A DNA stretch of 64,000 nt from Aliiroseovarius sp. F47248L (GTDB lineage: Bacteria > Pseudomonadota > Alphaproteobacteria > Rhodobacterales > Rhodobacteraceae): assembly GCF_023016085.1 (NCBI RefSeq), contig NZ_JALKBF010000001.1, positions 124,001 through 188,000 on the forward strand. The letters are read 5' to 3'. A model generated the notes under the pieces. It saw only the letters and a list, made by a program, of their open reading frames with translations, had not been told where the DNA came from and ran no database searches. Made by a program: the position numbers and the translations under genes. Of the stretch, positions 1 to 64,000 are shown in pieces (the first letter of the stretch is position 1; each line of letters starts with the position of its first letter).

Positions 1-1319
1 GGCACAATCTTGGTCAGGGTGTATCCCACGACCACAAGCCCCAACGCGACGGGCAGATAGACAAGGCCAAAGCTGGCTGCCGCGACGGCCCCGCCAAACA
101 ATCCAATCGCCAACCAGACCTTGTCGTCCTGCGTGACTTTCAGCCCGCGTTCTGCAAGTGGCAGAGCACCTAGCCACTCGGTGACATCAGCCTCGGTTCC
201 TTGTGGGACGAGCAGTAGAAGTATGTCACCGGCGCGCACTTCCGTCTTGCGGACCTGCTTGGTGATTCGCTTTCCGGCACGTGAAATGCCCAGAAGGACA
301 GATCGCTGTCGCCAGTTCAGCCCGATGGACTGAGCGGTCTTGCCCACGATGCGGGCATTAACGGGCACAACAATCTCGATCTTGGACAACCCATCACCTT
401 CTGCCCGTAGTTTTTCCTCGCGCTCGGCATCTGTGAATTTCAGGCTCAGGGCGGCGCGAAATTCGTCCAACGCCTCGGGCCGGGCTTCCAGCACCAAAGC
501 ATCGCCAGCTTCAAGTTTCGTAGCGCGTTGGGTGCCGTAACGACGTTTGCCAGCGCGCACAAGACCAAGGATCGCGACATCGTTCTTCTCGGCCACTTCG
601 TCCAGATCTTTCAGGCGTTTGCCGATATGTTTCGACTCTTCCGGCACGGTCAGCTCCGCGACATAAAGGCCGAAATTCTCCATTGGATCCGATCCATTCT
701 CGACGGTTTCAGCCTGCGGAATCAGCCGCCAACCAATCAGGGCGACGAAAATCAGACCTGCAACGGCTGTGGCAGCTCCAACTGGAGCGAAATCGAACAT
801 GTGGAACGGCTCGCCCAAGGCTTCCCCTCGAATCGAGGCGATGATGATGTTGGGTGGGGTGCCGATCAGCGTGACCATGCCGCCTAAAATGGTCGCGAAG
901 GACAGGGGCATCAGGCTCAACCCCGGTGGGCGACCTGCTTTGCGAGCGGTCTGCACATCGACCGGCATCAGAAGTGCCAAGGCGGCTACGTTGTTCATAA
1001 ACGCTGACAAGACGCCACCAATCGCGCCCATCAATGCGATATGCGCCCCAAGCGAGCGCGAAGCATCCACCATCGTGCGGGTGATTAGGAACACTGCGCC
1101 CGACCGCACCAATCCCGCAGACACCACCAGCACCAGCGCCACGATCAGCGTGGCCGGATGGCCAAAGCCCGAAAACGCATCTTTGGTTGGTACGACGCCC
1201 AAGACGACACCGACCATTAAGGCGGTAAAAGCCACAAGGTCATAGCGATAGCGGCCCCAAAGCAGCAGGCCGAAAACCGCACCGAAAAGCGAGAAGAGGA
1301 TGATTTGATCTGTTGTCAT
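1..1319 (-). CDS. SLC13-family permease with two RCK_C (TrkA_C) domains, 3' part missing
   Basis: The gene runs off the left edge, so only about 439 N-terminal residues are visible. Conceptual translation from the ATG at 1319 gives hydrophobic helices, including the family-typical stretches 'NNVAALALLMP' and 'GTPPNIII', followed by two soluble RCK_C-type domains (about residues 215-290 and 310-385), then renewed membrane helices at the edge. This split membrane/RCK_C/membrane layout is usual for SLC13/CitM-like inner-membrane anion transporters, whose substrates include sulfate, dicarboxylates and related anions. Substrate cannot be read from the sequence. The start lies 32 nt downstream of the lysE-like stop on the same strand, so cotranscription is possible, but no functional link is evident. 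Confidence 0.85.
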   Translation of the reverse strand, partial: MTTDQIILFSLFGAVFGLLLWGRYRYDLVAFTALMVGVVLGVVPTKDAFSGFGHPATLIVALVLVVSAGLVRSGAVFLITRTMVDASRSLGAHIALMGAIGGVLSAFMNNVAALALLMPVDVQTARKAGRPPGLSLMPLSFATILGGMVTLIGTPPNIIIASIRGEALGEPFHMFDFAPVGAATAVAGLIFVALIGWRLIPQAETVENGSDPMENFGLYVAELTVPEESKHIGKRLKDLDEVAEKNDVAILGLVRAGKRRYGTQRATKLEAGDALVLEARPEALDEFRAALSLKFTDAEREEKLRAEGDGLSKIEIVVPVNARIVGKTAQSIGLNWRQRSVLLGISRAGKRITKQVRKTEVRAGDILLLLVPQGTEADVTEWLGALPLAERGLKVTQDDKVWLAIGLFGGAVAAASFGLVYLPVALGLVVVGYTLTKIV

Positions 1320-1351
1320 GCCTCAAGGCTTACCGCCTGTACGCGGCAACG

Positions 1352-1945
1352 TCACCCGTAGATTACGGGGAAAAGTGTAGCGACCAGCAACAGAGCCATC
1401 GTTATATTGAACGACCGAAGGCGCGTTGGGTTGGTCAGGATCACCCGTATTTTCTGCCCCAAAATGGTCCACACCGAAACAGAAGGCAGGTTCACGATGC
1501 CGAAGATCGTGGCGACAAGAACCACGGCCGCCATATCGCGCGAAGGCGCATAAACACTGATCGCAGTCAGCGCCATGGCCCAAGCCTTGGGATTAACCCA
1601 CTGAAAAGCGGCGGCTTGCAGAAAGCTCATCGGTGAGCCGCCCGCTTTGCCGGAGCCGGGTTCGGACGCGTTTGCAATTTTCCATGCGAGCCAAAGCAGA
1701 TACACCACACTGCCAGCTTTTAGGATGGTGTAGCTGACGGGATAAAGATCAAACAAAGTCATCAGTCCCGCGCCGACCAGCACGATCATGAAGGTAAAAC
1801 CGATGCCGATCCCCAGCATATGCGGAATGGTGCGCTGAAATCCGAAATTCGCGCCAGACGCCATTAGCATCAGGTTGTTTGGTCCCGGTGTGATTGAGGA
1901 CACGAAGGCAAAGGCCACAAAGGCAAAAAGAAGTTCAAAAGACAT
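1352..1945 (-). CDS. LysE/RhtB-family amino-acid exporter
   Basis: This encodes a 197-residue inner-membrane protein beginning MSFELLFAFVAFAFVSSITPGPNN. The 'TPGPNN' motif in the first helix is the signature of LysE/RhtB translocators, which export amino acids or homoserine-like compounds. Length and five to six hydrophobic segments fit the family. The open frame extends upstream to 2125, but that extension is hydrophilic and overlaps the divergent regulator, so the ATG at 1945 is chosen. The gene is divergent from an Lrp-type regulator with 71 nt between starts. This is a common regulator/exporter pairing and suggests amino-acid-responsive control. Confidence 0.88.
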   Translation of the reverse strand: MSFELLFAFVAFAFVSSITPGPNNLMLMASGANFGFQRTIPHMLGIGIGFTFMIVLVGAGLMTLFDLYPVSYTILKAGSVVYLLWLAWKIANASEPGSGKAGGSPMSFLQAAAFQWVNPKAWAMALTAISVYAPSRDMAAVVLVATIFGIVNLPSVSVWTILGQKIRVILTNPTRLRSFNITMALLLVATLFPVIYG

Positions 1946-1985
1946 AATGCAATTATCCGAAGATTTGGCGACGAAAGATTGCATT
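1946..1985. promoter_or_regulatory. Inverted repeat in the lysE/lrp divergent promoter region
   Basis: AATGCAAT (1946-1953) and ATTGCATT (1978-1985) are perfect inverted copies separated by 24 bp, so the arms are about three helical turns apart. They sit beside the exporter start and upstream of the Lrp-type regulator start. Lrp/AsnC proteins bind spaced dyads, so this is a candidate operator. No binding evidence is available. Confidence 0.4.
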
Positions 1986-2016
1986 GTTGTATGATTGACG
2001 GCTATCTCTGCAACAA

Positions 2017-2469
2017 ATGTCAAATGTTGATCAAATAAACCAGAAAATATTGCAAGAGCTGTCCCGGGACGGCCGTCTGCCCAACACCGAGCTTGCTGAC
2101 CGTGTCGGGCTATCCCCTTCGGCATGCCTGCGCCGTGTGCAAGAGCTTGAGCGTCGAGGCGTGATCAAGGGCTATCGCGCCGTGCTGGACCCTGTTGCAT
2201 TGGGGAATGGCTTTGTCGCCTATGTGACGGTCGGCCTGTCAGATCACACCAAGGCTGCGCAGGAAGGCTTCGAACGGTCGGTCGCGCTGTATGACGAAGT
2301 ACGGGAGTGTCACAATATTACCGGCACAGTCGAGTACCTGCTGCGGGTCGAGGCCGAAGACTTGATCGCCTATAAACGCTTCCACACGGACAAGCTGGGC
2401 ACGCTGCCGCAGGTGCACCAAATCGTTACCCATGTCGTGATGGGATCGCCCAAGGACGAACGCGCTTAG
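2017..2469 (+). CDS. Lrp/AsnC-family transcriptional regulator
   Basis: The 150-residue protein has an N-terminal winged helix-turn-helix (about residues 4-60, with 'TELADRVGLSPSACLRRVQELERRGVI') and a C-terminal RAM/AsnC effector domain (about 65-145, with 'ECHNITGTVEYLLRVEAEDL'). Length and motif order match Lrp/AsnC regulators, which sense amino acids as octamers or dimers. The ATG at 2017 gives the full N-terminal HTH; no strong ribosome site precedes it. It is divergent from the LysE-type exporter and is inferred to control that gene and itself, in response to an unidentified amino acid. Confidence 0.92.
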   Translation: MSNVDQINQKILQELSRDGRLPNTELADRVGLSPSACLRRVQELERRGVIKGYRAVLDPVALGNGFVAYVTVGLSDHTKAAQEGFERSVALYDEVRECHNITGTVEYLLRVEAEDLIAYKRFHTDKLGTLPQVHQIVTHVVMGSPKDERA

Positions 2470-2561
2470 ACAACTTGCTAGCAACACTCTTGCGGCCCAC
2501 CCGGCCCCTGCTGTATTGAACCGCGCAACACATCTACACCTGAATTAATTCGGAGGTCGCC

Positions 2562-3302
2562 ATGGCTGGCCACTCAAAATGGGCAAACATTCAGCACCGC
2601 AAGGGGCGTCAGGACGCCGCGCGTTCGAAGCTGTTTTCCAAGCTCGCCAAAGAAATCACCGTGGCTGCCAAGATGGGCGACCCGGATCCGGACAAGAACC
2701 CGCGTCTGCGCATGGCCGTTAAAGAAGGCAAAAGCCAGTCTTTGCCAAAGGACGTCATTGATCGAGCGATCAAAAAAGCCATCGGTGGAGATGCCGAGAA
2801 CTATGACGAAATCCGCTACGAGGGTTATGGCCCGAACGGCGTGGCCGTTATTGTTGAGACGATGACCGACAACAAGAACCGGACAGCTTCGACCGTGCGC
2901 TCGACTTTCTCAAAAAACGGCGGCAACCTTGGGGAAACCGGATCCGTAGGGTTCATGTTCGATCGCAAAGGTGAAGTAACCTATCCGCTGGATGCAGGCG
3001 ACGCTGACACAGTGATGGAAGCCGCGATTGAAGCTGGTGCTGAAGATTGCGAAACCTCAGAAGACGGGCACCGGATCGTCTGCGCCGACACTGACCTGAA
3101 CGACGTGTCAAATGCGCTGGAAGCCGCGTTGGGCGAGTCGGAGTCGACCAAGCTGATCTGGCAACCCAACATGACCACCGAGCTTGACCTTGACGGTATG
3201 CAAAAGCTGATGAAGTTGGTTGATGCCTTGGAGGATGACGACGACGTGCAGCGCGTTACCACAAACTTTGAGGCCACGGACGAGGTTCTGGCCCAGCTCT
3301 GA
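2562..3302 (+). CDS. yebC: YebC/PmpR-family regulator
   Basis: The 246-residue product starts with [18 protein letters not shown], the near-invariant N-terminus of the YebC/PmpR/TACO1 family. The acidic motif around '[18 protein letters not shown]' near the C-terminus is also typical. Family members act as DNA-binding regulators or as translation factors that relieve stalling at proline-rich tracts; which applies here is not decidable. A GGAGG ribosome site precedes the ATG by a few bases. The gene stands alone and is followed by a strong terminator hairpin at 3328-3357. Confidence 0.96.
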
Positions 3303-3327
3303 CACGGCCCATCGGAAGGAATAATCA

Positions 3328-3367
3328 GACCCCGGCCCGGAAACCCGCGCCGGGGTCTCTTGTCTTT
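3328..3367 (+). terminator. Rho-independent terminator after yebC
   Basis: GACCCCGGC (3328-3336) pairs perfectly with GCCGGGGTC (3349-3357), with a 12-base loop, followed by the T-rich stretch TCTTGTCTTT. It lies 26 nt past the yebC stop. Confidence 0.85.
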
Positions 3368-3394
3368 CGCGGCATTCTCGGGTCAGGTCGCCGG

Positions 3395-4303
3395 ATGAGC
3401 ATCGCGACCCCAGCCGTTCAACGCCCCCTCTTCGGTATCTTGTGGATGCTGGCTGCAGGGCTGTTCTTTGTTCTGATGAATGCGCTGGTGAAGCATGTGG
3501 GGCAGGGGCTGCCATCTGCACAAGCGGCGTTTCTGCGCTTTGCGTTTGGGCTGGTTTTTGTGCTGCCAGCACTGGGGCAGGTGCGACGTGTCCGGTTCTC
3601 GCGCAAAATCTGGCGGCTGTTTGCGTTGCGCGGGCTGGTTCATAGCGGTGCAGTGCTGTGCTGGTTTTATGCCATGACGCAAATCACCGTGGCCGAGGTC
3701 GTGGCGATGAACTACCTGAATCCGATCTATGTGATGTTGGGGGCAGCGCTGTTTCTGGGTGAGACGTTTTCGACCCGCCGCATGATCGCGGTCGCCTTCG
3801 CGTTTCTGGGTGTGTTGATCATCTTGCGCCCGGGTCTGCGTGAGCTTGGGCCGGGGCATCTTTCAATGGTGTTCACCGCCATATTCCTTGGCGCATCTTA
3901 TCTGATCGCCAAGCGCCTGTCGCAGGAAACGTCAGCCGCCGTGGTGGTGGCGATGATGTCGATCACTGTGACCATTGGCTTGACACCTGTGGCATGGGTG
4001 GTCTGGGTCGTGCCGACGATAACCCAGCTGGGATGGCTGGTGTTGGTCGCCTTTTTCGCGACCGCCGGGCACTATGCTATGACCCGCGCCTTTGCCGAGG
4101 CTCCGGTGTCGGTGACGCAACCTGTCACTTTCGTGCAGATCATCTGGGCCGCGGCAATGGGCGCATGGCTGTTTGCCGAGCCGGTTGACATATGGGTGGT
4201 TGCAGGTGCAGGCGTGATCATCGGAGCTGTCAGTTACATCACATGGCGCGAGGCGATGCTGAACCGACGTATCACGCCGAACGCCAACGCCGCCAAGTCA
4301 TGA
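3395..4303 (+). CDS. DMT-family (EamA) transporter
   Basis: This encodes a 302-residue membrane protein with about ten hydrophobic helices arranged as two EamA repeats (roughly residues 12-145 and 155-290). The first repeat carries 'GVLIILRPG', a typical end-of-repeat motif. Family members are inner-membrane exporters of metabolites or amino acids (RhaT/YdcZ/RarD-like superfamily); the substrate is unknown. It is followed directly by a bidirectional terminator shared with the convergent binding-protein gene. Confidence 0.88.
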   Translation: MSIATPAVQRPLFGILWMLAAGLFFVLMNALVKHVGQGLPSAQAAFLRFAFGLVFVLPALGQVRRVRFSRKIWRLFALRGLVHSGAVLCWFYAMTQITVAEVVAMNYLNPIYVMLGAALFLGETFSTRRMIAVAFAFLGVLIILRPGLRELGPGHLSMVFTAIFLGASYLIAKRLSQETSAAVVVAMMSITVTIGLTPVAWVVWVVPTITQLGWLVLVAFFATAGHYAMTRAFAEAPVSVTQPVTFVQIIWAAAMGAWLFAEPVDIWVVAGAGVIIGAVSYITWREAMLNRRITPNANAAKS

Positions 4304-4304
4304 A

Positions 4305-4330
4305 AAAGGGCGCCCGATGTAGCGCCCTTT
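4305..4330. terminator. Bidirectional terminator
   Basis: AAAGGGCGC (4305-4313) and GCGCCCTTT (4322-4330) form a perfect 9-bp stem with an 8-base loop. The A/T ends of the stem can serve both strands. It sits between the convergent DMT transporter and the substrate-binding protein gene. Confidence 0.75.
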
Positions 4331-4346
4331 CGATTGCCTTCGAAAC

Positions 4347-5816
4347 TTACTCCGACCAACTAACACCGGTCAGGTCATTGGCTTGCGTCGGCGCGTTCTC
4401 CCAAAGCCCGTTTATCTTCGCGTTGGCAACACCGGTTTTGGCCAGTTGGAACAAATACCCATTCACGTAGTCATCTGCGATCATCTGCTGCGCTTGTTTG
4501 TTCAGCTCTGACCGCATGGCTGGGTCGGACGTCACTGACAGCTTGTCGATCAGTGCCTGGAAATCGGCATTGTCATACTGGAAATAATAATCAGGCCGCG
4601 CATAGATGTTGATGTCGGCAGGTTCGGTATGGCTGACGATGGTCAGGTCGAAATCCTTGCCTTTGAACACCTGTTCGATCCATTGCGCCCACTCAAGGTT
4701 CGAAATCTCGGTGTTGATCCCGACTGCGCGCAGTTGTGCCGCGATGATCTCGCCCCCACGCCGGGCGTAGGATGGGGGCGGAAGCATCAGGCGAAGGGTC
4801 AAACCCTCGGCCCCGGCTTCCGCCAGAAGGGATTTCGACATGTCCGGGTCAAAGGCAGAGTTGCCAGTCAAATCAACATAGTCGGGGTGATGAGGGGCAA
4901 AATGGCTGCCGATGGGCGTGCCATAGCCATACATCGCGCCGTCGATGATATCTTGCCGGTTGATCGCGTGGGCAATCGCCTTGCGCACCCGGACATCGGC
5001 CAGTGGGCCGGACTTGTTGTTCATGGACAGGATTGTTTCGCCCTCGGTCGAGCCGACGATCACGTTGAAACGGGGGTCGGCCTCGAATTGCGACAGGGTT
5101 TCGGTGGCGGGAAAGTTCGGGAACGCATCCACGTCTTCGGCCATCATCGCAGCAAAGGCGGCGTTGGGGTCCGAGATGAATTTGAAGGTGGCCGTGGCCA
5201 GCGCGGGTACCGCGCCCCAATAGGCGTCGTTGCGCGCAACGGTCACATGGTCGCCCTTGGCCCATTCGACGAAAGTGAACGGGCCTGTGCCCACGGGCGC
5301 AGTGGCGGCGTTTTGGATGCTCTCAGGCGCGACGATTACGGCGTCGCCCCACGCCATGTTGAACGGGAAATTGCCGTTGGGAGCGGACAATTTGACCTCG
5401 ACCGTCAATGGGTCGGGGGCGGTGACAGATTCGATATCCTTGAACAGTGCTTTTTGGGCGTTGGTCGAATCCTCGGCACGCGCGCGATCAAGCGAGAAGA
5501 TCACATCTTCCGCGTCCATTGTGCTGCCGTCATGGAAGGTCACGCCGTCGCGCAATTTGAACGTATAGGTAAGGCCATCGTCGCTGACCGTCCATTCGCT
5601 GGCAAGGCCGGGCAGAACCGATCCATCAGGCCCAAACCGGGTCAGGCCCTCAAAGATGTTTGCGTAGACAACTTCGTCAATTGCGGCCGCTGCGCCACCC
5701 GTCGGGTCAAGGTTTGGCGGCTCAAGTACCATGCCAAGCGTGATTGCGTCGCCTCCGGCCAGCGCGGTCGTCGCCATAAGCGCCCAGGCGGCTGCGGTGA
5801 GTTTCAAGTTGGTCAT
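4347..5816 (-). CDS. ABC transporter substrate-binding protein, family 5 (peptide type), orphan
   Basis: The 489-residue periplasmic protein has a signal peptide (MTNLKLTAAAWALMATTALAG) and the solute-binding family 5 body. Family landmarks include 'NLDPTGGAAAAIDEVVYANIFEGL' near the N-terminus, 'GLTYTFKLRDGVTFHDG', and 'VRKAIAHAINRQDIIDG' midway. Family 5 proteins deliver oligopeptides, nickel, glutathione or opines to a two-permease, two-ATPase importer. No permease or ATPase lies beside it, so it probably feeds a transporter encoded elsewhere, possibly including the opp system 16 kb away. A strong AGGAGG ribosome site precedes the ATG. Confidence 0.9.
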   Translation of the reverse strand: MTNLKLTAAAWALMATTALAGGDAITLGMVLEPPNLDPTGGAAAAIDEVVYANIFEGLTRFGPDGSVLPGLASEWTVSDDGLTYTFKLRDGVTFHDGSTMDAEDVIFSLDRARAEDSTNAQKALFKDIESVTAPDPLTVEVKLSAPNGNFPFNMAWGDAVIVAPESIQNAATAPVGTGPFTFVEWAKGDHVTVARNDAYWGAVPALATATFKFISDPNAAFAAMMAEDVDAFPNFPATETLSQFEADPRFNVIVGSTEGETILSMNNKSGPLADVRVRKAIAHAINRQDIIDGAMYGYGTPIGSHFAPHHPDYVDLTGNSAFDPDMSKSLLAEAGAEGLTLRLMLPPPSYARRGGEIIAAQLRAVGINTEISNLEWAQWIEQVFKGKDFDLTIVSHTEPADINIYARPDYYFQYDNADFQALIDKLSVTSDPAMRSELNKQAQQMIADDYVNGYLFQLAKTGVANAKINGLWENAPTQANDLTGVSWSE

Positions 5817-5909
5817 GGTCGGTCCTCCTTAGCCCAAGACACGGGACAGGCCACATGAAACGCGCGAATCTGTGTCAGTGCAAGGGGTAGACGCTGCGGC
5901 AACTCCCCT

Positions 5910-5937
5910 TTGATATTCTGCGACGCAGCATTATAGT
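5910..5937 (+). promoter_or_regulatory. Probable sigma-70 promoter of panBC
   Basis: TTGATA (5910-5915) and TATAGT (5932-5937) are separated by 16 bp and end 33 nt before the panB ATG. The spacer holds the perfect palindrome CTGCGACGCAG (5918-5928), which could be an operator or chance. The element is recognised by consensus similarity only. Confidence 0.5.
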
Positions 5938-5970
5938 GTCCTTGCGAAGAGGATCAGGGGAGGAGAAACC

Positions 5971-6798
5971 ATGAGCGCTTCTGCTAAGATTACCGTGCCG
6001 ACACCGTCGGATATCCGGGTGCGCAAAGGTGGCACACCGCTGGTCTGCTTGACGGCGTATGCGACCCCGACGGCTCAGATGATGGATGCGCATTGTGACA
6101 TCGTTTTGGTAGGCGATAGCGTCGGCATGGTCGTGCATGGCCTCCCCGATACACTTAGCGTCACGATGGAGATGATGGAACTGCACGGAGCCGCTGTGAA
6201 ACGCGGGCTGACGCAGGCCATGATGGTCGTCGACATGCCGTTTGGATCGTACGAAGAAAGCCCCGAACAAGCCTTCCGCAACGCTGCCCGCCTGATGCGC
6301 GTGACCGGTGCGGCAGCCGTTAAGCTGGAAGGTGGCGTGACGATGGCCGAAACGATCCGTTTTTTGACCAGTCGATCGATACCGGTCATGGCACATGTCG
6401 GTCTGACCCCGCAGGCAATCAACACGTTAGGTGGCTATAAGGTGCAGGGGCGCGGGGAAGATCGCGCGCGAGTGCTGGCCGATGCAAAGGCGGTCGAAAA
6501 CGCTGGAGCCTTCTCGGTCGTGCTTGAGAAAGTGCCGGAAGGGCTGTCGAACGAAATCACCGAAACCTTGTCCATCCCAACCATCGGTATCGGCGCGTCC
6601 GCTCGTTGTGACGGGCAAATCCTTGTTGTCGATGATATGCTGGGCCTGTTCACAGCATTCAAACCAAAATTTGCCAAGCGATATGCGACTTTGGGTGAAG
6701 ATGGCGACAAAGCCATTGCCCAATATGCCAAAGAGGTGCGTGCGCGCAGCTTCCCCGGCCCGGAACATGTGTTTGCCGATGTGGGTCCAAAGAAATGA
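5971..6798 (+). CDS. panB: 3-methyl-2-oxobutanoate hydroxymethyltransferase
   Basis: The 275-residue cytoplasmic enzyme transfers a hydroxymethyl group from 5,10-methylene-tetrahydrofolate to alpha-ketoisovalerate, giving ketopantoate, the first committed step of pantothenate synthesis. The family motif '[13 protein letters not shown]', with the metal-binding Asp, lies at about residues 45-57, and '[11 protein letters not shown]' and 'IPTIGIGAS' follow in the expected order. Length matches PanB. A GGGGAGGAG ribosome site precedes the ATG. Its last four bases (ATGA) overlap the panC start, indicating translational coupling. Confidence 0.97.
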
Positions 6799-7631
6799 AG
6801 CTGGTTCGCACCAAGAAAGACCTGCGCACCCTGCGCCGGAAATGGATATTCAAAGGTGAACGCGTGGCGGTTGTTCCTACAATGGGTGCGCTTCATGCGG
6901 GGCATTTGTCTTTGGTCGAGGTTGCAAAGCAGAATGCCGATCGCGTGATCGTCACCATTTTCGTGAACCCCAAACAATTTAACAATCCCGGTGATCTGGA
7001 AAACTATCCGCGCACTGAAGAAGAGGATGCAGCAAAGCTTTCGCCATATGGGATTGATGCGCTCTATGTCCCGACGCCGGATCAGATTTATCCCAAAGGG
7101 TTCGCGACCAACGTTCGCGTCTCGGGTTTGACCGAAGAATTGGAAGGCGCGCATCGTCCGGGGCATTTTGACGGTGTAGCGACAGTTGTTTCAAAACTGT
7201 TTTTGCAGTCGCGTGCGGATGTCGCCTGTTTCGGGGAAAAGGACTACCAGCAAATGCTGTTGGTGCGCCGTTTGTCCGAAGACTTGGATATCGAGACGGA
7301 AGTATTGGGTTGCCCAACGATCCGTGAACAGGACGGGCTGGCAATGTCTTCGCGAAATGTGCGCCTGTCGTCGGAACAGCGCGCTGTTGCGCCTGCGCTA
7401 AAGACCGAACTGGATCGGGCGGCCCGTGCGATACGGCGCGGCGCAGATATTCGCGTGGTGTTGGACAGCGCAAAAGCCCAGATTGAGCGGGCAGGTTATG
7501 ATAAGGTCGAGTATTTGGAATTGCGCGATGCGACAGATTTGATGCCAGTGTCAAATCTGGATCGCCCGGCGCGACTGCTTGTTGCTGCGACACTTGGAGA
7601 TGTTCGGTTGATTGACAACATCCCGGTCTGA
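6795..7631 (+). CDS. panC: Pantoate-beta-alanine ligase
   Basis: The 278-residue enzyme condenses pantoate with beta-alanine at the expense of ATP (AMP-forming) to make pantothenate. The nucleotidylyl-transferase HIGH-like motif is in '[14 protein letters not shown]' (about residues 28-41), and '[12 protein letters not shown]' and the KMSKS-like '[10 protein letters not shown]' follow. Length fits PanC. It overlaps panB by 4 nt, so panB and panC form a two-gene operon. panD is not in the window. Confidence 0.97.
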
Positions 7632-7700
7632 TGGAAGGGCTATGCCCCTCGCGGCTGGGCCGCTCAATCGAATATAATTCGGCCAGACGAAGCCGGGTTG

Positions 7701-8978
7701 TCAAAGCAGTTCCTTGAGCACCAGTGCCATGACGCCAGCACTGTCGATCATATCGTCAACGCCAATCCATTCGTCCGGTTGGTGGGCGAGGTCTAGAATG
7801 CCCGGCCCGTAGGCGATGCAGTTTTTCAGTTTGCCAATCCGGTCGATGTGTTTCTGATCGTAAGTGCCGGGGGAAACCACGTAGGATGGCTGTTGACCCA
7901 ACACTTTTTCAATCGCCGCAGCGGTTGAGGTAACGACAGGTGAATCTTTTTCGGTCATGGTCGGGATGACTTCGTGCATATCGCGGATTTCGTATTCGAA
8001 GCTCGGGCGCTGGGTGCGGATCGACTCAAGCATTCTTGTGACCTCAGCTTTCACTTCGCTCAGGTCCTCTTCCATCAGGAACCTGCGATCAATGATGATG
8101 CGGCAGCGGTCGGCCACACACGGCGCAGGCAGGCCGGTATAATCGGTGTCCTGCTCGGCTTCGCCGCCATGGATCGAGTTGATGTTCAGTGTAGATTGTC
8201 TGGCCCCTTCGGGAACAACAGGCATATCGGTGTGTTTCGTCGCGAGAAGCGGGAACAAGTGCGTTTCCATTTCTTCCAACACGGCGCCCATGTGTCGGAT
8301 CGCGCTGTCTCCAAGAAAGGGCATCGAGCCGTGCGCAATGCGCCCTTTGGTTTCAATTTCAGCCCACCAGACACCGCGGTGACCCAGGCAGATACGGTCT
8401 TTGTTTAGGGGTTCGGGTATGATGACGTGCTGCACGCGATCCGGGTCGAAATACCCTTTCTCGGCAAGATAGGCGACGCCGCCATAGCCTCCGCTCTCTT
8501 CGTCGGCTGTGGCACTGATCTCAACGACGCCTTTGTGGTCGGGAAAGAGTGTGACGAAAGCTTCGGCTGCGATGATTGAAGCTGCCAGCCCGCCCTTCAT
8601 ATCGCAAGCGCCGCGGCCATAAATTCGCCCGTCTTCCAGTTCGCCCCCGAACGGGTCTTTGGTCCAGCCATGCCCCACTTCAACAACGTCATGGTGGCTG
8701 TTGAAATGCACACAATCGCCAGCCTGCGCACCTTCGTGGCGACAAATCACGTTCCAGCGGGGGTATTCGGTACTATCGCCGGGCGTGCCCTCGGCGCGGA
8801 TCATCTCGACCGACCAGCCTTGTGCACCCATACGTTCTGCGATGAAAGAACAGACCCGGCGGTAATCGCAGCCGGGTGGGTTCAGCGTTGGAATGCGGAT
8901 CAGGTCTTGCGTTAAGGCGATCAAGTCATCGCGGCGGCGCGCAATTTCGGTCAGGAGGGGCTCTTTGTCGTGTGTCAT
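7701..8978 (-). CDS. M20-family deacylase (ArgE/DapE type)
   Basis: The 425-residue metallo-hydrolase has the M20 landmarks: 'FNSHHDVVEVG' (metal His/Asp, about residues 92-102), 'GRGACDMKGG' with the second metal Asp, and 'ATADEESGG' with the catalytic Glu and a metal Glu. A dimerisation (lid) insert follows. The family includes acetylornithine deacetylase, succinyl-diaminopimelate desuccinylase and carboxypeptidases, and the exact substrate cannot be assigned. The gene is convergent with panC, 69 nt apart, and divergent from the gene cluster beginning at 9183. Confidence 0.88.
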   Translation of the reverse strand: MTHDKEPLLTEIARRRDDLIALTQDLIRIPTLNPPGCDYRRVCSFIAERMGAQGWSVEMIRAEGTPGDSTEYPRWNVICRHEGAQAGDCVHFNSHHDVVEVGHGWTKDPFGGELEDGRIYGRGACDMKGGLAASIIAAEAFVTLFPDHKGVVEISATADEESGGYGGVAYLAEKGYFDPDRVQHVIIPEPLNKDRICLGHRGVWWAEIETKGRIAHGSMPFLGDSAIRHMGAVLEEMETHLFPLLATKHTDMPVVPEGARQSTLNINSIHGGEAEQDTDYTGLPAPCVADRCRIIIDRRFLMEEDLSEVKAEVTRMLESIRTQRPSFEYEIRDMHEVIPTMTEKDSPVVTSTAAAIEKVLGQQPSYVVSPGTYDQKHIDRIGKLKNCIAYGPGILDLAHQPDEWIGVDDMIDSAGVMALVLKELL

Positions 8979-9182
8979 GACGAAAGCCTATGCAGCTTCC
9001 TTTTGACAAACAATGACAGAGTCAGCGCGCAATCCAATTTCATTCTGTGCGCGAGCGAAAACTCTGTTGCGGGTCTTTAAATCGCGCTAAACTCAACCTA
9101 AATAGATATGTAACAACGATTAACATTTTCTGAACTGGCAGCAAGACCAGGCCGGATATTCCGGTGGAACAAAGGAGGGCAC

Positions 9183-10259
9183 ATGTCCAGTTTTGATAAG
9201 CAGATTCGTGAAAGCCAAGCGCAGGTTGAAGAGGCGCAGTCCAAGATTTCCGAACTGACGACGCGGATTGAGGCCGCTCGCGCAAAGGCCGCGACGGGCG
9301 AAGATATCTCGATCGATATCGAGAACGCGACGCTGGATGACGTGCATGCACATACCGAGGCGATGAACGCAAATATCGCTGAACTGATCATGGGTTTGGA
9401 TGATGTGACGTCGGGCTTTTCGCAGGATTTTGACCAGATGCGGTCGAAAACCGGGTGGGAGACTTTTGTTGGCATCTTCTCGAAAGGGAAGTCCGAAAGC
9501 ATGCGGCAGGAACGGATGCGGACGGCGTCCATCGACGACAAGCTGCAAGAATTGATTGCGCAGTCGGATTCGATTGTGAGCCTGCTGGAGGGTCAGTTGG
9601 CAATGCTGAACGAGCAGAAGGAAAAGGTAGGTAAGAACCTGACCGCCACGCTGGACGAGCGCGAAATGACGGTGGGCGAGTTGGAAGCCCTGCGCGCCGA
9701 CATTCTGAACATGGACCCCAAGATCATTGAGCTTGAGGGCAAGATTGCCAATGAACAGGACGCTGCCAAGCGCACGCAATTGGAAACCCAGCTGGCTGAC
9801 CTGAACACGCAATACAACGAGATGGTGCAGGACGAGCAAGTGAAGCTTGCCAAGTCCCAGACGCTGGAGCGCTATATCGAAAAGGGCAAAACCTGGGTCG
9901 ACTCGCTGCAAAACCAAGCGGCGACGCAGATGGTGCTGATCAACAAGTTGCAGACAGACACCAAGCAGCGCGTGGTGCTGTATGACGCGCTGACCAAGTC
10001 GCTCAAGACCGCGCAGCAGCAGGATGTGGCCCACCGGATCAACGAGATCGGCGTCGAGACCGACAAGGAAGCCCAAGCCGCGATGGCCGCGATTGGGACG
10101 GCAACGAACCAGCGCATGGCCGACATGATGGAAGCCCACGAAGACCAGATGGTCTTTGCCCGCGACGTGCTGGAGCAGAAGGCCAAAGCCGACGAACGCT
10201 TCGCCCGCCGTTTTGCTGCGATTGTCGAGAAGCACGACAAGAACCTGTATGGGCAATAA
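9183..10259 (+). CDS. TelA-like coiled-coil protein, first gene of the unknown cluster
   Basis: The 358-residue soluble protein is almost entirely helical and coiled coil (residues about 1-35 and 110-345) and has no signal peptide or membrane segment. A short break at about 88-103, reading 'SKTGWETFVGIFSKGK', followed by long helices, resembles the layout of TelA 'toxic anion resistance' proteins, but it is shorter and the match is by eye only. A clear AGGAGG site precedes the ATG. It opens a same-strand run of ten genes to 17235 and stands 6 nt before the next open frame. A structural or scaffold role for the membrane and AAA+ partners downstream is inferred. Another coiled-coil family is possible. 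Confidence 0.75.
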   Translation: MSSFDKQIRESQAQVEEAQSKISELTTRIEAARAKAATGEDISIDIENATLDDVHAHTEAMNANIAELIMGLDDVTSGFSQDFDQMRSKTGWETFVGIFSKGKSESMRQERMRTASIDDKLQELIAQSDSIVSLLEGQLAMLNEQKEKVGKNLTATLDEREMTVGELEALRADILNMDPKIIELEGKIANEQDAAKRTQLETQLADLNTQYNEMVQDEQVKLAKSQTLERYIEKGKTWVDSLQNQAATQMVLINKLQTDTKQRVVLYDALTKSLKTAQQQDVAHRINEIGVETDKEAQAAMAAIGTATNQRMADMMEAHEDQMVFARDVLEQKAKADERFARRFAAIVEKHDKNLYGQ

Positions 10260-10265
10260 CGTCCT

Positions 10266-10658
10266 ATGAGGAGCATTTTGTGGGCATTATCAGCTTGGGT
10301 GGGTGTATCCCTGCTTTCGGTGATTGTGCTCATAGGTCTCGATTGGCTTACAAGTGCGGAGATCGACTGGCTACTGGTCAAAACACTTTTCTTGATCGTT
10401 GTGGCCATTCCGGTTTTGTGTGTGCTTGCGTTTTGGGTGATGTTCTCCGTTCTAGCGCCTTTGATGGCTTGGGGCACTTGGCATTACTTCAGCTTTCTCG
10501 CTGCATTGGTGCCGGTTTCACCTCTTCGCAGGCTTCGAGATTTCATTCATCGAGAGTTGCTCGCGGACACTATCTGGACGATTACGGGGCAGCACGGAAT
10601 AGCAGCCAAGGTCCGGCAAAGCTTGTTGGAAACAGACTCAAGGATGATCCGTGACTAA
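10266..10658 (+). CDS. Small membrane protein of unknown function
   Basis: The 130-residue frame has three hydrophobic stretches (about residues 4-24, 33-58 and 60-83) followed by a basic/polar tail, so an inner-membrane protein is likely. No family is recognised. It lies 6 nt after the TelA-like gene and overlaps the following GTG-initiated gene by 8 nt. Its DNA is visibly richer in A/T than both neighbours, suggesting separate acquisition. The start is uncertain: an in-frame TTG at 10278 is better placed behind AGGAG (10269-10273). An overlapping frame at 10280-10654 is not hydrophobic and is less convincing. Confidence 0.6.
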   Translation: MRSILWALSAWVGVSLLSVIVLIGLDWLTSAEIDWLLVKTLFLIVVAIPVLCVLAFWVMFSVLAPLMAWGTWHYFSFLAALVPVSPLRRLRDFIHRELLADTIWTITGQHGIAAKVRQSLLETDSRMIRD

Positions 10659-11820
10659 CGACATCAAAACCTCTGAACGCGCCTCGGCCGGCTTCGCCCC
10701 CCGCGACCATGCCGAGCTGACGGACACGCAGATCACGCGGCGCTATTTCTCGAAATTCGAGAAGATCACCGCGCATCTGGCCCGTGTGGCTGGACAGATG
10801 GAGGTCGAGGGCAAGTTGACCCGTGACGAGGTCGATGTGCTGGCCCGATACGTGATCAAGCTGGGCCTTAGCTTCAAGGCGCTGGCGAACAAATATCACA
10901 TGTCCGAAACGGCCTATGGGTTGGGCGGTAAAACCCTGACTTTTGATCGTCGCGACAGCGGGTTTCCGATCCATGCCGAACTGCTTCAAATGGCGTCCGA
11001 CGCCGCGCAGGCGGGCACGCATTTGAAGGGCATGGCCACCGCCTCAGACCTGAAAAGCCAGATGGTCAGCCAGATTGTTGGCGACTTGTCGGTTCCGAAA
11101 AAGCTGCAATATGCGCTGTCGCAGCGGCTCTATTACGAGGAACTCCAGCGCGGCGACCTGTTCTGGCCGCAGATGCACCCCGACGTGATCTGGCGGATGA
11201 ACAAAGGTGAAGGGCGTGACGCGCGTCGCGTCTATCTGGCCCATTGGGCGGTCTATGACAGCGAGGTCAACCTGCCCACCATCTATCTGATGGAGCTTGA
11301 AGATACTGGCCGCACAGCCCTTCCCAAAGATGAACGCCGCTGGCCGCAAGTGCAGTCGCATCTGATGGCGCAATCTATGGCGGGGCTGAAGCTCGTGACC
11401 ATCGCGACCGGGTTCGATAAGGATTTCGACGATCTGCATCCCAAACGCCTGCGCCGGTTTCATGTGGGGCCGATGTATAGCCATACTTTCACCCAACAGA
11501 CCGGCCCGTTGCGCGAGGTGCTGGCCGAGGCGAAAAGCCCGCCCGGTGAAGACTGGGCCTTGGCTTGGACGGTCGAGGAACTGAGAAGCCAAAGCGTCAA
11601 GGAAGAGAAGTCCGGTTGGTTCGGCACAGTGGAGCGCGAGATTTTCGCGCTGGATCCCTTTGCCGGATCGGGGTCGAATATCGGCGCGACCAGCATGGAA
11701 CGCGCCATCATCATGCCGGCGCGTCCCTTTCAGGTGCTGGCTGAAAAGAACCCTGCCGGGTTCAACGACGTGCGTAAATTTGTTGTCAGTCCCGGTGGCC
11801 GGGTGCTGAGTTACCGTTGA
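10651..11820 (+). CDS. Conserved-looking soluble protein of unknown function
   Basis: The 389-residue protein starts at a GTG and overlaps the previous open frame by 8 nt. No signal peptide or membrane segment is visible. The N-terminal third is helical ('RRYFSKFEKITAHLARVAGQMEVEGKL'); the C-terminal part contains mixed segments such as 'AWTVEELRSQSVK' and ends in 'FVVSPGGRVLSYR'. No catalytic motif is recognised, and the family is unknown to me. It lies 14 nt before the AAA+ ATPase gene and probably acts with it. Codon use resembles normal genes of the window, so the reading frame is secure even though the function is not. Confidence 0.8.
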   Translation: MTNDIKTSERASAGFAPRDHAELTDTQITRRYFSKFEKITAHLARVAGQMEVEGKLTRDEVDVLARYVIKLGLSFKALANKYHMSETAYGLGGKTLTFDRRDSGFPIHAELLQMASDAAQAGTHLKGMATASDLKSQMVSQIVGDLSVPKKLQYALSQRLYYEELQRGDLFWPQMHPDVIWRMNKGEGRDARRVYLAHWAVYDSEVNLPTIYLMELEDTGRTALPKDERRWPQVQSHLMAQSMAGLKLVTIATGFDKDFDDLHPKRLRRFHVGPMYSHTFTQQTGPLREVLAEAKSPPGEDWALAWTVEELRSQSVKEEKSGWFGTVEREIFALDPFAGSGSNIGATSMERAIIMPARPFQVLAEKNPAGFNDVRKFVVSPGGRVLSYR

Positions 11821-11834
11821 TTTAGGAGTGCTTG

Positions 11835-13766
11835 ATGTCTTTACCCGCTGATTTGATGGAGCTTCGCGAAGAAGAAATCCGTGCACATTACACGGCGGCT
11901 GCCGGGCTTCTGGAAGGGTTTGACCACACACCGCGCATTGCAAAACCGAAGGAAGCGCCCAATGCCGAACGTAGCCCAGGCATTGGACGTGCTCGGCGGT
12001 TTCGATCCACCACGCCGGGTCTGGTAACGCGGTCAACGGCACGGCCTGAAGGGGTGCATCTGGCGGACCGAATTGAAAGCGCAGACGGGGATGACCCGTT
12101 GATTTCTCCGCTTCAGGCGACGGTATTGCACGCGCTACGCCGCGCGATAGCGATTGCGTTGGCTGTCGGTGATGGCTTTGCTGAACAAACCGAACTGGCC
12201 GCCCTGCGCCGCGCCAATCTTGAGGGTCGATTGGGGGCTGATAAGTCCACTGCATTTTCAGAGCTTCTGACTGCCGAGGCGCTGATCGCCCTGCATGTAT
12301 TTGCCAACGCAACGTCTTACTTGCTGGCCGATCACGCCAGTGAGGCGTCGATCGAAGTCGGCGCGGTTGATGAGGTCCTGACCGATAATGCGCCGCTCGC
12401 CTTGAACGGAGCGCTGTGGGAGTTGGATCAGGAACTGGCGACATTCGCGACGTCCGAGGATAAGCTGGTCGCAACCGTCTTGGCTTTTGTCGAACAACTG
12501 ATGGAAAAGGTTGCCCTGCGCGCTCAGACCGCCAGCCATCTTGGCCCATTCACCTCGGCCAATTACCGGGTCGAAGCGGATGACCTGACCATCTCCGGCT
12601 TCACACCCGCCCGCGCCCATCGCGGTTCGACACTCACGATGACGTTCAAGAAACCGAACGAGGTTGTTGGCAACCACATCGCGAAATATCAGGCGATGAA
12701 GCTGGCCAAGATGCTGATGGCCTATGATTTCGACCGCAAGCTGAACCCGTTTGCCGAACTTGGCGGATTCATCTTCACCTTCATGGGCGATGGCAAGCCG
12801 GGCACGGGGAAAACCACGCTGATCCAGATGATGGCCGGCTTGGTCAATGATTATTGCACCGTTGCGGGCTATCCTTTCCGTTATCAGAATTTCGGCATCG
12901 ACAATATCGACAGCTATCAGGGCAAGTCGGGCCAGAACGCCAAGGCGTTCATCAACAATGTGCTCGACCCCAACGTGATTGGCTTCGGCACCGTGGACGA
13001 CATCGACCAGATCGCGGGCAAGCGGGGGGATCGTCAGTCCTCGGCGGGCCAGCAAGAGGTCACGGCGGTCCTGATGGAAAGCTTCTCGGGCGCCAACACC
13101 GTGGTGCGCGGGAACTGCACCTTCGGCATGTTCTCGAACTATCCCGAGAATGTGGATGACGCCCTTCGTCAACGCGCCGGTGCGCGGTTCCTGGTAGATG
13201 GGCCACGGACGCGCGAGGATTACATCGACATCCTGCATCTGCTGATGGGCAAGAACCACGACATCCCGCTGGGCGACCACGACCTGTACGCCGCGCAAGA
13301 GATTAAATCGGCGGTCGCCCGGTCGTTCGAGGCGCATAGCAAGCCCCATGAGGCCGGGCTGATGAACGTGTTCGACCGCGTGCATGATAAGATTGGTGGG
13401 CTGGACGATATCGCCAAAATCGGCACCTATCTGAAAGGCATTCAGGAGGCGGACGAGCGCTTCACGGGCCGCTCGATCAAGAACATCACCGACGCGGTGA
13501 AAGTCCGCGCGATGGACTTTGAGCTGCCCGACGAATGGATGGAGAACCCCGAACTGTTCTTGGTGAAAGACTACGACACCAAGAAAGCGATGATCGCCGA
13601 GCTGCGCGTCCCCATCACCACCGACATGGTGATTCAGGAAATCAACCGCTACGCAGATTCAGAGTTCCGCTATGCCGACAAGTCCGACGAAGCCGCGATT
13701 GAGGCGATGGTGCGGGACTTCGGCCGTCAGGAAGAGGCGAAGAAGCGGTTTTTGGGGGGGAAGTGA
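11835..13766 (+). CDS. AAA+ ATPase of the unknown cluster
   Basis: The 643-residue protein has an uncharacterised N-terminal half (about 1-300) and a C-terminal AAA+ module. Walker A is GTGKTT at residues 323-328, preceded by 'MGDGKP'. The Walker B-like segment is 'GTVDDIDQ', with acidic residues D388, D389 and D391. A sensor-1-like Asn435 lies in 'FSNYPENVDDALRQRAGARF', with candidate Arg-finger residues R445 and R447. ATP-driven remodelling of a partner is inferred. The frame extends 3 nt upstream to a TTG, but AGGAG at 11824-11828 is properly spaced for the ATG at 11835. The next gene starts immediately after its stop. The closest functional class is uncertain. Confidence 0.88.
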   Translation: MSLPADLMELREEEIRAHYTAAAGLLEGFDHTPRIAKPKEAPNAERSPGIGRARRFRSTTPGLVTRSTARPEGVHLADRIESADGDDPLISPLQATVLHALRRAIAIALAVGDGFAEQTELAALRRANLEGRLGADKSTAFSELLTAEALIALHVFANATSYLLADHASEASIEVGAVDEVLTDNAPLALNGALWELDQELATFATSEDKLVATVLAFVEQLMEKVALRAQTASHLGPFTSANYRVEADDLTISGFTPARAHRGSTLTMTFKKPNEVVGNHIAKYQAMKLAKMLMAYDFDRKLNPFAELGGFIFTFMGDGKPGTGKTTLIQMMAGLVNDYCTVAGYPFRYQNFGIDNIDSYQGKSGQNAKAFINNVLDPNVIGFGTVDDIDQIAGKRGDRQSSAGQQEVTAVLMESFSGANTVVRGNCTFGMFSNYPENVDDALRQRAGARFLVDGPRTREDYIDILHLLMGKNHDIPLGDHDLYAAQEIKSAVARSFEAHSKPHEAGLMNVFDRVHDKIGGLDDIAKIGTYLKGIQEADERFTGRSIKNITDAVKVRAMDFELPDEWMENPELFLVKDYDTKKAMIAELRVPITTDMVIQEINRYADSEFRYADKSDEAAIEAMVRDFGRQEEAKKRFLGGK

Positions 13767-14489
13767 ATGCTCCCACTAATAAGTTTACTCCAAAAGCTGT
13801 CATACTCAATCGTAGTTAGTACCCTCGCTCTAGTGGTGTCAGTAGGGGGACTATGGATTAGCTATTACAAGCTGAACCGCGAAGGAGTTCCTCCCGAAGT
13901 TTTCTGGAACCTCAAGAGTATTGAGGTTCGGCCAATAGCTTTGAACAAGTCAGATCTCGAAGTCGCTAGCGAAACAGTTTTGGAAATCGACGGTGAGTTG
14001 GAGATTTCCGTGTCCAACAGAAGTTCAGTCCCCGTGTTTATCGTGTCCTGCAAAATTGCAGGTGAGGGTGTGCATGTGGGAGCTGGTGGCTATGGTGAAC
14101 GATTGTACGACTGTCTTGTGAAAGATGAGATTGGGTTGGAAAAGATCGAGCCAGGGCAAACCGTTTTCATAAGCATAAAGTTTCGCGAGGATGTTTCTCT
14201 ATATGATGTGCATGGGATCACTTACTATCGCGGCTGGGACGGAAAGTTACTGGATAAAGTAATCAGGGAAGGGAACACTTGTCGGATCAGCTTTAGTTTG
14301 ACCGCTGGCGGTGGAGGTTGGGGGCAGAGCTGTGGTCTATTCCGCGGTAGCGAGCGATTGTACTCAATTTTGCTGCAAACCGGCTCTGGCGAGATTATTA
14401 GGAAAACTGTCACCGTGACTGGAACACCTCAATGGCCGTGGGGGCGACTGGAAAGATACGTTTCTGGAGACTGGGAGAACTCTCAATGA
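13767..14489 (+). CDS. Membrane-anchored protein with a beta-rich domain, unknown
   Basis: The 240-residue frame has one N-terminal membrane helix (about residues 12-33, 'SIVVSTLALVVSVGGLWISYY') and an otherwise soluble, strand-rich body. Segments such as 'ELEISVSNRSSVPVFIVSC' and 'EKIEPGQTVFISIKF' look like an immunoglobulin-like sandwich. No family is recognised. The ATG abuts the AAA+ stop with no gap. The DNA is clearly more A/T-rich, with different codon choice (CTA, TTA, AGT), suggesting that this gene was inserted into the cluster. Its end overlaps a truncated duplicate of the gene that starts at 14919. Confidence 0.65.
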   Translation: MLPLISLLQKLSYSIVVSTLALVVSVGGLWISYYKLNREGVPPEVFWNLKSIEVRPIALNKSDLEVASETVLEIDGELEISVSNRSSVPVFIVSCKIAGEGVHVGAGGYGERLYDCLVKDEIGLEKIEPGQTVFISIKFREDVSLYDVHGITYYRGWDGKLLDKVIREGNTCRISFSLTAGGGGWGQSCGLFRGSERLYSILLQTGSGEIIRKTVTVTGTPQWPWGRLERYVSGDWENSQ

Positions 14490-14581
14490 AACGCCTCATC
14501 CAACGCGGCCTCATGTTTGGCAATCTGATCCGGGTCGAAAGCTCGGCGCTCATAGAGCAAACCAGAGATGAGAAATCCTGA
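14486..14581 (+). pseudogene. 31-codon truncated duplicate of the start of the gene at 14919
   Basis: The first 72 nt match positions 14919-14990 at 64 of 72 bases: both encode MKRLIQRGLMFGNLIRV, then E/D, S, S/P and ALIE. After codon 24 similarity stops abruptly, and the frame closes at a TGA after 31 codons. Six of the eight differences are silent, which suggests an old duplicate that was once longer rather than a fresh copy. It is coupled by ATGA overlap to the gene before it and by TGATG to the gene after it. It could be a relic or a retained leader-like peptide. Confidence 0.75.
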
Positions 14582-14922
14582 TGGAAGGCGCTTACCCCTC
14601 AGAAACGGTATCGCTAATCGTGAACGCAATCGCCTTGTTGGTCCTCGCTGTTCTGCCATGGTTCACGGCGCGGTGGACAACGCATCGCGGCGCGCGGTTT
14701 TTCTCGGCCATTCCGGGCGTTTTCGCGTTCACAGCCGCCACCACCGTTTGGGCGATTGACGCTGGTCTCAGCATCATTCCACGAGCGCCCGATATGACCC
14801 ACAATTTCGAATTGGCAGTCGGCATGTTGATTGGCAACGGCATGCTTTACTTGCTGGTCTGGTCGGTGGTCTTCACCTTCATCCTGCGCCATGGGGCATC
14901 AAAGCGGAGTGCCAACATATGA
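14581..14922 (+). CDS. Small multi-pass membrane protein, unknown
   Basis: The 113-residue protein has three predicted membrane helices (about residues 10-27, 38-59 and 80-104) and a short basic C-terminus. No family is recognised. Its ATG overlaps the stop of the 31-codon duplicate (TGATG), and its own TGA overlaps the next start (ATGA). It therefore sits exactly between the truncated and the complete copy of the same gene start. This placement suggests that it arrived or was retained through the duplication event. Confidence 0.7.
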   Translation: MEGAYPSETVSLIVNAIALLVLAVLPWFTARWTTHRGARFFSAIPGVFAFTAATTVWAIDAGLSIIPRAPDMTHNFELAVGMLIGNGMLYLLVWSVVFTFILRHGASKRSANI

Positions 14923-16280
14923 AACGCCTCATCCAACGCGGTCTCATGTTTGGTAACTTGATCCGGGTCGACAGCCCGGCGCTGATTGAGCGGTATAACC
15001 GTGCGCTGCACGGGCTGGCGGGCAAGCGCACGGGGCTGACCGAATTTCACATCGACATCTCTGGCTACTCGCCCGAGATCGGCGAGGAGCTGGACGATCC
15101 GCTCTACGTCAACCCCAATGGCTGCAACCGGCAATTCATCATTCTGACGGTCGACCAGAAGACCGCGCCGCTGCTGAACGCCATGTTCTCGACCTCGCGT
15201 GGGATCTTGCGCCGGTTCATCACGGACAATGAAGCGAAGCTGTTTGCCCTCACGGCCCATGACGCGGTGGCAGGCGAGTTGATGAACTCGGTCTATGACA
15301 TCTCGAACCCCGCACGGCTGTTTGATATCCGCAAGATCACGGTCGAGGCCGATACGACCCAAAGCCATGTGAAGAACGCCCGCCTTCTGGCCGACAAGAT
15401 CAACAAGTTTCAAAGCGAAGAGAACGCGTGGTTCGACGACGACCTGATCGCCGAAATGATCGAGCTTGCCCGCGAAACCGGTGACGTGACCAAGGTTCCC
15501 GTCGATCTGGGCGTGCAGGAATACGAACAGGGCAATTTCTGGACGGCGCATTTCGGCGGGCTTTACATTTTCCGCGACGTGGAAAACCCCGCGGTGATCG
15601 TGTCAGGCGACAAGACGCGGCTGACACTGCCACCATCGGTCAAGGTACTGGACACGGGCGAGGCGAACCGGCTGGCGGGTTTCCTCAGCCGAAATGACCT
15701 TGTCGAACCTGTCGTGCAGGAACGAGGCGACGGTGGCGCGGCAATCCTGCGCCAGAAGATGGAGTTCATTCTGGTAGATGCAGCCACCAGTGCGGGGCTC
15801 GATCTGGGCGATATGTCTTCGCGCACATTACGTCACGTGGCACAGCGCATGGGCGCGCATCTACCCGAGGCGTTTCGTGGGCTGGCCGCCATGGTGCGCT
15901 GGGCCGAGGCAGGCGGCGGGTGGCCCCGGATCGACAGCCGACACCCGGCCTATTTCTATACCTTGCGCGCGCGTCCTGATCACCCGGACCGCGATTTGAT
16001 CAACCGGCTGCTATCCGAACTGGCACCAATGGATTTCCGGCAACTTTTCATCTGCCACAAGGAGCTTTTCTATGCTTCTTACGCCACATGGCCTGACGAA
16101 AAGCGTGAATTTGTGGCAGAATTCCTGCATCGTGATTATATGGCAAACAAGGCCGGTGCGCGCGAGGCGCTGTTTGGTGGTCGTAAGAAACCGTTGCAAG
16201 TGCCGCGGACAACCCGCGCGCAGACACGTGACGAGATCATCGAGATTGTCGGCCCATGGGGCGCAGTAAGTAGGAGGTAA
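14919..16280 (+). CDS. Large soluble protein of unknown function (possibly DUF6638-type)
   Basis: The 453-residue protein begins MKRLIQRGLMFGNLIRVDSPALIERYN and has no signal peptide or membrane helix. Its C-terminal third includes 'LFICHKELFYASYATWPDEKREFVAEFLHRDY', and the tail is basic. No catalytic motif is recognised. From memory it resembles the Rhodobacteraceae family labelled DUF6638, which I cannot confirm here. Codon use is typical of the window. It is translationally coupled to the preceding membrane gene, and its stop overlaps the start region of the next small membrane gene. A truncated second copy of its first 24 codons lies 433 nt upstream. Confidence 0.8.
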   Translation: MKRLIQRGLMFGNLIRVDSPALIERYNRALHGLAGKRTGLTEFHIDISGYSPEIGEELDDPLYVNPNGCNRQFIILTVDQKTAPLLNAMFSTSRGILRRFITDNEAKLFALTAHDAVAGELMNSVYDISNPARLFDIRKITVEADTTQSHVKNARLLADKINKFQSEENAWFDDDLIAEMIELARETGDVTKVPVDLGVQEYEQGNFWTAHFGGLYIFRDVENPAVIVSGDKTRLTLPPSVKVLDTGEANRLAGFLSRNDLVEPVVQERGDGGAAILRQKMEFILVDAATSAGLDLGDMSSRTLRHVAQRMGAHLPEAFRGLAAMVRWAEAGGGWPRIDSRHPAYFYTLRARPDHPDRDLINRLLSELAPMDFRQLFICHKELFYASYATWPDEKREFVAEFLHRDYMANKAGAREALFGGRKKPLQVPRTTRAQTRDEIIEIVGPWGAVSRR

Positions 16281-16282
16281 TG

Positions 16283-16549
16283 ATGGGGTTGGTGCGACTT
16301 GTCATTTTTGGATTTATCGGGCTGAGTATCGTCTATGTGCTGGTCAGCATTTATTCCCGTTCGGTCCGGTTGGAAAAGCTCGAGAATCAGTGGGCCGAGG
16401 AACATCCCGACGGTGACGTGACCGACCGCGAGGCGTGGTTGCGCGAAGGGATGGAGGACTACAAGAAAAGCTTTCGCCCCAAGCTGATCCTGCTGGTTTA
16501 TGTGATCCCCGCAATCTTTGTTCTGATGTCTGTCATATTAATTAACTGA
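16283..16549 (+). CDS. Small membrane protein, unknown
   Basis: This is an 88-residue protein with a hydrophobic N-terminal helix (about 1-22), a charged middle ('WAEEHPDGDVTDREAWLREGMEDY') and a second hydrophobic helix at the C-terminus (about 67-87). No family is recognised. The frame can also start 3 nt upstream at 16280, but AGGAGG at 16272-16277 is better spaced for the ATG at 16283. It follows the 453-residue gene within 3 nt and precedes the DUF1523-type gene by 8 nt, so it is part of the cluster. Confidence 0.75.
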   Translation: MGLVRLVIFGFIGLSIVYVLVSIYSRSVRLEKLENQWAEEHPDGDVTDREAWLREGMEDYKKSFRPKLILLVYVIPAIFVLMSVILIN

Positions 16550-16557
16550 GGTTCCCT

Positions 16558-17235
16558 ATGCGCCGATTTCGTATCATCATCCGTAGCCTGATCTTTCTGA
16601 TCCTGTTCGGCGTGTTTCACTATGTTTTGCCACAGCATGACGTCGTTCGGGTCGTAAACACCTATCAGGAACGGCAGGATCTAGGTGACTGGACCCGGAT
16701 ATTCTGGTCAAAGCCGGATGATCAATCCGCGACTTTGATCAACCGCGATGTTCAGTTTATTCAGACGGTAAAGAAGAAAACCTATCTTCTGGGCTTCATT
16801 CGCAGCGATGCGGAAGAAGTCATGGTTTATCGCAATGAAGACACCGGTTGGGGCTGGCCTTTCTATTTCAAGTTCGACACTGCAAATTTGCAGACCGAGG
16901 CGGACGACCTTCGATCCTCTGGCGAGAGCCCGAAATGGGCAGTGATGACGCATTACGGGTGGCGCAACGAACTGATTTCAGCCTTCCCCAACGCCGTCGC
17001 GATCCGGGCCGTCGCAAGCCCGGATGTCACGATCATTCCTTGGTTCAACATCCTGTTCTTCCTTGTTCTGGCGATCATCATTGGCTTCGTGCGCGCCCTG
17101 TGGCGGCAGTTCCGCGAACGCTCGATTGATCCGGCATTGGAAGACGCGGGCGAGGCATGGGACGCCGTGGACGAACGCGCGGACAAGGCGCGGGGCCGGT
17201 TCTCGCGCTGGCTCGGGTCTTGGCGCGGGAAGTGA
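16558..17235 (+). CDS. DUF1523-type membrane protein
   Basis: The 225-residue protein has an N-terminal membrane helix (about residues 8-24), a soluble domain with 'YRNEDTGWGWPFYFKFDTANL' and 'HYGWRNELISAFPNA', a second helix (about 160-182) and a basic tail. The soluble domain matches my memory of the DUF1523 family, common in alphaproteobacteria and of unknown function. Two helices would place the central domain in the periplasm. It ends the ten-gene run and is followed 10 nt later by a strong bidirectional terminator. Confidence 0.82.
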   Translation: MRRFRIIIRSLIFLILFGVFHYVLPQHDVVRVVNTYQERQDLGDWTRIFWSKPDDQSATLINRDVQFIQTVKKKTYLLGFIRSDAEEVMVYRNEDTGWGWPFYFKFDTANLQTEADDLRSSGESPKWAVMTHYGWRNELISAFPNAVAIRAVASPDVTIIPWFNILFFLVLAIIIGFVRALWRQFRERSIDPALEDAGEAWDAVDERADKARGRFSRWLGSWRGK

Positions 17236-17245
17236 CGCAATAAAG

Positions 17246-17275
17246 AACGCCGCGCAGAGGGTTCTGCGCGGCGTT
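17246..17275. terminator. Strong bidirectional terminator
   Basis: AACGCCGCGCAGA (17246-17258) pairs perfectly with TCTGCGCGGCGTT (17263-17275) around a GGGT loop. It lies between the end of the unknown cluster (+) and the ALDH16 gene (-), and marks the cluster boundary. Confidence 0.85.
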
Positions 17276-17292
17276 TCACATGTCAGGACCGT

Positions 17293-19644
17293 TTATTCGC
17301 CGTAAGGCACCCAGATCGTTTTGACTTCTGTCGCATGGGTCAGAAACTCGCGACCTTCGCCAGCTGCCCCGAACCAGTCCCGCGCTTTCGCATTGTTGAC
17401 CCAGCTGCGTTTCAGGTTCCCCGCGCTTTCTCCTTCGACGATGGCCGAGATGTCTGCGCCCGATTGCGCCCAAACAGCGTCCACACCAAGGTGGCCCGCC
17501 AAGGGCGACGCCAGTTCTGCGTGGCTTCCGGTAACGATGTTCACGACGCCCGCCGGCACGTCAGATGTGTCGAGCACCTGATAGAAGTCGGTAGCCGCCA
17601 ATGGGAACGGCTCGCTTGCCGCCAGCACCACGCGGTTGCCCATCGCGATGGCCGGGGCCATCAAGGACACGAACCCCAGAAGGGGAGCATCGTCCGGGCA
17701 GAAGCCGCCAATCACGCCGACAGGCTCGTTCATCGCCAGCGCTACGCCGCGCATTGGGACGGGCTTAGCAGCACCATCATATTTGTCGGCCCAAGCGGCA
17801 TAGGTGAATAGGCGACTGACGGCAGCGCCGACCTCTTTCGCACCATTCCGTCCGCTCATCATGGCGTCGATCCGCGCGGCGAATTCCTCCGCGCGGGCCG
17901 AGAGGTTTTCACCGATGTAGTAGAGGATCTGTGCGCGCAAGTGGCCCGTTGTCTTTGACCAGCTCGTCGCCGCATGGGCGGCTTCGAAGGCGTTGCGGAT
18001 GTCCTTGCGATTGGCAACGCCTACATGACCCAGAAGGTCGCCCTGTTTGGACCAGACCGCTTTGCTATAGCCGCCATCAGGCCGCGCCTGTTTGCCGCCG
18101 ATATAGAATTTCGCAGTGCGGTCGAGCGCGTCGACCTTGGCCTCTTTCGGGGCGGGGAAGGCGGCGATAGGTTTGAGAGACAGCGTTTTGCCGCGAGGCT
18201 TGGTATAGGCTTGCAAGCCTTCCCAACCGCCTTCGCGACCAAACCCGCTTTCGCGCACACCGCCAAAGCCTGCGGCAGCGTCAAACATGTTGGTGCCGTT
18301 CACCCAGACCACGCCCGCGGCCAGTTTGGGCGCGATGTCCAGCGTCAGGTTCACATTCTCGCTCCACACCGTGGCGGCCAGCCCGTAACGGGTGTTGTTG
18401 GCGATCTCGACCGCCTCGGCTGGGGTGCGGAAGGTGGTGGCGACCAGTACCGGGCCGAAGATTTCTTCCTGCATCAGCATGGACGCCGACGACAGGCCGG
18501 TGATCAGGGTGGGCGGATAGAAACAACCCGCCGTGGGGATCGGGCAGGGGGCTTGGTAAAGTACGCCGTCGCCTGCGCCCGCCTCGACCAGCTTCGTGAT
18601 TTGCGCGTGCTGAACAGGGTCCACCACGGCGCCCACGTCAATGGATTTGTCCAGCGGATCGCCCATGCGCAACTTGTCCATCCGGGCTTTCAGCTTGGTA
18701 TAGAAACGGTCGGCGATGCCTTCCTGCACGATCAGGCGCGAGCCTGCACAGCAGACCTGACCCTGATTGAACCAGATTGCGTCCACCAGACCTTCGACCG
18801 CTGAATCCAGATCGGCGTCGTCAAATACGATATAAGGGGACTTGCCCCCAAGTTCCAATGTCAGAGACTTGCCCGACCCCGCCGTTTCACGACGGATCAC
18901 GCGGCCAACCTCGGTCGAGCCGGTGAAGGCGATCTTGTCGACCTCTTCATGAGTCACAATGGCCTCACCTACTCGCCCGTCGCCGGTCACGATGTTGACG
19001 ACGCCCTTGGGCAAGCCTGCTTCGTCGCAGATTTGTGCGAACAGAAGCGCGGTCAGAGATGTGTATTCGGCGGGTTTCAGGACTACCGTGTTCCCCATCG
19101 CAATCGCGGGCGCGATTTTCCATGACAACATCAGAAGTGGGAAATTCCAGGGGATGATCTGACCGCAGACGCCCAATGCCTCGCGGTCGGGAAGCTCGGC
19201 GTCCTGCAACTGCGCCATACCTGCGTGGTAATAGAAATGCCGCGCGACCAGCGGAATGTCGATGTCGCGGCTTTCGCGGATAGGCTTGCCGTTGTCGAGG
19301 GTTTCCAGAACCGCGAACAGCCGCGAGTGCTTTTGCACCAGTCGCGCGAGCGCATAGAGGTATTTCGCGCGTTCGTGCCCGGACAATGCCGCCCATTTAC
19401 GCTGCGCTTTTCGCGCTGCGGTCACGGCGGCGTCCACATCGTCGGGTGAGGCCTGCGTAACCTGAGCCAATACCTCACCCGTAGCTGGGTTCTTGCTGTC
19501 AAACGTGTCGCCGACAGCGGTCATCCTGCCGCCGATATAAAGACCGAATTGGCCGTCGTGTTCGGCAATCCACGCCAACGCCTCTTTCGCGCTTTCCGGG
19601 GCGAGGCCATAATCCATAGTGTCGAAGATCTCTTTTACGGTCAT
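17293..19644 (-). CDS. ALDH16-type aldehyde dehydrogenase with two ALDH domains
   Basis: The 783-residue protein carries a complete N-terminal NAD(P)-dependent aldehyde dehydrogenase domain with the general-base Glu in 'ELGGKSP' and the nucleophilic Cys in 'NQGQVCCAGS' (C298 or C299). A second, shorter ALDH-like domain (from about residue 500) contains 'VGVIGGFCPDDAPLLG' and 'MAPAIAMGNRVVLAASE' but lacks the Cys motif. Two-domain architecture with a degenerate second domain is the hallmark of ALDH16. It starts 10 nt after deoC on the same strand, so it plausibly oxidises the acetaldehyde or a related aldehyde released by deoxyribose-phosphate aldolase. The exact substrate is inferred. Confidence 0.92.
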   Translation of the reverse strand: MTVKEIFDTMDYGLAPESAKEALAWIAEHDGQFGLYIGGRMTAVGDTFDSKNPATGEVLAQVTQASPDDVDAAVTAARKAQRKWAALSGHERAKYLYALARLVQKHSRLFAVLETLDNGKPIRESRDIDIPLVARHFYYHAGMAQLQDAELPDREALGVCGQIIPWNFPLLMLSWKIAPAIAMGNTVVLKPAEYTSLTALLFAQICDEAGLPKGVVNIVTGDGRVGEAIVTHEEVDKIAFTGSTEVGRVIRRETAGSGKSLTLELGGKSPYIVFDDADLDSAVEGLVDAIWFNQGQVCCAGSRLIVQEGIADRFYTKLKARMDKLRMGDPLDKSIDVGAVVDPVQHAQITKLVEAGAGDGVLYQAPCPIPTAGCFYPPTLITGLSSASMLMQEEIFGPVLVATTFRTPAEAVEIANNTRYGLAATVWSENVNLTLDIAPKLAAGVVWVNGTNMFDAAAGFGGVRESGFGREGGWEGLQAYTKPRGKTLSLKPIAAFPAPKEAKVDALDRTAKFYIGGKQARPDGGYSKAVWSKQGDLLGHVGVANRKDIRNAFEAAHAATSWSKTTGHLRAQILYYIGENLSARAEEFAARIDAMMSGRNGAKEVGAAVSRLFTYAAWADKYDGAAKPVPMRGVALAMNEPVGVIGGFCPDDAPLLGFVSLMAPAIAMGNRVVLAASEPFPLAATDFYQVLDTSDVPAGVVNIVTGSHAELASPLAGHLGVDAVWAQSGADISAIVEGESAGNLKRSWVNNAKARDWFGAAGEGREFLTHATEVKTIWVPYGE

Positions 19645-19654
19645 GTCTAAGTCC

Positions 19655-20674
19655 TCAGCCCATTGGGTGGCGGTAGGTGGCCGAGTAATGTCCGGTCACG
19701 TGATGTTCCAACTGGCGCTCGATATCACCCAGAAGCGAGCTGGCACCGAAGCGGAACAGGTCAGGGGTCAGCCAGTCGTCGCCCAGTTCTTCCTTGATCA
19801 GGGCCAGATAGGTGATCGCATCCTTGGCCTTGGAAATACCGCCGGCGGGTTTGTAGCCGACACGGTATCCCGTTGCCTCGTAGTAGTCGCGAATTGCCCG
19901 TATCATGACGAGGCTAACGGGCAGGGTGGCGTTCACGCTTTCCTTGCCGGTCGAGGTCTTGATGAAATCGGCCCCAGCCATCATGCAGACCAGCGAAGCA
20001 CGGGCGACGTTACGCAAGCTGCCCAGTTCACCGGTCGCAAGGATGGCTTTCACATGCGCCTCGCCGCACGCTTCACGGAAATCTCGCATCTCGTCATACA
20101 GCGCTTGCCAGTTGCCGGTTAGAACGTGATGGCGCGAGATAACGATGTCGATTTCTGAGGCGCCAGCGCGCACGCTTTCGCGGATTTCTTCGACCCGCAG
20201 GTGATAAGGGCTAAGACCTGCAGGGAATCCGGTCGAAACAGCGGCGATGGGCAGTGTGACGCCCAAATGTTTCAGTGTATCCGCCGCAGTCGGGATCATG
20301 TCGTGATAGACACAAACCGCCCCGGTTGTGATGTCGTCAACGCCGAGTGCATCCATGATTTCCGGGCGCACCGGGTGGGCGGCCTTGGCGCACAGTCGGT
20401 GCACGCGCCCCGGCGTGTCGTCGCCTGAAAGAGTCGTCAGGTCGATCATCGTTATGGCCTTCAACAGCCACGCTGCCTGATGTTCTTTCTTCACACTCCG
20501 TCGCCCAGGAAGGGACGCACAACGGCGTTCGATCGCGGATGTGTTGGCCTGCACGGCGCGCACCCAGTTCATGTCCAGGTCCATGCCCGGATTGCGGGAA
20601 TGGGTCACTTGAGGCAACTGCGCCGTGTCCCGATCCCTTTGCGAGGTGCGGGCTGATGTCTGTTCGCTTTGCAC
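19655..20674 (-). CDS. deoC: Deoxyribose-phosphate aldolase
   Basis: DeoC cleaves 2-deoxyribose-5-phosphate to glyceraldehyde-3-phosphate and acetaldehyde. The 339-residue product has the class I aldolase motif 'DFIKTSTGK', with the Schiff-base Lys at residue 239, and 'GYKPAGG', with the second active-site Lys. An extra 100 or so N-terminal residues make this the long form of the family. The frame extends to 20743, but the GTG at 20674, preceded by GAGGG at good spacing, is preferred. It is cotranscribed with ALDH16. A 14-bp inverted repeat 106 nt upstream may be its operator. Confidence 0.93.
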   Translation of the reverse strand: MQSEQTSARTSQRDRDTAQLPQVTHSRNPGMDLDMNWVRAVQANTSAIERRCASLPGRRSVKKEHQAAWLLKAITMIDLTTLSGDDTPGRVHRLCAKAAHPVRPEIMDALGVDDITTGAVCVYHDMIPTAADTLKHLGVTLPIAAVSTGFPAGLSPYHLRVEEIRESVRAGASEIDIVISRHHVLTGNWQALYDEMRDFREACGEAHVKAILATGELGSLRNVARASLVCMMAGADFIKTSTGKESVNATLPVSLVMIRAIRDYYEATGYRVGYKPAGGISKAKDAITYLALIKEELGDDWLTPDLFRFGASSLLGDIERQLEHHVTGHYSATYRHPMG

Positions 20675-21009
20675 GGATTTCCCTCGGATTTGTCCAGTGG
20701 GTTGTGGTTGTCCAAGGTTCGCACGCGTATTCGGAATTGGCAATATTGCTGTAGCGGAAGGCGGGCCTTGTCAGATTCGCCGCCATTATGACGAAATCCG
20801 CCGTCATAATGGCGGATGCGACGGGCAGGGCTCGTCGATTTGACCTCTCGACATGTTGAAAAACGACAGTGTTGCAAGGAGTTGTTTCTCCTGACAAGTT
20901 GCGCATAGGATGCTTCATCGGTGATTGCCGGAGAGCTGAGTCTCTCGCGGAACGATTGAGTTCCGTTCGAAAGCATCATCCCACAAAAAACTGACTAGGG
21001 AGAACCTTC
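20675..21009. promoter_or_regulatory. Divergent intergenic region between deoC and oppA
   Basis: These 335 bases hold no convincing gene. They contain three dyads: CCGCCATTATGACG/CGTCATAATGGCGG (20780-20815), AGGAG/CTCCT (20877-20892), and CGGAAC/GTTCCG (20948-20965). Promoters for both deoC (-) and oppA (+) must lie here, but no strong -35/-10 pair was identified. AGGGAGA just before 21010 is the oppA ribosome site. Confidence 0.6.
20780..20815. promoter_or_regulatory. Perfect 14-bp inverted repeat, probable operator
   Basis: CCGCCATTATGACG (20780-20793) and CGTCATAATGGCGG (20802-20815) are exact inverted copies with an 8-bp spacer. No T-run follows on either strand, so a terminator is unlikely. 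The position, 106 bp from the deoC start and 194 bp from the oppA start, favours a repressor or activator site. The regulator is not in the window. Confidence 0.55.
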
Positions 21010-22632
21010 ATGAACATTTCAATCAAAGCGGCCCTTCTGTGCTCGGCTTTTGCGATTGCAAGCCCGGCGCTTGCTGCGGGCACCCACCCCGACACGGGTG
21101 AAGCACTGGCAGATAGCCAAACCTATACCTATCGGATGCTCGACGATGTGAAGTCGTTCGACCCGCAAATCAACACGGACGTCGAAGGCTCGCACATTCT
21201 GCGCGACCTGTTCGAAGGCCTTGTGAACTCGGATCCTCAGGGCAACTCGGTTCCTGGCGCTGCGGAAAGCTGGGAAGTGTCCGAGGACGGCCTGACCTAT
21301 ACATTCAAGCTGCGTGACGCAAAGTGGTCAAACGGTGACCCCGTTACCGCCGGTGACTTTGTTTACGCGTGGCGCCGTCTGGCCGATCCGGCCACCGCAT
21401 CGGAATACGCCTGGTACATGGAGCTGATGGGTGTCGAGAATGCCACCAAGATCGTTGCAGGCGAGATGGCCCCCGACACGTTGGGTGCCACCGCAATTGA
21501 CGACAAGACGCTCGAGGTCAAGATCGATGCGCCGCGCCCCTATTTCCCCGGCATGCTGACTCACGCATCGACGTTTCCTGTGAACCAGAAAGTGATCGAA
21601 GCGCATGGCAACGATTGGACCAAACCCGGCAATCTTGTTGGGAACGGTGCTTATGTCCTGACCGACTATGTTCCTGGCGTCAAAGTGACGCGTGAGCGCA
21701 ACGACATGTACTGGAACAACGACAAGACCATTCTTGAGACCGTCGTTGCACTGGTCATCAACGATGAAAATATCGCGCTGACCCGTTACGATGCAGGCGA
21801 AGTGGATAAGACCGAAGTTCCTGCAGGTCAGTATCCAGCTTTGAAGGAAAAGCTGCCGGACGAGACCTATTCGACGCCGCGTTCGTGCTCGTACATCTAC
21901 ATGTTCAACTTGCGTGAAAATGGTCCAGAGGCACTGAAGGATGTTCGCGTTCGTAAGGCCCTGTCATATGCGTTGAACCGTGACGTGATTGTCGACAGCA
22001 TCCTGAAAGGCGGCCAGTATCCGTCGTACAACTGGACCCACCAGAAAACCGCCGGCTTCGAAATGCCGAACATCGAATACGCCAACTGGACCCAGGAAGA
22101 GCGTATGGCAAAAGCCAAAGAACTTCTGGAAGAAGCAGGTTATGGCCCCGGCGGCAAGCCGCTGGAACTGACGCTGAACTACAACACGTCGGAAGCACAC
22201 AAAAAGATCGCGATTGCCGCGTCGCAGATGTGGAAGCAAGCCCTTGGTGCCAACATCACTCTGGCAAACTTCGAGTGGAAAGTGCACCTGGACAAGCTGC
22301 GCAACGGTGACTTCGGCATGGCGCGGTATGCCTGGTGTGGCGACTACAACGAGCCGTCGACCTATACCGACCTGTTCACCACGACTTCAGGGCACAACAA
22401 CGGCAAGTACACCAACCCGAAATATGACGAGCTGGCGAAAGCTGCGAAAACCTCTGAAAACCCTGCTGAAGAATACAAGCAGATGGAGCAATTGCTGGCC
22501 GACGACATGCCGATCGTTCCGGTGTACCAGTACACCAACGTGATCATGGTCAAGCCGGACCTGAAGGGGTATCCGTTCGAGGACCTTATGAACAACATCT
22601 ATTCCCGCCGGATGTACAAAGTGGCTGAATAA
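21010..22632 (+). CDS. oppA: Oligopeptide ABC transporter, periplasmic binding protein
   Basis: The 540-residue protein has a clear signal peptide (MNISIKAALLCSAFAIASPALA) and the solute-binding family 5 body in its OppA/MppA form. Landmarks are 'VKSFDPQINTDVEGSHILRDLFEGLV', 'GLTYTFKLRDAKWSNGDPVTAGDFVYAWRR', and 'VRKALSYALNRDVI'. It binds extracytoplasmic oligopeptides for the importer encoded directly downstream. It is the first gene of an oppABCDF operon, with a 71-nt gap before oppB that is typical of a highly expressed binding protein. The exact peptide range is not readable. Confidence 0.93.
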   Translation: MNISIKAALLCSAFAIASPALAAGTHPDTGEALADSQTYTYRMLDDVKSFDPQINTDVEGSHILRDLFEGLVNSDPQGNSVPGAAESWEVSEDGLTYTFKLRDAKWSNGDPVTAGDFVYAWRRLADPATASEYAWYMELMGVENATKIVAGEMAPDTLGATAIDDKTLEVKIDAPRPYFPGMLTHASTFPVNQKVIEAHGNDWTKPGNLVGNGAYVLTDYVPGVKVTRERNDMYWNNDKTILETVVALVINDENIALTRYDAGEVDKTEVPAGQYPALKEKLPDETYSTPRSCSYIYMFNLRENGPEALKDVRVRKALSYALNRDVIVDSILKGGQYPSYNWTHQKTAGFEMPNIEYANWTQEERMAKAKELLEEAGYGPGGKPLELTLNYNTSEAHKKIAIAASQMWKQALGANITLANFEWKVHLDKLRNGDFGMARYAWCGDYNEPSTYTDLFTTTSGHNNGKYTNPKYDELAKAAKTSENPAEEYKQMEQLLADDMPIVPVYQYTNVIMVKPDLKGYPFEDLMNNIYSRRMYKVAE

Positions 22633-22703
22633 GCCCAGAATGTTCTAATCAAATGGGGCGCGTCCGGGAAATCGGGCCGCCCACCTAAAAGCGGGGCTTC
22701 CAA

Positions 22704-23645
22704 ATGCTGGGTTTTGTTCTTCGTCGCATCGCGATGGCCGTTCCTGTCATCCTGATCCTGATTATCTTCTCGTTCGTTCTGATGCGTGCTGCGCCAGGTG
22801 GGCCGTTCACGAAAGAACGTGCATTGCCACCGGTTGTGTTGGAAAACATCAACGCCAAATACGGGCTTGATGATCCCTTTCTCGTTCAGATCGGTACATA
22901 TCTGAAAAATATTCTGTTCCATTTCGATTTCGGTCCCAGCTTTGTCTATCAAGACAGAACTGTGAACCAGATCATCGCGGACGGATTCCCGGTTACGCTG
23001 ACCTACGGGTTCTGGACCTTCGTTTTCGCCGTTCTAGTCGGGGGTGCGCTGGGCATCGTCGCGGCCTTAAAGCAGAACACGTGGATTGACTATCTGGCGG
23101 TCGGGTTCTCAATCGGGGCGCAGGCTTTGCCCAACTTCATTATGGCACCCATTCTTGTTCTGGTTTTCACCTTGTGGCTAGGTTGGCTGCCAGGTGGCGG
23201 CTGGTGGGGAGGTCCGGGTGATCCGAATTCCTATACCTCCTATCTCGTCATGCCCGTCATCGCTCTGGCGACGTCCTATCTAGCGTCGATTGCGCGACTT
23301 ACGCGTTCATCAATGCTGGAGGTGATGAACTCAAATTTCATCCGAACAGCGCGGGCTAAGGGTCTGCCGGATCGAACAATCATCTTGCGTCACACGCTGA
23401 AGCCGGCGCTGATCCCTGTGATCTCGTATCTCGGACCGGCCTTTGTTGGCATGATCACCGGGTCGGTGGTGGTTGACATGTTCCTGTCGACAGGCGGCAT
23501 CGGGAAAGATTTTGTGCAGGCTGCATTAAACCGCGATTACTCGGTGATCATGGGTATCACGATCCTTGTCGGCATGCTGACGATCCTGTTCAACTTGGTT
23601 GTGGACGTGCTTTATGCATGGATCGACCCACGGATCCGGTACTAG
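22704..23645 (+). CDS. oppB: Oligopeptide ABC transporter permease OppB
   Basis: The 313-residue inner-membrane permease has the BPD_transp_1 fold with about six helices. The N-terminal 'LRRIAMAVPVILILIIFSFVLMRAAPGGPF' is typical of OppB/DppB, and the cytoplasmic coupling EAA loop is seen around 'SMLEVMNSNFIRTARAKGLPDR'. It forms the transmembrane channel with OppC. The next gene starts 12 nt later. Confidence 0.94.
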   Translation: MLGFVLRRIAMAVPVILILIIFSFVLMRAAPGGPFTKERALPPVVLENINAKYGLDDPFLVQIGTYLKNILFHFDFGPSFVYQDRTVNQIIADGFPVTLTYGFWTFVFAVLVGGALGIVAALKQNTWIDYLAVGFSIGAQALPNFIMAPILVLVFTLWLGWLPGGGWWGGPGDPNSYTSYLVMPVIALATSYLASIARLTRSSMLEVMNSNFIRTARAKGLPDRTIILRHTLKPALIPVISYLGPAFVGMITGSVVVDMFLSTGGIGKDFVQAALNRDYSVIMGITILVGMLTILFNLVVDVLYAWIDPRIRY

Positions 23646-23657
23646 GGGGGCGTACGC

Positions 23658-24575
23658 ATGACACATATAACAAACGTAGAAACCGCCGTGGAATCGACCG
23701 AAGTGATCAAAGGCCGTTCTTTGTGGCAAGATGCGCGGGCACGGTTCTTTCGCAATAAAGCAGCGGTCGTTTCGATGATCATTCTGATCCTTGTTTCGCT
23801 GTTTGCTCTGTTTGGCGGGATGCTGACCCCCTGGTCAAATGAAGAGATTGACTGGAACCTGATGGGCGATGTGCGCACTCTTGGCGGGCCATCCTTTGAG
23901 ACGAAACACTATTTCGGGCTGGATCCACTGGGGCGCGATCTATTTGCGCGCGTCGTGCAGGGCACGCAGATTTCGTTGATGATCGGCATAGTTGGTGCGC
24001 TGATCTCGGTCGTCGTGGGCACGCTTTACGGCGCAACGGCGGGCTTTATTGGCGGGCGGCTGGACAACATCATGATGCGGATCGTCGATATCCTGATGGC
24101 GATCCCCTATATGTTCGTTCTGATCCTGCTTCTGGTGGTATTCGGGCGGTCGATCTTTATGCTGTTCGTCGGCATCGGGTTGATTTCATGGCTGGACATG
24201 GCGCGGATCGCGCGGGGACAAACCCTGTCGATCAAGAACAAGGAATTTGTCGAGGCAGCGATCGCCACGGGTGTTTCGACCCCCAAGATCATCATCCGCC
24301 ACATCGTTCCGAACCTGCTGGGCGTGGTCATTGTTTATGCGACGCTTCTGGTGCCGTCGATGATCATGTTCGAAAGCTTCATCTCGTTCCTTGGGCTGGG
24401 CGTTCAAGAGCCGCTGACCAGTTGGGGTGCGTTGATCAATGAAGGCGCTGGGCAGATGCGCTATGGCACCTTGTGGATGCTGGGATTCCCGCTGTTCTTC
24501 TTCCTGATCTCACTGTTTGCGTTCTTTTTCTTTGGTGACGGCCTGCGCGATGCGCTGGACCCGAAAGACAGGTAG
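23658..24575 (+). CDS. oppC: Oligopeptide ABC transporter permease OppC
   Basis: The 305-residue partner permease has an N-terminal cytoplasmic segment with 'SLWQDARARFFRNKAAVVSM' (OppC_N type), then six helices and the EAA loop 'KNKEFVEAAIATGVSTPKIIIRHI'. 'FGLDPLGRDLFARVVQGTQISL' is a strong DppC/OppC signature. It forms the channel with OppB. The gene lies 12 nt from both neighbours in the operon. Confidence 0.94.
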   Translation: MTHITNVETAVESTEVIKGRSLWQDARARFFRNKAAVVSMIILILVSLFALFGGMLTPWSNEEIDWNLMGDVRTLGGPSFETKHYFGLDPLGRDLFARVVQGTQISLMIGIVGALISVVVGTLYGATAGFIGGRLDNIMMRIVDILMAIPYMFVLILLLVVFGRSIFMLFVGIGLISWLDMARIARGQTLSIKNKEFVEAAIATGVSTPKIIIRHIVPNLLGVVIVYATLLVPSMIMFESFISFLGLGVQEPLTSWGALINEGAGQMRYGTLWMLGFPLFFFLISLFAFFFFGDGLRDALDPKDR

Positions 24576-24587
24576 GGGTTTAGCGAT

Positions 24588-25562
24588 ATGGCACTTCTTG
24601 AAGTTCGTGAGCTTAGCGTTCATTTCGATACCCCAGACGGTACTGTCACTGCCGTGGATCGGATCAGTTTCGACTTGACGGCAGGCGAAACGCTTGGCGT
24701 GGTCGGAGAAAGTGGGTCGGGCAAAAGCCAGACGGTCTTTGCGATCATGGGTTTGTTGGCCCGCAACGGCAAGGCGACCGGATCGGTCAAGCTGGCAGGG
24801 GAAGAGATATTGAACATCTCGACCAACAAGCTGAACAAGATCCGGGCCGAGAAGATCGCGATGATCTTTCAGGACCCAATGACCTGCCTGAACCCGTTCA
24901 TGCGGGTGTCTGATCAGATGGCCGAGGTGTTGACTCATCACAAAGGCATCTCGCGGTCCGAGGCGGTGCGCCAATCGGTCGAGTTACTCGACGCCGTTCG
25001 CATTCCTGAAGCGAAAAAACGCATCAACATGTATCCGCACGAGTTTTCGGGTGGGATGCGGCAGCGGGTGATGATCGCGATGTCGCTTCTGTGCAAGCCC
25101 GATATCCTGATCGCTGACGAACCGACCACGGCGTTGGACGTGACCGTGCAAGCGCAGATCATGAAGCTGCTAGAGGACTTGCAGGCTGAGTTTGGCATGT
25201 CGATCATCCTGATCACCCACGACCTTGGTGTCGTGGCCGGGTCGTGCAAGGAAACGCTTGTCATGTATGGCGGACAGCAGATGGAATATGGCACCACCGA
25301 GGGGCTGTTTGAAATGCCCACCCATCCTTACACGATGGGCCTTTTAAAAGCCGTGCCGCGTCTGGATGTCGAAAGCGAGCGTCTGGCGACCATTCCGGGC
25401 AGTCCGCCCAATATGATGAACATGCCGATCGGTTGCCCGTTCTCGCCGCGTTGTGAATTTGCAATCGAGGACTGCGCCACTGTCCGTCCAACGCTGAATG
25501 GCGTTGCGGGCCGCAAAGTGCGCCGCCGTGCCTGTATCCGGCCCTTGGAGGAGCTTGTATGA
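24588..25562 (+). CDS. oppD: Oligopeptide ABC transporter ATPase OppD
   Basis: The 324-residue ATPase has Walker A 'GESGSGKSQ' (about residues 40-48), the ABC signature around '[16 protein letters not shown]', Walker B '[14 protein letters not shown]' and the C-terminal oligopeptide-transporter extension with four cysteines ('[14 protein letters not shown]'), which in this family can hold an iron-sulfur cluster. It powers the importer together with OppF. Its stop overlaps the oppF start by 4 nt (ATGA). Confidence 0.95.
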
Positions 25563-26545
25563 ACGCCCAATCCCCTCTGCTATCCGTCCGTGACCTAAAG
25601 GTCTGGTTCGACATCAAAGCCAAAGGCGCAATGCCATGGACTGCACCCGATAAACTGAAAGCCGTTGATGGGGTCGATTTTGACCTGATGTCCGGTGAAA
25701 CGCTTGGGATCGTCGGCGAAAGTGGTTGTGGCAAGTCCACTCTGGCCCGTGCGATCATGCGAATGGTTCCCGCCGAGGCTGGCACCGTTCTGTGGCTGGG
25801 TGACGATCTTTTGTCGCTCAGTAAACAGGGAATGCGTCAGCATCGCAAAGAAATGCAGATGATATTTCAGGATCCTCTGGCGTCCCTGAACCCGCGCATG
25901 ACAATTGGTCAAATCGTGGCCGAACCGCTCAAGACCCATTATCCTGACGTGTCAAAGTCAGAGGTAAAGACCCGCGTGCGCGAAGTGTTGGATCGCGTGG
26001 GGATTCTGCCCAACATGATCAACCGCTATCCACACGAATTCTCGGGCGGGCAGTGTCAGCGGATCGGAATTGCGCGCGCACTGATCCTCAAACCACAGTT
26101 GATCATTTGTGACGAACCTGTGTCGGCGCTGGATGTGTCCATTCAGGCTCAGGTGATCAACCTGCTGATGGAAATTCAGGAGGAGATGGGGTTGAGCCTG
26201 ATCTTCATCGCGCATGATTTGTCGGTTGTGAAGCACATCTCGACCCGAGTGATGGTGCTTTATCTCGGCAATGTAGTCGAAATCAGCGAGGCTGAGCAGC
26301 TGTATCGCGCGCCCGGCCATCCCTATACGCAGGCGCTGATATCTGCAGTTCCGATCCCCGATCCGAAAGCCAATGCCGAAAAAGAAGTGATGCTTTTGGA
26401 TGCGGACCTGCCATCGCCTTTGAACCCACCGTCAGGCTGTGTGTTTCGCACAAGATGCCCCCTAGCCAAACCCGTCTGCGCAGAAACAAAACCACCGCTG
26501 ACGGATCGTGGGAACGGACAGCAAGTGGCCTGCCACGTTATCTGA
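25559..26545 (+). CDS. oppF: Oligopeptide ABC transporter ATPase OppF
   Basis: The 328-residue second ATPase has Walker A '[14 protein letters not shown]', signature '[16 protein letters not shown]', Walker B '[14 protein letters not shown]' and a C-terminal Cys-containing extension ('[14 protein letters not shown]'). It works as a heterodimer with OppD. This is the last gene of the opp operon. A rho-independent terminator follows at 26570. Confidence 0.95.
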
Positions 26546-26569
26546 CCGGGATCGATCCGGGCAAACAGA

Positions 26570-26602
26570 AACCTCGGCCAGTGCCGGGGTTTTCTATTTT
26601 TG
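26570..26602 (+). terminator. Terminator of the opp operon
   Basis: AACCTCGGC (26570-26578) pairs with GCCGGGGTT (26583-26591) with one T-G wobble, and is followed by TTCTATTTTT. It overlaps the 3' end of the convergent copper chaperone gene, so the chaperone mRNA ends inside or beyond it. Confidence 0.8.
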
Positions 26603-26785
26603 CACTGCGGGGAACCCGATTTCATCCAGCTTGGCGATGACTGTTTCGGACGCCAGACCGGTAACGTCGACCGTACGCGCCTCCATGTCGAAAGACAGTT
26701 GTTCGGCCCCTGCCTGGGTCAAGGCTTCGGTAACTGAAGCCTTACAATGCCCGCAACTCATATCCGGCATGTGAAATGTCGCCAT
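26594..26785 (-). CDS. copZ: Heavy-metal-associated copper chaperone (CopZ-like)
   Basis: The 63-residue protein is a single HMA domain with the metal-binding motif M-S-C-G-H-C at residues 9-14 and the expected beta-alpha-beta-beta-alpha-beta length. Such proteins bind Cu(I) in the cytoplasm and pass it to CopA. It is divergent from copA and its regulator, which supports a copper role. No CueR-type dyad is visible immediately upstream of it, so it may not share the copA promoter. Confidence 0.88.
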   Translation of the reverse strand: MATFHMPDMSCGHCKASVTEALTQAGAEQLSFDMEARTVDVTGLASETVIAKLDEIGFPAVQK

Positions 26786-26876
26786 GTGGAAACCCTTTTC
26801 GTAAACGGTGTTTCTTATCTCCTTACGCTCAACGGCGTGGCGGTCAAGCGAGTTGAGAATATTCTATCGCCATATC

Positions 26877-26907
26877 TTGACCTTCCAGTTACTGGAAGCC
26901 TTATGTA
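26877..26907 (+). promoter_or_regulatory. CueR/HmrR-type copA promoter with 19-bp spacer
   Basis: TTGACC (26877-26882) and TATGTA (26902-26907) are 19 bp apart, the elongated spacing of MerR-family-activated promoters. Centred in the spacer is the perfect dyad CTTCCAG-TTA-CTGGAAG (26882-26898), nearly the consensus CueR/HmrR operator. The copA ATG is 27 nt downstream. It is inferred to respond to Cu(I) through the cueR product encoded after copA. Confidence 0.88.
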
Positions 26908-26934
26908 AGATGCATCGTGATATCGGAGCATCTC

Positions 26935-29397
26935 ATGTCTGCTGCAACAACTCTGACGTTGAAACTGGAAAACCTGTCTTGCGCGTCTTGCGTTGGCCGG
27001 GCCGAACGGGCTTTGACCGCCGTTGATGGTGTTGAAAGTGCGCCCGTCAATCTGGCAAATGAAACGGCGCGTGTGGCCTTTTCGGGTCCAGCGACAGCCA
27101 GCAAACTCACGGACGCGTTGGATCGCGCGGGATACCCTGCGCGGCGTGAGACGGTGGTGTTGGAAGTTGGGTCGATGACCTGTGCGTCCTGTGTAGGACG
27201 GGTTGAGCGTGTGTTGACTGGGACCCCCGGGGTGTTGGAAGCGCGGGTTAATCTGGCGTCAGAGCGTGCTTTCGTCACTTATCTGGCCGGTGCCATAAGC
27301 CCGGACGAGTTGGCCGCCAAAGTGTCGAAGGCAGGGTTTCCGACACATCCGCGCGCAGATGCAACCTCGAAAGGTCCCGGCGATAAGGAAGCCGAGGCAC
27401 AGGCTCTGAAACGCAAAGCCCTTTTGGCAGCGGCTCTTACCGCACCTGTGTTCATTCTTGAAATGGGCGGCCATGTATTCCCTGCGTTTCATCATTGGGT
27501 CGCGCGATCTATCGGCCTTGGCACATCCCATTGGATACAGCTTATTCTGACGAGTTTGGTGATGATTGGGCCGGGGCGCGTATTTTTTTCCAAAGGGGTG
27601 CCCGCCCTGTTGCATGGCGCGCCCGAAATGAACGCTCTGGTCGCGTTGGGCACGTCGGCGGCCTATTTTTATTCGGTCGTGTCGGTGCTGGCGCCGGGGA
27701 TTCTGCCAACCGGAACTGCGAATGTCTATTTCGAAGCAGCGGCGGTGATCATCGTCCTGATCCTGATTGGACGCTGGATGGAAGCGCGCGCCAAGGGGCG
27801 CACTGGTGAAGCGATCCGGGCGCTTGTGGCGCTGGCACCGAATGACGCATTGGTCGATGTCGATGGTCAAACCCTGACGCGTCCTGTGGCGCAGGTTGTT
27901 ACAGGTGAAGTTGTGGTGATCCGGCCCGGTGAACGCGTGCCACTGGATGGCGAGGTGATCGAAGGCGAAAGCTTGATCGACGAAAGCATGATCACCGGAG
28001 AGCCGGTGCCTGTGCCAAAGACCAAAGGCGACTGTGTGACCGGCGGCACCGTGAATGGAACCGGCGCTCTGAAAGCACGGGTCACGGCTGTTGGACCGGA
28101 CACGCTATTGTCGCAGATCGTGCGCATGGTCGAGGACGCACAGGGCGCGCGGTTGCCGATACAGGCGCTGGTTGACCGGATCACCGCGGTCTTTGTGCCC
28201 ATTGTCATGGGAATCGCCGCGCTGACGGTGGTGGTCTGGCTGTTGATTGGGCCAGACCCCGCGCTTGGACTTGCACTGGTTGCTGGGGTGTCCGTTTTGA
28301 TCATCGCCTGCCCCTGTGCGATGGGATTGGCGACGCCGACGTCAATCATGGTCGGAACAGGGCGCGCGGCGCAGTTGGGTGCATTATTCCGCCGTGGGGA
28401 TGCGTTGCAAACACTCCAATCTGCCGAAATCGTCGCCTTCGACAAAACCGGTACGCTGACGCAAGGTCGACCTGAAATGACCGCATTTGAGGCAGCGGAT
28501 GGCTTCAAAGACGAAGAAGTTCTGGCCATGGTTGCCGGAGCCGAGGCGCAAAGCGAGCACCCGCTGGCCCAAGCAATCCTACGTGGCGCGGAGGATCGTG
28601 GGGTGACACCTGCAAAAGTTCGCAATGTGCAAACGGTCACAGGGTTTGGTCTGCACGCAGAGATTGACGAAACGCAGATCCTTGTCGGTTCACAACAGTT
28701 CATGGCACGCGAGGATGTTCCATTAACCGATCTGGTTGATCGTGCGGATCCGATGCGGGCAAAAGGCCATACTGTGTTTTTCGTAGCGCTTGGTGGGCAA
28801 CTTGCCGCACTGATTGGGGTTGCGGACCCAATCAAGCCCGATACGGCGCCTGCCTTGGCTGCCCTGCGTGCTATGGGAAAACAGTTGGCCATGATCACCG
28901 GTGATGATCCCGCAACCGCTGCGGCGATTGGCCACCAACTTGGCATCGATCATGTGAATGCCGGTGTGTTACCCGATGGTAAAGTGGCCGCCGTCGAGGC
29001 GCTTCATAACAAATTTGGCAAGGTGGCTTTTGTCGGGGATGGTATCAATGATGCCCCTGCCTTGGCGCGAGCTGATGTTGGATTGGCCATCGGAACAGGC
29101 ACCGATGTGGCAATTGAAGCAGCGGATGTCGTATTGTCTTCAGGTGCCCTATCCGGTGTGGTGAACGCGTTCGAGATCAGCCGACGCACCATGACCAACA
29201 TTCGTCAAAACCTGTTCTGGGCCTTCGGGTACAACGTCCTATTGATCCCCGTGGCCGCTGGTGTGCTGTATCCTGTTTGGGGCATCCTCTTGTCGCCAAT
29301 GCTGGGGGCAGGGGCGATGGCCGCTTCCTCTGTGTTGGTGCTCACGAATGCGCTGCGCCTTCGGTTCGTCCGCCCCATTTTGGAGGATGCGACATGA
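26935..29397 (+). CDS. copA: Cu(I)-exporting P1B-type ATPase
   Basis: The 820-residue inner-membrane ATPase has two N-terminal HMA domains (motifs C-A-S-C in 'LSCASCVGR' and 'MTCASCVGR'), eight expected membrane helices and the Cu-site motif C-P-C at about residue 459. The catalytic 'DKTGT' has Asp at about 503; 'SEHPLA' (HP motif) and 'GDGINDAPAL' (about 702) follow. Together these define a P1B-1 Cu(I) exporter. The frame extends to a GTG at 26917, but GGAG at 26925-26928 is correctly spaced for the ATG at 26935. Transcription is probably from the CueR-type promoter. Its stop overlaps the regulator start (ATGA). Confidence 0.96.
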   Translation: MSAATTLTLKLENLSCASCVGRAERALTAVDGVESAPVNLANETARVAFSGPATASKLTDALDRAGYPARRETVVLEVGSMTCASCVGRVERVLTGTPGVLEARVNLASERAFVTYLAGAISPDELAAKVSKAGFPTHPRADATSKGPGDKEAEAQALKRKALLAAALTAPVFILEMGGHVFPAFHHWVARSIGLGTSHWIQLILTSLVMIGPGRVFFSKGVPALLHGAPEMNALVALGTSAAYFYSVVSVLAPGILPTGTANVYFEAAAVIIVLILIGRWMEARAKGRTGEAIRALVALAPNDALVDVDGQTLTRPVAQVVTGEVVVIRPGERVPLDGEVIEGESLIDESMITGEPVPVPKTKGDCVTGGTVNGTGALKARVTAVGPDTLLSQIVRMVEDAQGARLPIQALVDRITAVFVPIVMGIAALTVVVWLLIGPDPALGLALVAGVSVLIIACPCAMGLATPTSIMVGTGRAAQLGALFRRGDALQTLQSAEIVAFDKTGTLTQGRPEMTAFEAADGFKDEEVLAMVAGAEAQSEHPLAQAILRGAEDRGVTPAKVRNVQTVTGFGLHAEIDETQILVGSQQFMAREDVPLTDLVDRADPMRAKGHTVFFVALGGQLAALIGVADPIKPDTAPALAALRAMGKQLAMITGDDPATAAAIGHQLGIDHVNAGVLPDGKVAAVEALHNKFGKVAFVGDGINDAPALARADVGLAIGTGTDVAIEAADVVLSSGALSGVVNAFEISRRTMTNIRQNLFWAFGYNVLLIPVAAGVLYPVWGILLSPMLGAGAMAASSVLVLTNALRLRFVRPILEDAT

Positions 29398-29801
29398 ATA
29401 TTTCTGATGCCGCTCAACATGCTGGTCTGCCGGCGAAAACGATCCGATATTATGAAGATATCGGGCTGGTCGGACCCAATCGTGACACCAATGGCTATCG
29501 CGTTTTTTCCGAGCGGGAACTTCACAAACTGACATTTCTTGCACGATCCCGCGCGCTTGGTTTCTCGATCGAGGATTGCCGCGCTTTGTTGGCGCTCTAC
29601 GAAGATCAATCCCGCGCAAGCAGCGATGTGAAACGCATTGCCAAGGAACATCTGGATGAGATCGAGACGAAGATTGCTGACTTGGTGGCTATGCGGGATA
29701 CCTTGTCGGAACTGGTGCATGCCTGTTCAGGCGACGATCGGCCGGATTGCCCGATCTTAAAAGGGATCGAACACGCAAGTGGTCCAACCAAAAATTCTTG
29801 A
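29394..29801 (+). CDS. cueR: MerR-family copper regulator (CueR/HmrR)
   Basis: The 135-residue protein has a MerR winged HTH at the N-terminus ('AQHAGLPAKTIRYYEDIGLV'), a dimerisation coiled coil, and the C-terminal metal loop C-x7-C (C111 and C119 in 'HACSGDDRPDCP'). The two-Cys spacing is that of Cu(I)-sensing CueR/HmrR. The open frame extends upstream to 29277 inside copA, but the ATG at 29394 begins exactly at the MerR HTH and overlaps the copA stop. The regulator is therefore coupled to its own target, giving autoregulation. Confidence 0.93.
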   Translation: MNISDAAQHAGLPAKTIRYYEDIGLVGPNRDTNGYRVFSERELHKLTFLARSRALGFSIEDCRALLALYEDQSRASSDVKRIAKEHLDEIETKIADLVAMRDTLSELVHACSGDDRPDCPILKGIEHASGPTKNS

Positions 29802-29901
29802 GCCACATCAAAGACAGGCCATGTTTGCGCGTGCAGAAACGTGGCAGGAGGAGTTGTCGGCCCGCCCCGTCGGGTAAGCTATGTGCGAAGGACCAATCAG
29901 A

Positions 29902-32583
29902 ATGGACAAAAGCCCGCTCAGCCCTCTTTTCGATCCAAGATCTGTCGCCGTGTTCGGAGCCAGCCCGACCGGCAACTCCGTGGGGGCGCTGGTCTATGCC
30001 AACATTATGTCCGGTGGCTATGATGGTGCAATCTATCCGATCAATCCCAAATACAAGGCGATTGGTGACGTGGAGTGCTTTCGCAAAATCGCAGGGATCG
30101 CTGACGAAATTGATCTGGCCGTTATTGCAACCCCCGCCCGCACTGTCCCTGGCATCATGCGCGACTGCGCAGCGGCGGGTGTGAAAGCAGCAATCATTCT
30201 ATCGGCGGGGTTTGGCGATGGCGATCAGAAGGGGCGTGCTTATGAAACACAGGTCATGCACGAGGCCCGAAAAGTCGGCATTCGCGTTCTGGGACCAAAT
30301 TGCGTGGGGCTGGTGCGGCCATGGCTTGGATTGAATGCGACATTCCTGAAATCGCAGGCTCCGCAAGGACGGCTTGCGATGGTGTCGCAGTCGGGGGCCC
30401 TGATATCGGCCATTGCGGATTGGGCGGGACCACACCATTCAGGATTCTCGGCTATGGTATCACTGGGCAGTTCTCTGGATGTCGATATTGGCGACACGCT
30501 GGACTATCTGGTGAACGACCCAAAAACCGACGCGATTTTGCTGTATATTGAGGGCGTAAAGGACGCGCCAAACTTCATGTCAGCGATGCGCCGGGCTGCG
30601 CGTCTGAAGCCAGTGATTGTCTTGAAATCCGGTCGTCATAAGGACAGCGCGAAAGCGGCACACACACATACAGGCGCGTTGATCGGCTCAGATGATGTGT
30701 TTGACGCCGCTCTGGAACGTGTCGGAGCGGTACGGGTCAATACGTTGGGGCAATTGTTCGCCGCGGCCGAGCTTTTGGCCAACACCAAAAAGACATCTGG
30801 CGATCGGTTGTGCATCATCACCAACGGCGGTGGTGCGGGTGTACTGGCCGCAGACCGCGCGGGTGATCTGGGCCTAAACCTTCCATCCTTGTCTGAACCG
30901 ACGCGAAAAGCGTTGGACAAGGTGCTGCCTGCGTATTGGAGCCATGCCAACCCCGTCGACATTCTGGGCGATGCGACCCCCGACGCCTATGGCGCCGCGG
31001 TCAAAGCCGTGATTGCCGATCCCGAGGTTGATGGCATCCTTGTCCTTCTGACGCCGCAAGCCATGACCGATGCCACGGCCGCTGCGCAGGCGGTGAAGGA
31101 CGCTTTGCCCAAGCGCAACCGAAAACCGGTTCTTGCCTGCTGGTTGGGCGAGGATGTTGTTGCGGAAGGTCGTGTTTTACTGTCTGCGGCCGGGATATCC
31201 GTGTTTGAAACGCCAGAACGTGCAGTGGAAGGGTTTTCATACCTCACCCAGCATCACCGCAATCGGAAACTCTCTCTCGAAGTGCCGCGCGCACGCGCAT
31301 TTGAACAAGGTCTTGATCTGGACGGCGCACGGATGATCATCTCGAACGCATTGGCCGCCGGGCGACGCATCCTGTCAGACACCGAAAGCAAAGCTTTGCT
31401 GAGTGCGTTCAACATTCCGGTGAACCTGACGTTCGAGGCAAAGACCGCCAACGAAGCGTTGATCGCAGCCGAGACGGTTCGCTTTCCTGTGGCGATGAAA
31501 ATCTCATCGCCTGATGTTTCTCACAAGACAGATGTCGGCGGGGTGAAGATCAATGTGGCACATGCAGCATCCGTGACCCGCGCGTTTCACGAGATCATTG
31601 GCAGCGTCAAAAAAGCCTTGCCAGATGCCGAAGTTTCGGGCGTCACGGTCGAGGCAATGTCGCATATACGCCAAGCCCGCGAGCTTGTGATCGGGGCCAG
31701 CCGTGACCCGGTGTTTGGTCCGACGATACTGTTTGGTGCGGGCGGCACGATGGTCGAAGTTATGAAGGACAGCGCAGTTGCCTTGCCACCGTTAAATTCT
31801 GTTTTGTCCGAGCGCTTGATCAATCGCACCCGAGTGTCAAGGGCGCTGGACAGTTTCCGCGATTATGACCCCGTCAACCGGGCGGCGCTGGTCGATGTGC
31901 TGAAACGGATCTCGATCATCGTCAGTGAATTGCCCGAGATTGTCGAACTGGACATCAACCCGCTGTTTGCCGGGCCGGATGGGGTCTTAGCAGTGGATGC
32001 GCGCATTACCGTGGCGCGCCCGCCGTCCAATGATGGCCGCTATGATCACATGGCGATCCATCCCTATCCGCGCCACCTTGCACGGCAGACTTTCCTGCGT
32101 GATGGCACTCACCTGACCATCCGCCCGATCCGACCCGAAGACGCCGAAAACGAAAAGAAGTTTATGCGCGATCTGTCGGACGAGGCGAAGATGATGCGAT
32201 TCATGGGCTCGGTCAACGAGCTTAGCCCCGAGCTTCTGTCGCAGTTTACCCAGATCGACTATCGCCGGGAAATGGCGCTGGTCGCGATGGCCGACATTGA
32301 CGGCGTACCAGTTCAGGTCGGCGTGGCGCGATATGTAATCAATCCTGATTGGAAAAGCTGTGAGTTTGCCGTTGTGGTGTCGGATCGCATTCAAAATCAG
32401 GGTCTGGGCACGAAACTGATGAAAGGATTATTCACGGCGGCGCAGGACCACGGGTTGAAAGTGATTGAAGGCACGGTGCTGCGAAAAAATGCCCCGATGC
32501 TGCGTTTGATGAAGGATCTGGGCTTCACACAACGCCCCGACCCCGACGACCCTGACGTAGTGGTCGTCGAACGCGAACTTTAG
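29902..32583 (+). CDS. ADP-forming acyl-CoA synthetase-like protein fused to GNAT acetyltransferase (Pat/PatZ type)
   Basis: The 893-residue protein contains a CoA-binding domain (about 8-135), a ligase domain (about 145-460), an ATP-grasp domain (about 480-690) and a C-terminal GNAT domain (about 715-893, with Q-N-Q-G-L-G for acetyl-CoA). This layout is that of lysine acetyltransferases Pat/PatZ that tune acetyl-CoA synthetase. 'AHTHTGALIGS' (H256) matches the phospho-His motif of active ADP-forming synthetases, so synthetase activity may be retained. The start could be 29881; 29902 has AAGGA upstream. An HDAC-type deacetylase follows 25 nt later. Confidence 0.9.
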   Translation: MDKSPLSPLFDPRSVAVFGASPTGNSVGALVYANIMSGGYDGAIYPINPKYKAIGDVECFRKIAGIADEIDLAVIATPARTVPGIMRDCAAAGVKAAIILSAGFGDGDQKGRAYETQVMHEARKVGIRVLGPNCVGLVRPWLGLNATFLKSQAPQGRLAMVSQSGALISAIADWAGPHHSGFSAMVSLGSSLDVDIGDTLDYLVNDPKTDAILLYIEGVKDAPNFMSAMRRAARLKPVIVLKSGRHKDSAKAAHTHTGALIGSDDVFDAALERVGAVRVNTLGQLFAAAELLANTKKTSGDRLCIITNGGGAGVLAADRAGDLGLNLPSLSEPTRKALDKVLPAYWSHANPVDILGDATPDAYGAAVKAVIADPEVDGILVLLTPQAMTDATAAAQAVKDALPKRNRKPVLACWLGEDVVAEGRVLLSAAGISVFETPERAVEGFSYLTQHHRNRKLSLEVPRARAFEQGLDLDGARMIISNALAAGRRILSDTESKALLSAFNIPVNLTFEAKTANEALIAAETVRFPVAMKISSPDVSHKTDVGGVKINVAHAASVTRAFHEIIGSVKKALPDAEVSGVTVEAMSHIRQARELVIGASRDPVFGPTILFGAGGTMVEVMKDSAVALPPLNSVLSERLINRTRVSRALDSFRDYDPVNRAALVDVLKRISIIVSELPEIVELDINPLFAGPDGVLAVDARITVARPPSNDGRYDHMAIHPYPRHLARQTFLRDGTHLTIRPIRPEDAENEKKFMRDLSDEAKMMRFMGSVNELSPELLSQFTQIDYRREMALVAMADIDGVPVQVGVARYVINPDWKSCEFAVVVSDRIQNQGLGTKLMKGLFTAAQDHGLKVIEGTVLRKNAPMLRLMKDLGFTQRPDPDDPDVVVVEREL

Positions 32584-32608
32584 GCTGCGGTTCAGGAGAG
32601 GAGACCGA

Positions 32609-33532
32609 ATGCTATCCATCATATCGCACCCAGAGTGCCGAGAACACGATGCAGGCCCCCTGCACCCGGAAAGCAAGGCGCGGCTGGATGCGATCAACAA
32701 TCAGCTGATCATGTCCGGCATGGATTACGTTGTGCGCCATCGCGATGCGCCGCTTGTCGACCGGGTACAGTTGGAACGAGTGCATGACCGCGATTATCTG
32801 GACCGGGTCTATGCGCTGGCACCGGGGCAGGGGATGCAAAGCGTCGAAGTTGATGGTGACACCGTGATGAGCCCGGGCACACTACGCGCGGCCGAGCGCG
32901 CCGCTGGTGCCGGTGTGCTGGGCGTTGATCTGGTGATGGCGAACGAAGCCAATCCAGTCTTCTGCATGATCCGCCCTCCCGGTCACCACGCCGAACGCGA
33001 CAAGGCGATGGGTTTTTGTTTGTTCAATAATATCGCGGTTGCCGCGGCGCATGCGCTTGAGGCGCATGGGTTGAAACGCGTAGCGATCATTGACTTCGAT
33101 GTGCACCACGGAAACGGGACTGAAGAGATTTTCAAGACCGAACCGCGCGTTCTGTTCTGCTCCAGCTTTCAGCATCCGTTCTATCCGTTCACAGGGCACG
33201 AGAAGGAAACCGACAACCTCGTTGACATTCCCCTGTCCGCAGGCGCTGGAAGTGCGGAATTTCGCGAAGCCGTCAGTGCACATTGGTTGCCGCATCTCAG
33301 GGATTTCAAACCAGAGTTTGTTCTGATCTCGGCCGGTTTTGACGCGCATGTGGCGGATGATATGTCTAGTGTGCAACTGACGGATGCTGACTATGAATGG
33401 GTCACGCGCGAGCTGAAGGCGGTGGCAGACGAGTTTGCCGGGGGGCGTATCGTTTCGATGTTGGAAGGCGGATACGAACCGGATGTTCTGGCGCGGTCCG
33501 TCGTTAAACACTTGAACGTGCTTTTGGGCTGA
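32609..33532 (+). CDS. Histone-deacetylase-family (AcuC-like) deacetylase
   Basis: The 307-residue Zn-dependent hydrolase has the HDAC landmarks in order: 'RPPGHHAE' (H126, H127), 'IDFDVHHGNGT' with zinc ligands D164 and H166, 'SAGFDAH', and the catalytic-Tyr motif 'EGGYEP'. Bacterial members deacetylate proteins (AcuC on acetyl-CoA synthetase) or polyamines. An AGGAGAGGAG ribosome site precedes the ATG. It lies 25 nt after the Pat-type acetyltransferase on the same strand, so the two probably form an acetylation/deacetylation pair. It ends directly against the convergent oxidoreductase gene. Confidence 0.93.
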   Translation: MLSIISHPECREHDAGPLHPESKARLDAINNQLIMSGMDYVVRHRDAPLVDRVQLERVHDRDYLDRVYALAPGQGMQSVEVDGDTVMSPGTLRAAERAAGAGVLGVDLVMANEANPVFCMIRPPGHHAERDKAMGFCLFNNIAVAAAHALEAHGLKRVAIIDFDVHHGNGTEEIFKTEPRVLFCSSFQHPFYPFTGHEKETDNLVDIPLSAGAGSAEFREAVSAHWLPHLRDFKPEFVLISAGFDAHVADDMSSVQLTDADYEWVTRELKAVADEFAGGRIVSMLEGGYEPDVLARSVVKHLNVLLG

Positions 33533-34606
33533 TCAGCTGAACCGCGCAGGGCTGAGCGTCGTGACCGTTGCCGAATCCAGTTCCGACGGGGTTCCTGCGA
33601 CAATATCTGCAAGCAATCGTGATGCAGCAGGGCAGGTCTGAAACCCGTATCCACCCTGACCAGCGAACCACAAGAACTCTGCGTCCTGCGGGGATGGCCC
33701 GATGACGAGATTGCGGTCGGGTGCAAAACTGCGCAAGCCCGCCCAGTTGGTGATCATCCGTGTAACCGGTTCCGTCACCAGATTTTCGTAGCGGGTCAAA
33801 CCCTCCGCCAGAACCATGTCATCCGCCCATGCGTCCTGCGGTTCGACCGGATCGGCATCCGCGGGCGACACAATCAGGGCACCTGCATCGGGTTTGGCAT
33901 ACCAGCTTTCTCCTGCACCCATGAACATCGGCCAACGCGACACGTCACAGTCGTCAGGCGCCGGAATGCGCGCCATGGATCGACGATAAGGCTGAATGCC
34001 AATCGGTGCGATCCCCGCCAGCGTGGCAATCTGATCGACCCAGGCTCCGGCGGCGTTGACCAGCGTCTTTGCGGCGAAGGTGCCTATCGGGGTCGTGACC
34101 TCCCACCCCGCGCCAAGACGGGAGATTTTCTGAACGACTGCGCCTGTGACGACCTGACCATTTGAGCGAACTTCACGGGCGAAATTCTGGACCAACAGAT
34201 CTGTGTCGATGTCCCATGCATCGGTGTGGTAGCCAGCACCAACCATGGTTTCGGGGTTCAGGATCGGCACCAGCGCTTGCGCCTCCTCGAACGAAATCGC
34301 CTGCATGTTCATCGTTGTCAGGTCCTGCGCCAATAGGTCTTCTTGTCCCTTTCGGGCGACGATCATCAACCCGCGAGGGCTTAGCACACCGCCATTGGCG
34401 GTTACATGGTGGTGACGCGAGGCGCGGTTCAACTCGATCACGCTGGGTGCGCCATAGCTTTCTTCAAACATCGCTGCAGAACGGCCGGATGCGTGATACG
34501 CCAGTGCGTTCTCGGCTTCCAACAACGTGACGGTTCCAAGGTGCGACAAACGCGCACCGGCTGAAACGCCTGCAACGCCGCCGCCGATTACTATGAAATC
34601 CTGCAT
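33533..34606 (-). CDS. FAD-dependent oxidoreductase (DAO/DadA-like)
   Basis: The 357-residue protein starts with the Rossmann motif 'IVIGGGVAGVSAGARLSHLG' for FAD binding and belongs by its layout to the D-amino-acid oxidase/glycine oxidase family. 'ASGRSAAMF' follows the Rossmann segment as in that family, and the C-terminal region has 'FLWFAGQGGYGFQTCPAASRLLAD'. Members oxidise D-amino acids, glycine, sarcosine or related amines. No partner gene fixes the substrate. Its stop is adjacent to that of the deacetylase with no gap. Confidence 0.88.
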   Translation of the reverse strand: MQDFIVIGGGVAGVSAGARLSHLGTVTLLEAENALAYHASGRSAAMFEESYGAPSVIELNRASRHHHVTANGGVLSPRGLMIVARKGQEDLLAQDLTTMNMQAISFEEAQALVPILNPETMVGAGYHTDAWDIDTDLLVQNFAREVRSNGQVVTGAVVQKISRLGAGWEVTTPIGTFAAKTLVNAAGAWVDQIATLAGIAPIGIQPYRRSMARIPAPDDCDVSRWPMFMGAGESWYAKPDAGALIVSPADADPVEPQDAWADDMVLAEGLTRYENLVTEPVTRMITNWAGLRSFAPDRNLVIGPSPQDAEFLWFAGQGGYGFQTCPAASRLLADIVAGTPSELDSATVTTLSPARFS

Positions 34607-34713
34607 CTCAGCTTCCTCGACTCATTGGTCAAATACTCAGCGCAACACTTGCACGCTGCCATCGGGAAGCAAAGGATTGGAATGTCAAAACCATTTGGGC
34701 ACATATATCGGAC

Positions 34714-34749
34714 GATCAAAAGAAAAGACCTCGCCCAACGGCGAGGTCT
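34714..34749 (-). terminator. Terminator of the xdh/BMP-transporter operon
   Basis: Reading the minus strand, AGACCTCGCC and GGCGAGGTCT (arms at 34740-34749 and 34726-34735) form a 10-bp stem with a 4-base loop, followed by TTTTCTTTTGATC. It lies just past the binding-protein stop at 34773. Confidence 0.85.
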
Positions 34750-34772
34750 GATGGTTCCAAGTGATCCGTAGA

Positions 34773-35852
34773 TCAGCTGGATGGGATTTCGCCCTCGATG
34801 CCTTCGACATAGAAGTTCATGCCAGCCAGCGTCCCGTCATCTGCGGTCTCACCTTCGGCAAGCCAGGCTGATCCGTCTTGCTTGTTCAGCGGGCCGGTGA
34901 AGGCGTGGTATTCGCCCGAACCCAGCGCGTCACGCAGCGCTTCGGCTTCGGCCTTCACGTCGGCAGGCACGGCGTCCGTGATCTCGCCGATGCCAACCAT
35001 GCCAGAACCGATGCCGTCCCATGTGGAAACGCTTTCCCATGTTCCATCCATGACGGCTTTGGTGCGCGCGATGTAATAGGGTGCCCAGTTGTCGATGATC
35101 GACGACACACGCGGCATTGGTGCATAGTCGGCCATATCCGAAGCCTGACCGAAGGTGATGATGTTCCCGGCTTCCTGAGCGGCAGCTTGTGGGGCGGTCG
35201 AATCCGTGTGTTGCAGGATCACGTCAGCGCCTTGTTCGATCAGGGCCTTGGCGGCGTCTGCTTCTTTGGCCGGATCAAACCAAGTGTAGGCCCAGATGAT
35301 CTTGAACTGAACGTCCGGGTTCACCTTCTTGGCGTGGATATAGGCCGAGTTGATGCCACGGATAACTTCCGGGATCGGGAATGACGCGATGTAGCCGATG
35401 ATGTTCGACTTGGTCATCTTGCCAGCGATATGGCCCTGAACGGCGCGACCTTCATAGAAACGTGCGGAATAGGCCGACACGTTCGGCGCTGTCTTATAGC
35501 CGGTGGCGTGTTCAAACTTGATGTCCGGGAACTTCTCGGCCACGGCCACGGTCGCGTCCATATAACCAAACGACGTGGTGAAGATCAGGTCTGCACCCGC
35601 CAGCGCCATTTGCGTGATCGCACGCTCGGCGTCTGCACCTTCCGGCACGCTTTCTTGATAGATCGTTTCGACGCTATCGCCGAACTCTTCTTCTACGGCC
35701 AGACGGCCTTGGTTGTGTTCGTAGGTCCAACCACCGTCGCCGACGGGGCCGACGAAAATAAAGCCGACCTTTGTCTTGTCTTGGGCCTGGGCCGCACCGG
35801 CCAGGCCAGCCGCCAAGGCCACACCGGCCAATAGTGTTTTTACTGCACGCAT
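34773..35852 (-). CDS. BMP-family (PnrA-like) ABC transporter binding protein
   Basis: The 359-residue protein has a signal peptide (MRAVKTLLAGVALAAGLAGAAQAQ) and a BMP/PnrA body with 'VGFIFVGPVGDGGWTYEHNQG' and 'FTTSFGYMD'. The family delivers nucleosides or purines to YufPQO/NupABC importers. Its frame extends upstream to 35966, but that extension overlaps the channel gene, and the ATG at 35852 opens the signal peptide behind a GGGAG site. It is the last gene of the xdh-linked operon. The neighbouring xanthine dehydrogenase makes purines or nucleosides the likely cargo. Confidence 0.93.
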   Translation of the reverse strand: MRAVKTLLAGVALAAGLAGAAQAQDKTKVGFIFVGPVGDGGWTYEHNQGRLAVEEEFGDSVETIYQESVPEGADAERAITQMALAGADLIFTTSFGYMDATVAVAEKFPDIKFEHATGYKTAPNVSAYSARFYEGRAVQGHIAGKMTKSNIIGYIASFPIPEVIRGINSAYIHAKKVNPDVQFKIIWAYTWFDPAKEADAAKALIEQGADVILQHTDSTAPQAAAQEAGNIITFGQASDMADYAPMPRVSSIIDNWAPYYIARTKAVMDGTWESVSTWDGIGSGMVGIGEITDAVPADVKAEAEALRDALGSGEYHAFTGPLNKQDGSAWLAEGETADDGTLAGMNFYVEGIEGEIPSS

Positions 35853-35853
35853 A

Positions 35854-36648
35854 TCATTCTCCCTTGATGGATTGAGCAGATTTCGGGTTTTCAGTTTCGG
35901 GTTCGTCCTCGTCTCCGTTTTCGGCGTTCTCACGGATACGACGTTGAATATTTGTTTCGCTTTCAAGCAGCGCGGCGGTCACGATGGCCGACGGCACGGC
36001 GATCACGCCGAGCCCGATGAACAGCACGAAGGTGGTGAAAATCCGGCCACCCGGCGTGATCGGGAACATGTCGCCATAGCCCACCGTCGTGAAGCTTGCG
36101 ACGGCCCACCACAGGCTGTTTGGGATCGACGAGAATACCTCGGGTTGGGCGTCATGTTCGAACACATAGATGCCCACGGCGGATACATAGAGCATCAGGC
36201 CCGCAATTACGCCGAACACCGCCAGCTCTTCTCGGACTTGCCCAAAAGCGACCACGAGGCGCTCCATCGCGTGAGAACCGCGAAAGAGCTTCAGCAAGCG
36301 CACAAGACGCAAAAGCCGGAAGGTCCGCACGACCTGCCACTGCGGGGTCAGAAACGCGATGGCCGGTGCGATGCTCAGCAGGTCTATGATGCCCCAGAAG
36401 CTGAAAGCATAGCGCAATGGGCGCGGGGCAGACACAAGACGCACAATGTATTCGACTGAAAAGACGGCCAACAAGCCGATCTCGAACGTGAACAGCAACC
36501 GGCGCAAGTTGGCTGGCAATTCCGGCATGGTTTCAAGCGCGATCGCGACGGCAGATAAAACGATCAACCCGTCCATGATGCGGCCAACATTCACGCCACC
36601 CAAGGGCTTGTGCCCATCAAGGATCTCGTGAATGTCGGGTTTGATCAT
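35854..36648 (-). CDS. Voltage-gated-type potassium channel
   Basis: The 264-residue inner-membrane protein has six helices (S1-S6). The S4-like helix is 'RTFRLLRLVRLLKLFR', with positive residues about every third position, and the selectivity filter T-V-G-Y-G-D lies at residues 188-193 before the last helix. The C-terminal tail is acidic and hydrophilic. This is the full topology of a Kv-type channel subunit, acting as a tetramer. It is embedded in the nucleoside-transport operon: 9 nt after a permease stop and one base before the binding-protein start. Why a K+ channel should be cotranscribed with purine uptake is not obvious. Confidence 0.92.
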   Translation of the reverse strand: MIKPDIHEILDGHKPLGGVNVGRIMDGLIVLSAVAIALETMPELPANLRRLLFTFEIGLLAVFSVEYIVRLVSAPRPLRYAFSFWGIIDLLSIAPAIAFLTPQWQVVRTFRLLRLVRLLKLFRGSHAMERLVVAFGQVREELAVFGVIAGLMLYVSAVGIYVFEHDAQPEVFSSIPNSLWWAVASFTTVGYGDMFPITPGGRIFTTFVLFIGLGVIAVPSAIVTAALLESETNIQRRIRENAENGDEDEPETENPKSAQSIKGE

Positions 36649-36657
36649 CAGGCGGTC

Positions 36658-37581
36658 CTAGTGTGTCGCGTGGAAGATGCGCCCAAGTGATCCGGGCGCG
36701 CCGTGTTGGCCACGCAAAGAGATAACCACAAGCACAAGAATTGTCACGACATAGGGGCTCATCGCCAATATCTCGACGGGGATGGCGGCGCCTGCGGCTT
36801 GCAGGTTCAGTTGCAGGACAGTGATGCCACCAAACAGATAAGCCCCCAGAAGTACGCGCCACGGCCGCCAACTGGCGAACACGACGATGGCAAGGGCGAT
36901 CCAGCCGGCCCCGGCGGTCATGCCTTCGACCCATTGTGGCACCCGGACAAGGCTGACATACGCCCCGCCCAACCCTGCACACGCGCCGCCAAAGGCAATG
37001 GCCAGCAGACGCACACGCACCACTTTGTAACCCAGCGCGTGGGCTGCATCGTGGTTTTCGCCAACCCCCCGCAGGATCAGACCCGCGCGGGTGCGCGTCA
37101 GCACATACCAAGTGGCCGCCACGATGATCAGGCTGACATAGACCATGGGATCATGGCGAAACAGGATGGGCCCAAGCACCGGGATGTCGCTCAGCAGCGG
37201 GATGTCCCATTTGGCCATACTGGGCGCTTTCATCCCCTCATAGGGTTTGCCGATCAGCGATGACAGCCCCAGCCCGAACAGGGTCAGGCCCAAACCCGTC
37301 GCAACCTGATTGGACATAAGATACAGTACCAGCACGCCAAACAGCATCGACAGTGCGGCCCCGGCAACGGCGGCAGCGACAAAACCCACAGCGGGGCTGC
37401 CGGTATTCACGCCGATGGCAAAGCCCACCACAGCCCCGGTGATCATCATGCCTTCGACCCCAAGGTTCAGAACGCCCGACTTTTCAACCACTGCCTCACC
37501 TATCGCGGCCAACAGGATCGGCGTGGCAGCCACCATTAAGGAAGCGAGCAGCAGAAGCGGGTTGATTTGACCTAGATCCAT
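36658..37581 (-). CDS. BMP-type nucleoside ABC transporter permease 2 (YufQ/NupC-like)
   Basis: The 307-residue permease has about eight hydrophobic helices and the family phrase 'EKSGVLNLGVEGMMITGAVVGFAIG', typical of the second permease of BMP/PnrA transporters (also related to branched-chain amino-acid permeases). It pairs with the gene upstream to form the channel. The gap to the previous gene is 11 nt. Confidence 0.9.
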   Translation of the reverse strand: MDLGQINPLLLLASLMVAATPILLAAIGEAVVEKSGVLNLGVEGMMITGAVVGFAIGVNTGSPAVGFVAAAVAGAALSMLFGVLVLYLMSNQVATGLGLTLFGLGLSSLIGKPYEGMKAPSMAKWDIPLLSDIPVLGPILFRHDPMVYVSLIIVAATWYVLTRTRAGLILRGVGENHDAAHALGYKVVRVRLLAIAFGGACAGLGGAYVSLVRVPQWVEGMTAGAGWIALAIVVFASWRPWRVLLGAYLFGGITVLQLNLQAAGAAIPVEILAMSPYVVTILVLVVISLRGQHGAPGSLGRIFHATH

Positions 37582-37592
37582 CGTCGTTCTCC

Positions 37593-38678
37593 TTACGCTG
37601 TCGCGGTTTTGTTGAAGCGGATGCGGTAATGCGACAGCACGTCCATCGCCAGAAGGAAGAACATCAACATGCCCTGGAACATCTGAATGGCCGCGCCGGG
37701 CAGACCCAGCATCAGTTGCGCCAGTTCCCCGCCAATGTAGGTCAGCGCCATCAAAAGCCCGGCCAGCAGAATGCCAATCGGGTGCAAGCGCCCAAGAAAG
37801 GCCACGATGATTGCGGTGAATCCATAGCCAGAGTTGAAGTCGATGGTGACTTGCCCTGACGGGCCAGAGACTTCGAACAGTCCCGCAAGCCCGGCCAACA
37901 CCCCTGACGTGCCAAGGCAGAACAGGATCAGGCGGGTCGGATTGACCCCGGCGAACCGAGCCGCGCGCGGCGCCTCGCCTGTCAGGCGTACCTGAAAACC
38001 CAGCATATGCCGGGTCAGCAACACATAGGCGAAGATGACCGCAACAAAGGCTGCAGCCACACCCCAGTGCATCCCGGTGCCGCTGATCAGTTCGGTGTTA
38101 TAGGCGGCAGGAAAATCGCGGAAATTGCGCGAACCGGGAAAGCCCATCCCCTCGGGGTTTTTCAGAAGCCCCTGACTGACCGAGGCCAGCAGATTTTCGG
38201 CCACATAGACCAGCATAAGGCTGACAAGGATTTCGTTGGTGCCGAATTTCACCTTTAAAAGACCCGGTATCATTGCCCAGACCCAACCACCTAACGCGCC
38301 CGCCAACACCATGGCCGGGAAGATCAGAACGCTTTCGGACGGATAGAAGGCCAGCCCGACACCCGCGCCGCAAATCGCGCCCATGATGTATTGGCCCTCG
38401 GCCCCGATGTTCCAGATCCCCGCGCGAAAGCCCAGACTCAGCCCGATTGCGATCAGGATCAGCGGGGCAGCCTTCACAAGAAGCTGTGGGCGTGAATACG
38501 GGCCGAAGGTTTTATGAAACAACGGATCCCAGAAGATCGTGCGGATCGCCTCCAACGGAGGTTTGCCAAGCATCCAGAACATGATGCCGCCGGCGACCAT
38601 CGTGGCGATGACCGCCAATACGGGTGTGAAGCCCGCCCAGAATTGCGATGGTTGGGGACGTTTTTCCAGGTGTATCAT
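37593..38678 (-). CDS. BMP-type nucleoside ABC transporter permease 1 (YufP/NupB-like)
   Basis: The 361-residue permease is longer than its partner, as usual for this pair, with helices throughout and the motif 'GFRAGIWNIGAEGQYIMGAICGAG'. Its start overlaps the ATPase stop by 4 nt. It forms the transmembrane channel with the permease at 36658-37581 for the BMP-type binding protein. Confidence 0.9.
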   Translation of the reverse strand: MIHLEKRPQPSQFWAGFTPVLAVIATMVAGGIMFWMLGKPPLEAIRTIFWDPLFHKTFGPYSRPQLLVKAAPLILIAIGLSLGFRAGIWNIGAEGQYIMGAICGAGVGLAFYPSESVLIFPAMVLAGALGGWVWAMIPGLLKVKFGTNEILVSLMLVYVAENLLASVSQGLLKNPEGMGFPGSRNFRDFPAAYNTELISGTGMHWGVAAAFVAVIFAYVLLTRHMLGFQVRLTGEAPRAARFAGVNPTRLILFCLGTSGVLAGLAGLFEVSGPSGQVTIDFNSGYGFTAIIVAFLGRLHPIGILLAGLLMALTYIGGELAQLMLGLPGAAIQMFQGMLMFFLLAMDVLSHYRIRFNKTATA

Positions 38679-40204
38679 GCTGCTGACTCCCGCTCGCCGC
38701 CACCCATCATCAGGCCAATGGTTTCAACATCCAAACCCTGTGTGGCGACAGGATCAGCCAAACGGCCTTCGTTCAACGCCGTGAAGCGATCCGAGATTTC
38801 CATCAATTCATCAAGATCCTGGCTGATCACAATTACCGCCGCGCCATGTTGGGCAAGGTCCAGAAGGGATTGCCGGATCGCAGCCGCGGCCGAGGCATCG
38901 ACCCCCCAGGTCGGCTGGTTCACCACCAACACATCAGGCCGTTGCAACACCTCGCGCCCAATGACGAATTTCTGCAAGTTCCCGCCCGATAACGACCCTG
39001 CGGTGTTGTCGGGTCCCGGGGTGCGCACATCAAAATCCTTGATGATCTTGCATGCAAACCTTTCCGCCTTACCCCAAAGCAGGAAGCCACGCTGGATCAG
39101 GTTTTCACGCACCGCGCCCGTTAGAAGGGCATTTTCGGTCAGGCTCATGTCAGGTGCTGCCGAATGGCCAAGACGCTCCTCGGGTGCGGTCAAGAGCCCA
39201 CGCGCGCGTCGGGCGTTCGGGTGCATCGTTCCGATATCTTCATCGGCCAGTTTGATTCTACCGCTCTGCGCGCGCGCTTCGCCTGACAGAACGGCCAGCA
39301 ACTCGTCTTGCCCGTTGCCCGCCACACCACCGATTCCCAGCACTTCGCCCTTGCGTACCTCGAGCGAGATATTGCGCAGATTGGTGCCAAACTCGGTCGG
39401 AGATGACATTGAGACATCTGACATCGACAATGCCACTGCACCGGGTTCCGCCGCATCGCGGAAAGGCACATGAAGCGTGTCGCCGACCATCATTTCGGCC
39501 AGCTGGCGGGCGGATTTCTCGCGCGGATCGCAGGTATCGACAACCTTGCCCAACCGCAGAACCGTGGCATGTTCGCAGAGTGTACGAATCTCTTCCAGCT
39601 TGTGCGAGATGTACAGGATCGCGGTGCCCTCGGCGGTCAGCTTGCGCAGAGTTTCGAAAAGAATATCGACTTCTTGCGGCGTCAGAACCGAGGTTGGTTC
39701 GTCCATGATTAACAGCTTTGGGTCTTGCAAAAGGCAGCGAATGATCTCGACGCGCTGACGTTCGCCAGCAGACAACTCACCCACGATGCGCCCCGGATCA
39801 AGCGGTAGGCCATAGGCTTGGCTAACCTCGCGGATACGTGCTGAAAGCGCCCTCCGGTCGGGAGGATTGTCCATGCCAAGCGAAATGTTCTCGGCGACTG
39901 ATAAAGCGTTGAACAGGCTGAAATGCTGAAACACCATCGTGACGCCAGAACTGCGCGCTGCAGCCGGATTAACCGGTGTAAAGTTTTCGCCGCGAAGTGT
40001 CATCTGCCCCGCATCCGGTTTGACAAGGCCATAGATCATCTTCACCAGCGTCGATTTGCCCGCCCCGTTTTCACCCAGCAGGGCGTGAACTTCGCCCGGC
40101 AGGATCGAAAACGAAACCTGATCATTTGCCACGACACCCGGATAGGCTTTCGTCATTTCGTCAAGTGTCAATAGCGCGTTTTGGTGGCGCGTATCCCCTG
40201 TCAC
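38675..40204 (-). CDS. BMP-type nucleoside ABC transporter ATPase (YufO/NupA-like)
   Basis: The roughly 509-residue protein has two ABC modules, as in sugar and nucleoside importers. Module one has Walker A 'GENGAGKSTLVKMI', signature 'LSAGERQRVEI' and Walker B 'LLIMDEPTSVL'. Module two has a degenerate Walker A ('GVAGNGQDEL') and signature 'LSGGNLQKFV', also normal for the family. The frame extends to 40354, but the GTG at 40204, preceded by GGGGAATG, fits homologue N-termini. This choice overlaps the xdhC 3' end by 44 nt. The overlap supports cotranscription with xdhABC. Confidence 0.9.
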   Translation of the reverse strand: MTGDTRHQNALLTLDEMTKAYPGVVANDQVSFSILPGEVHALLGENGAGKSTLVKMIYGLVKPDAGQMTLRGENFTPVNPAAARSSGVTMVFQHFSLFNALSVAENISLGMDNPPDRRALSARIREVSQAYGLPLDPGRIVGELSAGERQRVEIIRCLLQDPKLLIMDEPTSVLTPQEVDILFETLRKLTAEGTAILYISHKLEEIRTLCEHATVLRLGKVVDTCDPREKSARQLAEMMVGDTLHVPFRDAAEPGAVALSMSDVSMSSPTEFGTNLRNISLEVRKGEVLGIGGVAGNGQDELLAVLSGEARAQSGRIKLADEDIGTMHPNARRARGLLTAPEERLGHSAAPDMSLTENALLTGAVRENLIQRGFLLWGKAERFACKIIKDFDVRTPGPDNTAGSLSGGNLQKFVIGREVLQRPDVLVVNQPTWGVDASAAAAIRQSLLDLAQHGAAVIVISQDLDELMEISDRFTALNEGRLADPVATQGLDVETIGLMMGGGERESAA

Positions 40205-41153
40205 CTGGCATTCCCCTATTGTTTTTTTCGTTGTTTGCCACGCCATTAAGTAGCGTAGAGGCAACCCCGATCGCAATGGCTTGCGGGGTCTTTCCAAGGC
40301 CCGGATCACCAATCGGGCACTGAATTCTGTGAATCTTGTCGGCGCTATGACCAAGGGCGGTCAGGCGTCGTTGAAAACGAACCCATTTGGTGGCGGACCC
40401 GATCAAACCGGCGGTTGCAAATCCGCGCGACAGGATCGCGTGGCACAGTTCCAGATCAAGGCTGTGGCTATAGGTCAACACCAGATGATGCGCGTCTTGA
40501 GGGGCCAACCCAGCTGCGGCGGCAGGATTGGGTGCTGGTTGTGCTGTGACGCAGGTGGGAACGGTTGCCGGAAACCGATCGGTTGACGTATCAACCCATG
40601 TGATTGCCAAGTCGGGTAGCGGCGATAGCACATCAACAAGCGCGCGCCCAACATGACCAGCCCCGAAAATCCAGACCGGGGTGGTTGAGCGCAACAACGG
40701 TTCAATCATCCACCCGTTCAGCAACTGAGGGGCGGGACGTAGCCCTTGGGCCCGCGCCTGATCCAGCACACGTCTAACGGCCAACGGGGTCGTGTCCATC
40801 GCAGCCACCGGCCGCGCGATAACACTGTCCTGCGCCAATAGTGTAAGATCATCCGACGAATATCGCTCGGTAAGCAGCGTGACCGCCCCACCGCAGCATT
40901 GGCCAAGCTCCGGCCCCAGCGGCACTCGTTTCAGGGCTGCGCTTGTGCCATTGGCCAGCAAAGATCGCGCGGCAATGGTGGCGCGATATTCTAACTCCCC
41001 TCCGCCGATTGTGCCGCTTTGCCCGTCCGTCCAGACAAGCATGGATGCCCCTACTTCGCGCGGGGTCGAACCGGCAGTTTCTGCCACCACGATGCGGGCG
41101 ACGGGGCCGCACCGGGCAATCGTTTGGGCAAGCTGGGTCAGATCAAAGCTCAT
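40161..41153 (-). CDS. xdhC: Xanthine dehydrogenase accessory protein
   Basis: The 330-residue protein has an N-terminal XdhC/CoxI domain ('VARIVVAETAGSTPREVGASMLV') and a Rossmann domain with 'VWIFGAGHVGRALVDVL'. XdhC binds molybdenum cofactor, promotes its sulfuration and inserts it into XdhB. It overlaps xdhB by 4 nt (ATGA). Its C-terminal 14 or so codons overlap the ABC ATPase gene in another frame. Confidence 0.92.
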   Translation of the reverse strand: MSFDLTQLAQTIARCGPVARIVVAETAGSTPREVGASMLVWTDGQSGTIGGGELEYRATIAARSLLANGTSAALKRVPLGPELGQCCGGAVTLLTERYSSDDLTLLAQDSVIARPVAAMDTTPLAVRRVLDQARAQGLRPAPQLLNGWMIEPLLRSTTPVWIFGAGHVGRALVDVLSPLPDLAITWVDTSTDRFPATVPTCVTAQPAPNPAAAAGLAPQDAHHLVLTYSHSLDLELCHAILSRGFATAGLIGSATKWVRFQRRLTALGHSADKIHRIQCPIGDPGLGKTPQAIAIGVASTLLNGVANNEKNNRGMPGDRGYAPPKRAIDT

Positions 41154-43426
41154 CCGCTACGTGCCCGTTCTATTGCGTTCAGTATTTCCTCGGCCGTGGC
41201 CGGGGCGTTCAGGCCGGGATAGCCATCGCCGCAGGCCGACACCGCATCCGACAGCGCAAGCCAAGCGGAAATGCCCAGCATCAATGGTGGTTCTCCAACC
41301 GCTTTCGAGCGGAACACCGTGTTCTCGTGATTGGGCCGATCCCACAGGTCGACATTAAAGATGCGCGGCCGATCAGAACAGGCGGGGATTTTATAGGTTG
41401 AAGGGGCGTGAGTGCGAAGCCGGCCTTTGTCGTCCCAGACCAATTCTTCGGTGGTCAGCCAACCAGCACCTTGCACATATCCGCCCTCGATCTGCCCGAT
41501 ATCCAAAGCTGGGTTCAAGCTGCTGCCCGCATCATGCAGAATATCGGTGCGCAAGATGCGGTTTTCTCCGGTCAGCGTGTCGATGACGACCTCGGTCAAT
41601 GCTACGCCATGGGCAAAATACAGGAAGGGGCGGCCTTGCCCTTTCATCCGATCCCAAGTGATGTCAGGTGTTTTATAGAACCCTGTGGCTGACAAACTGA
41701 CGCGGGCTTCATAGGCGGCCGCCGCAGCCTTGGCAAAGCTAAGGGTTTGCCCGTCTGGACCAAGCAGCTTGCCTCCCTCAAAGGTGACATCCCCTGCCTT
41801 GCAGCTCCAAAGTTTCGCAACATGTTCAGACATACGCTTACGTATGGTCAGGCACGCCGCCTGCACAGCCATCCCATTCAGATCGGACCCAGATGATGCC
41901 GCCGTGGCCGAGGTGTTTGGCACCTTCGCCGTGTCGGTCGCGGTGATCTTCACAACCTCGGTCGGAACGCCGAAACACCGTGCGGCGACCTGTGCGACCT
42001 TCTGGAATAACCCTTGCCCCATTTCAGTGCCGCCATGGTTCATGCGGATCGACCCGTCTGCATAGACATGCACCAGTGCACCTGCCTGATTTAGATGGGT
42101 GAGCGTGAAGCTGATCCCGAACTTGACCGGAGAATAGGCGAGGCCCCTTTTTAGGATCGGATTTTCCGCATTGAACGCATCGACCCTTGCCCGTCGTGCA
42201 GCATACTCTGCCCGATCCAGCAACGCGTCGGTCATGGCCGGGACGTGGAAGCCCTCGATGGTCTGACCGTAATGTGTCGTCTGCCCGTCGCGATAGAAAT
42301 TGACGCGCCGCACCTGAACTGGATCCAGACCTTGCACGGCGGCGACATGATCCAGAATGCGTTCGATACCCAATACACCTTGCGGGCCGCCGAACCCGCG
42401 GAAAGCCGTGGCCGACGCCGTGTTGGTCTTCAGCCGATGGCTTTCTATCCGCACGGCAGGCAGGTGATAGGCGTTGTCCACATGCAGCATCGCCCGATCT
42501 GCCACCGGCAGCGACAAGTCTTGCGACCAGCCGCATCGTGCCAGCTGAGTGACCTCAAGCCCCAGAATGCGCCCCTCATCGTCGACGCCCGCGCGATAGG
42601 TGATACGGAAATCGTGGCGTTTGCCAGTGATCACCATGTCATCGTCGCGGTCATAGCGCATGTTGCAGGGGCGCCCTGAACGCCGGGCAGCAACGGCACA
42701 AGCCACGGCCAGCGCGTTGCCCTGACTTTCCTTGCCGCCAAAGCCGCCGCCCATCCGGCGCGTCTCGACCCGGATACCGTGCATCGGAACGCCAAGCGCC
42801 TCGGCCACCTTGTGCTGAATTTCTGTTGGGTGCTGGGTCGAACTGTGGACCAACATGTCGCCCGCTTCCTGCGGGATCGCCAACGCGGCCTGGCCTTCCA
42901 GGTAGAAGTGTTCCTGTCCGCCCATCTCGAACGATCCGGTCACGGTGTGCGGGGCGGATTGGATGGCGTCTGCTGCTTCGCCGCGCGACCAGATCACCGG
43001 GCCGCCTTCGAAACGGCTGTCAGCTTCCATCGCTTCGTCTATGGTCAGGATCGCGGGGCGTGGGTCGATGGTGATCTCTGCCTTCCGGGCAGCTTTGCGG
43101 GCTGCAAGATGGGTGGTCGCGACCACAAGGAAAATCGGCTGGCCGTGATAGTAGACCTCGCCCTGCGCCAGCAGGGGTTCGTCATGGACCGAGGGAGACA
43201 CATCATTGGCATGAGGCAGGTCAATTGCCGTGAGCACGTCTACCACGCCGGGCGATTGACGCACCTTTGACAAATCAGCGTGGGTGATCACGCCGCGTGC
43301 CGTATCGCTGAGGCCAAATGCCAAATGCAGGCAATTGGCAGGGGTCGGGATGTCATCGACATACCGCGCCTCGCCCGTCACATGAAGGCGGCCTGAATCG
43401 TGGGGAAGGGGGCGACCGACGCTCAT
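41150..43426 (-). CDS. xdhB: Xanthine dehydrogenase, molybdopterin-binding subunit
   Basis: The 758-residue large subunit holds the molybdenum cofactor and hydroxylates hypoxanthine/xanthine to urate. Family motifs are '[16 protein letters not shown]', '[11 protein letters not shown]', '[10 protein letters not shown]' and, near the C-terminus, the catalytic Glu in 'VGEPPLMLG'. Length is normal for the bacterial XdhB subunit. It overlaps both xdhA and xdhC by 4 nt, so subunits and chaperone are coupled. Confidence 0.96.
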
Positions 43427-44793
43427 AGTTGCACCTCAATCACGGACGTCGTCAGCCCTTGATCTTCATACCAATAGCGGATCAGCAGGTTCTGCGCCGT
43501 TTCCATTCGATAGCCGGCCGAGGCACGCATATCGGACATCGGGGTGAAGTCTTTCTCGAACAGCGGAAGTGCGGAGCGAATGGTCGCCTCTGACCACACT
43601 TTGCCCTTAAGGGCTGCTTCGACATGCGATGCGCGCTTGGGCGTGCCAGCCATGCCTCCAAAGGCGATGCGGGCATCTACGACTGTGCCGTCATTTACCG
43701 TGATATTGAACGCCCCCAAAACGGCCGAGATATCCTGATCAAACCGTTTAGACAGTTTATAGACCCGCAGCCGATCTGGCTGGCGCTCAAACGAAACAGC
43801 TTCGACAAACTCGCCGGGGCGTCGATCCTGTTTGCCGTAGTCGATAAAGAAACTTTCCAGCGGGATTGCCCGGGTTTCAGACCCGCGCCGCAGGTGCAAG
43901 GTGGCATCAAGGGCAATCAGCGCGGGCGGCGTGTCCCCGATGGGGGAGCCGTTTGCGATGTTGCCGCCAATCGTTGCGACGTTGCGAACCTGGATCGAAG
44001 CAAAGCGGCGCAGCATTTCGGCAATATGGGGATGGTGGGGTGCAATAGCTCCGCGCAGGTCTTCCAGCGTCACGCCCGCACCGATGCGGATCTTGTCATC
44101 ACCAATATGGATGTCTTTCAGATCTTTGACGTTGCTTAGAAAGATAACCGGGTTCAGGTCACGCAACGCCTTGGTGGCCCAAAGCCCGACATCCGTCGCG
44201 CCCGCGATCAAGGTCGCGTGGGGCGAGGTCATCAGGGCATGTGCAAGCTCATCAGATGTTTCGGGCCGGGCCGGGTCCTTGTCGTCAACAGTATCCGGCA
44301 ATGAGCCAGAACGAGCGTCGAACCCCTCTGGAACGGCTTTATGTGCAGCGTCCTCGGCGGCGCGAATGATCGGGGCGTAGCCTGTGCAGCGACACAGGTT
44401 GCCTGCCAGCACATCGTCGTGGTTTTGATCGCCGTTCAGATGCGCGGCTGCCAGTGACATGGTGATGCCGGGCGTGCAGAAGCCGCATTGCGACCCGTGC
44501 CGATTAATCATCGCATCCTGCACCGGATGAAGCTGGTCGCCCTGTGCCAATCCTTCGACAGTTGTCAGGGATTTGCCGTTCAACTGCCCCAGAAACAGAA
44601 TGCAGGCGTTGACGGCTTTCGCGCCATGCGCGTCAGCGATCATGATCGTGCAGGCGCCGCAATCGCCTTCGTTGCAGCCTTCTTTGGTGCCAGTCAGTCC
44701 TTGAGTGTCGCGCAGCCAATCCAGCGTGGTCCGCGTGGGGTCCACGTCATGCAAGGTCACACTCTCTCCGTTCAGAAGAAAGGCGATATCCAT
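43423..44793 (-). CDS. xdhA: Xanthine dehydrogenase, iron-sulfur/FAD subunit
   Basis: The 456-residue small subunit has a plant-type [2Fe-2S] domain ('[13 protein letters not shown]', residues 40-55), a second [2Fe-2S] domain ('[10 protein letters not shown]' and '[12 protein letters not shown]') and a C-terminal FAD-binding domain with '[20 protein letters not shown]'. Electrons flow from XdhB to NAD+ through this subunit. It is the first gene of the operon running to 34773. Confidence 0.96.
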
Positions 44794-44992
44794 GAGATGC
44801 GTCCTGCCGCGTTACCCTGTTGTGGCCCCAATTTGCCTGTCTTCGATGCGGCGTAGAAAACAGGCGGGGTTTTATTGTGTTGGTTAAGCAAAGCCGAGAT
44901 TCGGCGTTCTGGCAAGAAATTCCTTCTTTTCATATCTGGCGCGGCTTTGATTGAAGGTAGGAACTTGGGTGGTTGCGAGCGTTGTGCAATCT

Positions 44993-45009
44993 GCATACAG
45001 TGGCATACA
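44993..45009. repeat. Direct repeat GCATACA x2 upstream of the VOC gene
   Basis: GCATACA occurs at 44993-44999 and again at 45003-45009, exactly one helical turn (10 bp) apart, 17 nt before the ATG at 45026. The second copy could also be part of a -10 region (CATACAAT). Regulation by a factor binding one DNA face is possible. Confidence 0.3.
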
Positions 45010-45025
45010 ATAGAGGAAGTTGAAG

Positions 45026-45388
45026 ATGATTACGCAGCTACATCACGTCCAACTGGCCATGCCAGTGGGGCAAGAACATCTGGCCATCCGTTTTTATTCG
45101 AACCTTCTGGGCTTGGACATTGAACCAAAGCCCGATGTCTTGGCGAAACGTGGCGGCGTATGGTTTCGGCTAGGTGAGGTGCGCGTTCATCTTGGTGCCG
45201 AAGAGCCGTTTGTGCCAGCAAAGAAAGCGCATCCTGCTTTTTTGTGTCATGATCTGGACGTCCTGGCGCAAACGCTGAAATCAGCGAAGTTTCACGTGCA
45301 TTGGGATGAAAAACTCAGCGGTTTCAAGCGCTTTTATACCGCCGATCCGTTCGGAAACCGGATTGAGTTTCTTCGACCTGCAACCTAG
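45026..45388 (+). CDS. VOC-superfamily (glyoxalase-like) protein
   Basis: The 120-residue protein is one vicinal-oxygen-chelate module pair starting 'MITQLHHVQLAMP'; His at residue 6 or 7 and a C-terminal Glu in 'DPFGNRIEFL' are the usual metal positions. Members include glyoxalase I, fosfomycin-resistance enzymes and dioxygenases; no specific one is identifiable. An upstream TTG at 45020 is in frame, but GAGGAAG at 45013-45019 favours the ATG at 45026. Confidence 0.85.
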   Translation: MITQLHHVQLAMPVGQEHLAIRFYSNLLGLDIEPKPDVLAKRGGVWFRLGEVRVHLGAEEPFVPAKKAHPAFLCHDLDVLAQTLKSAKFHVHWDEKLSGFKRFYTADPFGNRIEFLRPAT

Positions 45389-45435
45389 TCGTTTCTGCGC
45401 TTCCCCCGTGGCGGGTGCTCGTCTAGTTTGACGCT

Positions 45436-48400
45436 ATGACCAAACACCCCCGATTCATTCACCTGCGCGTTCACACCGAATATTCCCTTTTAGAGGGGGC
45501 TATTCCGGTTAAGAAGCTGCCAGGCTTGTGTGCTGCAGCGGGAATGCCTGCCGTTGCAGTCACAGATACCAACAATATGTTCTCGGCGCTTGAGTTTTCG
45601 GTGACGGCCGCCGGGCAAGGGGTCCAACCTATTATGGGATGTCAGGTCGATGTGTCGTTCGACACACCTGCCCCCGGTGAAAAAAAGCGCCCTGCCGCAC
45701 CACTCGTTTTATTGGCGCAGAACGAGCGGGGGTATGAAAATCTGATGAAGCTCAATTCCTGCCTTTATATCGACAAAGGCGGAGAGCTGCCGCAAGTCCA
45801 ATTGGATGAGCTTGAGACCTACTCCGAAGGTTTGATCTGCCTGACAGGCGGATCGGAAGGCCCGGTGGGCCAGTTGTTGCAGGCGGGGCAGAGCACGAAA
45901 GCCAAGGCGCTGATGCACCGATTCCACACATGCTATGGCGACCGGCTTTATGTCGAACTGCAACGCCATCCAGACGAGGGCGGACAGACAACACAAGCAG
46001 AACGCGCGACCGAACAAGGCTTCGTAGAAATGGCATATGCGTTGGGCATCCCTCTAGTTGCGACCAACGACGCCTATTTCCCCAAGCAGAAACTTTACGA
46101 GGCCCATGACGCTCTGATTTGCATCAAAGAAGGCGCTTATGTTGACCAGCAAGAAGGGCGTCGTCGTCTAACGCCCCAACATTATTTCAAAAGCCCCGAA
46201 GAGATGATCACGCTGTTCGCTGATCTGCCCGAGGCGATTGAAAGCACAGTGGAGATCGCCCGCCGCTGCGCCTTCATGGCTTATCGTCGTGATCCTATTC
46301 TACCCAAGTTTGCCGATGACGAGGTGCAGGAACTGCGCCGTCAGGCGAACGAAGGATTGCAGGCTCGTCTTGCCGTAATACCTCATGCAGTTAGCATCGA
46401 CGACTATCAGAAACGCCTCGACTTCGAGCTGGATATCATCGAAGGCATGGGCTTCCCCGGCTACTTTCTAATCGTCGCCGATTTCATCAAATGGGCCAAG
46501 GATCACGAGATCCCCGTCGGACCGGGTCGTGGTTCTGGTGCTGGTTCGCTGGTGGCCTATGCGCTGACCATCACCGACCTTGACCCCCTGCGCTATTCGC
46601 TTCTGTTCGAGCGGTTCCTCAACCCCGAACGTGTGTCGATGCCTGACTTCGATATCGACTTCTGCATGGATCGCCGGGAAGAGGTCATCCGCTATGTGCA
46701 AGAGAAATATGGCCGCGACAAGGTGGGCCAGATCATCACCTTCGGCGCGCTTTTGTCCAAGGCGGCGGTGCGCGATGTGGGGCGTGTGTTGCAGATGCCT
46801 TACGGGCAGGTAGATCGCCTTTCCAAGCTAATCCCGGTTGAAGGGGTCAAGCCAGTGTCGATCGAAAAGGCGCTGGCCGATGAGCCGCGCCTGCGCGAAG
46901 AAGCCCGCGCCGAAGAAGTTGTTGACCGGCTGCTGACTTATGGCCAGCAGGTCGAGGGATTGTTGCGCAATGCCTCGACCCATGCTGCCGGGGTGGTGAT
47001 CGGTGATCGGCCCTTGGACGCGCTGGTGCCGCTGTATCAGGATCCAAAATCCGACATGCCTGCCACCCAGTTTAACATGAAATGGGTGGAACAGGCGGGG
47101 CTAGTGAAGTTCGACTTTCTGGGTTTGAAAACGTTGACCGTGATCCAGAACGCCGTGGACCTTATCAGGGGGCAGGGGCGTGACATTCACGTCAGCGCAG
47201 ATGGCCAAACGCTTTATGACCCTCCTACAGGAACCGAGAACGAGATTAACACCATCCCGCTGGACGATGAAGCGACCTATAAGCTTTACGCCGCGGCCAA
47301 GACCGTCGCCGTGTTTCAGGTGGAAAGTAGCGGCATGATGGATGCGCTTCGGCGCATGAAGCCGACCTGTATCGAGGATATCGTGGCACTTGTGGCCCTG
47401 TATCGTCCCGGCCCGATGGAAAACATTCCAACATATTGCGAGGTAAAGAACGGGCTGCGCGAGATCGAAAGCGTCCACCCCCTGATTGACCATATCCTTG
47501 AGGAAACGCAGGGCATTATCGTTTATCAGGAGCAGGTGATGCAGATCGCGCAGGTCATGGCGGGGTATTCCCTCGGGGGTGCTGACCTTCTGCGCCGCGC
47601 CATGGGTAAGAAGATCAAAGAGGCTATGGATGCTGAACGTCCAAAGTTCGAGAAAGGCGCGGCCGAAAACGGTGTGCCCGCCAAGAAGGCGTCCGAGGTT
47701 TTTGACCTTCTGGAAAAATTCGCCAATTACGGCTTCAACAAATCCCACGCCGCTGCCTATGCCGTGGTCAGCTATCAAACCGCATGGCTGAAGGCGAACC
47801 ACCCGGTCGAGTTCATGGCAGGCGTGATGAATTGCGATATCCACCTGACTGATAAATTGTCGGTCTATGCCCATGAAGTACGCCGCGGCATGGAGATCGA
47901 GATTGTACCGCCCTGCGTCAATCGCTCGCTTGAAACTTTCAGCGTGGATCAAGGCCGCTTGGTTTATGGGCTTGGGGCGCTGAAGAATGTCGGCATCGAG
48001 GCGATGAAGTTGGTGGTCGAAGGCCGTCGCGTAGACAGTATCGACAAACCGTTCGCGACACTCTTTGACTTTGCGCGTCGTGTTGACCTGAAACGTGTTG
48101 GGAAACGCCCGATGGAAATGCTGGCGCGGGCAGGAGCATTCGACCAGCTCGATCCAAATCGCCGACGGGTGTTCGACAGCCTTGACGCGCTTGTCAGCTA
48201 TTCAGCGGCAATCCATGAACAGCGAGCGTCAAATCAGGTCTCATTGTTCGGCGAAGCGGGCGATGACCTGCCCGAACCACGCCTGTCACCGGTTGGCGAT
48301 TGGTTGCCCAATGAGCGGCTGGCAGAAGAACACAAGGCTATTGGATTCTATCTGTCCGGCCACCCGTTAGACGATTATCTGCCCGCATTGAAACGCAAGG

Positions 48401-48957
48401 GCATCATGACCCTACGCGAATTGCGCGACAAGGCGGAACGGTCCGGGGCTGCCGTCGGCAAGGTGGCGGTGAATGTCAGTGGCCTTCAGGCCCGCAAATC
48501 GGCGCGCGGCAACCAGTTCTTCCGGCTGAATATCGACGACCCGACCGAGCAAGTGTCCGGTATCTTGCTGTTTGCAGATGATTTCGAATCCTGCCGCAAG
48601 GTTTTTGACGAAACCATGCAGGTGGTCATGCAGCTTGAAGGCCGGTTCGAGGAGGGCCAGTTCGATCCGCGCGGCCGCTCGGTTGCGCCGCTGGATGCGG
48701 TGATTGCTGATGCGGGGGGGATGGCGCTGAAGCTGTATCTTGATCAGGCCGAAGCGCTGACCCAAGTCGCAACGCTTTTGCAGGACGCGATGGAAAAAGC
48801 CCGAAATGTGCGGCCCGGGGAAGTTTCAGTCTGCTTGATGGATCCCACTCTGCCCGGTGAGGTCGAGATGACGCTGGGCCAGTCCTTCCCTCTGAACCCA
48901 CAGATTAAAGGAGCGCTGAAATCACTGCCCGGCGTGTTGGACGTGGAAGAGGTATAA
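45436..48957 (+). CDS. dnaE: DNA polymerase III alpha subunit
   Basis: The 1173-residue replicative polymerase has an N-terminal PHP domain ('FIHLRVHTEYSLLEGA'), the catalytic palm with 'PDFDIDFC' (acidic residues D404 and D406), fingers, beta-binding region, and a C-terminal OB-fold with 'VAVNVSGLQARKSARGNQFFRL'. Length and motif order match DnaE1. It is the chromosomal polymerase and not the error-prone DnaE2, judging by full length and isolated context. It stands alone after the VOC gene. Confidence 0.98.
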   Translation: MTKHPRFIHLRVHTEYSLLEGAIPVKKLPGLCAAAGMPAVAVTDTNNMFSALEFSVTAAGQGVQPIMGCQVDVSFDTPAPGEKKRPAAPLVLLAQNERGYENLMKLNSCLYIDKGGELPQVQLDELETYSEGLICLTGGSEGPVGQLLQAGQSTKAKALMHRFHTCYGDRLYVELQRHPDEGGQTTQAERATEQGFVEMAYALGIPLVATNDAYFPKQKLYEAHDALICIKEGAYVDQQEGRRRLTPQHYFKSPEEMITLFADLPEAIESTVEIARRCAFMAYRRDPILPKFADDEVQELRRQANEGLQARLAVIPHAVSIDDYQKRLDFELDIIEGMGFPGYFLIVADFIKWAKDHEIPVGPGRGSGAGSLVAYALTITDLDPLRYSLLFERFLNPERVSMPDFDIDFCMDRREEVIRYVQEKYGRDKVGQIITFGALLSKAAVRDVGRVLQMPYGQVDRLSKLIPVEGVKPVSIEKALADEPRLREEARAEEVVDRLLTYGQQVEGLLRNASTHAAGVVIGDRPLDALVPLYQDPKSDMPATQFNMKWVEQAGLVKFDFLGLKTLTVIQNAVDLIRGQGRDIHVSADGQTLYDPPTGTENEINTIPLDDEATYKLYAAAKTVAVFQVESSGMMDALRRMKPTCIEDIVALVALYRPGPMENIPTYCEVKNGLREIESVHPLIDHILEETQGIIVYQEQVMQIAQVMAGYSLGGADLLRRAMGKKIKEAMDAERPKFEKGAAENGVPAKKASEVFDLLEKFANYGFNKSHAAAYAVVSYQTAWLKANHPVEFMAGVMNCDIHLTDKLSVYAHEVRRGMEIEIVPPCVNRSLETFSVDQGRLVYGLGALKNVGIEAMKLVVEGRRVDSIDKPFATLFDFARRVDLKRVGKRPMEMLARAGAFDQLDPNRRRVFDSLDALVSYSAAIHEQRASNQVSLFGEAGDDLPEPRLSPVGDWLPNERLAEEHKAIGFYLSGHPLDDYLPALKRKGIMTLRELRDKAERSGAAVGKVAVNVSGLQARKSARGNQFFRLNIDDPTEQVSGILLFADDFESCRKVFDETMQVVMQLEGRFEEGQFDPRGRSVAPLDAVIADAGGMALKLYLDQAEALTQVATLLQDAMEKARNVRPGEVSVCLMDPTLPGEVEMTLGQSFPLNPQIKGALKSLPGVLDVEEV

Positions 48958-48990
48958 GGGCCTTGCCCCTCTGCGCATGCGCGCATTCAC

Positions 48991-49016
48991 CCGAAGATAT
49001 TTTTGGCCAGAAGAAA
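48991..49016. repeat. A/T-rich intergenic motif after dnaE, possibly a Rhodobacteraceae dispersed motif
   Basis: The stretch CCGAAGATATTTTTGGCCAG then AAGAAA sits between the dnaE and slyX stops. From memory, near-identical strings recur at gene ends in roseobacter genomes, but I saw no second copy in this window. It may be a terminator-like or dispersed repeat; the family claim needs a genome count. Confidence 0.35.
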
Positions 49017-49024
49017 CCGAGATG

Positions 49025-49234
49025 TCAGTAGTGGGGTGGGCGTTCGTCGCCCAGCACGACGCCACCGGAATTGGCTTGTTCCCGCTCGGCTTCGCGTTCC
49101 ATCAGCGTCCGCACGCGATGGGTCATCTTTGACAGTTCGGTGTCTTGCCGCGCGACAACTTCGTTCAACTCCTCAACCTGCCGGGACAGGTGGGCGATGG
49201 TTTCTTCCAGTTGGGTCAGGCGATCTTGTGTCAT
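49025..49234 (-). CDS. slyX: SlyX-family protein
   Basis: The 69-residue protein is a coiled coil (MTQDRLTQLEETIAHLSRQ at the start) with the SlyX-typical C-terminal 'RPPHY'. Family members are small cytoplasmic proteins of unknown role. A longer frame to 49699 is open, but it crosses the divergent hisS gene, and the ATG at 49234 gives the family length. Confidence 0.88.
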   Translation of the reverse strand: MTQDRLTQLEETIAHLSRQVEELNEVVARQDTELSKMTHRVRTLMEREAEREQANSGGVVLGDERPPHY

Positions 49235-49365
49235 GGGGGCGTGATAGCGTGACTTTGTCACGAGACCCAGCGGTTTTTTGGGTGTGTGCGAATACAGGCT
49301 TTCCTTGCCCCTGACGCCCCCATCCGCTAGACCGCCCGCGACACTTATCTGAACCGGGACCAGCC

Positions 49366-50853
49366 ATGGCCAAGCAGAAAAAACAGCCCCGCCCCAAGGC
49401 AGCGACACCCAAGGGGTTTCGCGACTATTTCGGCGCAGAGGTGGACGAGCGGAAACACATGCTCGACCAGATCGCAGCGGTATATCATCGCTATGGGTTT
49501 GATGCGCTGGAAAGTGCGGCGGTGGAAACGGTTGAAGCACTTGGAAAGTTCCTGCCGGATGTGGATCGCCCGAACGAGGGTGTGTTCGCGTGGCAGGAGT
49601 TTGATGAGAAGGGAGATGGCGACTGGTTGGCGCTGCGTTATGATCTGACCGCGCCTTTGGCACGTGTCTTTGCGCAGCATCGTAACGATCTGCCGACACC
49701 CTATCGTCGTTATGCTATGGGGCCGGTCTGGCGGAACGAGAAGCCGGGGCCGGGACGATTTCGTCAGTTTTATCAATGTGACGCGGATACGGTTGGCACG
49801 GCATCCATGGCGGCGGATGCCGAGATTTGTGCACTGCTGGCCGACACACTGGAAACAGTTGGTATTCCGCGTGGCGACTATATGGTTCGGGTGAACAACC
49901 GTAAGGTTCTAAACGGTGTACTAGAGGTGATGGGCGTCGATGAAGGACCGGTTCGTGATGCCGTTCTGCGTACAATCGACAAGTTCGATAAGGTTGGCGA
50001 GGCCGGTGTGCGCGAGCTTCTGGGCAAGGGACGGCTGGATGCGTCGGGTGCGTATATTGATGGCGTAGGCCTATCTGATGAACAGGCTGGACCGGTGCTG
50101 GCTTTCCTGACTTCAAAAGGGGACACCGCCAATCAGACACTTGCGAACCTTCGTGCAGCGGTTGGTAACAGTGCCATTGGCGCCGAAGGCGTGGGTGAGT
50201 TGGAAGAGATCTCGACATTGTTGACCGCACAAGGCTATGGCCCGGATCGTATCGAGATCGACCCCTCCGTCGTACGCGGCCTTGGCTATTACACCGGTCC
50301 AGTATTCGAAGCGGAATTGACCTTCGAAATTTTGGATGAAAAAGGGCGACCGCGTCAGTTTGGGTCGGTTGCAGGTGGCGGTCGCTACGACGATCTGGTC
50401 AAACGGTTCACGGGGCAGGCAGTGCCAGCGACGGGTGTTTCGATTGGTGTGGATCGCCTGTTGGCGGCATTGCGCGCCAAGGGGCGCGTTGGTGGCAAGG
50501 CTGTTGGCCCCGTCGTCGTGACCGTGATGGATAAGGCGCGACTTGCGGATTATCAGGCGATGGTGGGTGAACTGCGGCAGGCGGGCATCCGGGCCGAGGT
50601 CTATTTGGGTAATCCGAAGAATTTCGGCAATCAGTTGAAATATGCAGATAAGCGAGAGTCCCCCGTCGCGATAATCGCGGGCTCTGACGAGTTTGAAGCG
50701 GGAAAAGTGCAAATCAAGGATTTGGTGCTGGGTGCGAAAATCGCCGAGAACGCCACGCTTGAAGAATGGAAAGAACGCCCTAGCCAGTTCGAATGCGACC
50801 GCGCCGATATGGTTGCCAAGGTGCGTGAGATCGTTGAGGGCTATGATGGCTGA
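49366..50853 (+). CDS. hisS: Histidyl-tRNA synthetase
   Basis: The 495-residue class II synthetase charges tRNA-His. It has motif 1/2 regions ('[47 protein letters not shown]') and the HisRS histidine-A region '[12 protein letters not shown]', then a C-terminal anticodon domain. It is the first gene of hisS-hisZ-hisG. Its stop overlaps the hisZ start region, so translation is coupled. Confidence 0.97.
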
Positions 50854-51949
50854 CAAGGCACGCGTCCGCATCGAGGCCGCGCGATACCTTCAGTTTTTCG
50901 AAGATCACGGTGCACGCGTCGTTGAAGCGGATTTCCTGCAACCTGCGGAAACCCTTCTTGATCTTTACGGCGAAGACATTCGCGCGCGCGCCTTCGTAAC
51001 ATATGATCCGGATTTCGGAGAGGCGATGTTGCGCCCGGACTTCACCGTTCCTGTAGTGCAGATGCACATGGCAGGGGGCGCGGAGCCTGCGCGCTATGTC
51101 TATATGGGCGAAGTGTTTCGCGCACAGGAAGAAAGCAAACACCGCGCGTCTGAGTATTTCCAAGTGGGGTACGAGGTGTTCGACCGCGCCGCCCCGATCG
51201 AAGCGGATGCCGAGGTTTTCGCCTTGTTAAAAGAGGTTCTGGAACCTCTGAATCTGCGCGCTGCCACCGGGGATATGGGGTTGCTGTTGGCGGCTGTGCG
51301 CGGGCTTGGCACGACGGATCGGCGAAAGGCCGCATTGTTGCGCCATATATGGCGCCCCCGTCGCTTTCGCGCGTTGTTGGATCGGTTCGCCGGACGCGCG
51401 CCTTTGCCCGAAGGTCGTGATGCATTGTTGGCGATGGCAGAACCGATGAGCAAAAAGACATCGCAGATCGGTTTACGTTCGCGTGCCGAAATTGCCGAAC
51501 GGATCGACGCTTTGCGCGAAGATGCCGCGGCTGCGCCTATATCGGCGCAAGAAGTCGAGTTGCTGGATGATCTGCTGGGGCTGCGCGAGACCACGGCCAA
51601 CGTATTGGAACATTTGCGTGACATCGCGGTCGATATGCCCGCGATTGCGCAAGCGGTTGATCGGCTGGAAATGCGTGCGGAAGCACTGACCCGGCGCGGC
51701 GTTGATGTGGACACGCTGGATTTCGAAGGCAGCTATGGCCGCACTTCGATGGAATATTACGACGGGTTTGTCTTCGGCTTCTATGCCGAGGCCCGGCCAG
51801 ACTTGCCCCCGGTCGCGACCGGCGGGCGGTATGATGCGCTGACTCGCGTATTAGGAAATCAGAACGGTGAAGCGCGCGACATTCCGGCAGTTGGTGGCGT
51901 GATCCGCCCCGAGTTGACACTGGAACTGACAGGCGAGGCAGGGCAATGA
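50846..51949 (+). CDS. hisZ: ATP phosphoribosyltransferase regulatory subunit
   Basis: The 367-residue protein is a HisRS-like catalytic-core paralogue ('[22 protein letters not shown]', '[22 protein letters not shown]') without an anticodon domain, the form that activates short HisG enzymes and mediates histidine feedback. The frame runs upstream to 50693, but GAGGG at 50836-50840 is best spaced for the ATG at 50846. It overlaps hisS by 8 nt and hisG by 4 nt. Confidence 0.94.
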
Positions 51950-52644
51950 CCGTGAAGCTGGGTGTGCCCTCGAAGGGTCGGTTGATGGAAAAGACCTTCG
52001 ATTGGTTCGGAGCGGCGGGGATTGAATTGTCGCGCACCGGGTCAGATCGGGAATATGCCGCTGCTGTCGATGGGATCGACGGTGTGGAGTTGGTGCTTTT
52101 GTCTGCCGGTGAGGTTCCCCGCGAACTAGCCGCCGGGCGCATCCATCTGGGCGTCACTGGGTCTGATTTGGTCCGCGAAAAGCTGGGCGCGTGGGACGAG
52201 AAGGTGGTCGAGCTTGCACCGATGGGGTTCGGTCATGCCGACCTGATCATAGCTGTGCCCAAATGCTGGGTCGATGTGAACACACTGGATGATCTTGATG
52301 CGGTGGCCGCTGCGTTCCGCGCCAAGCATGGTTTTCGCCTGCGGATTGCCACCAAGTATCACCGTTTGATCCGTGACCATTTGCGGAATCACGGTGTGGC
52401 CGACTACCAACTGGTCGACAGTCAGGGCGCAACCGAAGGCACGGTGAAGAATGAAACCGCCGAAGCGGTCGCGGACATCACGTCAACTGGCGAAACGCTG
52501 CGGGCGAACCACCTGAAGATTTTGTCTGGTGGACCGGTGCATAAAAGTCAGGCCACTTTGTTCAAATCGCGTAAGGCGGATTGGTCGGATGCTGATCGTG
52601 CAACGCTGGCAGATCTGTGCCAGAAGTTGGGCATCGAACGGTAA
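51946..52644 (+). CDS. hisG: ATP phosphoribosyltransferase, short form
   Basis: The 232-residue enzyme makes phosphoribosyl-ATP, the first step of histidine synthesis. It is the short form, lacking the C-terminal regulatory domain, which requires HisZ; hisZ sits directly upstream with a 4-nt overlap. The P-loop-like PRPP motif is seen in 'ETAEAVADITSTGETL'. It ends 11 nt before the convergent DUF2461 gene. Confidence 0.96.
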   Translation: MTVKLGVPSKGRLMEKTFDWFGAAGIELSRTGSDREYAAAVDGIDGVELVLLSAGEVPRELAAGRIHLGVTGSDLVREKLGAWDEKVVELAPMGFGHADLIIAVPKCWVDVNTLDDLDAVAAAFRAKHGFRLRIATKYHRLIRDHLRNHGVADYQLVDSQGATEGTVKNETAEAVADITSTGETLRANHLKILSGGPVHKSQATLFKSRKADWSDADRATLADLCQKLGIER

Positions 52645-52655
52645 AGGCACGGCGG

Positions 52656-53297
52656 TCAGGCAGGCAGGTGTTCAACCATCCAATTGCGGATTGGATCGAA
52701 GACACGCAGCGCGTGGGAGATCTCGGCCCCAGCGGTGGCACCCATGGCTTGGACAAGCGCTAACCCATCCTGCCAGACTGCAATGCCTTTTTGACGCAGT
52801 AAAATAGCGTTCTGGTGATCGGCAGGGTGCGGCGACGGCACGCGTTTTAGGTCGGGTTCTGACAACCGTAGTCCGGCATTCTGAGCCTCTTGGATTAGAT
52901 CGGACAGAGTGTCGCCCGCCGGGCCAGCCACCACGTCGCGCCATCGGGCGAGCCGCTGCTTGTCAAAAGCAAACAGGCCATAGCCAATGACAAGTTCGCC
53001 AGGTTGCAGACCAAACATCCAGGCTGCCCCCGTCGCAGCATCGCTTAAACTGATATGCACATGAGTGTTGTAGGGGGTTTTATCCTTCGAAAACCTCAGG
53101 TCGCGATGGATGCGAAAGATTTTGGCGGTGACATCTGTGTTGTACTGCACGGCCAGTCGTGGGGTTAGATCGTCGCAGAACGCCTTGGCTGCATCCTTCA
53201 CATGGGATGTATAGCGGGCCTTGTTCTGGGTAAACCACGCGCGCGTGTTATCTGCCTTGAGGTCTTGCAGAAAGGCCGTTGTTTCCTTGCTGAACAT
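52656..53297 (-). CDS. DUF2461-family protein
   Basis: The 213-residue protein begins 'MFSKETTAFLQDLKADNTRAWFTQNK', the N-terminal signature of DUF2461 (TIGR02453), and contains 'IFRIHRDLRFSKDKTPYNTH', also characteristic. Function is unknown. The frame is open to 53342, but AGGAGG lies 6 nt before the ATG at 53297. It is 50 nt downstream of the hemerythrin gene on the same strand. Confidence 0.87.
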   Translation of the reverse strand: MFSKETTAFLQDLKADNTRAWFTQNKARYTSHVKDAAKAFCDDLTPRLAVQYNTDVTAKIFRIHRDLRFSKDKTPYNTHVHISLSDAATGAAWMFGLQPGELVIGYGLFAFDKQRLARWRDVVAGPAGDTLSDLIQEAQNAGLRLSEPDLKRVPSPHPADHQNAILLRQKGIAVWQDGLALVQAMGATAGAEISHALRVFDPIRNWMVEHLPA

Positions 53298-53347
53298 CTC
53301 GCTCCTCCTGATCATGGTGTCTGCGCCCATTGACGCAGACACCGGTG

Positions 53348-53914
53348 TTACCCGCGCAGTTTGTGGTGAAGCAGGATCGGCACGACCAGATCTTCTTCGT
53401 CCGACAGGTGACGTGACAGGAACCCTTTCAGCACCCCGGACAGATCGTGGACCGAATGGGCCTCTTCTCGCGCTTGCGCTTTGTCAAGCTGGGTCAATTT
53501 TACCACACGATTGGATTGTCGTGTGAACTGATCCAGCAGATCATCCAATGCAACGTGGTCAGCTTCCAGCGTGTCCAGCCCGTGATCGAACCGACCATCG
53601 ATTGCAGACAACTCTGGGAAAAACTTGCGATCTTCCCAATGATGATGCCCATGCAGATTCCGCACCAATAGGTTTCCGTAGTGCGATAATCGCCGGGCGT
53701 GATCGTCTGGATCGATTTGCTTTTCCAGATATCCCTCGCTGTTCAAACGGATCGATTCAGCCAGTTGTCCAAACATAACATGTGCCCCCATCCAGTTTTG
53801 AATGGACGCGGCGAAATTCGGGTGATCTGGCCACGCGTCGCGTGGGTAGTCCCGAAGCAAAAGGCGCATGTCTTCAGGCAGGGCCTCTTGTCTTAGTGTG
53901 GGCATTTGTATCAT
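53348..53914 (-). CDS. Hemerythrin-domain protein
   Basis: The 188-residue protein has the non-haem di-iron hemerythrin (HHE) pattern: 'HGHHHWEDRKFFPEL', 'LEADHVALDDLL' and 'HLSDEEDLVVPILL' supply His and acidic ligands in the expected order. Family roles include O2/NO binding and Fe-S repair (ScdA/DnrN-like). An alternative start is the ATG at 53905. Two dyads lie upstream (53934-53959). Cotranscription with the DUF2461 gene downstream is possible. Confidence 0.88.
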   Translation of the reverse strand: MIQMPTLRQEALPEDMRLLLRDYPRDAWPDHPNFAASIQNWMGAHVMFGQLAESIRLNSEGYLEKQIDPDDHARRLSHYGNLLVRNLHGHHHWEDRKFFPELSAIDGRFDHGLDTLEADHVALDDLLDQFTRQSNRVVKLTQLDKAQAREEAHSVHDLSGVLKGFLSRHLSDEEDLVVPILLHHKLRG

Positions 53915-53933
53915 GACTGGGTAAGTAGTGTAA

Positions 53934-53959
53934 TGTTATAACAAATCAAGTGCTGATTT
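53934..53959. promoter_or_regulatory. Two adjoining dyads upstream of the hemerythrin gene
   Basis: TGTTATAACA (53934-53943) is a perfect 10-bp palindrome. It adjoins AAATCA-N5-TGATTT (53943-53959), a 6-bp inverted repeat with a 5-bp spacer. Both lie within 45 bp of the start on an unusually A/T-rich stretch. They could bind an oxygen- or NO-responsive regulator, but neither matches the FNR half-site orientation (TTGAT-N4-ATCAA). Confidence 0.4.
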
Positions 53960-53975
53960 AACACCGCCCTAAAGA

Positions 53976-54611
53976 TCAGCCCGGAGCATCCTTGAAACCG
54001 ACCTGCTTGTGACTGCCATCGCAAAACGGTTTGTTCTTCGAATGCCCACAACGGCACAGATACGCCATACCCAGCTTTGCAATACGCTTGCCGGTGCCAG
54101 TGCACATTTCGACATTCCCGTCGATTTTCAGTGGGCCATCTGGTTGCCGGTCCACTTTCACCGCACCCCCCTGTCCATCTTTTTCCGGTGGGGTCTTTGG
54201 TGCAGGTTCGCCGGTTGTCGCAAAGCCCGTGTCCACATGGCTGTTGTCACAGTAGGGTTTGTTTTTCGACTGCCCGCAGCGGCATAAGGCCACGCGCGTT
54301 TGCGTGTCGCTGTTTTCTATCGAGATGTTTCCCGCAAGAACCAATGGTCCGTTTTCAAGGATCGCCAGCCGGTTGATCTGTGGCGGCTGCTCGTCCCGTC
54401 CGTCCTCTCGTTGATAGGCCAGCGCACCGGAGGGGCAGGCTCGGATCACGGCGGCCACCTCTTCTGCGGCAGCTTGATCGGGTTGGACCCATGGGCGGTT
54501 GTTGGGATCAAACACCTTTGGCAACTGCAGGAAGCAGTTACGAGAATGGATGCAGCGTCCAAGGTCGAAACTGACTTTGATATCCTGACCGGTGTATTCT
54601 TTCCGCTTCAT
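53976..54611 (-). CDS. Fer4_19 plus double CDGSH iron-sulfur protein
   Basis: The 211-residue protein has an N-terminal divergent 4Fe-4S mono-cluster domain (about residues 5-70, 'CIHSRNCFLQLP' then 'ACPSGAL') and two CDGSH-type zinc-finger-like [2Fe-2S] sites: 'CRCGQSKNKPYCDNSH' (G replaced by N) and 'CRCGHSKNKPFCDGSH'. Each has the C-x-C-x8-C-x3-H pattern of mitoNEET-like clusters. Role is unknown: iron-sulfur handling, redox sensing and electron transfer are all possible. Its position beside the hemerythrin and DUF2461 genes is suggestive only. Confidence 0.9.
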   Translation of the reverse strand: MKRKEYTGQDIKVSFDLGRCIHSRNCFLQLPKVFDPNNRPWVQPDQAAAEEVAAVIRACPSGALAYQREDGRDEQPPQINRLAILENGPLVLAGNISIENSDTQTRVALCRCGQSKNKPYCDNSHVDTGFATTGEPAPKTPPEKDGQGGAVKVDRQPDGPLKIDGNVEMCTGTGKRIAKLGMAYLCRCGHSKNKPFCDGSHKQVGFKDAPG

Positions 54612-54681
54612 CGCGCATTCCTTTCAGCTGTGAACCTTCAGCCTAGCCCGGAATGCGTCACTGACCAAAAACTTGAACGAG

Positions 54682-54709
54682 AAAGGGCGCGAAGCTGTCT
54701 GCGCCCTTT
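54682..54709 (-). terminator. Terminator of trpS
   Basis: AAAGGGCGC (54682-54690) and GCGCCCTTT (54701-54709) form a perfect 9-bp stem with a 10-base loop. On the minus strand the stem ends in TTT and continues CTCGTT, downstream of the trpS stop. Confidence 0.7.
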
Positions 54710-54739
54710 GTATACGACCAAATTTTGAGCTGCGTCGAC

Positions 54740-55765
54740 TTACCCTCGACGAGACCGCAAAAAACCCATGATCTCATATGTCTGGTCAAGGATCGGTTGG
54801 GCGATTGCTTCGGCGCGTTCGGCACCCTGCGCCAAAACCCGGTCAATCTCGGCCTTGTCGTTCATCAAGCGTGCCATTTCTTCCGATATCGGTCCCAACC
54901 TTTCCACGGCCAGATCGGCCAAGGCAGGTTTGAATTTGCCCCAACCAGCACCTGCGAACTCAGCTATAACCGCTTCGGGCGAGGTTTCGGACAAACCAGC
55001 GTAGATATCCACAAGATTGCGTGCCTCAGGACGCCCTTTAAGGCCATCAAGTGTGTCGGGTAGGGGCTCTGGGTCGGTGCGCGCCTTTTTGAATTTCTTC
55101 GCGATCGTGTCGGCGTCATCGGTCATGTTGATGCGCTCCATGTCGCTTTCACCCGATTTGGACATTTTCTTGGATCCATCGCGCAGGTTCATCACCCGGG
55201 TTGCTGGCCCTTCGATAATGGGTTCAGGCAGCGGGAAGAAACCTTCGGCGCCGAAATCGTGGTTGAATTTTGCAGCAATGTCGCGCGTCAGTTCGACGTG
55301 CTGTTTCTGATCCTCGCCCACAGGCACGTGGGTGGCGTGATAGAGCAGAATGTCGGCAGCCATCAGCGCCGGGTAAGCATAAAGACCCAGCGAGACTTTC
55401 TCGGCGTTCTTCCCCGCCTTGTCCTTGAACTGCGTCATGCGGTTCATCCAGCCCACGCGTGCGACACAGTTGAACAGCCACGCCAGTTCGGCATGGGCAG
55501 GCACCTGACTTTGGTTGAACAGAACGGACTTCGACGGGTCGATCCCAGCGGCCAGATAGCCCGCCGTGACTTCGCGGGTGGCATCCATCAGCTCTTTCGG
55601 GTCTTGCCAGACGGTGATGGCATGCAGGTCGACGACGCAAAAGATTGCCTCGTAATCCTGCCCTTGCATGTCCACAAAACGCTTGATGGCCCCAAGGTAG
55701 TTGCCCAATTGTAGCCCGCCCGAAGGCTTAACGCCCGAGAAGACGCGAGGCGTGTGATTGGTCAT
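54740..55765 (-). CDS. trpS: Tryptophanyl-tRNA synthetase
   Basis: The 341-residue class I synthetase charges tRNA-Trp. The HIGH-equivalent is in '[15 protein letters not shown]', where the usual His or Thr is Gln, and the KMSKS motif is 'GSKKMSKSG'. Length fits the bacterial enzyme. The Gln variant is mild and sits in a position that already varies between H and T in this family. It is divergent from the rhomboid-fold gene. Confidence 0.96.
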
Positions 55766-55864
55766 GTTTTCGCTCCGTCTGGATTTCTTACTTCACGTCG
55801 CTTACCCATGTGGACAAAGGCCGTCAAGAAAGGCCCGTATGGAAGTGGCCAAGGAGAGCCAGTT

Positions 55865-56551
55865 ATGAGCAGTTATCGCGAAGAAAGCCCCGTAAACCCG
55901 TTGCCGCCGGTGGTGATTGCGCTGGCCGTGTTCCTGATCGGCATTGAACTTGTGTTTGCTGCGGGCAGTCGGGGCTTCATCGGTGGACCCGAAGCCGCAG
56001 GCTGGCGCATATCTATGATCGAGGAATGGGGGTTTTACGAACCCTTGTTCTCGAAAATGGTCGAAACCGGCAGCTTCCCACTTCGCGAGCTTGCGCGCTT
56101 CTTCACCTATCCGTTCCTGCACCTTAGCTTCACCCACCTTCTGTTCGTGCTGGTTTTTCTGCTGGCGCTGGGCAAAATGGTGGGCGAGGTGTTTTCGCCT
56201 CTTGCCTTTCTGGTTGTGTATTTCGGAGCGTCGATTGGCGGGGCGTTGGCGTATTGGGTGGTGTGGGACACACCGGTCATCCTGTTTGGTGGGTTTCCGT
56301 CGGTCTATGGCCTGATCGGGGCATACACGTTCCTTTTGTGGAGCAATCTTGCAGCAACAGGCGGCAACCAGCTGTCGGCCTTCCGTATTATCGCGTTCCT
56401 GATGGGATTGCAGTTGATCTTTGGGTTGCTGTTCGGGGCAGGTCTGAACTGGGTGTCCGAAATCGCCGGGTTCGCGGCGGGGTTCGGCCTGTCGTTTCTG
56501 GTCAGCCCTGGTGGCTGGTCAAACGTTCTGGCACGGCTGCGCAAGCGATAG
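55865..56551 (+). CDS. Rhomboid-fold membrane protein lacking the catalytic dyad
   Basis: The 228-residue protein has the six-helix rhomboid core. The Ser-motif region reads 'FGGFPSVYGLIGAY' (142-149 = G-G-F-P-S-V-Y-G), so the G-x-S-G motif is broken, and the helix-6 His position is Glu (E199 in 'SEIAGFAAG', versus H-x-x-G in GlpG). Both catalytic residues are therefore absent or displaced, making this a likely pseudoprotease, perhaps a chaperone or membrane scaffold like iRhom/Derlin. The start at 55865 has AAGGAG upstream; a longer frame to 55754 is open. It converges on murJ with a 6-nt gap. Confidence 0.85.
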   Translation: MSSYREESPVNPLPPVVIALAVFLIGIELVFAAGSRGFIGGPEAAGWRISMIEEWGFYEPLFSKMVETGSFPLRELARFFTYPFLHLSFTHLLFVLVFLLALGKMVGEVFSPLAFLVVYFGASIGGALAYWVVWDTPVILFGGFPSVYGLIGAYTFLLWSNLAATGGNQLSAFRIIAFLMGLQLIFGLLFGAGLNWVSEIAGFAAGFGLSFLVSPGGWSNVLARLRKR

Positions 56552-56557
56552 CGGATA

Positions 56558-58096
56558 TCAACCCCGGCGCAGTGCGTCCTTGATCTCGGACATGCGGAAG
56601 GCGCCGAACAATTGGCCCAAGACGCCATAGGTGACGATCCCGCCGACCACCAAAATAACGAGCGCCACGATTTTCAATCCCGGAATGCCGAACATGGGCC
56701 CCATGACAAGCACCAGAATCCACAGAACGGCACCCATGGCCCAACTGGCTGCGGCCAATCGCCAGAAGCGGCGCCAGAACCGTGCATCGAACCGTGTATC
56801 CTCGCCCATGCGCGCCGCGCCAATCCATGTCAGACCGGTGATTGTCCAACCGGCAACCGTTGTGCCAATGGCGGCGGCAATGAAGCCGATCCAATAGCTT
56901 AGCCCGACGGCGACCAGCAGATTGACGACCATTCCCACAATAGCGAAGTGGAACGGCGTGCGGGTGTTTTCTCGGGCGAAATAGACCGAGGCGAGAACTT
57001 TCTGCAGCACGAATGCTGGCAACCCTGCCCCATAAATCGCAGTTGCCAAGGCGGTCGATGCAGTGTCATCGGATGTGAACGCGCCGCGTTGAAACAGAAC
57101 TTCGATCAACTGGGTCGGAACCACCATTAACGCAACCGCCGCCGGAAAAGTCAGCGCCAGAGACAGCTCGCCCGCGCGGCTCATGGCATTGCGCCCGGCA
57201 AGATTGTCACCGGATCGTAGGTTACGCGAAAGCTCTGGCAACAGAACGATCCCGATGGCAATACCCACGACGCCCAATGGCAGTTGATAGAGACGGTCGG
57301 CGTAGTAAAGCCATGCCACTGCTCCGTCGAAAAAGCTGGCAACCTGACGGCCCACCAGAAGGTTGATCTGCGTCACGCCACCGGCAAGGGCGGCCGGTGC
57401 TGCGATGATAAACAGGCGCTTCAGTTCGGGCGTCATATGTGGCATGCGCGGCACAAGACGATAGCCCGCACGGCTTGCCGCCACCCAGACCAGAACCACT
57501 TGCGCGATTCCGGCGACAGGCACGGTCCAAGCCAAGGCGCTACCGATGTCACAACCCAGACTGTCAGCAACAAACATCGCCGCTATGAAGATAACGTTCA
57601 GAAGGACAGGGGCCGCCGCCGCCGCCATGAATCGTCCTGTCGCGTTCAGGACGCCGGATAACAAGGCTGCCATCGAGATGAACAGGATATAGGGAAACGC
57701 AATGCGTCCATAGGTGACGGCCAAGTCAAACCGGTTGTCCTCAGCAAACCCCGACGCCATTGCATAGACCAGCGCAGGCATGAAGATCTGAGCAAGGATG
57801 GTAAAGATCACCAAGATGAAGGCCAACCCCGACATCGCGTCACGCGCGAACTCCTTCGCCCCTTCGCCGCCCTCGTGCTTTTTGGCAAACATCGGCACGA
57901 AGGCCACGTTCAACGTACCTTCGGCAAAGAACCGGCGGAACATGTTGGGCAGGGAAAACGCGATCAGGAACGCCTCGGCGACTGCCGATGATCCCAAAAA
58001 CGCGCCGATCATGATGTCACGCACAAAACCAAGGATACGGCTGGCCATCGTCCAGCCGCCCACGGTCATGAAGCCACGCGCCAGTCTGGAAGCCAT
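56558..58096 (-). CDS. murJ: Lipid II flippase MurJ
   Basis: The 512-residue inner-membrane protein has about fourteen helices and the MurJ/MviN signature 'RFFAEGTLNVAFVPMFAKK'. It flips lipid-linked peptidoglycan precursor to the periplasm. It starts within the glnD stop (TAATG overlap, one base), so glnD and murJ are cotranscribed. This order is frequent in alphaproteobacteria, as I recall. Confidence 0.96.
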   Translation of the reverse strand: MASRLARGFMTVGGWTMASRILGFVRDIMIGAFLGSSAVAEAFLIAFSLPNMFRRFFAEGTLNVAFVPMFAKKHEGGEGAKEFARDAMSGLAFILVIFTILAQIFMPALVYAMASGFAEDNRFDLAVTYGRIAFPYILFISMAALLSGVLNATGRFMAAAAAPVLLNVIFIAAMFVADSLGCDIGSALAWTVPVAGIAQVVLVWVAASRAGYRLVPRMPHMTPELKRLFIIAAPAALAGGVTQINLLVGRQVASFFDGAVAWLYYADRLYQLPLGVVGIAIGIVLLPELSRNLRSGDNLAGRNAMSRAGELSLALTFPAAVALMVVPTQLIEVLFQRGAFTSDDTASTALATAIYGAGLPAFVLQKVLASVYFARENTRTPFHFAIVGMVVNLLVAVGLSYWIGFIAAAIGTTVAGWTITGLTWIGAARMGEDTRFDARFWRRFWRLAAASWAMGAVLWILVLVMGPMFGIPGLKIVALVILVVGGIVTYGVLGQLFGAFRMSEIKDALRRG

Positions 58097-60885
58097 TACG
58101 CCGTTGCCCTTTCGGCCGTTTGTTCGATTGCTTGCCGCAACTTGGCTTCAAGTTGCAGCTTCTTGTGCTCGGCCATGATCTTTAGTCCAAACATGTCCTT
58201 GACGTAGAACGAGTCCACGACCTGTTCGCCATACGTCGCGATCACGGCTGACGCAATATAGATATTCGCACTTGCCAATGTCCGTGTCAGGTCATGCAGC
58301 AGGCCGGGGCGATCCCGCGTATCGACCTCAATGATCGTGTAAATCTCGGACCCATCATTGTCGAAGGTGATATGCGTGGGCACTTTGAACACCCGCTCGC
58401 GCTTTTTCAGCTTGTCGCTGTTGGCGTTGGCCTCGGACGCGATGACCTCGCCCTTCAACAGGCGATGAAGCATCTTTTCTATGCGTTCCTTGCGCGCCAC
58501 GTCAAATGGGTGCCCGTCAGAATCCTGCACCCAGAAGCAAGCCGTCGCGTACCCGTCCTTCGAAGTATAGGTCCGAGCATCAACGATATTTGCGCGAACA
58601 GCCGTCAACGCGCCTGCAATACGCGAAAAGATGCCCGGATGATCCGCCAACGCGAAATAGACGCGGGTCACGTCGCGTTCTTCATCCTCGTAGATGTCGA
58701 TCCGAACCTCGTCATCCTTGATGTCGCGCAAAAGCTTGGCAAAAACCTTGTGTGCAGTGACATGCAGCCCTTGCCAGTAGCTGTCGTAATGGCGGGCTGT
58801 TTCGGCGCGCAGGTCTTTATTCGACCAGTCTGATAGTTCCTGACGCAGGGCGCGCTTGGCCTCGGTGCCACGCGTGGCGCGGTTCAGGTCCTCCATCCCG
58901 TCTTCAAGGGCGCGCTGTGTTTGGTTGTAGAGCGTGCGGATCAGCGTGGCTTTCCAGTTGTTCCACGTGGTCGGGCCTACTCCGCGAATGTCGCAGACGG
59001 TCAGTACGGTTAGAAGTTCCAGCCGCCGCATGGTTTTCACAGCCTTGGCGAAATCCCGAACTGTGCGTGGGTCGGCGATGTCGCGTTTTTGCGCCATATC
59101 AGACATAAGCAGGTGATACCGCACCAGCCATTCAACCGTCGCGGTGTCTTTGGCGTTCAACCCCAGCCGCGGGGCGACGCGGCGGGCGATCTTTGCACCA
59201 AGTATGGAATGATCCTGTGGTCGCCCCTTGCCGATATCATGCAGCAGCATTGCCACGATCAGCACCTTGCGATTGACCCCCCTGTCCAGAATCTCGGTCG
59301 AGATCGGCAGTTCTGCCCCTAACTCGCGCCGCTCGATCTGGGCAAAATTCGATATCACCTGAATCGTGTGCTCATCCACCGTATAGGAGTGATACATATT
59401 GAACTGCATCATCGCGACAATCGGTTCAAATTCGGGAATGAACGCCGCCAACACGCCGACCTCGTTCATCCGACGCAGCGCACGTTCTGGGTTGCCGTGC
59501 TTCAATAAGAGATCAAGAAAGATCCGATTTGCCTCTTTATCGTTGCGCATACCATCGTCAATCAGATCCAGATTGGCCGACACAAGTCGCATGGCATCCG
59601 GGTGGATCAACATGCCGGTGCGCAAACCTTCCTCGAACAGGCGAAGCAAATTCAGCTTATCCGATAAAAAGGCCGTGCCACTGACCACATCAAGACGGCC
59701 ATGTTTCTCGCGGTATCCCGCCTTCAGGCGTTTGCGTCGTTTGAACAGCCGCAGAAGTGTGGGGGCCTCTTTCAATTGCGCCGCTTCCAACGCGCTCAGA
59801 ACGATGCGCGTCAGGTCACCCACTTGGGTGGCATGCCGGAAATACGCCTGCATGAAATGTTCAACCCCACGCCGCCCTTCGGTGTCCTTGAACCCCAGTC
59901 GATCCGCTACTTCGACCTGAAGATCAAAGGTCAGCTGGTCCGATGGTCGATTGGTCACAAGATGCATCTGGCATCGCACAGCCCAAAGAAATTCTTCGGC
60001 GTTGCGGAAGGTTTCGTATTCTTCCTCCGTAAATACGCCCTTCGAGACAAGATCTTCGGGTTTTTTGACCCGGTGTTGGTATTTCGCGACCCAAAACAAG
60101 GTTTGCAGATCGCGCAGGCCGCCTTTGCCCTCCTTCACGTTGGGTTCGACCATGAACCGCTGATCACCCTGTTTTTCGTGTCGGGCATCGCGTTCGGCCA
60201 GTTTGGCTTCGATGAATTCAGCAAGAGTGTGCTTGAACAGCTTGTTCCAGAGCAGATCGGAAAGCTCTTTGGCAAGTTTAGCATCGCCGCAGATGTGACG
60301 TTTTTCCAGCAACGCAGTGCGGATGGTGAAATCCTCTTCGCCAAGACGCAGGCAATCGTCGATCGTTCGTGACGCATGACCGACTTTCAACCGCAAATCC
60401 CACAGCATATACAACATGCTTTCGATTACGCTCTCGGCCCATGGGGTGATCTTGTAGGGTGTCAGGAACAGCAGATCGACATCTGATTGGGGTGCCATTT
60501 CTGCCCGTCCATACCCACCCACTGCCAGCAGGGCAATGCGTTCGGACGCAGTGGGATTGGCTAAAGGATGCAATTTTTCAACTGCCACCCGATATATAAA
60601 CGAGACTATCCCATCCGTCAGAAAGGCATAGGACGCAATGGCCGGATAGGCGGTCAAAGGGTGTTCGGCAAGCGCGTCGGCAATCGCTGTGCGACCCGCC
60701 TTCATTGCGTTACGCAACAGCGATACGGTGGCATTCCGCACCGTTGCCGCATCAGGTCCGTCGTCGAACACCGGCCGCAACTTGTCCCATAACGCCGCAC
60801 CATCAAAGATGTCGCGTTCTGGGCAAATCAGATCAGAGACCGGGGGGGAAACGTCCCGGCTTGGCTCAGAACCCGGCACCGCCAA
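58096..60885 (-). CDS. glnD: [Protein-PII] uridylyltransferase/uridylyl-removing enzyme
   Basis: The 929-residue bifunctional enzyme modifies PII proteins in response to glutamine. It has an N-terminal nucleotidyltransferase domain ('GGYGRAEMAPQSDVDLLFL'), a GlnD PII-uridylyltransferase linker, an HD domain ('LLHDIGKGRPQDHS') and two C-terminal ACT domains ('DHPGIFSRIAGAL' and 'DRPGLLHDLTRTL'). Length is normal. The start is uncertain: TTG at 60885 and GTG at 60879 are in frame, and no clear ribosome site is visible. The TTG choice overlaps the lipoprotein gene by 20 nt. Confidence 0.95.
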   Translation of the reverse strand: MAVPGSEPSRDVSPPVSDLICPERDIFDGAALWDKLRPVFDDGPDAATVRNATVSLLRNAMKAGRTAIADALAEHPLTAYPAIASYAFLTDGIVSFIYRVAVEKLHPLANPTASERIALLAVGGYGRAEMAPQSDVDLLFLTPYKITPWAESVIESMLYMLWDLRLKVGHASRTIDDCLRLGEEDFTIRTALLEKRHICGDAKLAKELSDLLWNKLFKHTLAEFIEAKLAERDARHEKQGDQRFMVEPNVKEGKGGLRDLQTLFWVAKYQHRVKKPEDLVSKGVFTEEEYETFRNAEEFLWAVRCQMHLVTNRPSDQLTFDLQVEVADRLGFKDTEGRRGVEHFMQAYFRHATQVGDLTRIVLSALEAAQLKEAPTLLRLFKRRKRLKAGYREKHGRLDVVSGTAFLSDKLNLLRLFEEGLRTGMLIHPDAMRLVSANLDLIDDGMRNDKEANRIFLDLLLKHGNPERALRRMNEVGVLAAFIPEFEPIVAMMQFNMYHSYTVDEHTIQVISNFAQIERRELGAELPISTEILDRGVNRKVLIVAMLLHDIGKGRPQDHSILGAKIARRVAPRLGLNAKDTATVEWLVRYHLLMSDMAQKRDIADPRTVRDFAKAVKTMRRLELLTVLTVCDIRGVGPTTWNNWKATLIRTLYNQTQRALEDGMEDLNRATRGTEAKRALRQELSDWSNKDLRAETARHYDSYWQGLHVTAHKVFAKLLRDIKDDEVRIDIYEDEERDVTRVYFALADHPGIFSRIAGALTAVRANIVDARTYTSKDGYATACFWVQDSDGHPFDVARKERIEKMLHRLLKGEVIASEANANSDKLKKRERVFKVPTHITFDNDGSEIYTIIEVDTRDRPGLLHDLTRTLASANIYIASAVIATYGEQVVDSFYVKDMFGLKIMAEHKKLQLEAKLRQAIEQTAERATA

Positions 60886-62038
60886 AGCTTCTGGGTGCTG
60901 GGTCGATCACGACGACCTGATTGTTCCGGATCTGAGCGACGGCCAGTCCGCGCTCGTTCGTGCCGTTTGGACGAAGACGGAAGATGCCGTTGACCCCCAC
61001 AAAGCCCTGCGACTGGGTCAATGCGGTCGAGGTAAGCGCGTTTGCGCGGCCGGATTTGGCAAGCGCACCGATGGCCGCTATGCCGTCATACGCAAGACCG
61101 GCAATTGGGTGGGGTGCTGCGCCAAAACGCGCCTGATAGCGGCTGGCGAAACGGCTGGACAAACCGGGGTCGGGCAGGGCAAACCAACCGCCCTGAACGC
61201 CGGGCAAGGCCAACGCGTTAGATGGGATATCCCAGCGTTGCAAACCAATAAACTGGGTGGTTGCCGGGCTGACGCCGTTTTCGGGAAGAAGACCAGCTAG
61301 GAACGGCAGCGCGCCTGAAGTGCCGGATGTAAAGAACACTGACTGTGCGCCCGAGCTTTTCACCTTGGAACTGATCGCAGGCATCGCATTGATGATACCA
61401 TTTTGCGATAGTTCGAATGATGCGGTGCCTGCAAGTGTCGCGCTTGAATTCGCAATTGCGGCGCGGATGGCATTACTGCCCTGCACTTCGGCCTGATCAT
61501 TTCCGTGCAAAACCATGATGCGGCCTTTGCCACTACGCGCGGCATAGCGAACAAGACGGTTGGCCACGTTTTCAAACGTATTACCCAGTACGAAGACGTT
61601 GCCTCCTGCAATTCCCGTGTTGTTCGAGAAGCTCAGCACATTCACATTGCGGCGCGCCACAGCAACGCCGGCCGCGTTCGCGCTTTGGGCAAAGACAGGT
61701 CCCAGAATGATTTTCGCACCGTCATTCACCGCTTTGGTCGCCATCGCGCCCGCTTGATTCGGACTGCCGCCGGTATTGTAAACCCGCAGGTCGATCTCGA
61801 CCCCTGACAGTTCCGACATCGCCATACGCGCTGCGTTTTCAAGTGACGCGGCAAGGTTTGCGTCATTCGCCGAACCTGATCCTCCGGGCACCAATAGGGC
61901 TACAGGGACAGGTTTTCCGGGGTTTATGTTCTGACCGACCTGCGGACCTTGAACGCCACATGCTGAAAGTGCGGATAATCCTAATGTGGCAAATAGCAGA
62001 CCGATCGCCTTGCGGGTGCGGACGAAAACAGAGAACAT
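60866..62038 (-). CDS. Penicillin-binding-protein-activator-like periplasmic lipoprotein
   Basis: The 390-residue protein has a lipoprotein signal peptide with lipobox L-S-A-C (about residues 17-21 after MFSVFVRTRKAIGLLF) and a type I periplasmic-binding fold ('KPVPVALLVPGGSGSANDANLAASLENAARMAM'). Position beside rsmI/yraN matches the LpoA-like 'penicillin-binding protein activator' genes, which stimulate peptidoglycan synthase in other bacteria. An amino-acid-binding role is the alternative. The ATG at 62038 has AAAGGA upstream and begins the signal peptide; the frame extends to 62065. Confidence 0.8.
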   Translation of the reverse strand: MFSVFVRTRKAIGLLFATLGLSALSACGVQGPQVGQNINPGKPVPVALLVPGGSGSANDANLAASLENAARMAMSELSGVEIDLRVYNTGGSPNQAGAMATKAVNDGAKIILGPVFAQSANAAGVAVARRNVNVLSFSNNTGIAGGNVFVLGNTFENVANRLVRYAARSGKGRIMVLHGNDQAEVQGSNAIRAAIANSSATLAGTASFELSQNGIINAMPAISSKVKSSGAQSVFFTSGTSGALPFLAGLLPENGVSPATTQFIGLQRWDIPSNALALPGVQGGWFALPDPGLSSRFASRYQARFGAAPHPIAGLAYDGIAAIGALAKSGRANALTSTALTQSQGFVGVNGIFRLRPNGTNERGLAVAQIRNNQVVVIDPAPRSFGGAGF

Positions 62039-62119
62039 ACTAAAATCCTTTCCCAGACACGGCACCGAACGGCCGATGCAGACGGACGTATCATAGACTC
62101 AACAATTGACAGGTCCAGT

Positions 62120-62977
62120 GTGAAACCCCAAAACACCCAGCTTGATCCGGGCCTCTATCTTTTGGCGACGCCCATCGGTAACGCGCGTGACATCACGCTC
62201 AGGGCGCTGGACGTTCTGGCGTCCGCTGATGTGATCGCGGCGGAAGACACCCGCACGACGCGCAAGCTGATGGATATTCATGGGATTGCATTGAATGGGC
62301 GCAAGCTCATTCCCTATCACGACCATTCAGGCGGTGCCGCACGGGCGGGCATTGTGAAGCTGATTGCCGCCGGAAAATCCGTCGCATATGCCAGCGAAGC
62401 GGGCAGCCCCCTGATCGCTGATCCGGGTTATGCGCTCGCGCGGAATCTGGCCGAGGGTGGTCACTATGTGACGGCTCTGCCGGGAGCTTCTGCTACGCTT
62501 GCCGCGTTGAGCCTGTCTGGTCTTCCTACCGATAGGTTTCTGTTTGCCGGGTTTCCGCCCGCCGCAAAAGGTGCACGCGCAACGTGGCTGGCTGAATTGC
62601 TGCCCCTGCCTGCAACACTTGTTTTTTTTGAAAGCGCCAAACGTATTCAGAAATTGTTAGAGGAATTGTGCTCTTCTGGGGCTGATACACGTCAGGCTGC
62701 CGTGTGCCGCGAACTGACCAAGAAGTTTGAAGAGGTGAAGCGCGGTACGGTTGCCGAACTGGCTGATTGGCTGGACGAAAAACCCATCAAGGGCGAGGTT
62801 GTGTTTGTGCTGGATCGCGCCGGTGACGTGCAAGATGAAGGGGAGATGGAGGATTTGTTGGTGAAAGCTATGGCGGACATGTCGATGAAAGATGCAGTCA
62901 ATGCGGTGTCACAAGCACTGGGTCTGCCCCGTCGCAAAGTCTATCAGGCGGCGCTCGAGATTGGGCGCAAGGAATGA
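62120..62977 (+). CDS. rsmI: 16S rRNA (cytidine-1402-2'-O)-methyltransferase
   Basis: The 285-residue SAM-dependent enzyme methylates C1402 of 16S rRNA. It has the tetrapyrrole-methylase fold with 'GLYLLATPIGNARDITLRAL' at the start, 'EDTRTTRKLM' and 'ASEAGSPLIADPGY'. The start is a GTG. Its end overlaps yraN by 4 nt. It is divergent from the LpoA-like gene, as is usual for this neighbourhood. Confidence 0.95.
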   Translation: MKPQNTQLDPGLYLLATPIGNARDITLRALDVLASADVIAAEDTRTTRKLMDIHGIALNGRKLIPYHDHSGGAARAGIVKLIAAGKSVAYASEAGSPLIADPGYALARNLAEGGHYVTALPGASATLAALSLSGLPTDRFLFAGFPPAAKGARATWLAELLPLPATLVFFESAKRIQKLLEELCSSGADTRQAAVCRELTKKFEEVKRGTVAELADWLDEKPIKGEVVFVLDRAGDVQDEGEMEDLLVKAMADMSMKDAVNAVSQALGLPRRKVYQAALEIGRKE

Positions 62978-63327
62978 GCGGACTTGTCTCCTATCTGTCC
63001 GGTCGGGCAGCCGAGGATGCGATCGCGACTGATTATGATCGCAGGGGGCAACCCGTTGAAGCGCGTCGGTGGCGTGGCAAATATGGCGAAGTTGACCTGA
63101 TCGCCCGAGATGGCGAAACGGTGGTGTTTGTCGAAGTTAAAAAATCCCGAGACTTTCTGCGCGCAGCCCAGCGGATCACACCAGCACAGCTAGAACGCAT
63201 TCATGCCACGGCCTGCGAATATCTGGAAAATGAACCAAAAGGCCAGATGACGCCCTGCCGTTTCGACATGGCTTTGGTAAATGCCCAAGGTGCAACCGAG
63301 ATCATCGAGAACGCATTGGCCTATTGA
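62974..63327 (+). CDS. yraN: YraN-family (UPF0102) protein
   Basis: The 117-residue protein has the family motifs 'YGEVDLIARD' and 'VVFVEVKKS', which resemble the PD-(D/E)xK nuclease core, with D and E-x-K in the right order. Function is not established. It overlaps rsmI by 4 nt, and gshB follows 60 nt later. Confidence 0.93.
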   Translation: MSGLVSYLSGRAAEDAIATDYDRRGQPVEARRWRGKYGEVDLIARDGETVVFVEVKKSRDFLRAAQRITPAQLERIHATACEYLENEPKGQMTPCRFDMALVNAQGATEIIENALAY

Positions 63328-63387
63328 AGCCCATTGCGCATTGGCGCCGGCTGTCCCATGTAAGGGAAGCTGAATAAGGAGTGCGCC

Positions 63388-64000
63388 ATGTCGCTGAAAG
63401 TCGCCATTCAAATGGATCCGATCGATCATGTTAACATCGACGCGGACAGCACGTTTCGGATTGCGGAAGAGGCACAAGCGCGGGGCCATTCGCTGTTCTA
63501 CTATACGCCTGATCACCTGAGCTATCGGGAAGGAAAGGTTTGCGCCCGAGGTTGGCCTTTGACCGTACGTCGCGAGAAAGGCAACCACTTTACTTTGGGT
63601 GAGCAAACGGATGTCGACCTTCAGGATTTTGACGTCGTCTGGCTGCGTCAAGATCCGCCGTTTGACATGGGCTATATCACCACCACCCATATTCTGGATA
63701 TGATCCATCCCGATACGCTTGTGGTGAACAATCCGTTCTGGGTGCGAAACTATCCTGAAAAATTGCTGGTGTTAGCTTTCCCTGATCTGACCCCACCGAC
63801 GATGATCGCACGTGATTTTGCCACTTTGAAATCCTTCAAAGCGGAACATGGCGATATAATTCTAAAGCCACTTTACGGTAACGGTGGGGCCGGCGTTTTC
63901 CGGTTGGACGTAAATGACCGCAACCTTGCTTCGCTGCACGAACTGTTCGTTGGCATCAATCGCGAGCCTTTGATTGCGCAAAAGTTTTTGCCTGATGTCT
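63388..64000 (+). CDS. gshB: Glutathione synthase, 5' part
   Basis: The gene is cut by the right edge after about 204 codons. The visible part starts '[23 protein letters not shown]', a typical prokaryotic GshB N-terminus, and includes '[14 protein letters not shown]' and the ATP-grasp loop '[16 protein letters not shown]'. GshB joins gamma-glutamylcysteine and glycine with ATP. An AAGGAG site precedes the ATG. Confidence 0.95.

Follow-up and report, generated by a model that had tools for sequence, protein, structure and literature searches.

Ten open reading frames (ORFs) lie on the same strand at 9183-17235 of a 64,000-nucleotide window from Aliiroseovarius sp. F47248L (the window being the whole stretch of DNA that was analysed), overlapping or closely spaced, and raise the question of whether they encode one machine. 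The packed run described in an earlier note on this DNA is real, yet it is not a single ten-part machine. Genes A, C, D, G, H and I are a conserved operon, whereas the slots between A and C and between D and G hold variable cargo, here B, E, a 31-codon remnant and F (Table 1).

Table 1. Features of the operon, its two slots and its downstream flank (window positions).
Feature	Position	Strand	Remarks
Core gene A, soluble coiled coil, 358 aa	9183..10259	+	No Pfam family at cut-off; present in 125/125 six-gene loci
Slot 1 (A-C), variable gap	10260..10650	+	At least 150 bp in 72/126 loci
Slot-1 cargo B, 130 aa, three hydrophobic segments	10266..10658	+	8-nt overlap with start of C
Core gene C, 389 aa	10651..11820	+	No family; AlphaFold2 pLDDT 91.6
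Core gene D, AAA+ ATPase, 644 aa	11832..13766	+	PF00004, 2e-11
Initial portion of slot 2 (D-G; slot spans 13767-14918)	13767..14485	+	At least 150 bp in 122/133 loci
Slot-2 cargo E, 240 aa, one hydrophobic segment at the N terminus	13767..14489	+	GC 0.48
31-codon remnant, incomplete duplicate of the start of G	14486..14581	+	DNA likeness to starts of G
Slot-2 cargo F, 113 aa, two hydrophobic segments	14581..14922	+	4-nt overlap with G
Core gene G, DUF6638 (PF20343), 453 aa	14919..16280	+	1e-211; AlphaFold2 pLDDT 86.2
Core gene H, 89 aa	16280..16549	+	Two hydrophobic segments
Core gene I, DUF1523 (PF07509), 225 aa, two hydrophobic segments	16558..17235	+	2e-67
13-bp hairpin downstream of the operon	17246..17275	.	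T-rich tail on minus strand

Scanning of the window proteins for hydrophobic segments revealed them in B, E, F, H and I (Table 1) and none in A, C, D or G. D is an AAA+ ATPase, as had been proposed, with the PF00004 profile, Walker A and Walker B all present (GKPGTGKTT from residue 321, counted from the TTG start, and DDID at 389); GTGKTT begins at residue 324 from the TTG start, or 323 from an ATG three bases on. G, previously listed as a protein of unknown kind, matches DUF6638 over the whole protein (residues 10-452; 703.7 bits, cut-off 27), and the last gene, I, is indeed DUF1523 (226.3 bits, cut-off 23). Among the papers searched, none mentions DUF6638, and those mentioning DUF1523 concern, judged by title, other subjects. 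Protein A shares 43-82% identity with 24 other aligned members. Its description as TelA-like is not borne out: the Pfam profile search gave no PF05816 match up to an E-value of 1, and hhalign gave a probability of 0.3% with both narrow and wide alignments of A against a TelA alignment of 10 sequences from one family. The same genome has a genuine TelA gene at another place, and TelA is a separate gene in 36/41 family genomes searched; by these sequence tests A is not TelA. The strong terminator noted after the run is present as a 13-bp hairpin, but in the scan only the minus strand carries its T-rich tail, and the hairpin therefore suits the convergent gene on that strand at 17293-19644 at least equally well. 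No promoter was found for the operon.

The order A-C-D-G-H-I is identical in all 125 distinct loci with all six genes called (locus counts exclude L077, L085 and L089, which are remnant, frameshifted or truncated, and 17 duplicate loci). Gene-neighbourhood comparison places this unit in one order across Rhodobacterales and beyond, and the homologues of the six genes are not scattered independently, although such scattering is what the earlier note had named as refuting its reading. G occurs in 69/149 family genomes, in 63 together with D and in 6 alone; D without G occurs in 0/149, and D is present in 21/21 genus genomes. The core tree follows genera, with 7 changes for 8 genera, the minimum possible. 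Of the earlier proposal, a conserved unit that combines an AAA+ ATPase with two small membrane proteins and a DUF1523 protein is supported; a single machine of all ten pieces is not, since B, E, the remnant and F are replaced or absent in other genomes. The function of this core we infer only; remodelling of a partner at the envelope by the ATPase is possible.

Gaps of at least 150 bp occur at A-C in 72/126 loci, C-D in 12/128, D-G in 122/133, and G-H and H-I in 0/132 each; outside the family, the A-C gap reaches this size in 1/14 loci. The D-G gap is below 150 bp in 11/133 loci, and therefore the core persists without cargo. The largest slots reach about 5 kb, with a median of 706 bp, and close species differ in cargo, with 12 largest-cargo families among 16 Aliiroseovarius loci. 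The repertoires are slot-specific, with 0 called clusters common to both slots, and some families recur in distant genera. Cargo in D-G is translationally coupled to the core: in 64 cargo-bearing slots, an exact 4-nt overlap joins the end of the cargo to G in 40, the start of the cargo to D in 32, and both in 18. Codirectional cargo ORFs number 124/137, with the reservation that slot ORFs were called mechanically and certainly include some spurious ones; 7/75 D-G ORFs were omitted from one set as doubtful. Scans recognised no integrase in the slots. With fixed positions between conserved genes and content that changes faster than the flanks, this is probably a gene-exchange hotspot within an operon.

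The cargo of the window itself carries probable traces of exchange. Relatives of B occupy slot A-C of four other Aliiroseovarius loci and of L196. E has a G+C content of 0.48, versus 0.59 for D and G, and a search of 149 family genomes yielded its own copy and one weak match (5e-4). The 31-codon remnant is confirmed, its ATG overlapping the stop of E and its TGA overlapping the ATG of F. It duplicates the start of G, with 91% identity to the window's own G over 65 bp and 94.5-94.7% over 73-75 bp to the G 5' ends of L096, L102 and L104. F shares 91% DNA identity over 338 bp with L103, whose copy ends at the same point before G. The slot is chimeric, its E-remnant half and F-G half resembling different relatives. 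Copies of the G start lie in 3 of the 66 filled slots searched (the window, L044 and L061), and no copy of the D 3' end was found in these 66. Judged by its likeness to G, the remnant is probably a footprint of cassette exchange.

Most cargo is unannotated and belongs to no family. By profile match, the annotated D-G cargo is predicted to be mostly abortive-infection or nuclease-like, including PD-Lambda-3_B (6e-77), Mrr/mREase_IV (6e-23), DrmA-like (6e-8) and HNH matches, together with AbiJ_NTD4, putAbiC and Hypoth_Ymh; one cargo gene is a transketolase. PADLOC matches were few overall: a second batch of 81 D-G ORFs, chosen for a hydrophobic segment or at least 100 aa, gave one below 1e-5, and 68 flank control ORFs gave a few weak ones (best 2.5e-6, helix-turn-helix type). 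For 68 flank ORFs, a Pfam control had no abortive-infection or nuclease family among the 25 families listed of 56.

We put at roughly 0.62 the probability that the six genes are passed on vertically as one operon for a membrane-associated AAA+ machine and that two positions within it are cassette slots. Slot A-C receives small membrane proteins. Slot D-G receives either a four-helix membrane protein, T, or short genes, singly or in pairs, which often resemble abortive-infection, HEPN or nuclease genes. Cassettes would be swapped between related bacteria through homologous recombination in the flanking genes, D and G as well as A and C, bringing new cargo under the operon's own expression and leaving the operon unbroken. 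The D-G cargo would act largely alone as single-gene defence. The soluble proteins A, C and G would be partners of a ring formed by D, which H and I would hold at the membrane.

A modular immune or conflict system, in which the AAA+ core senses or restrains, the D-G gene is an exchangeable toxic effector and the A-C membrane protein is a second exchangeable part, appears unlikely. The slot-specific repertoires argue for it, as does the make-up of putAbiC-like cargo, in which the membrane module stays constant and the C-terminal part varies. So do three cargo families whose strong members in the 149 family genomes lie in the slot in 4/4 (putAbiC-like), 3/3 and 4/6 cases, where one of the 4/6 is in a decayed operon and most slot members were in the query profile. 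Cargo relatives nevertheless occur outside the slot (G140, 9e-59; G038, 1e-21; and weak matches in another five genomes), and the core both persists without cargo and is inherited with genera, unlike typical defence systems. The contents of the two slots also assort nearly freely: of 41 locus pairs sharing an A-C family, 6 share a D-G family, versus a base rate of 111/1770. It is similarly doubtful that the AAA+/DUF6638/coiled-coil membrane machine carries and controls its exchangeable effectors, inserted as cassettes at fixed positions with translational coupling, as an immune 'magazine' of a new class across Rhodobacterales.

Less probable again is an ordinary housekeeping operon with lax spacing, whose gaps hold transient or decaying, functionless insertions. 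In its favour, the ORFs of some slots are all short and doubtful, E and F are rare or found once, as many cargo genes are, and another family has DUF559-type insertions with short repeats at D-G; the exact 4-nt coupling, the limitation of insertion to two of five junctions, the codirectional cargo and the recurrence of cargo families in distant genera speak against it. The earlier reading of all ten genes as one envelope-stress machine with a TelA-like part can be set aside as highly improbable, for despite the common strand, tight packing and conserved core, B, E and F are missing at the same position in nearly all relatives and replaced in close relatives with intact core genes, and no TelA relation of A was found.

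PrrC/RloC-type nucleases are linked to type I restriction operons, where the restriction enzyme silences the effector. As may hold for D-G cargo, they are toxic single-gene effectors inside the operon of a larger machine. Instead of a restriction enzyme, the machine here combines an AAA+ ATPase and DUF6638, and the cargo belongs to dozens of families unrelated to one another. Gene swapping inside operons is rare, and operons are generally spared by incoming genes; swappable operon slots may for this reason be an unusual route for reloading the cell's defences. Gene-exchange hotspots, as characterised in 2017, share with these slots the rapid replacement of genes at one position flanked by conserved genes and the lack of a recognised integrase, and may share signs of recombination in the flanking genes (PMC5635113); here, in contrast, an operon hosts the slots inside tightly coupled genes, each with one to few short genes. 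Core defense hotspots of Pseudomonas aeruginosa, with flank-mediated exchange proposed for cDHS1 (PMC10250203), and defence islands of E. coli (PMC10121019) also carry changing defence-type cargo between fixed core genes. In these accounts the flanking genes are not described as one operon, whereas the slots here have stop-start overlaps, and P. aeruginosa cDHS1 spans 1-224 kb, far from the slot sizes given above.

If the cassette-slot reading is true, the conserved operon is a standing docking site that gives incoming genes immediate, ready-made expression. With D and G as a marker pair, numerous small uncharacterised genes, probably including some new defence genes, could then be retrieved from marine bacteria, and the roles of DUF6638, of DUF1523 and of two proteins that lack a sequence match in the PDB would become directly testable.

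In Aliiroseovarius, codons no more than 100 away from a slot edge have a four-fold-site diversity of 0.24, compared with 0.39 elsewhere and 0.42 at the remaining gene ends. The slot-edge ratio is 0.63 within Aliiroseovarius versus 0.92 for divergence from other genera; the drop is absent in Maritimibacter (0.97) and weak in Tateyamaria (0.82). Codons 350-450 of D, far from the slot, are likewise low in diversity, and therefore constraint may account for part of the drop. On the core tree, D-G cargo families require 25 changes for 14 states, compared with 35 (30-38) for shuffled labels, which points to some inheritance of cargo along the tree.

The ten same-strand ORFs that the earlier note joined into one cluster are present as described (see the table). 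Six of them, A (coiled coil), C, D (AAA+ ATPase), G, H and I, form a core, and the others are cargo in two variable gaps, or slots: B between A and C, and E, a 31-codon remnant of a G start, and F between D and G. A family profile search of the window proteins returned no family at cut-off for A (called TelA-like in the earlier note), B, C, E, F or H, and a literature search found no paper on DUF6638.

Features with coordinates or profile matches
Feature	Location	Coordinates	Profile match
Run of ten ORFs	window	9183-17235	
D	window		AAA+ (PF00004, 2e-11)
G	window		DUF6638 (1e-211)
I	window		DUF1523 (2e-67)
True TelA gene	same genome, outside window	G000:C1:239782-240777	PF05816 (1e-107)

D occurs in 21/21 genomes of the window's genus, which named relatives indicate to be Aliiroseovarius, and DUF6638 matches in 69 of 149 home-family genomes. 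The 60 loci fetched from these 69 contain A, C and D in 53, G in 60, and H and I in 60, in invariant order, with B, E and F found in the window only. Adding 19 genus loci, a further two from the home family, two from outside it and 80 named loci, with 17 duplicates left out, gave 133 distinct loci with D and G. All six core genes are present in 125/133, with order kept in 125/125; the remaining eight comprise L112, without H, and seven without A or without A and C, several on short contigs. Across the same 149 genomes D is found in 63, G in 69 and D without G in none. G stands without D in six: by contig positions the contig ends close upstream of G in G044, G108 and G147, G is damaged or a remnant in G068 and G148, and in G096 3.3 kb is present upstream with D absent there. 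The operon is often flanked by the same neighbours, relatives of a 425-aa protein upstream (59/132 loci) and of a 783-aa protein downstream (75/132), in flanks whose length varies by locus.

Gaps of at least 150 bp are found between A and C in 72/126 loci, C and D in 12/128 and D and G in 122/133, with 0/132 for both G-H and H-I. The D-G gap has a median of 706 bp and a maximum of 4962 bp; this unusually long slot (L171) has a transketolase among its called ORFs. Counting called, codirectional ORFs of at least 60 aa, the A-C slot holds 71 (58 with a hydrophobic segment) in 49 clusters, 39 of them single, and the D-G slot 177 (110 with such a segment) in 81 clusters, 57 of them single; the two slots have no cluster in common. 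Junctions were scored in the initial set of 75 loci, in which 64 D-G and 38 A-C slots bear such an ORF. D-G cargo has an exact 4-nt overlap with G in 40/64, with the D stop in 32/64 and with both in 18, and A-C cargo has a 4-nt overlap at its start in 12/38 and 4-nt or 8-nt overlaps at its end in 8/38 and 12/38, respectively. In the window, E directly follows the D stop, and the later junctions overlap: ATGA is common to E and the remnant, TGATG to the remnant and F, and ATGA to F and G.

A D + G tree of 72 loci requires 7 changes, the lowest number possible, for the 8 genera represented by at least two rows. Scored by the family of the largest cargo, the D-G slot requires 25 changes (46 rows, 14 states; shuffled mean 35.1, 30-38) and the A-C slot 10 (21 rows, 7 states; shuffled 13.8, 11-15). 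Being below shuffled values yet many relative to genera, these changes indicate that cargo is partly inherited, with turnover much faster than that of the core. Sixteen close Aliiroseovarius loci hold 12 families for the largest D-G cargo, and cargo differs between nearly identical cores in Tateyamaria (L200 vs L202) and Albidovulum (L176 vs L183). Of 41 locus pairs with a common A-C family, 6 also share a D-G family (base rate 111/1770), and the contents of the two slots assort almost freely.

The remnant is 91% identical over 65 bp to the window's own G start and 94.5-94.7% identical to those of L096, L102 and L104, and F matches 338 bp of L103 DNA, which stops exactly before the G of that locus, at 91% identity; because they resemble different relatives, the window slot joins two cassettes. 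Copies of the G start occur in 3/66 filled slots (window, L044, L061), and of the D end in 0 of the same 66. Across 16 Aliiroseovarius genomes, four-fold-site diversity is 0.24 for the 143 sites lying at most 100 codons from a slot edge, against 0.39 for 593 sites elsewhere and 0.42 for 106 sites at those ends of C, D and G that do not face a slot (permutation 0/5000 for the slot edge, treating sites as independent). The slot-edge ratio is 0.63 within Aliiroseovarius vs 0.92 for divergence from other genera, and 0.82 in Tateyamaria and 0.97 in Maritimibacter. We read the low Aliiroseovarius values as probable recombination through the flanks; local constraint is a partial alternative, favoured by the likewise low diversity at D codons 350-450. 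The operon itself is most likely inherited vertically. The junctions, footprints and flank diversity suggest that DNA arriving with matching D and G (or A and C) would swap slot content by homologous recombination, and that stop-start overlaps would tie cargo translation to the operon.

PADLOC scans (at 0.01) of 68 D-G cargo ORFs found DrmA (3), mREase_IV (2) and 20 other families, mostly single members, and Pfam added AbiJ_NTD4 (2), HATPase (2), Hypoth_Ymh, Mrr, putAbiC, HNH, DUF3825 and DUF4145. Scanned singly, cargo matched PD-Lambda-3_B (L092, 5.7e-77), PDC-S02/mREase_IV (L090), DrmA-like (L107, 5.6e-8) and HNH (L040), with no match for L056, L033, L043, L093, L100 or L060. A further 81 D-G ORFs gave one mREase_IV (6e-7) and four weak families by PADLOC, and DUF559 (5), MTES_1575 (3), HNH, DUF5677 and one transketolase by Pfam. 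As a control, 68 flank ORFs of matched length were scanned: PADLOC matches were weak and of helix-turn-helix type (best 2.5e-6), and the Pfam families were those of ordinary metabolism (among the matches listed, 25 of 56 families). Against these controls, individual cargo genes are truly of defence type, and such types are common where cargo is annotated; enrichment above flank background is suggestive rather than proven. Pfam gave only five weak matches among 40 A-C ORFs. In the putAbiC-like cargo the N-terminal membrane module (PNExGDTLAGxAG) is constant, and the C-terminal parts vary widely.

Given that D is an AAA+ ATPase, that A, C and G carry no membrane segment and that H and I each carry a pair, the simplest picture would be a soluble ATPase complex sited at the membrane. 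For D-G cargo we put independent action in a defence or stress role at about even odds; the bolder reading, control of this cargo by the core, seems unlikely. Defence hotspots lying between core genes are described in two papers (PMC10250203, PMC10121019).

Profiles of three cargo families and window E were searched against the 149 family genomes; strong slot matches were already in the query profiles, except one in a decayed operon. The putAbiC-like profile gave 7 matches (4 strong ones within the slot and 3 weak ones outside it), the 200-aa family 5 (3 in the slot), and the 255-aa family 6 (3 in slots, 1 in the decayed operon, 2 elsewhere at 9e-59 and 1e-21); E matched its own copy and one other at 5e-4. 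T, a four-helix membrane protein among D-G cargo, occurs in 34 genomes, 12 of these without D, where it directly precedes H-I (I alone where H was not called) in 12/12. T and DUF1523, with H between them where it was called, in these twelve family genomes (L211-L219, L221, L222, L229) are a residual membrane module after loss of the ATPase part.

A was detected in 31 of 349 phylum genomes (24 full-length, 3 partial paralogues, 4 weak), the full-length copies falling in the home family (12), f174 (10), f179 (1) and f198 (1, another class). Among 14 loci outside the family (L111, L112, L261-L270, L274, L275), the D-G gap is empty (<60 bp) in 6 and 225-648 bp in 8, with a DUF559-type ORF akin to home-family cargo in 6/8, and the A-C gap reaches at least 150 bp in 1/14. 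The filled gaps show that D-G accepts insertions outside the home family as well, but of a single cargo type. These nuclease-like DUF559-type ORFs, found in another family's D-G gap (L264, L265, L267, L268, L270, L274) and also in the home family's slot, might help cassettes to move. L261 (G590), from a different class of the same phylum, has full A-C-D-G-H-I with an empty D-G slot in a single-contig genome; its very high similarity (A, 1e-190) likely reflects transfer between classes. A distant A paralogue without C, D or G (L271-L273, f174) adjoins a putative thymidine-kinase-like ORF.
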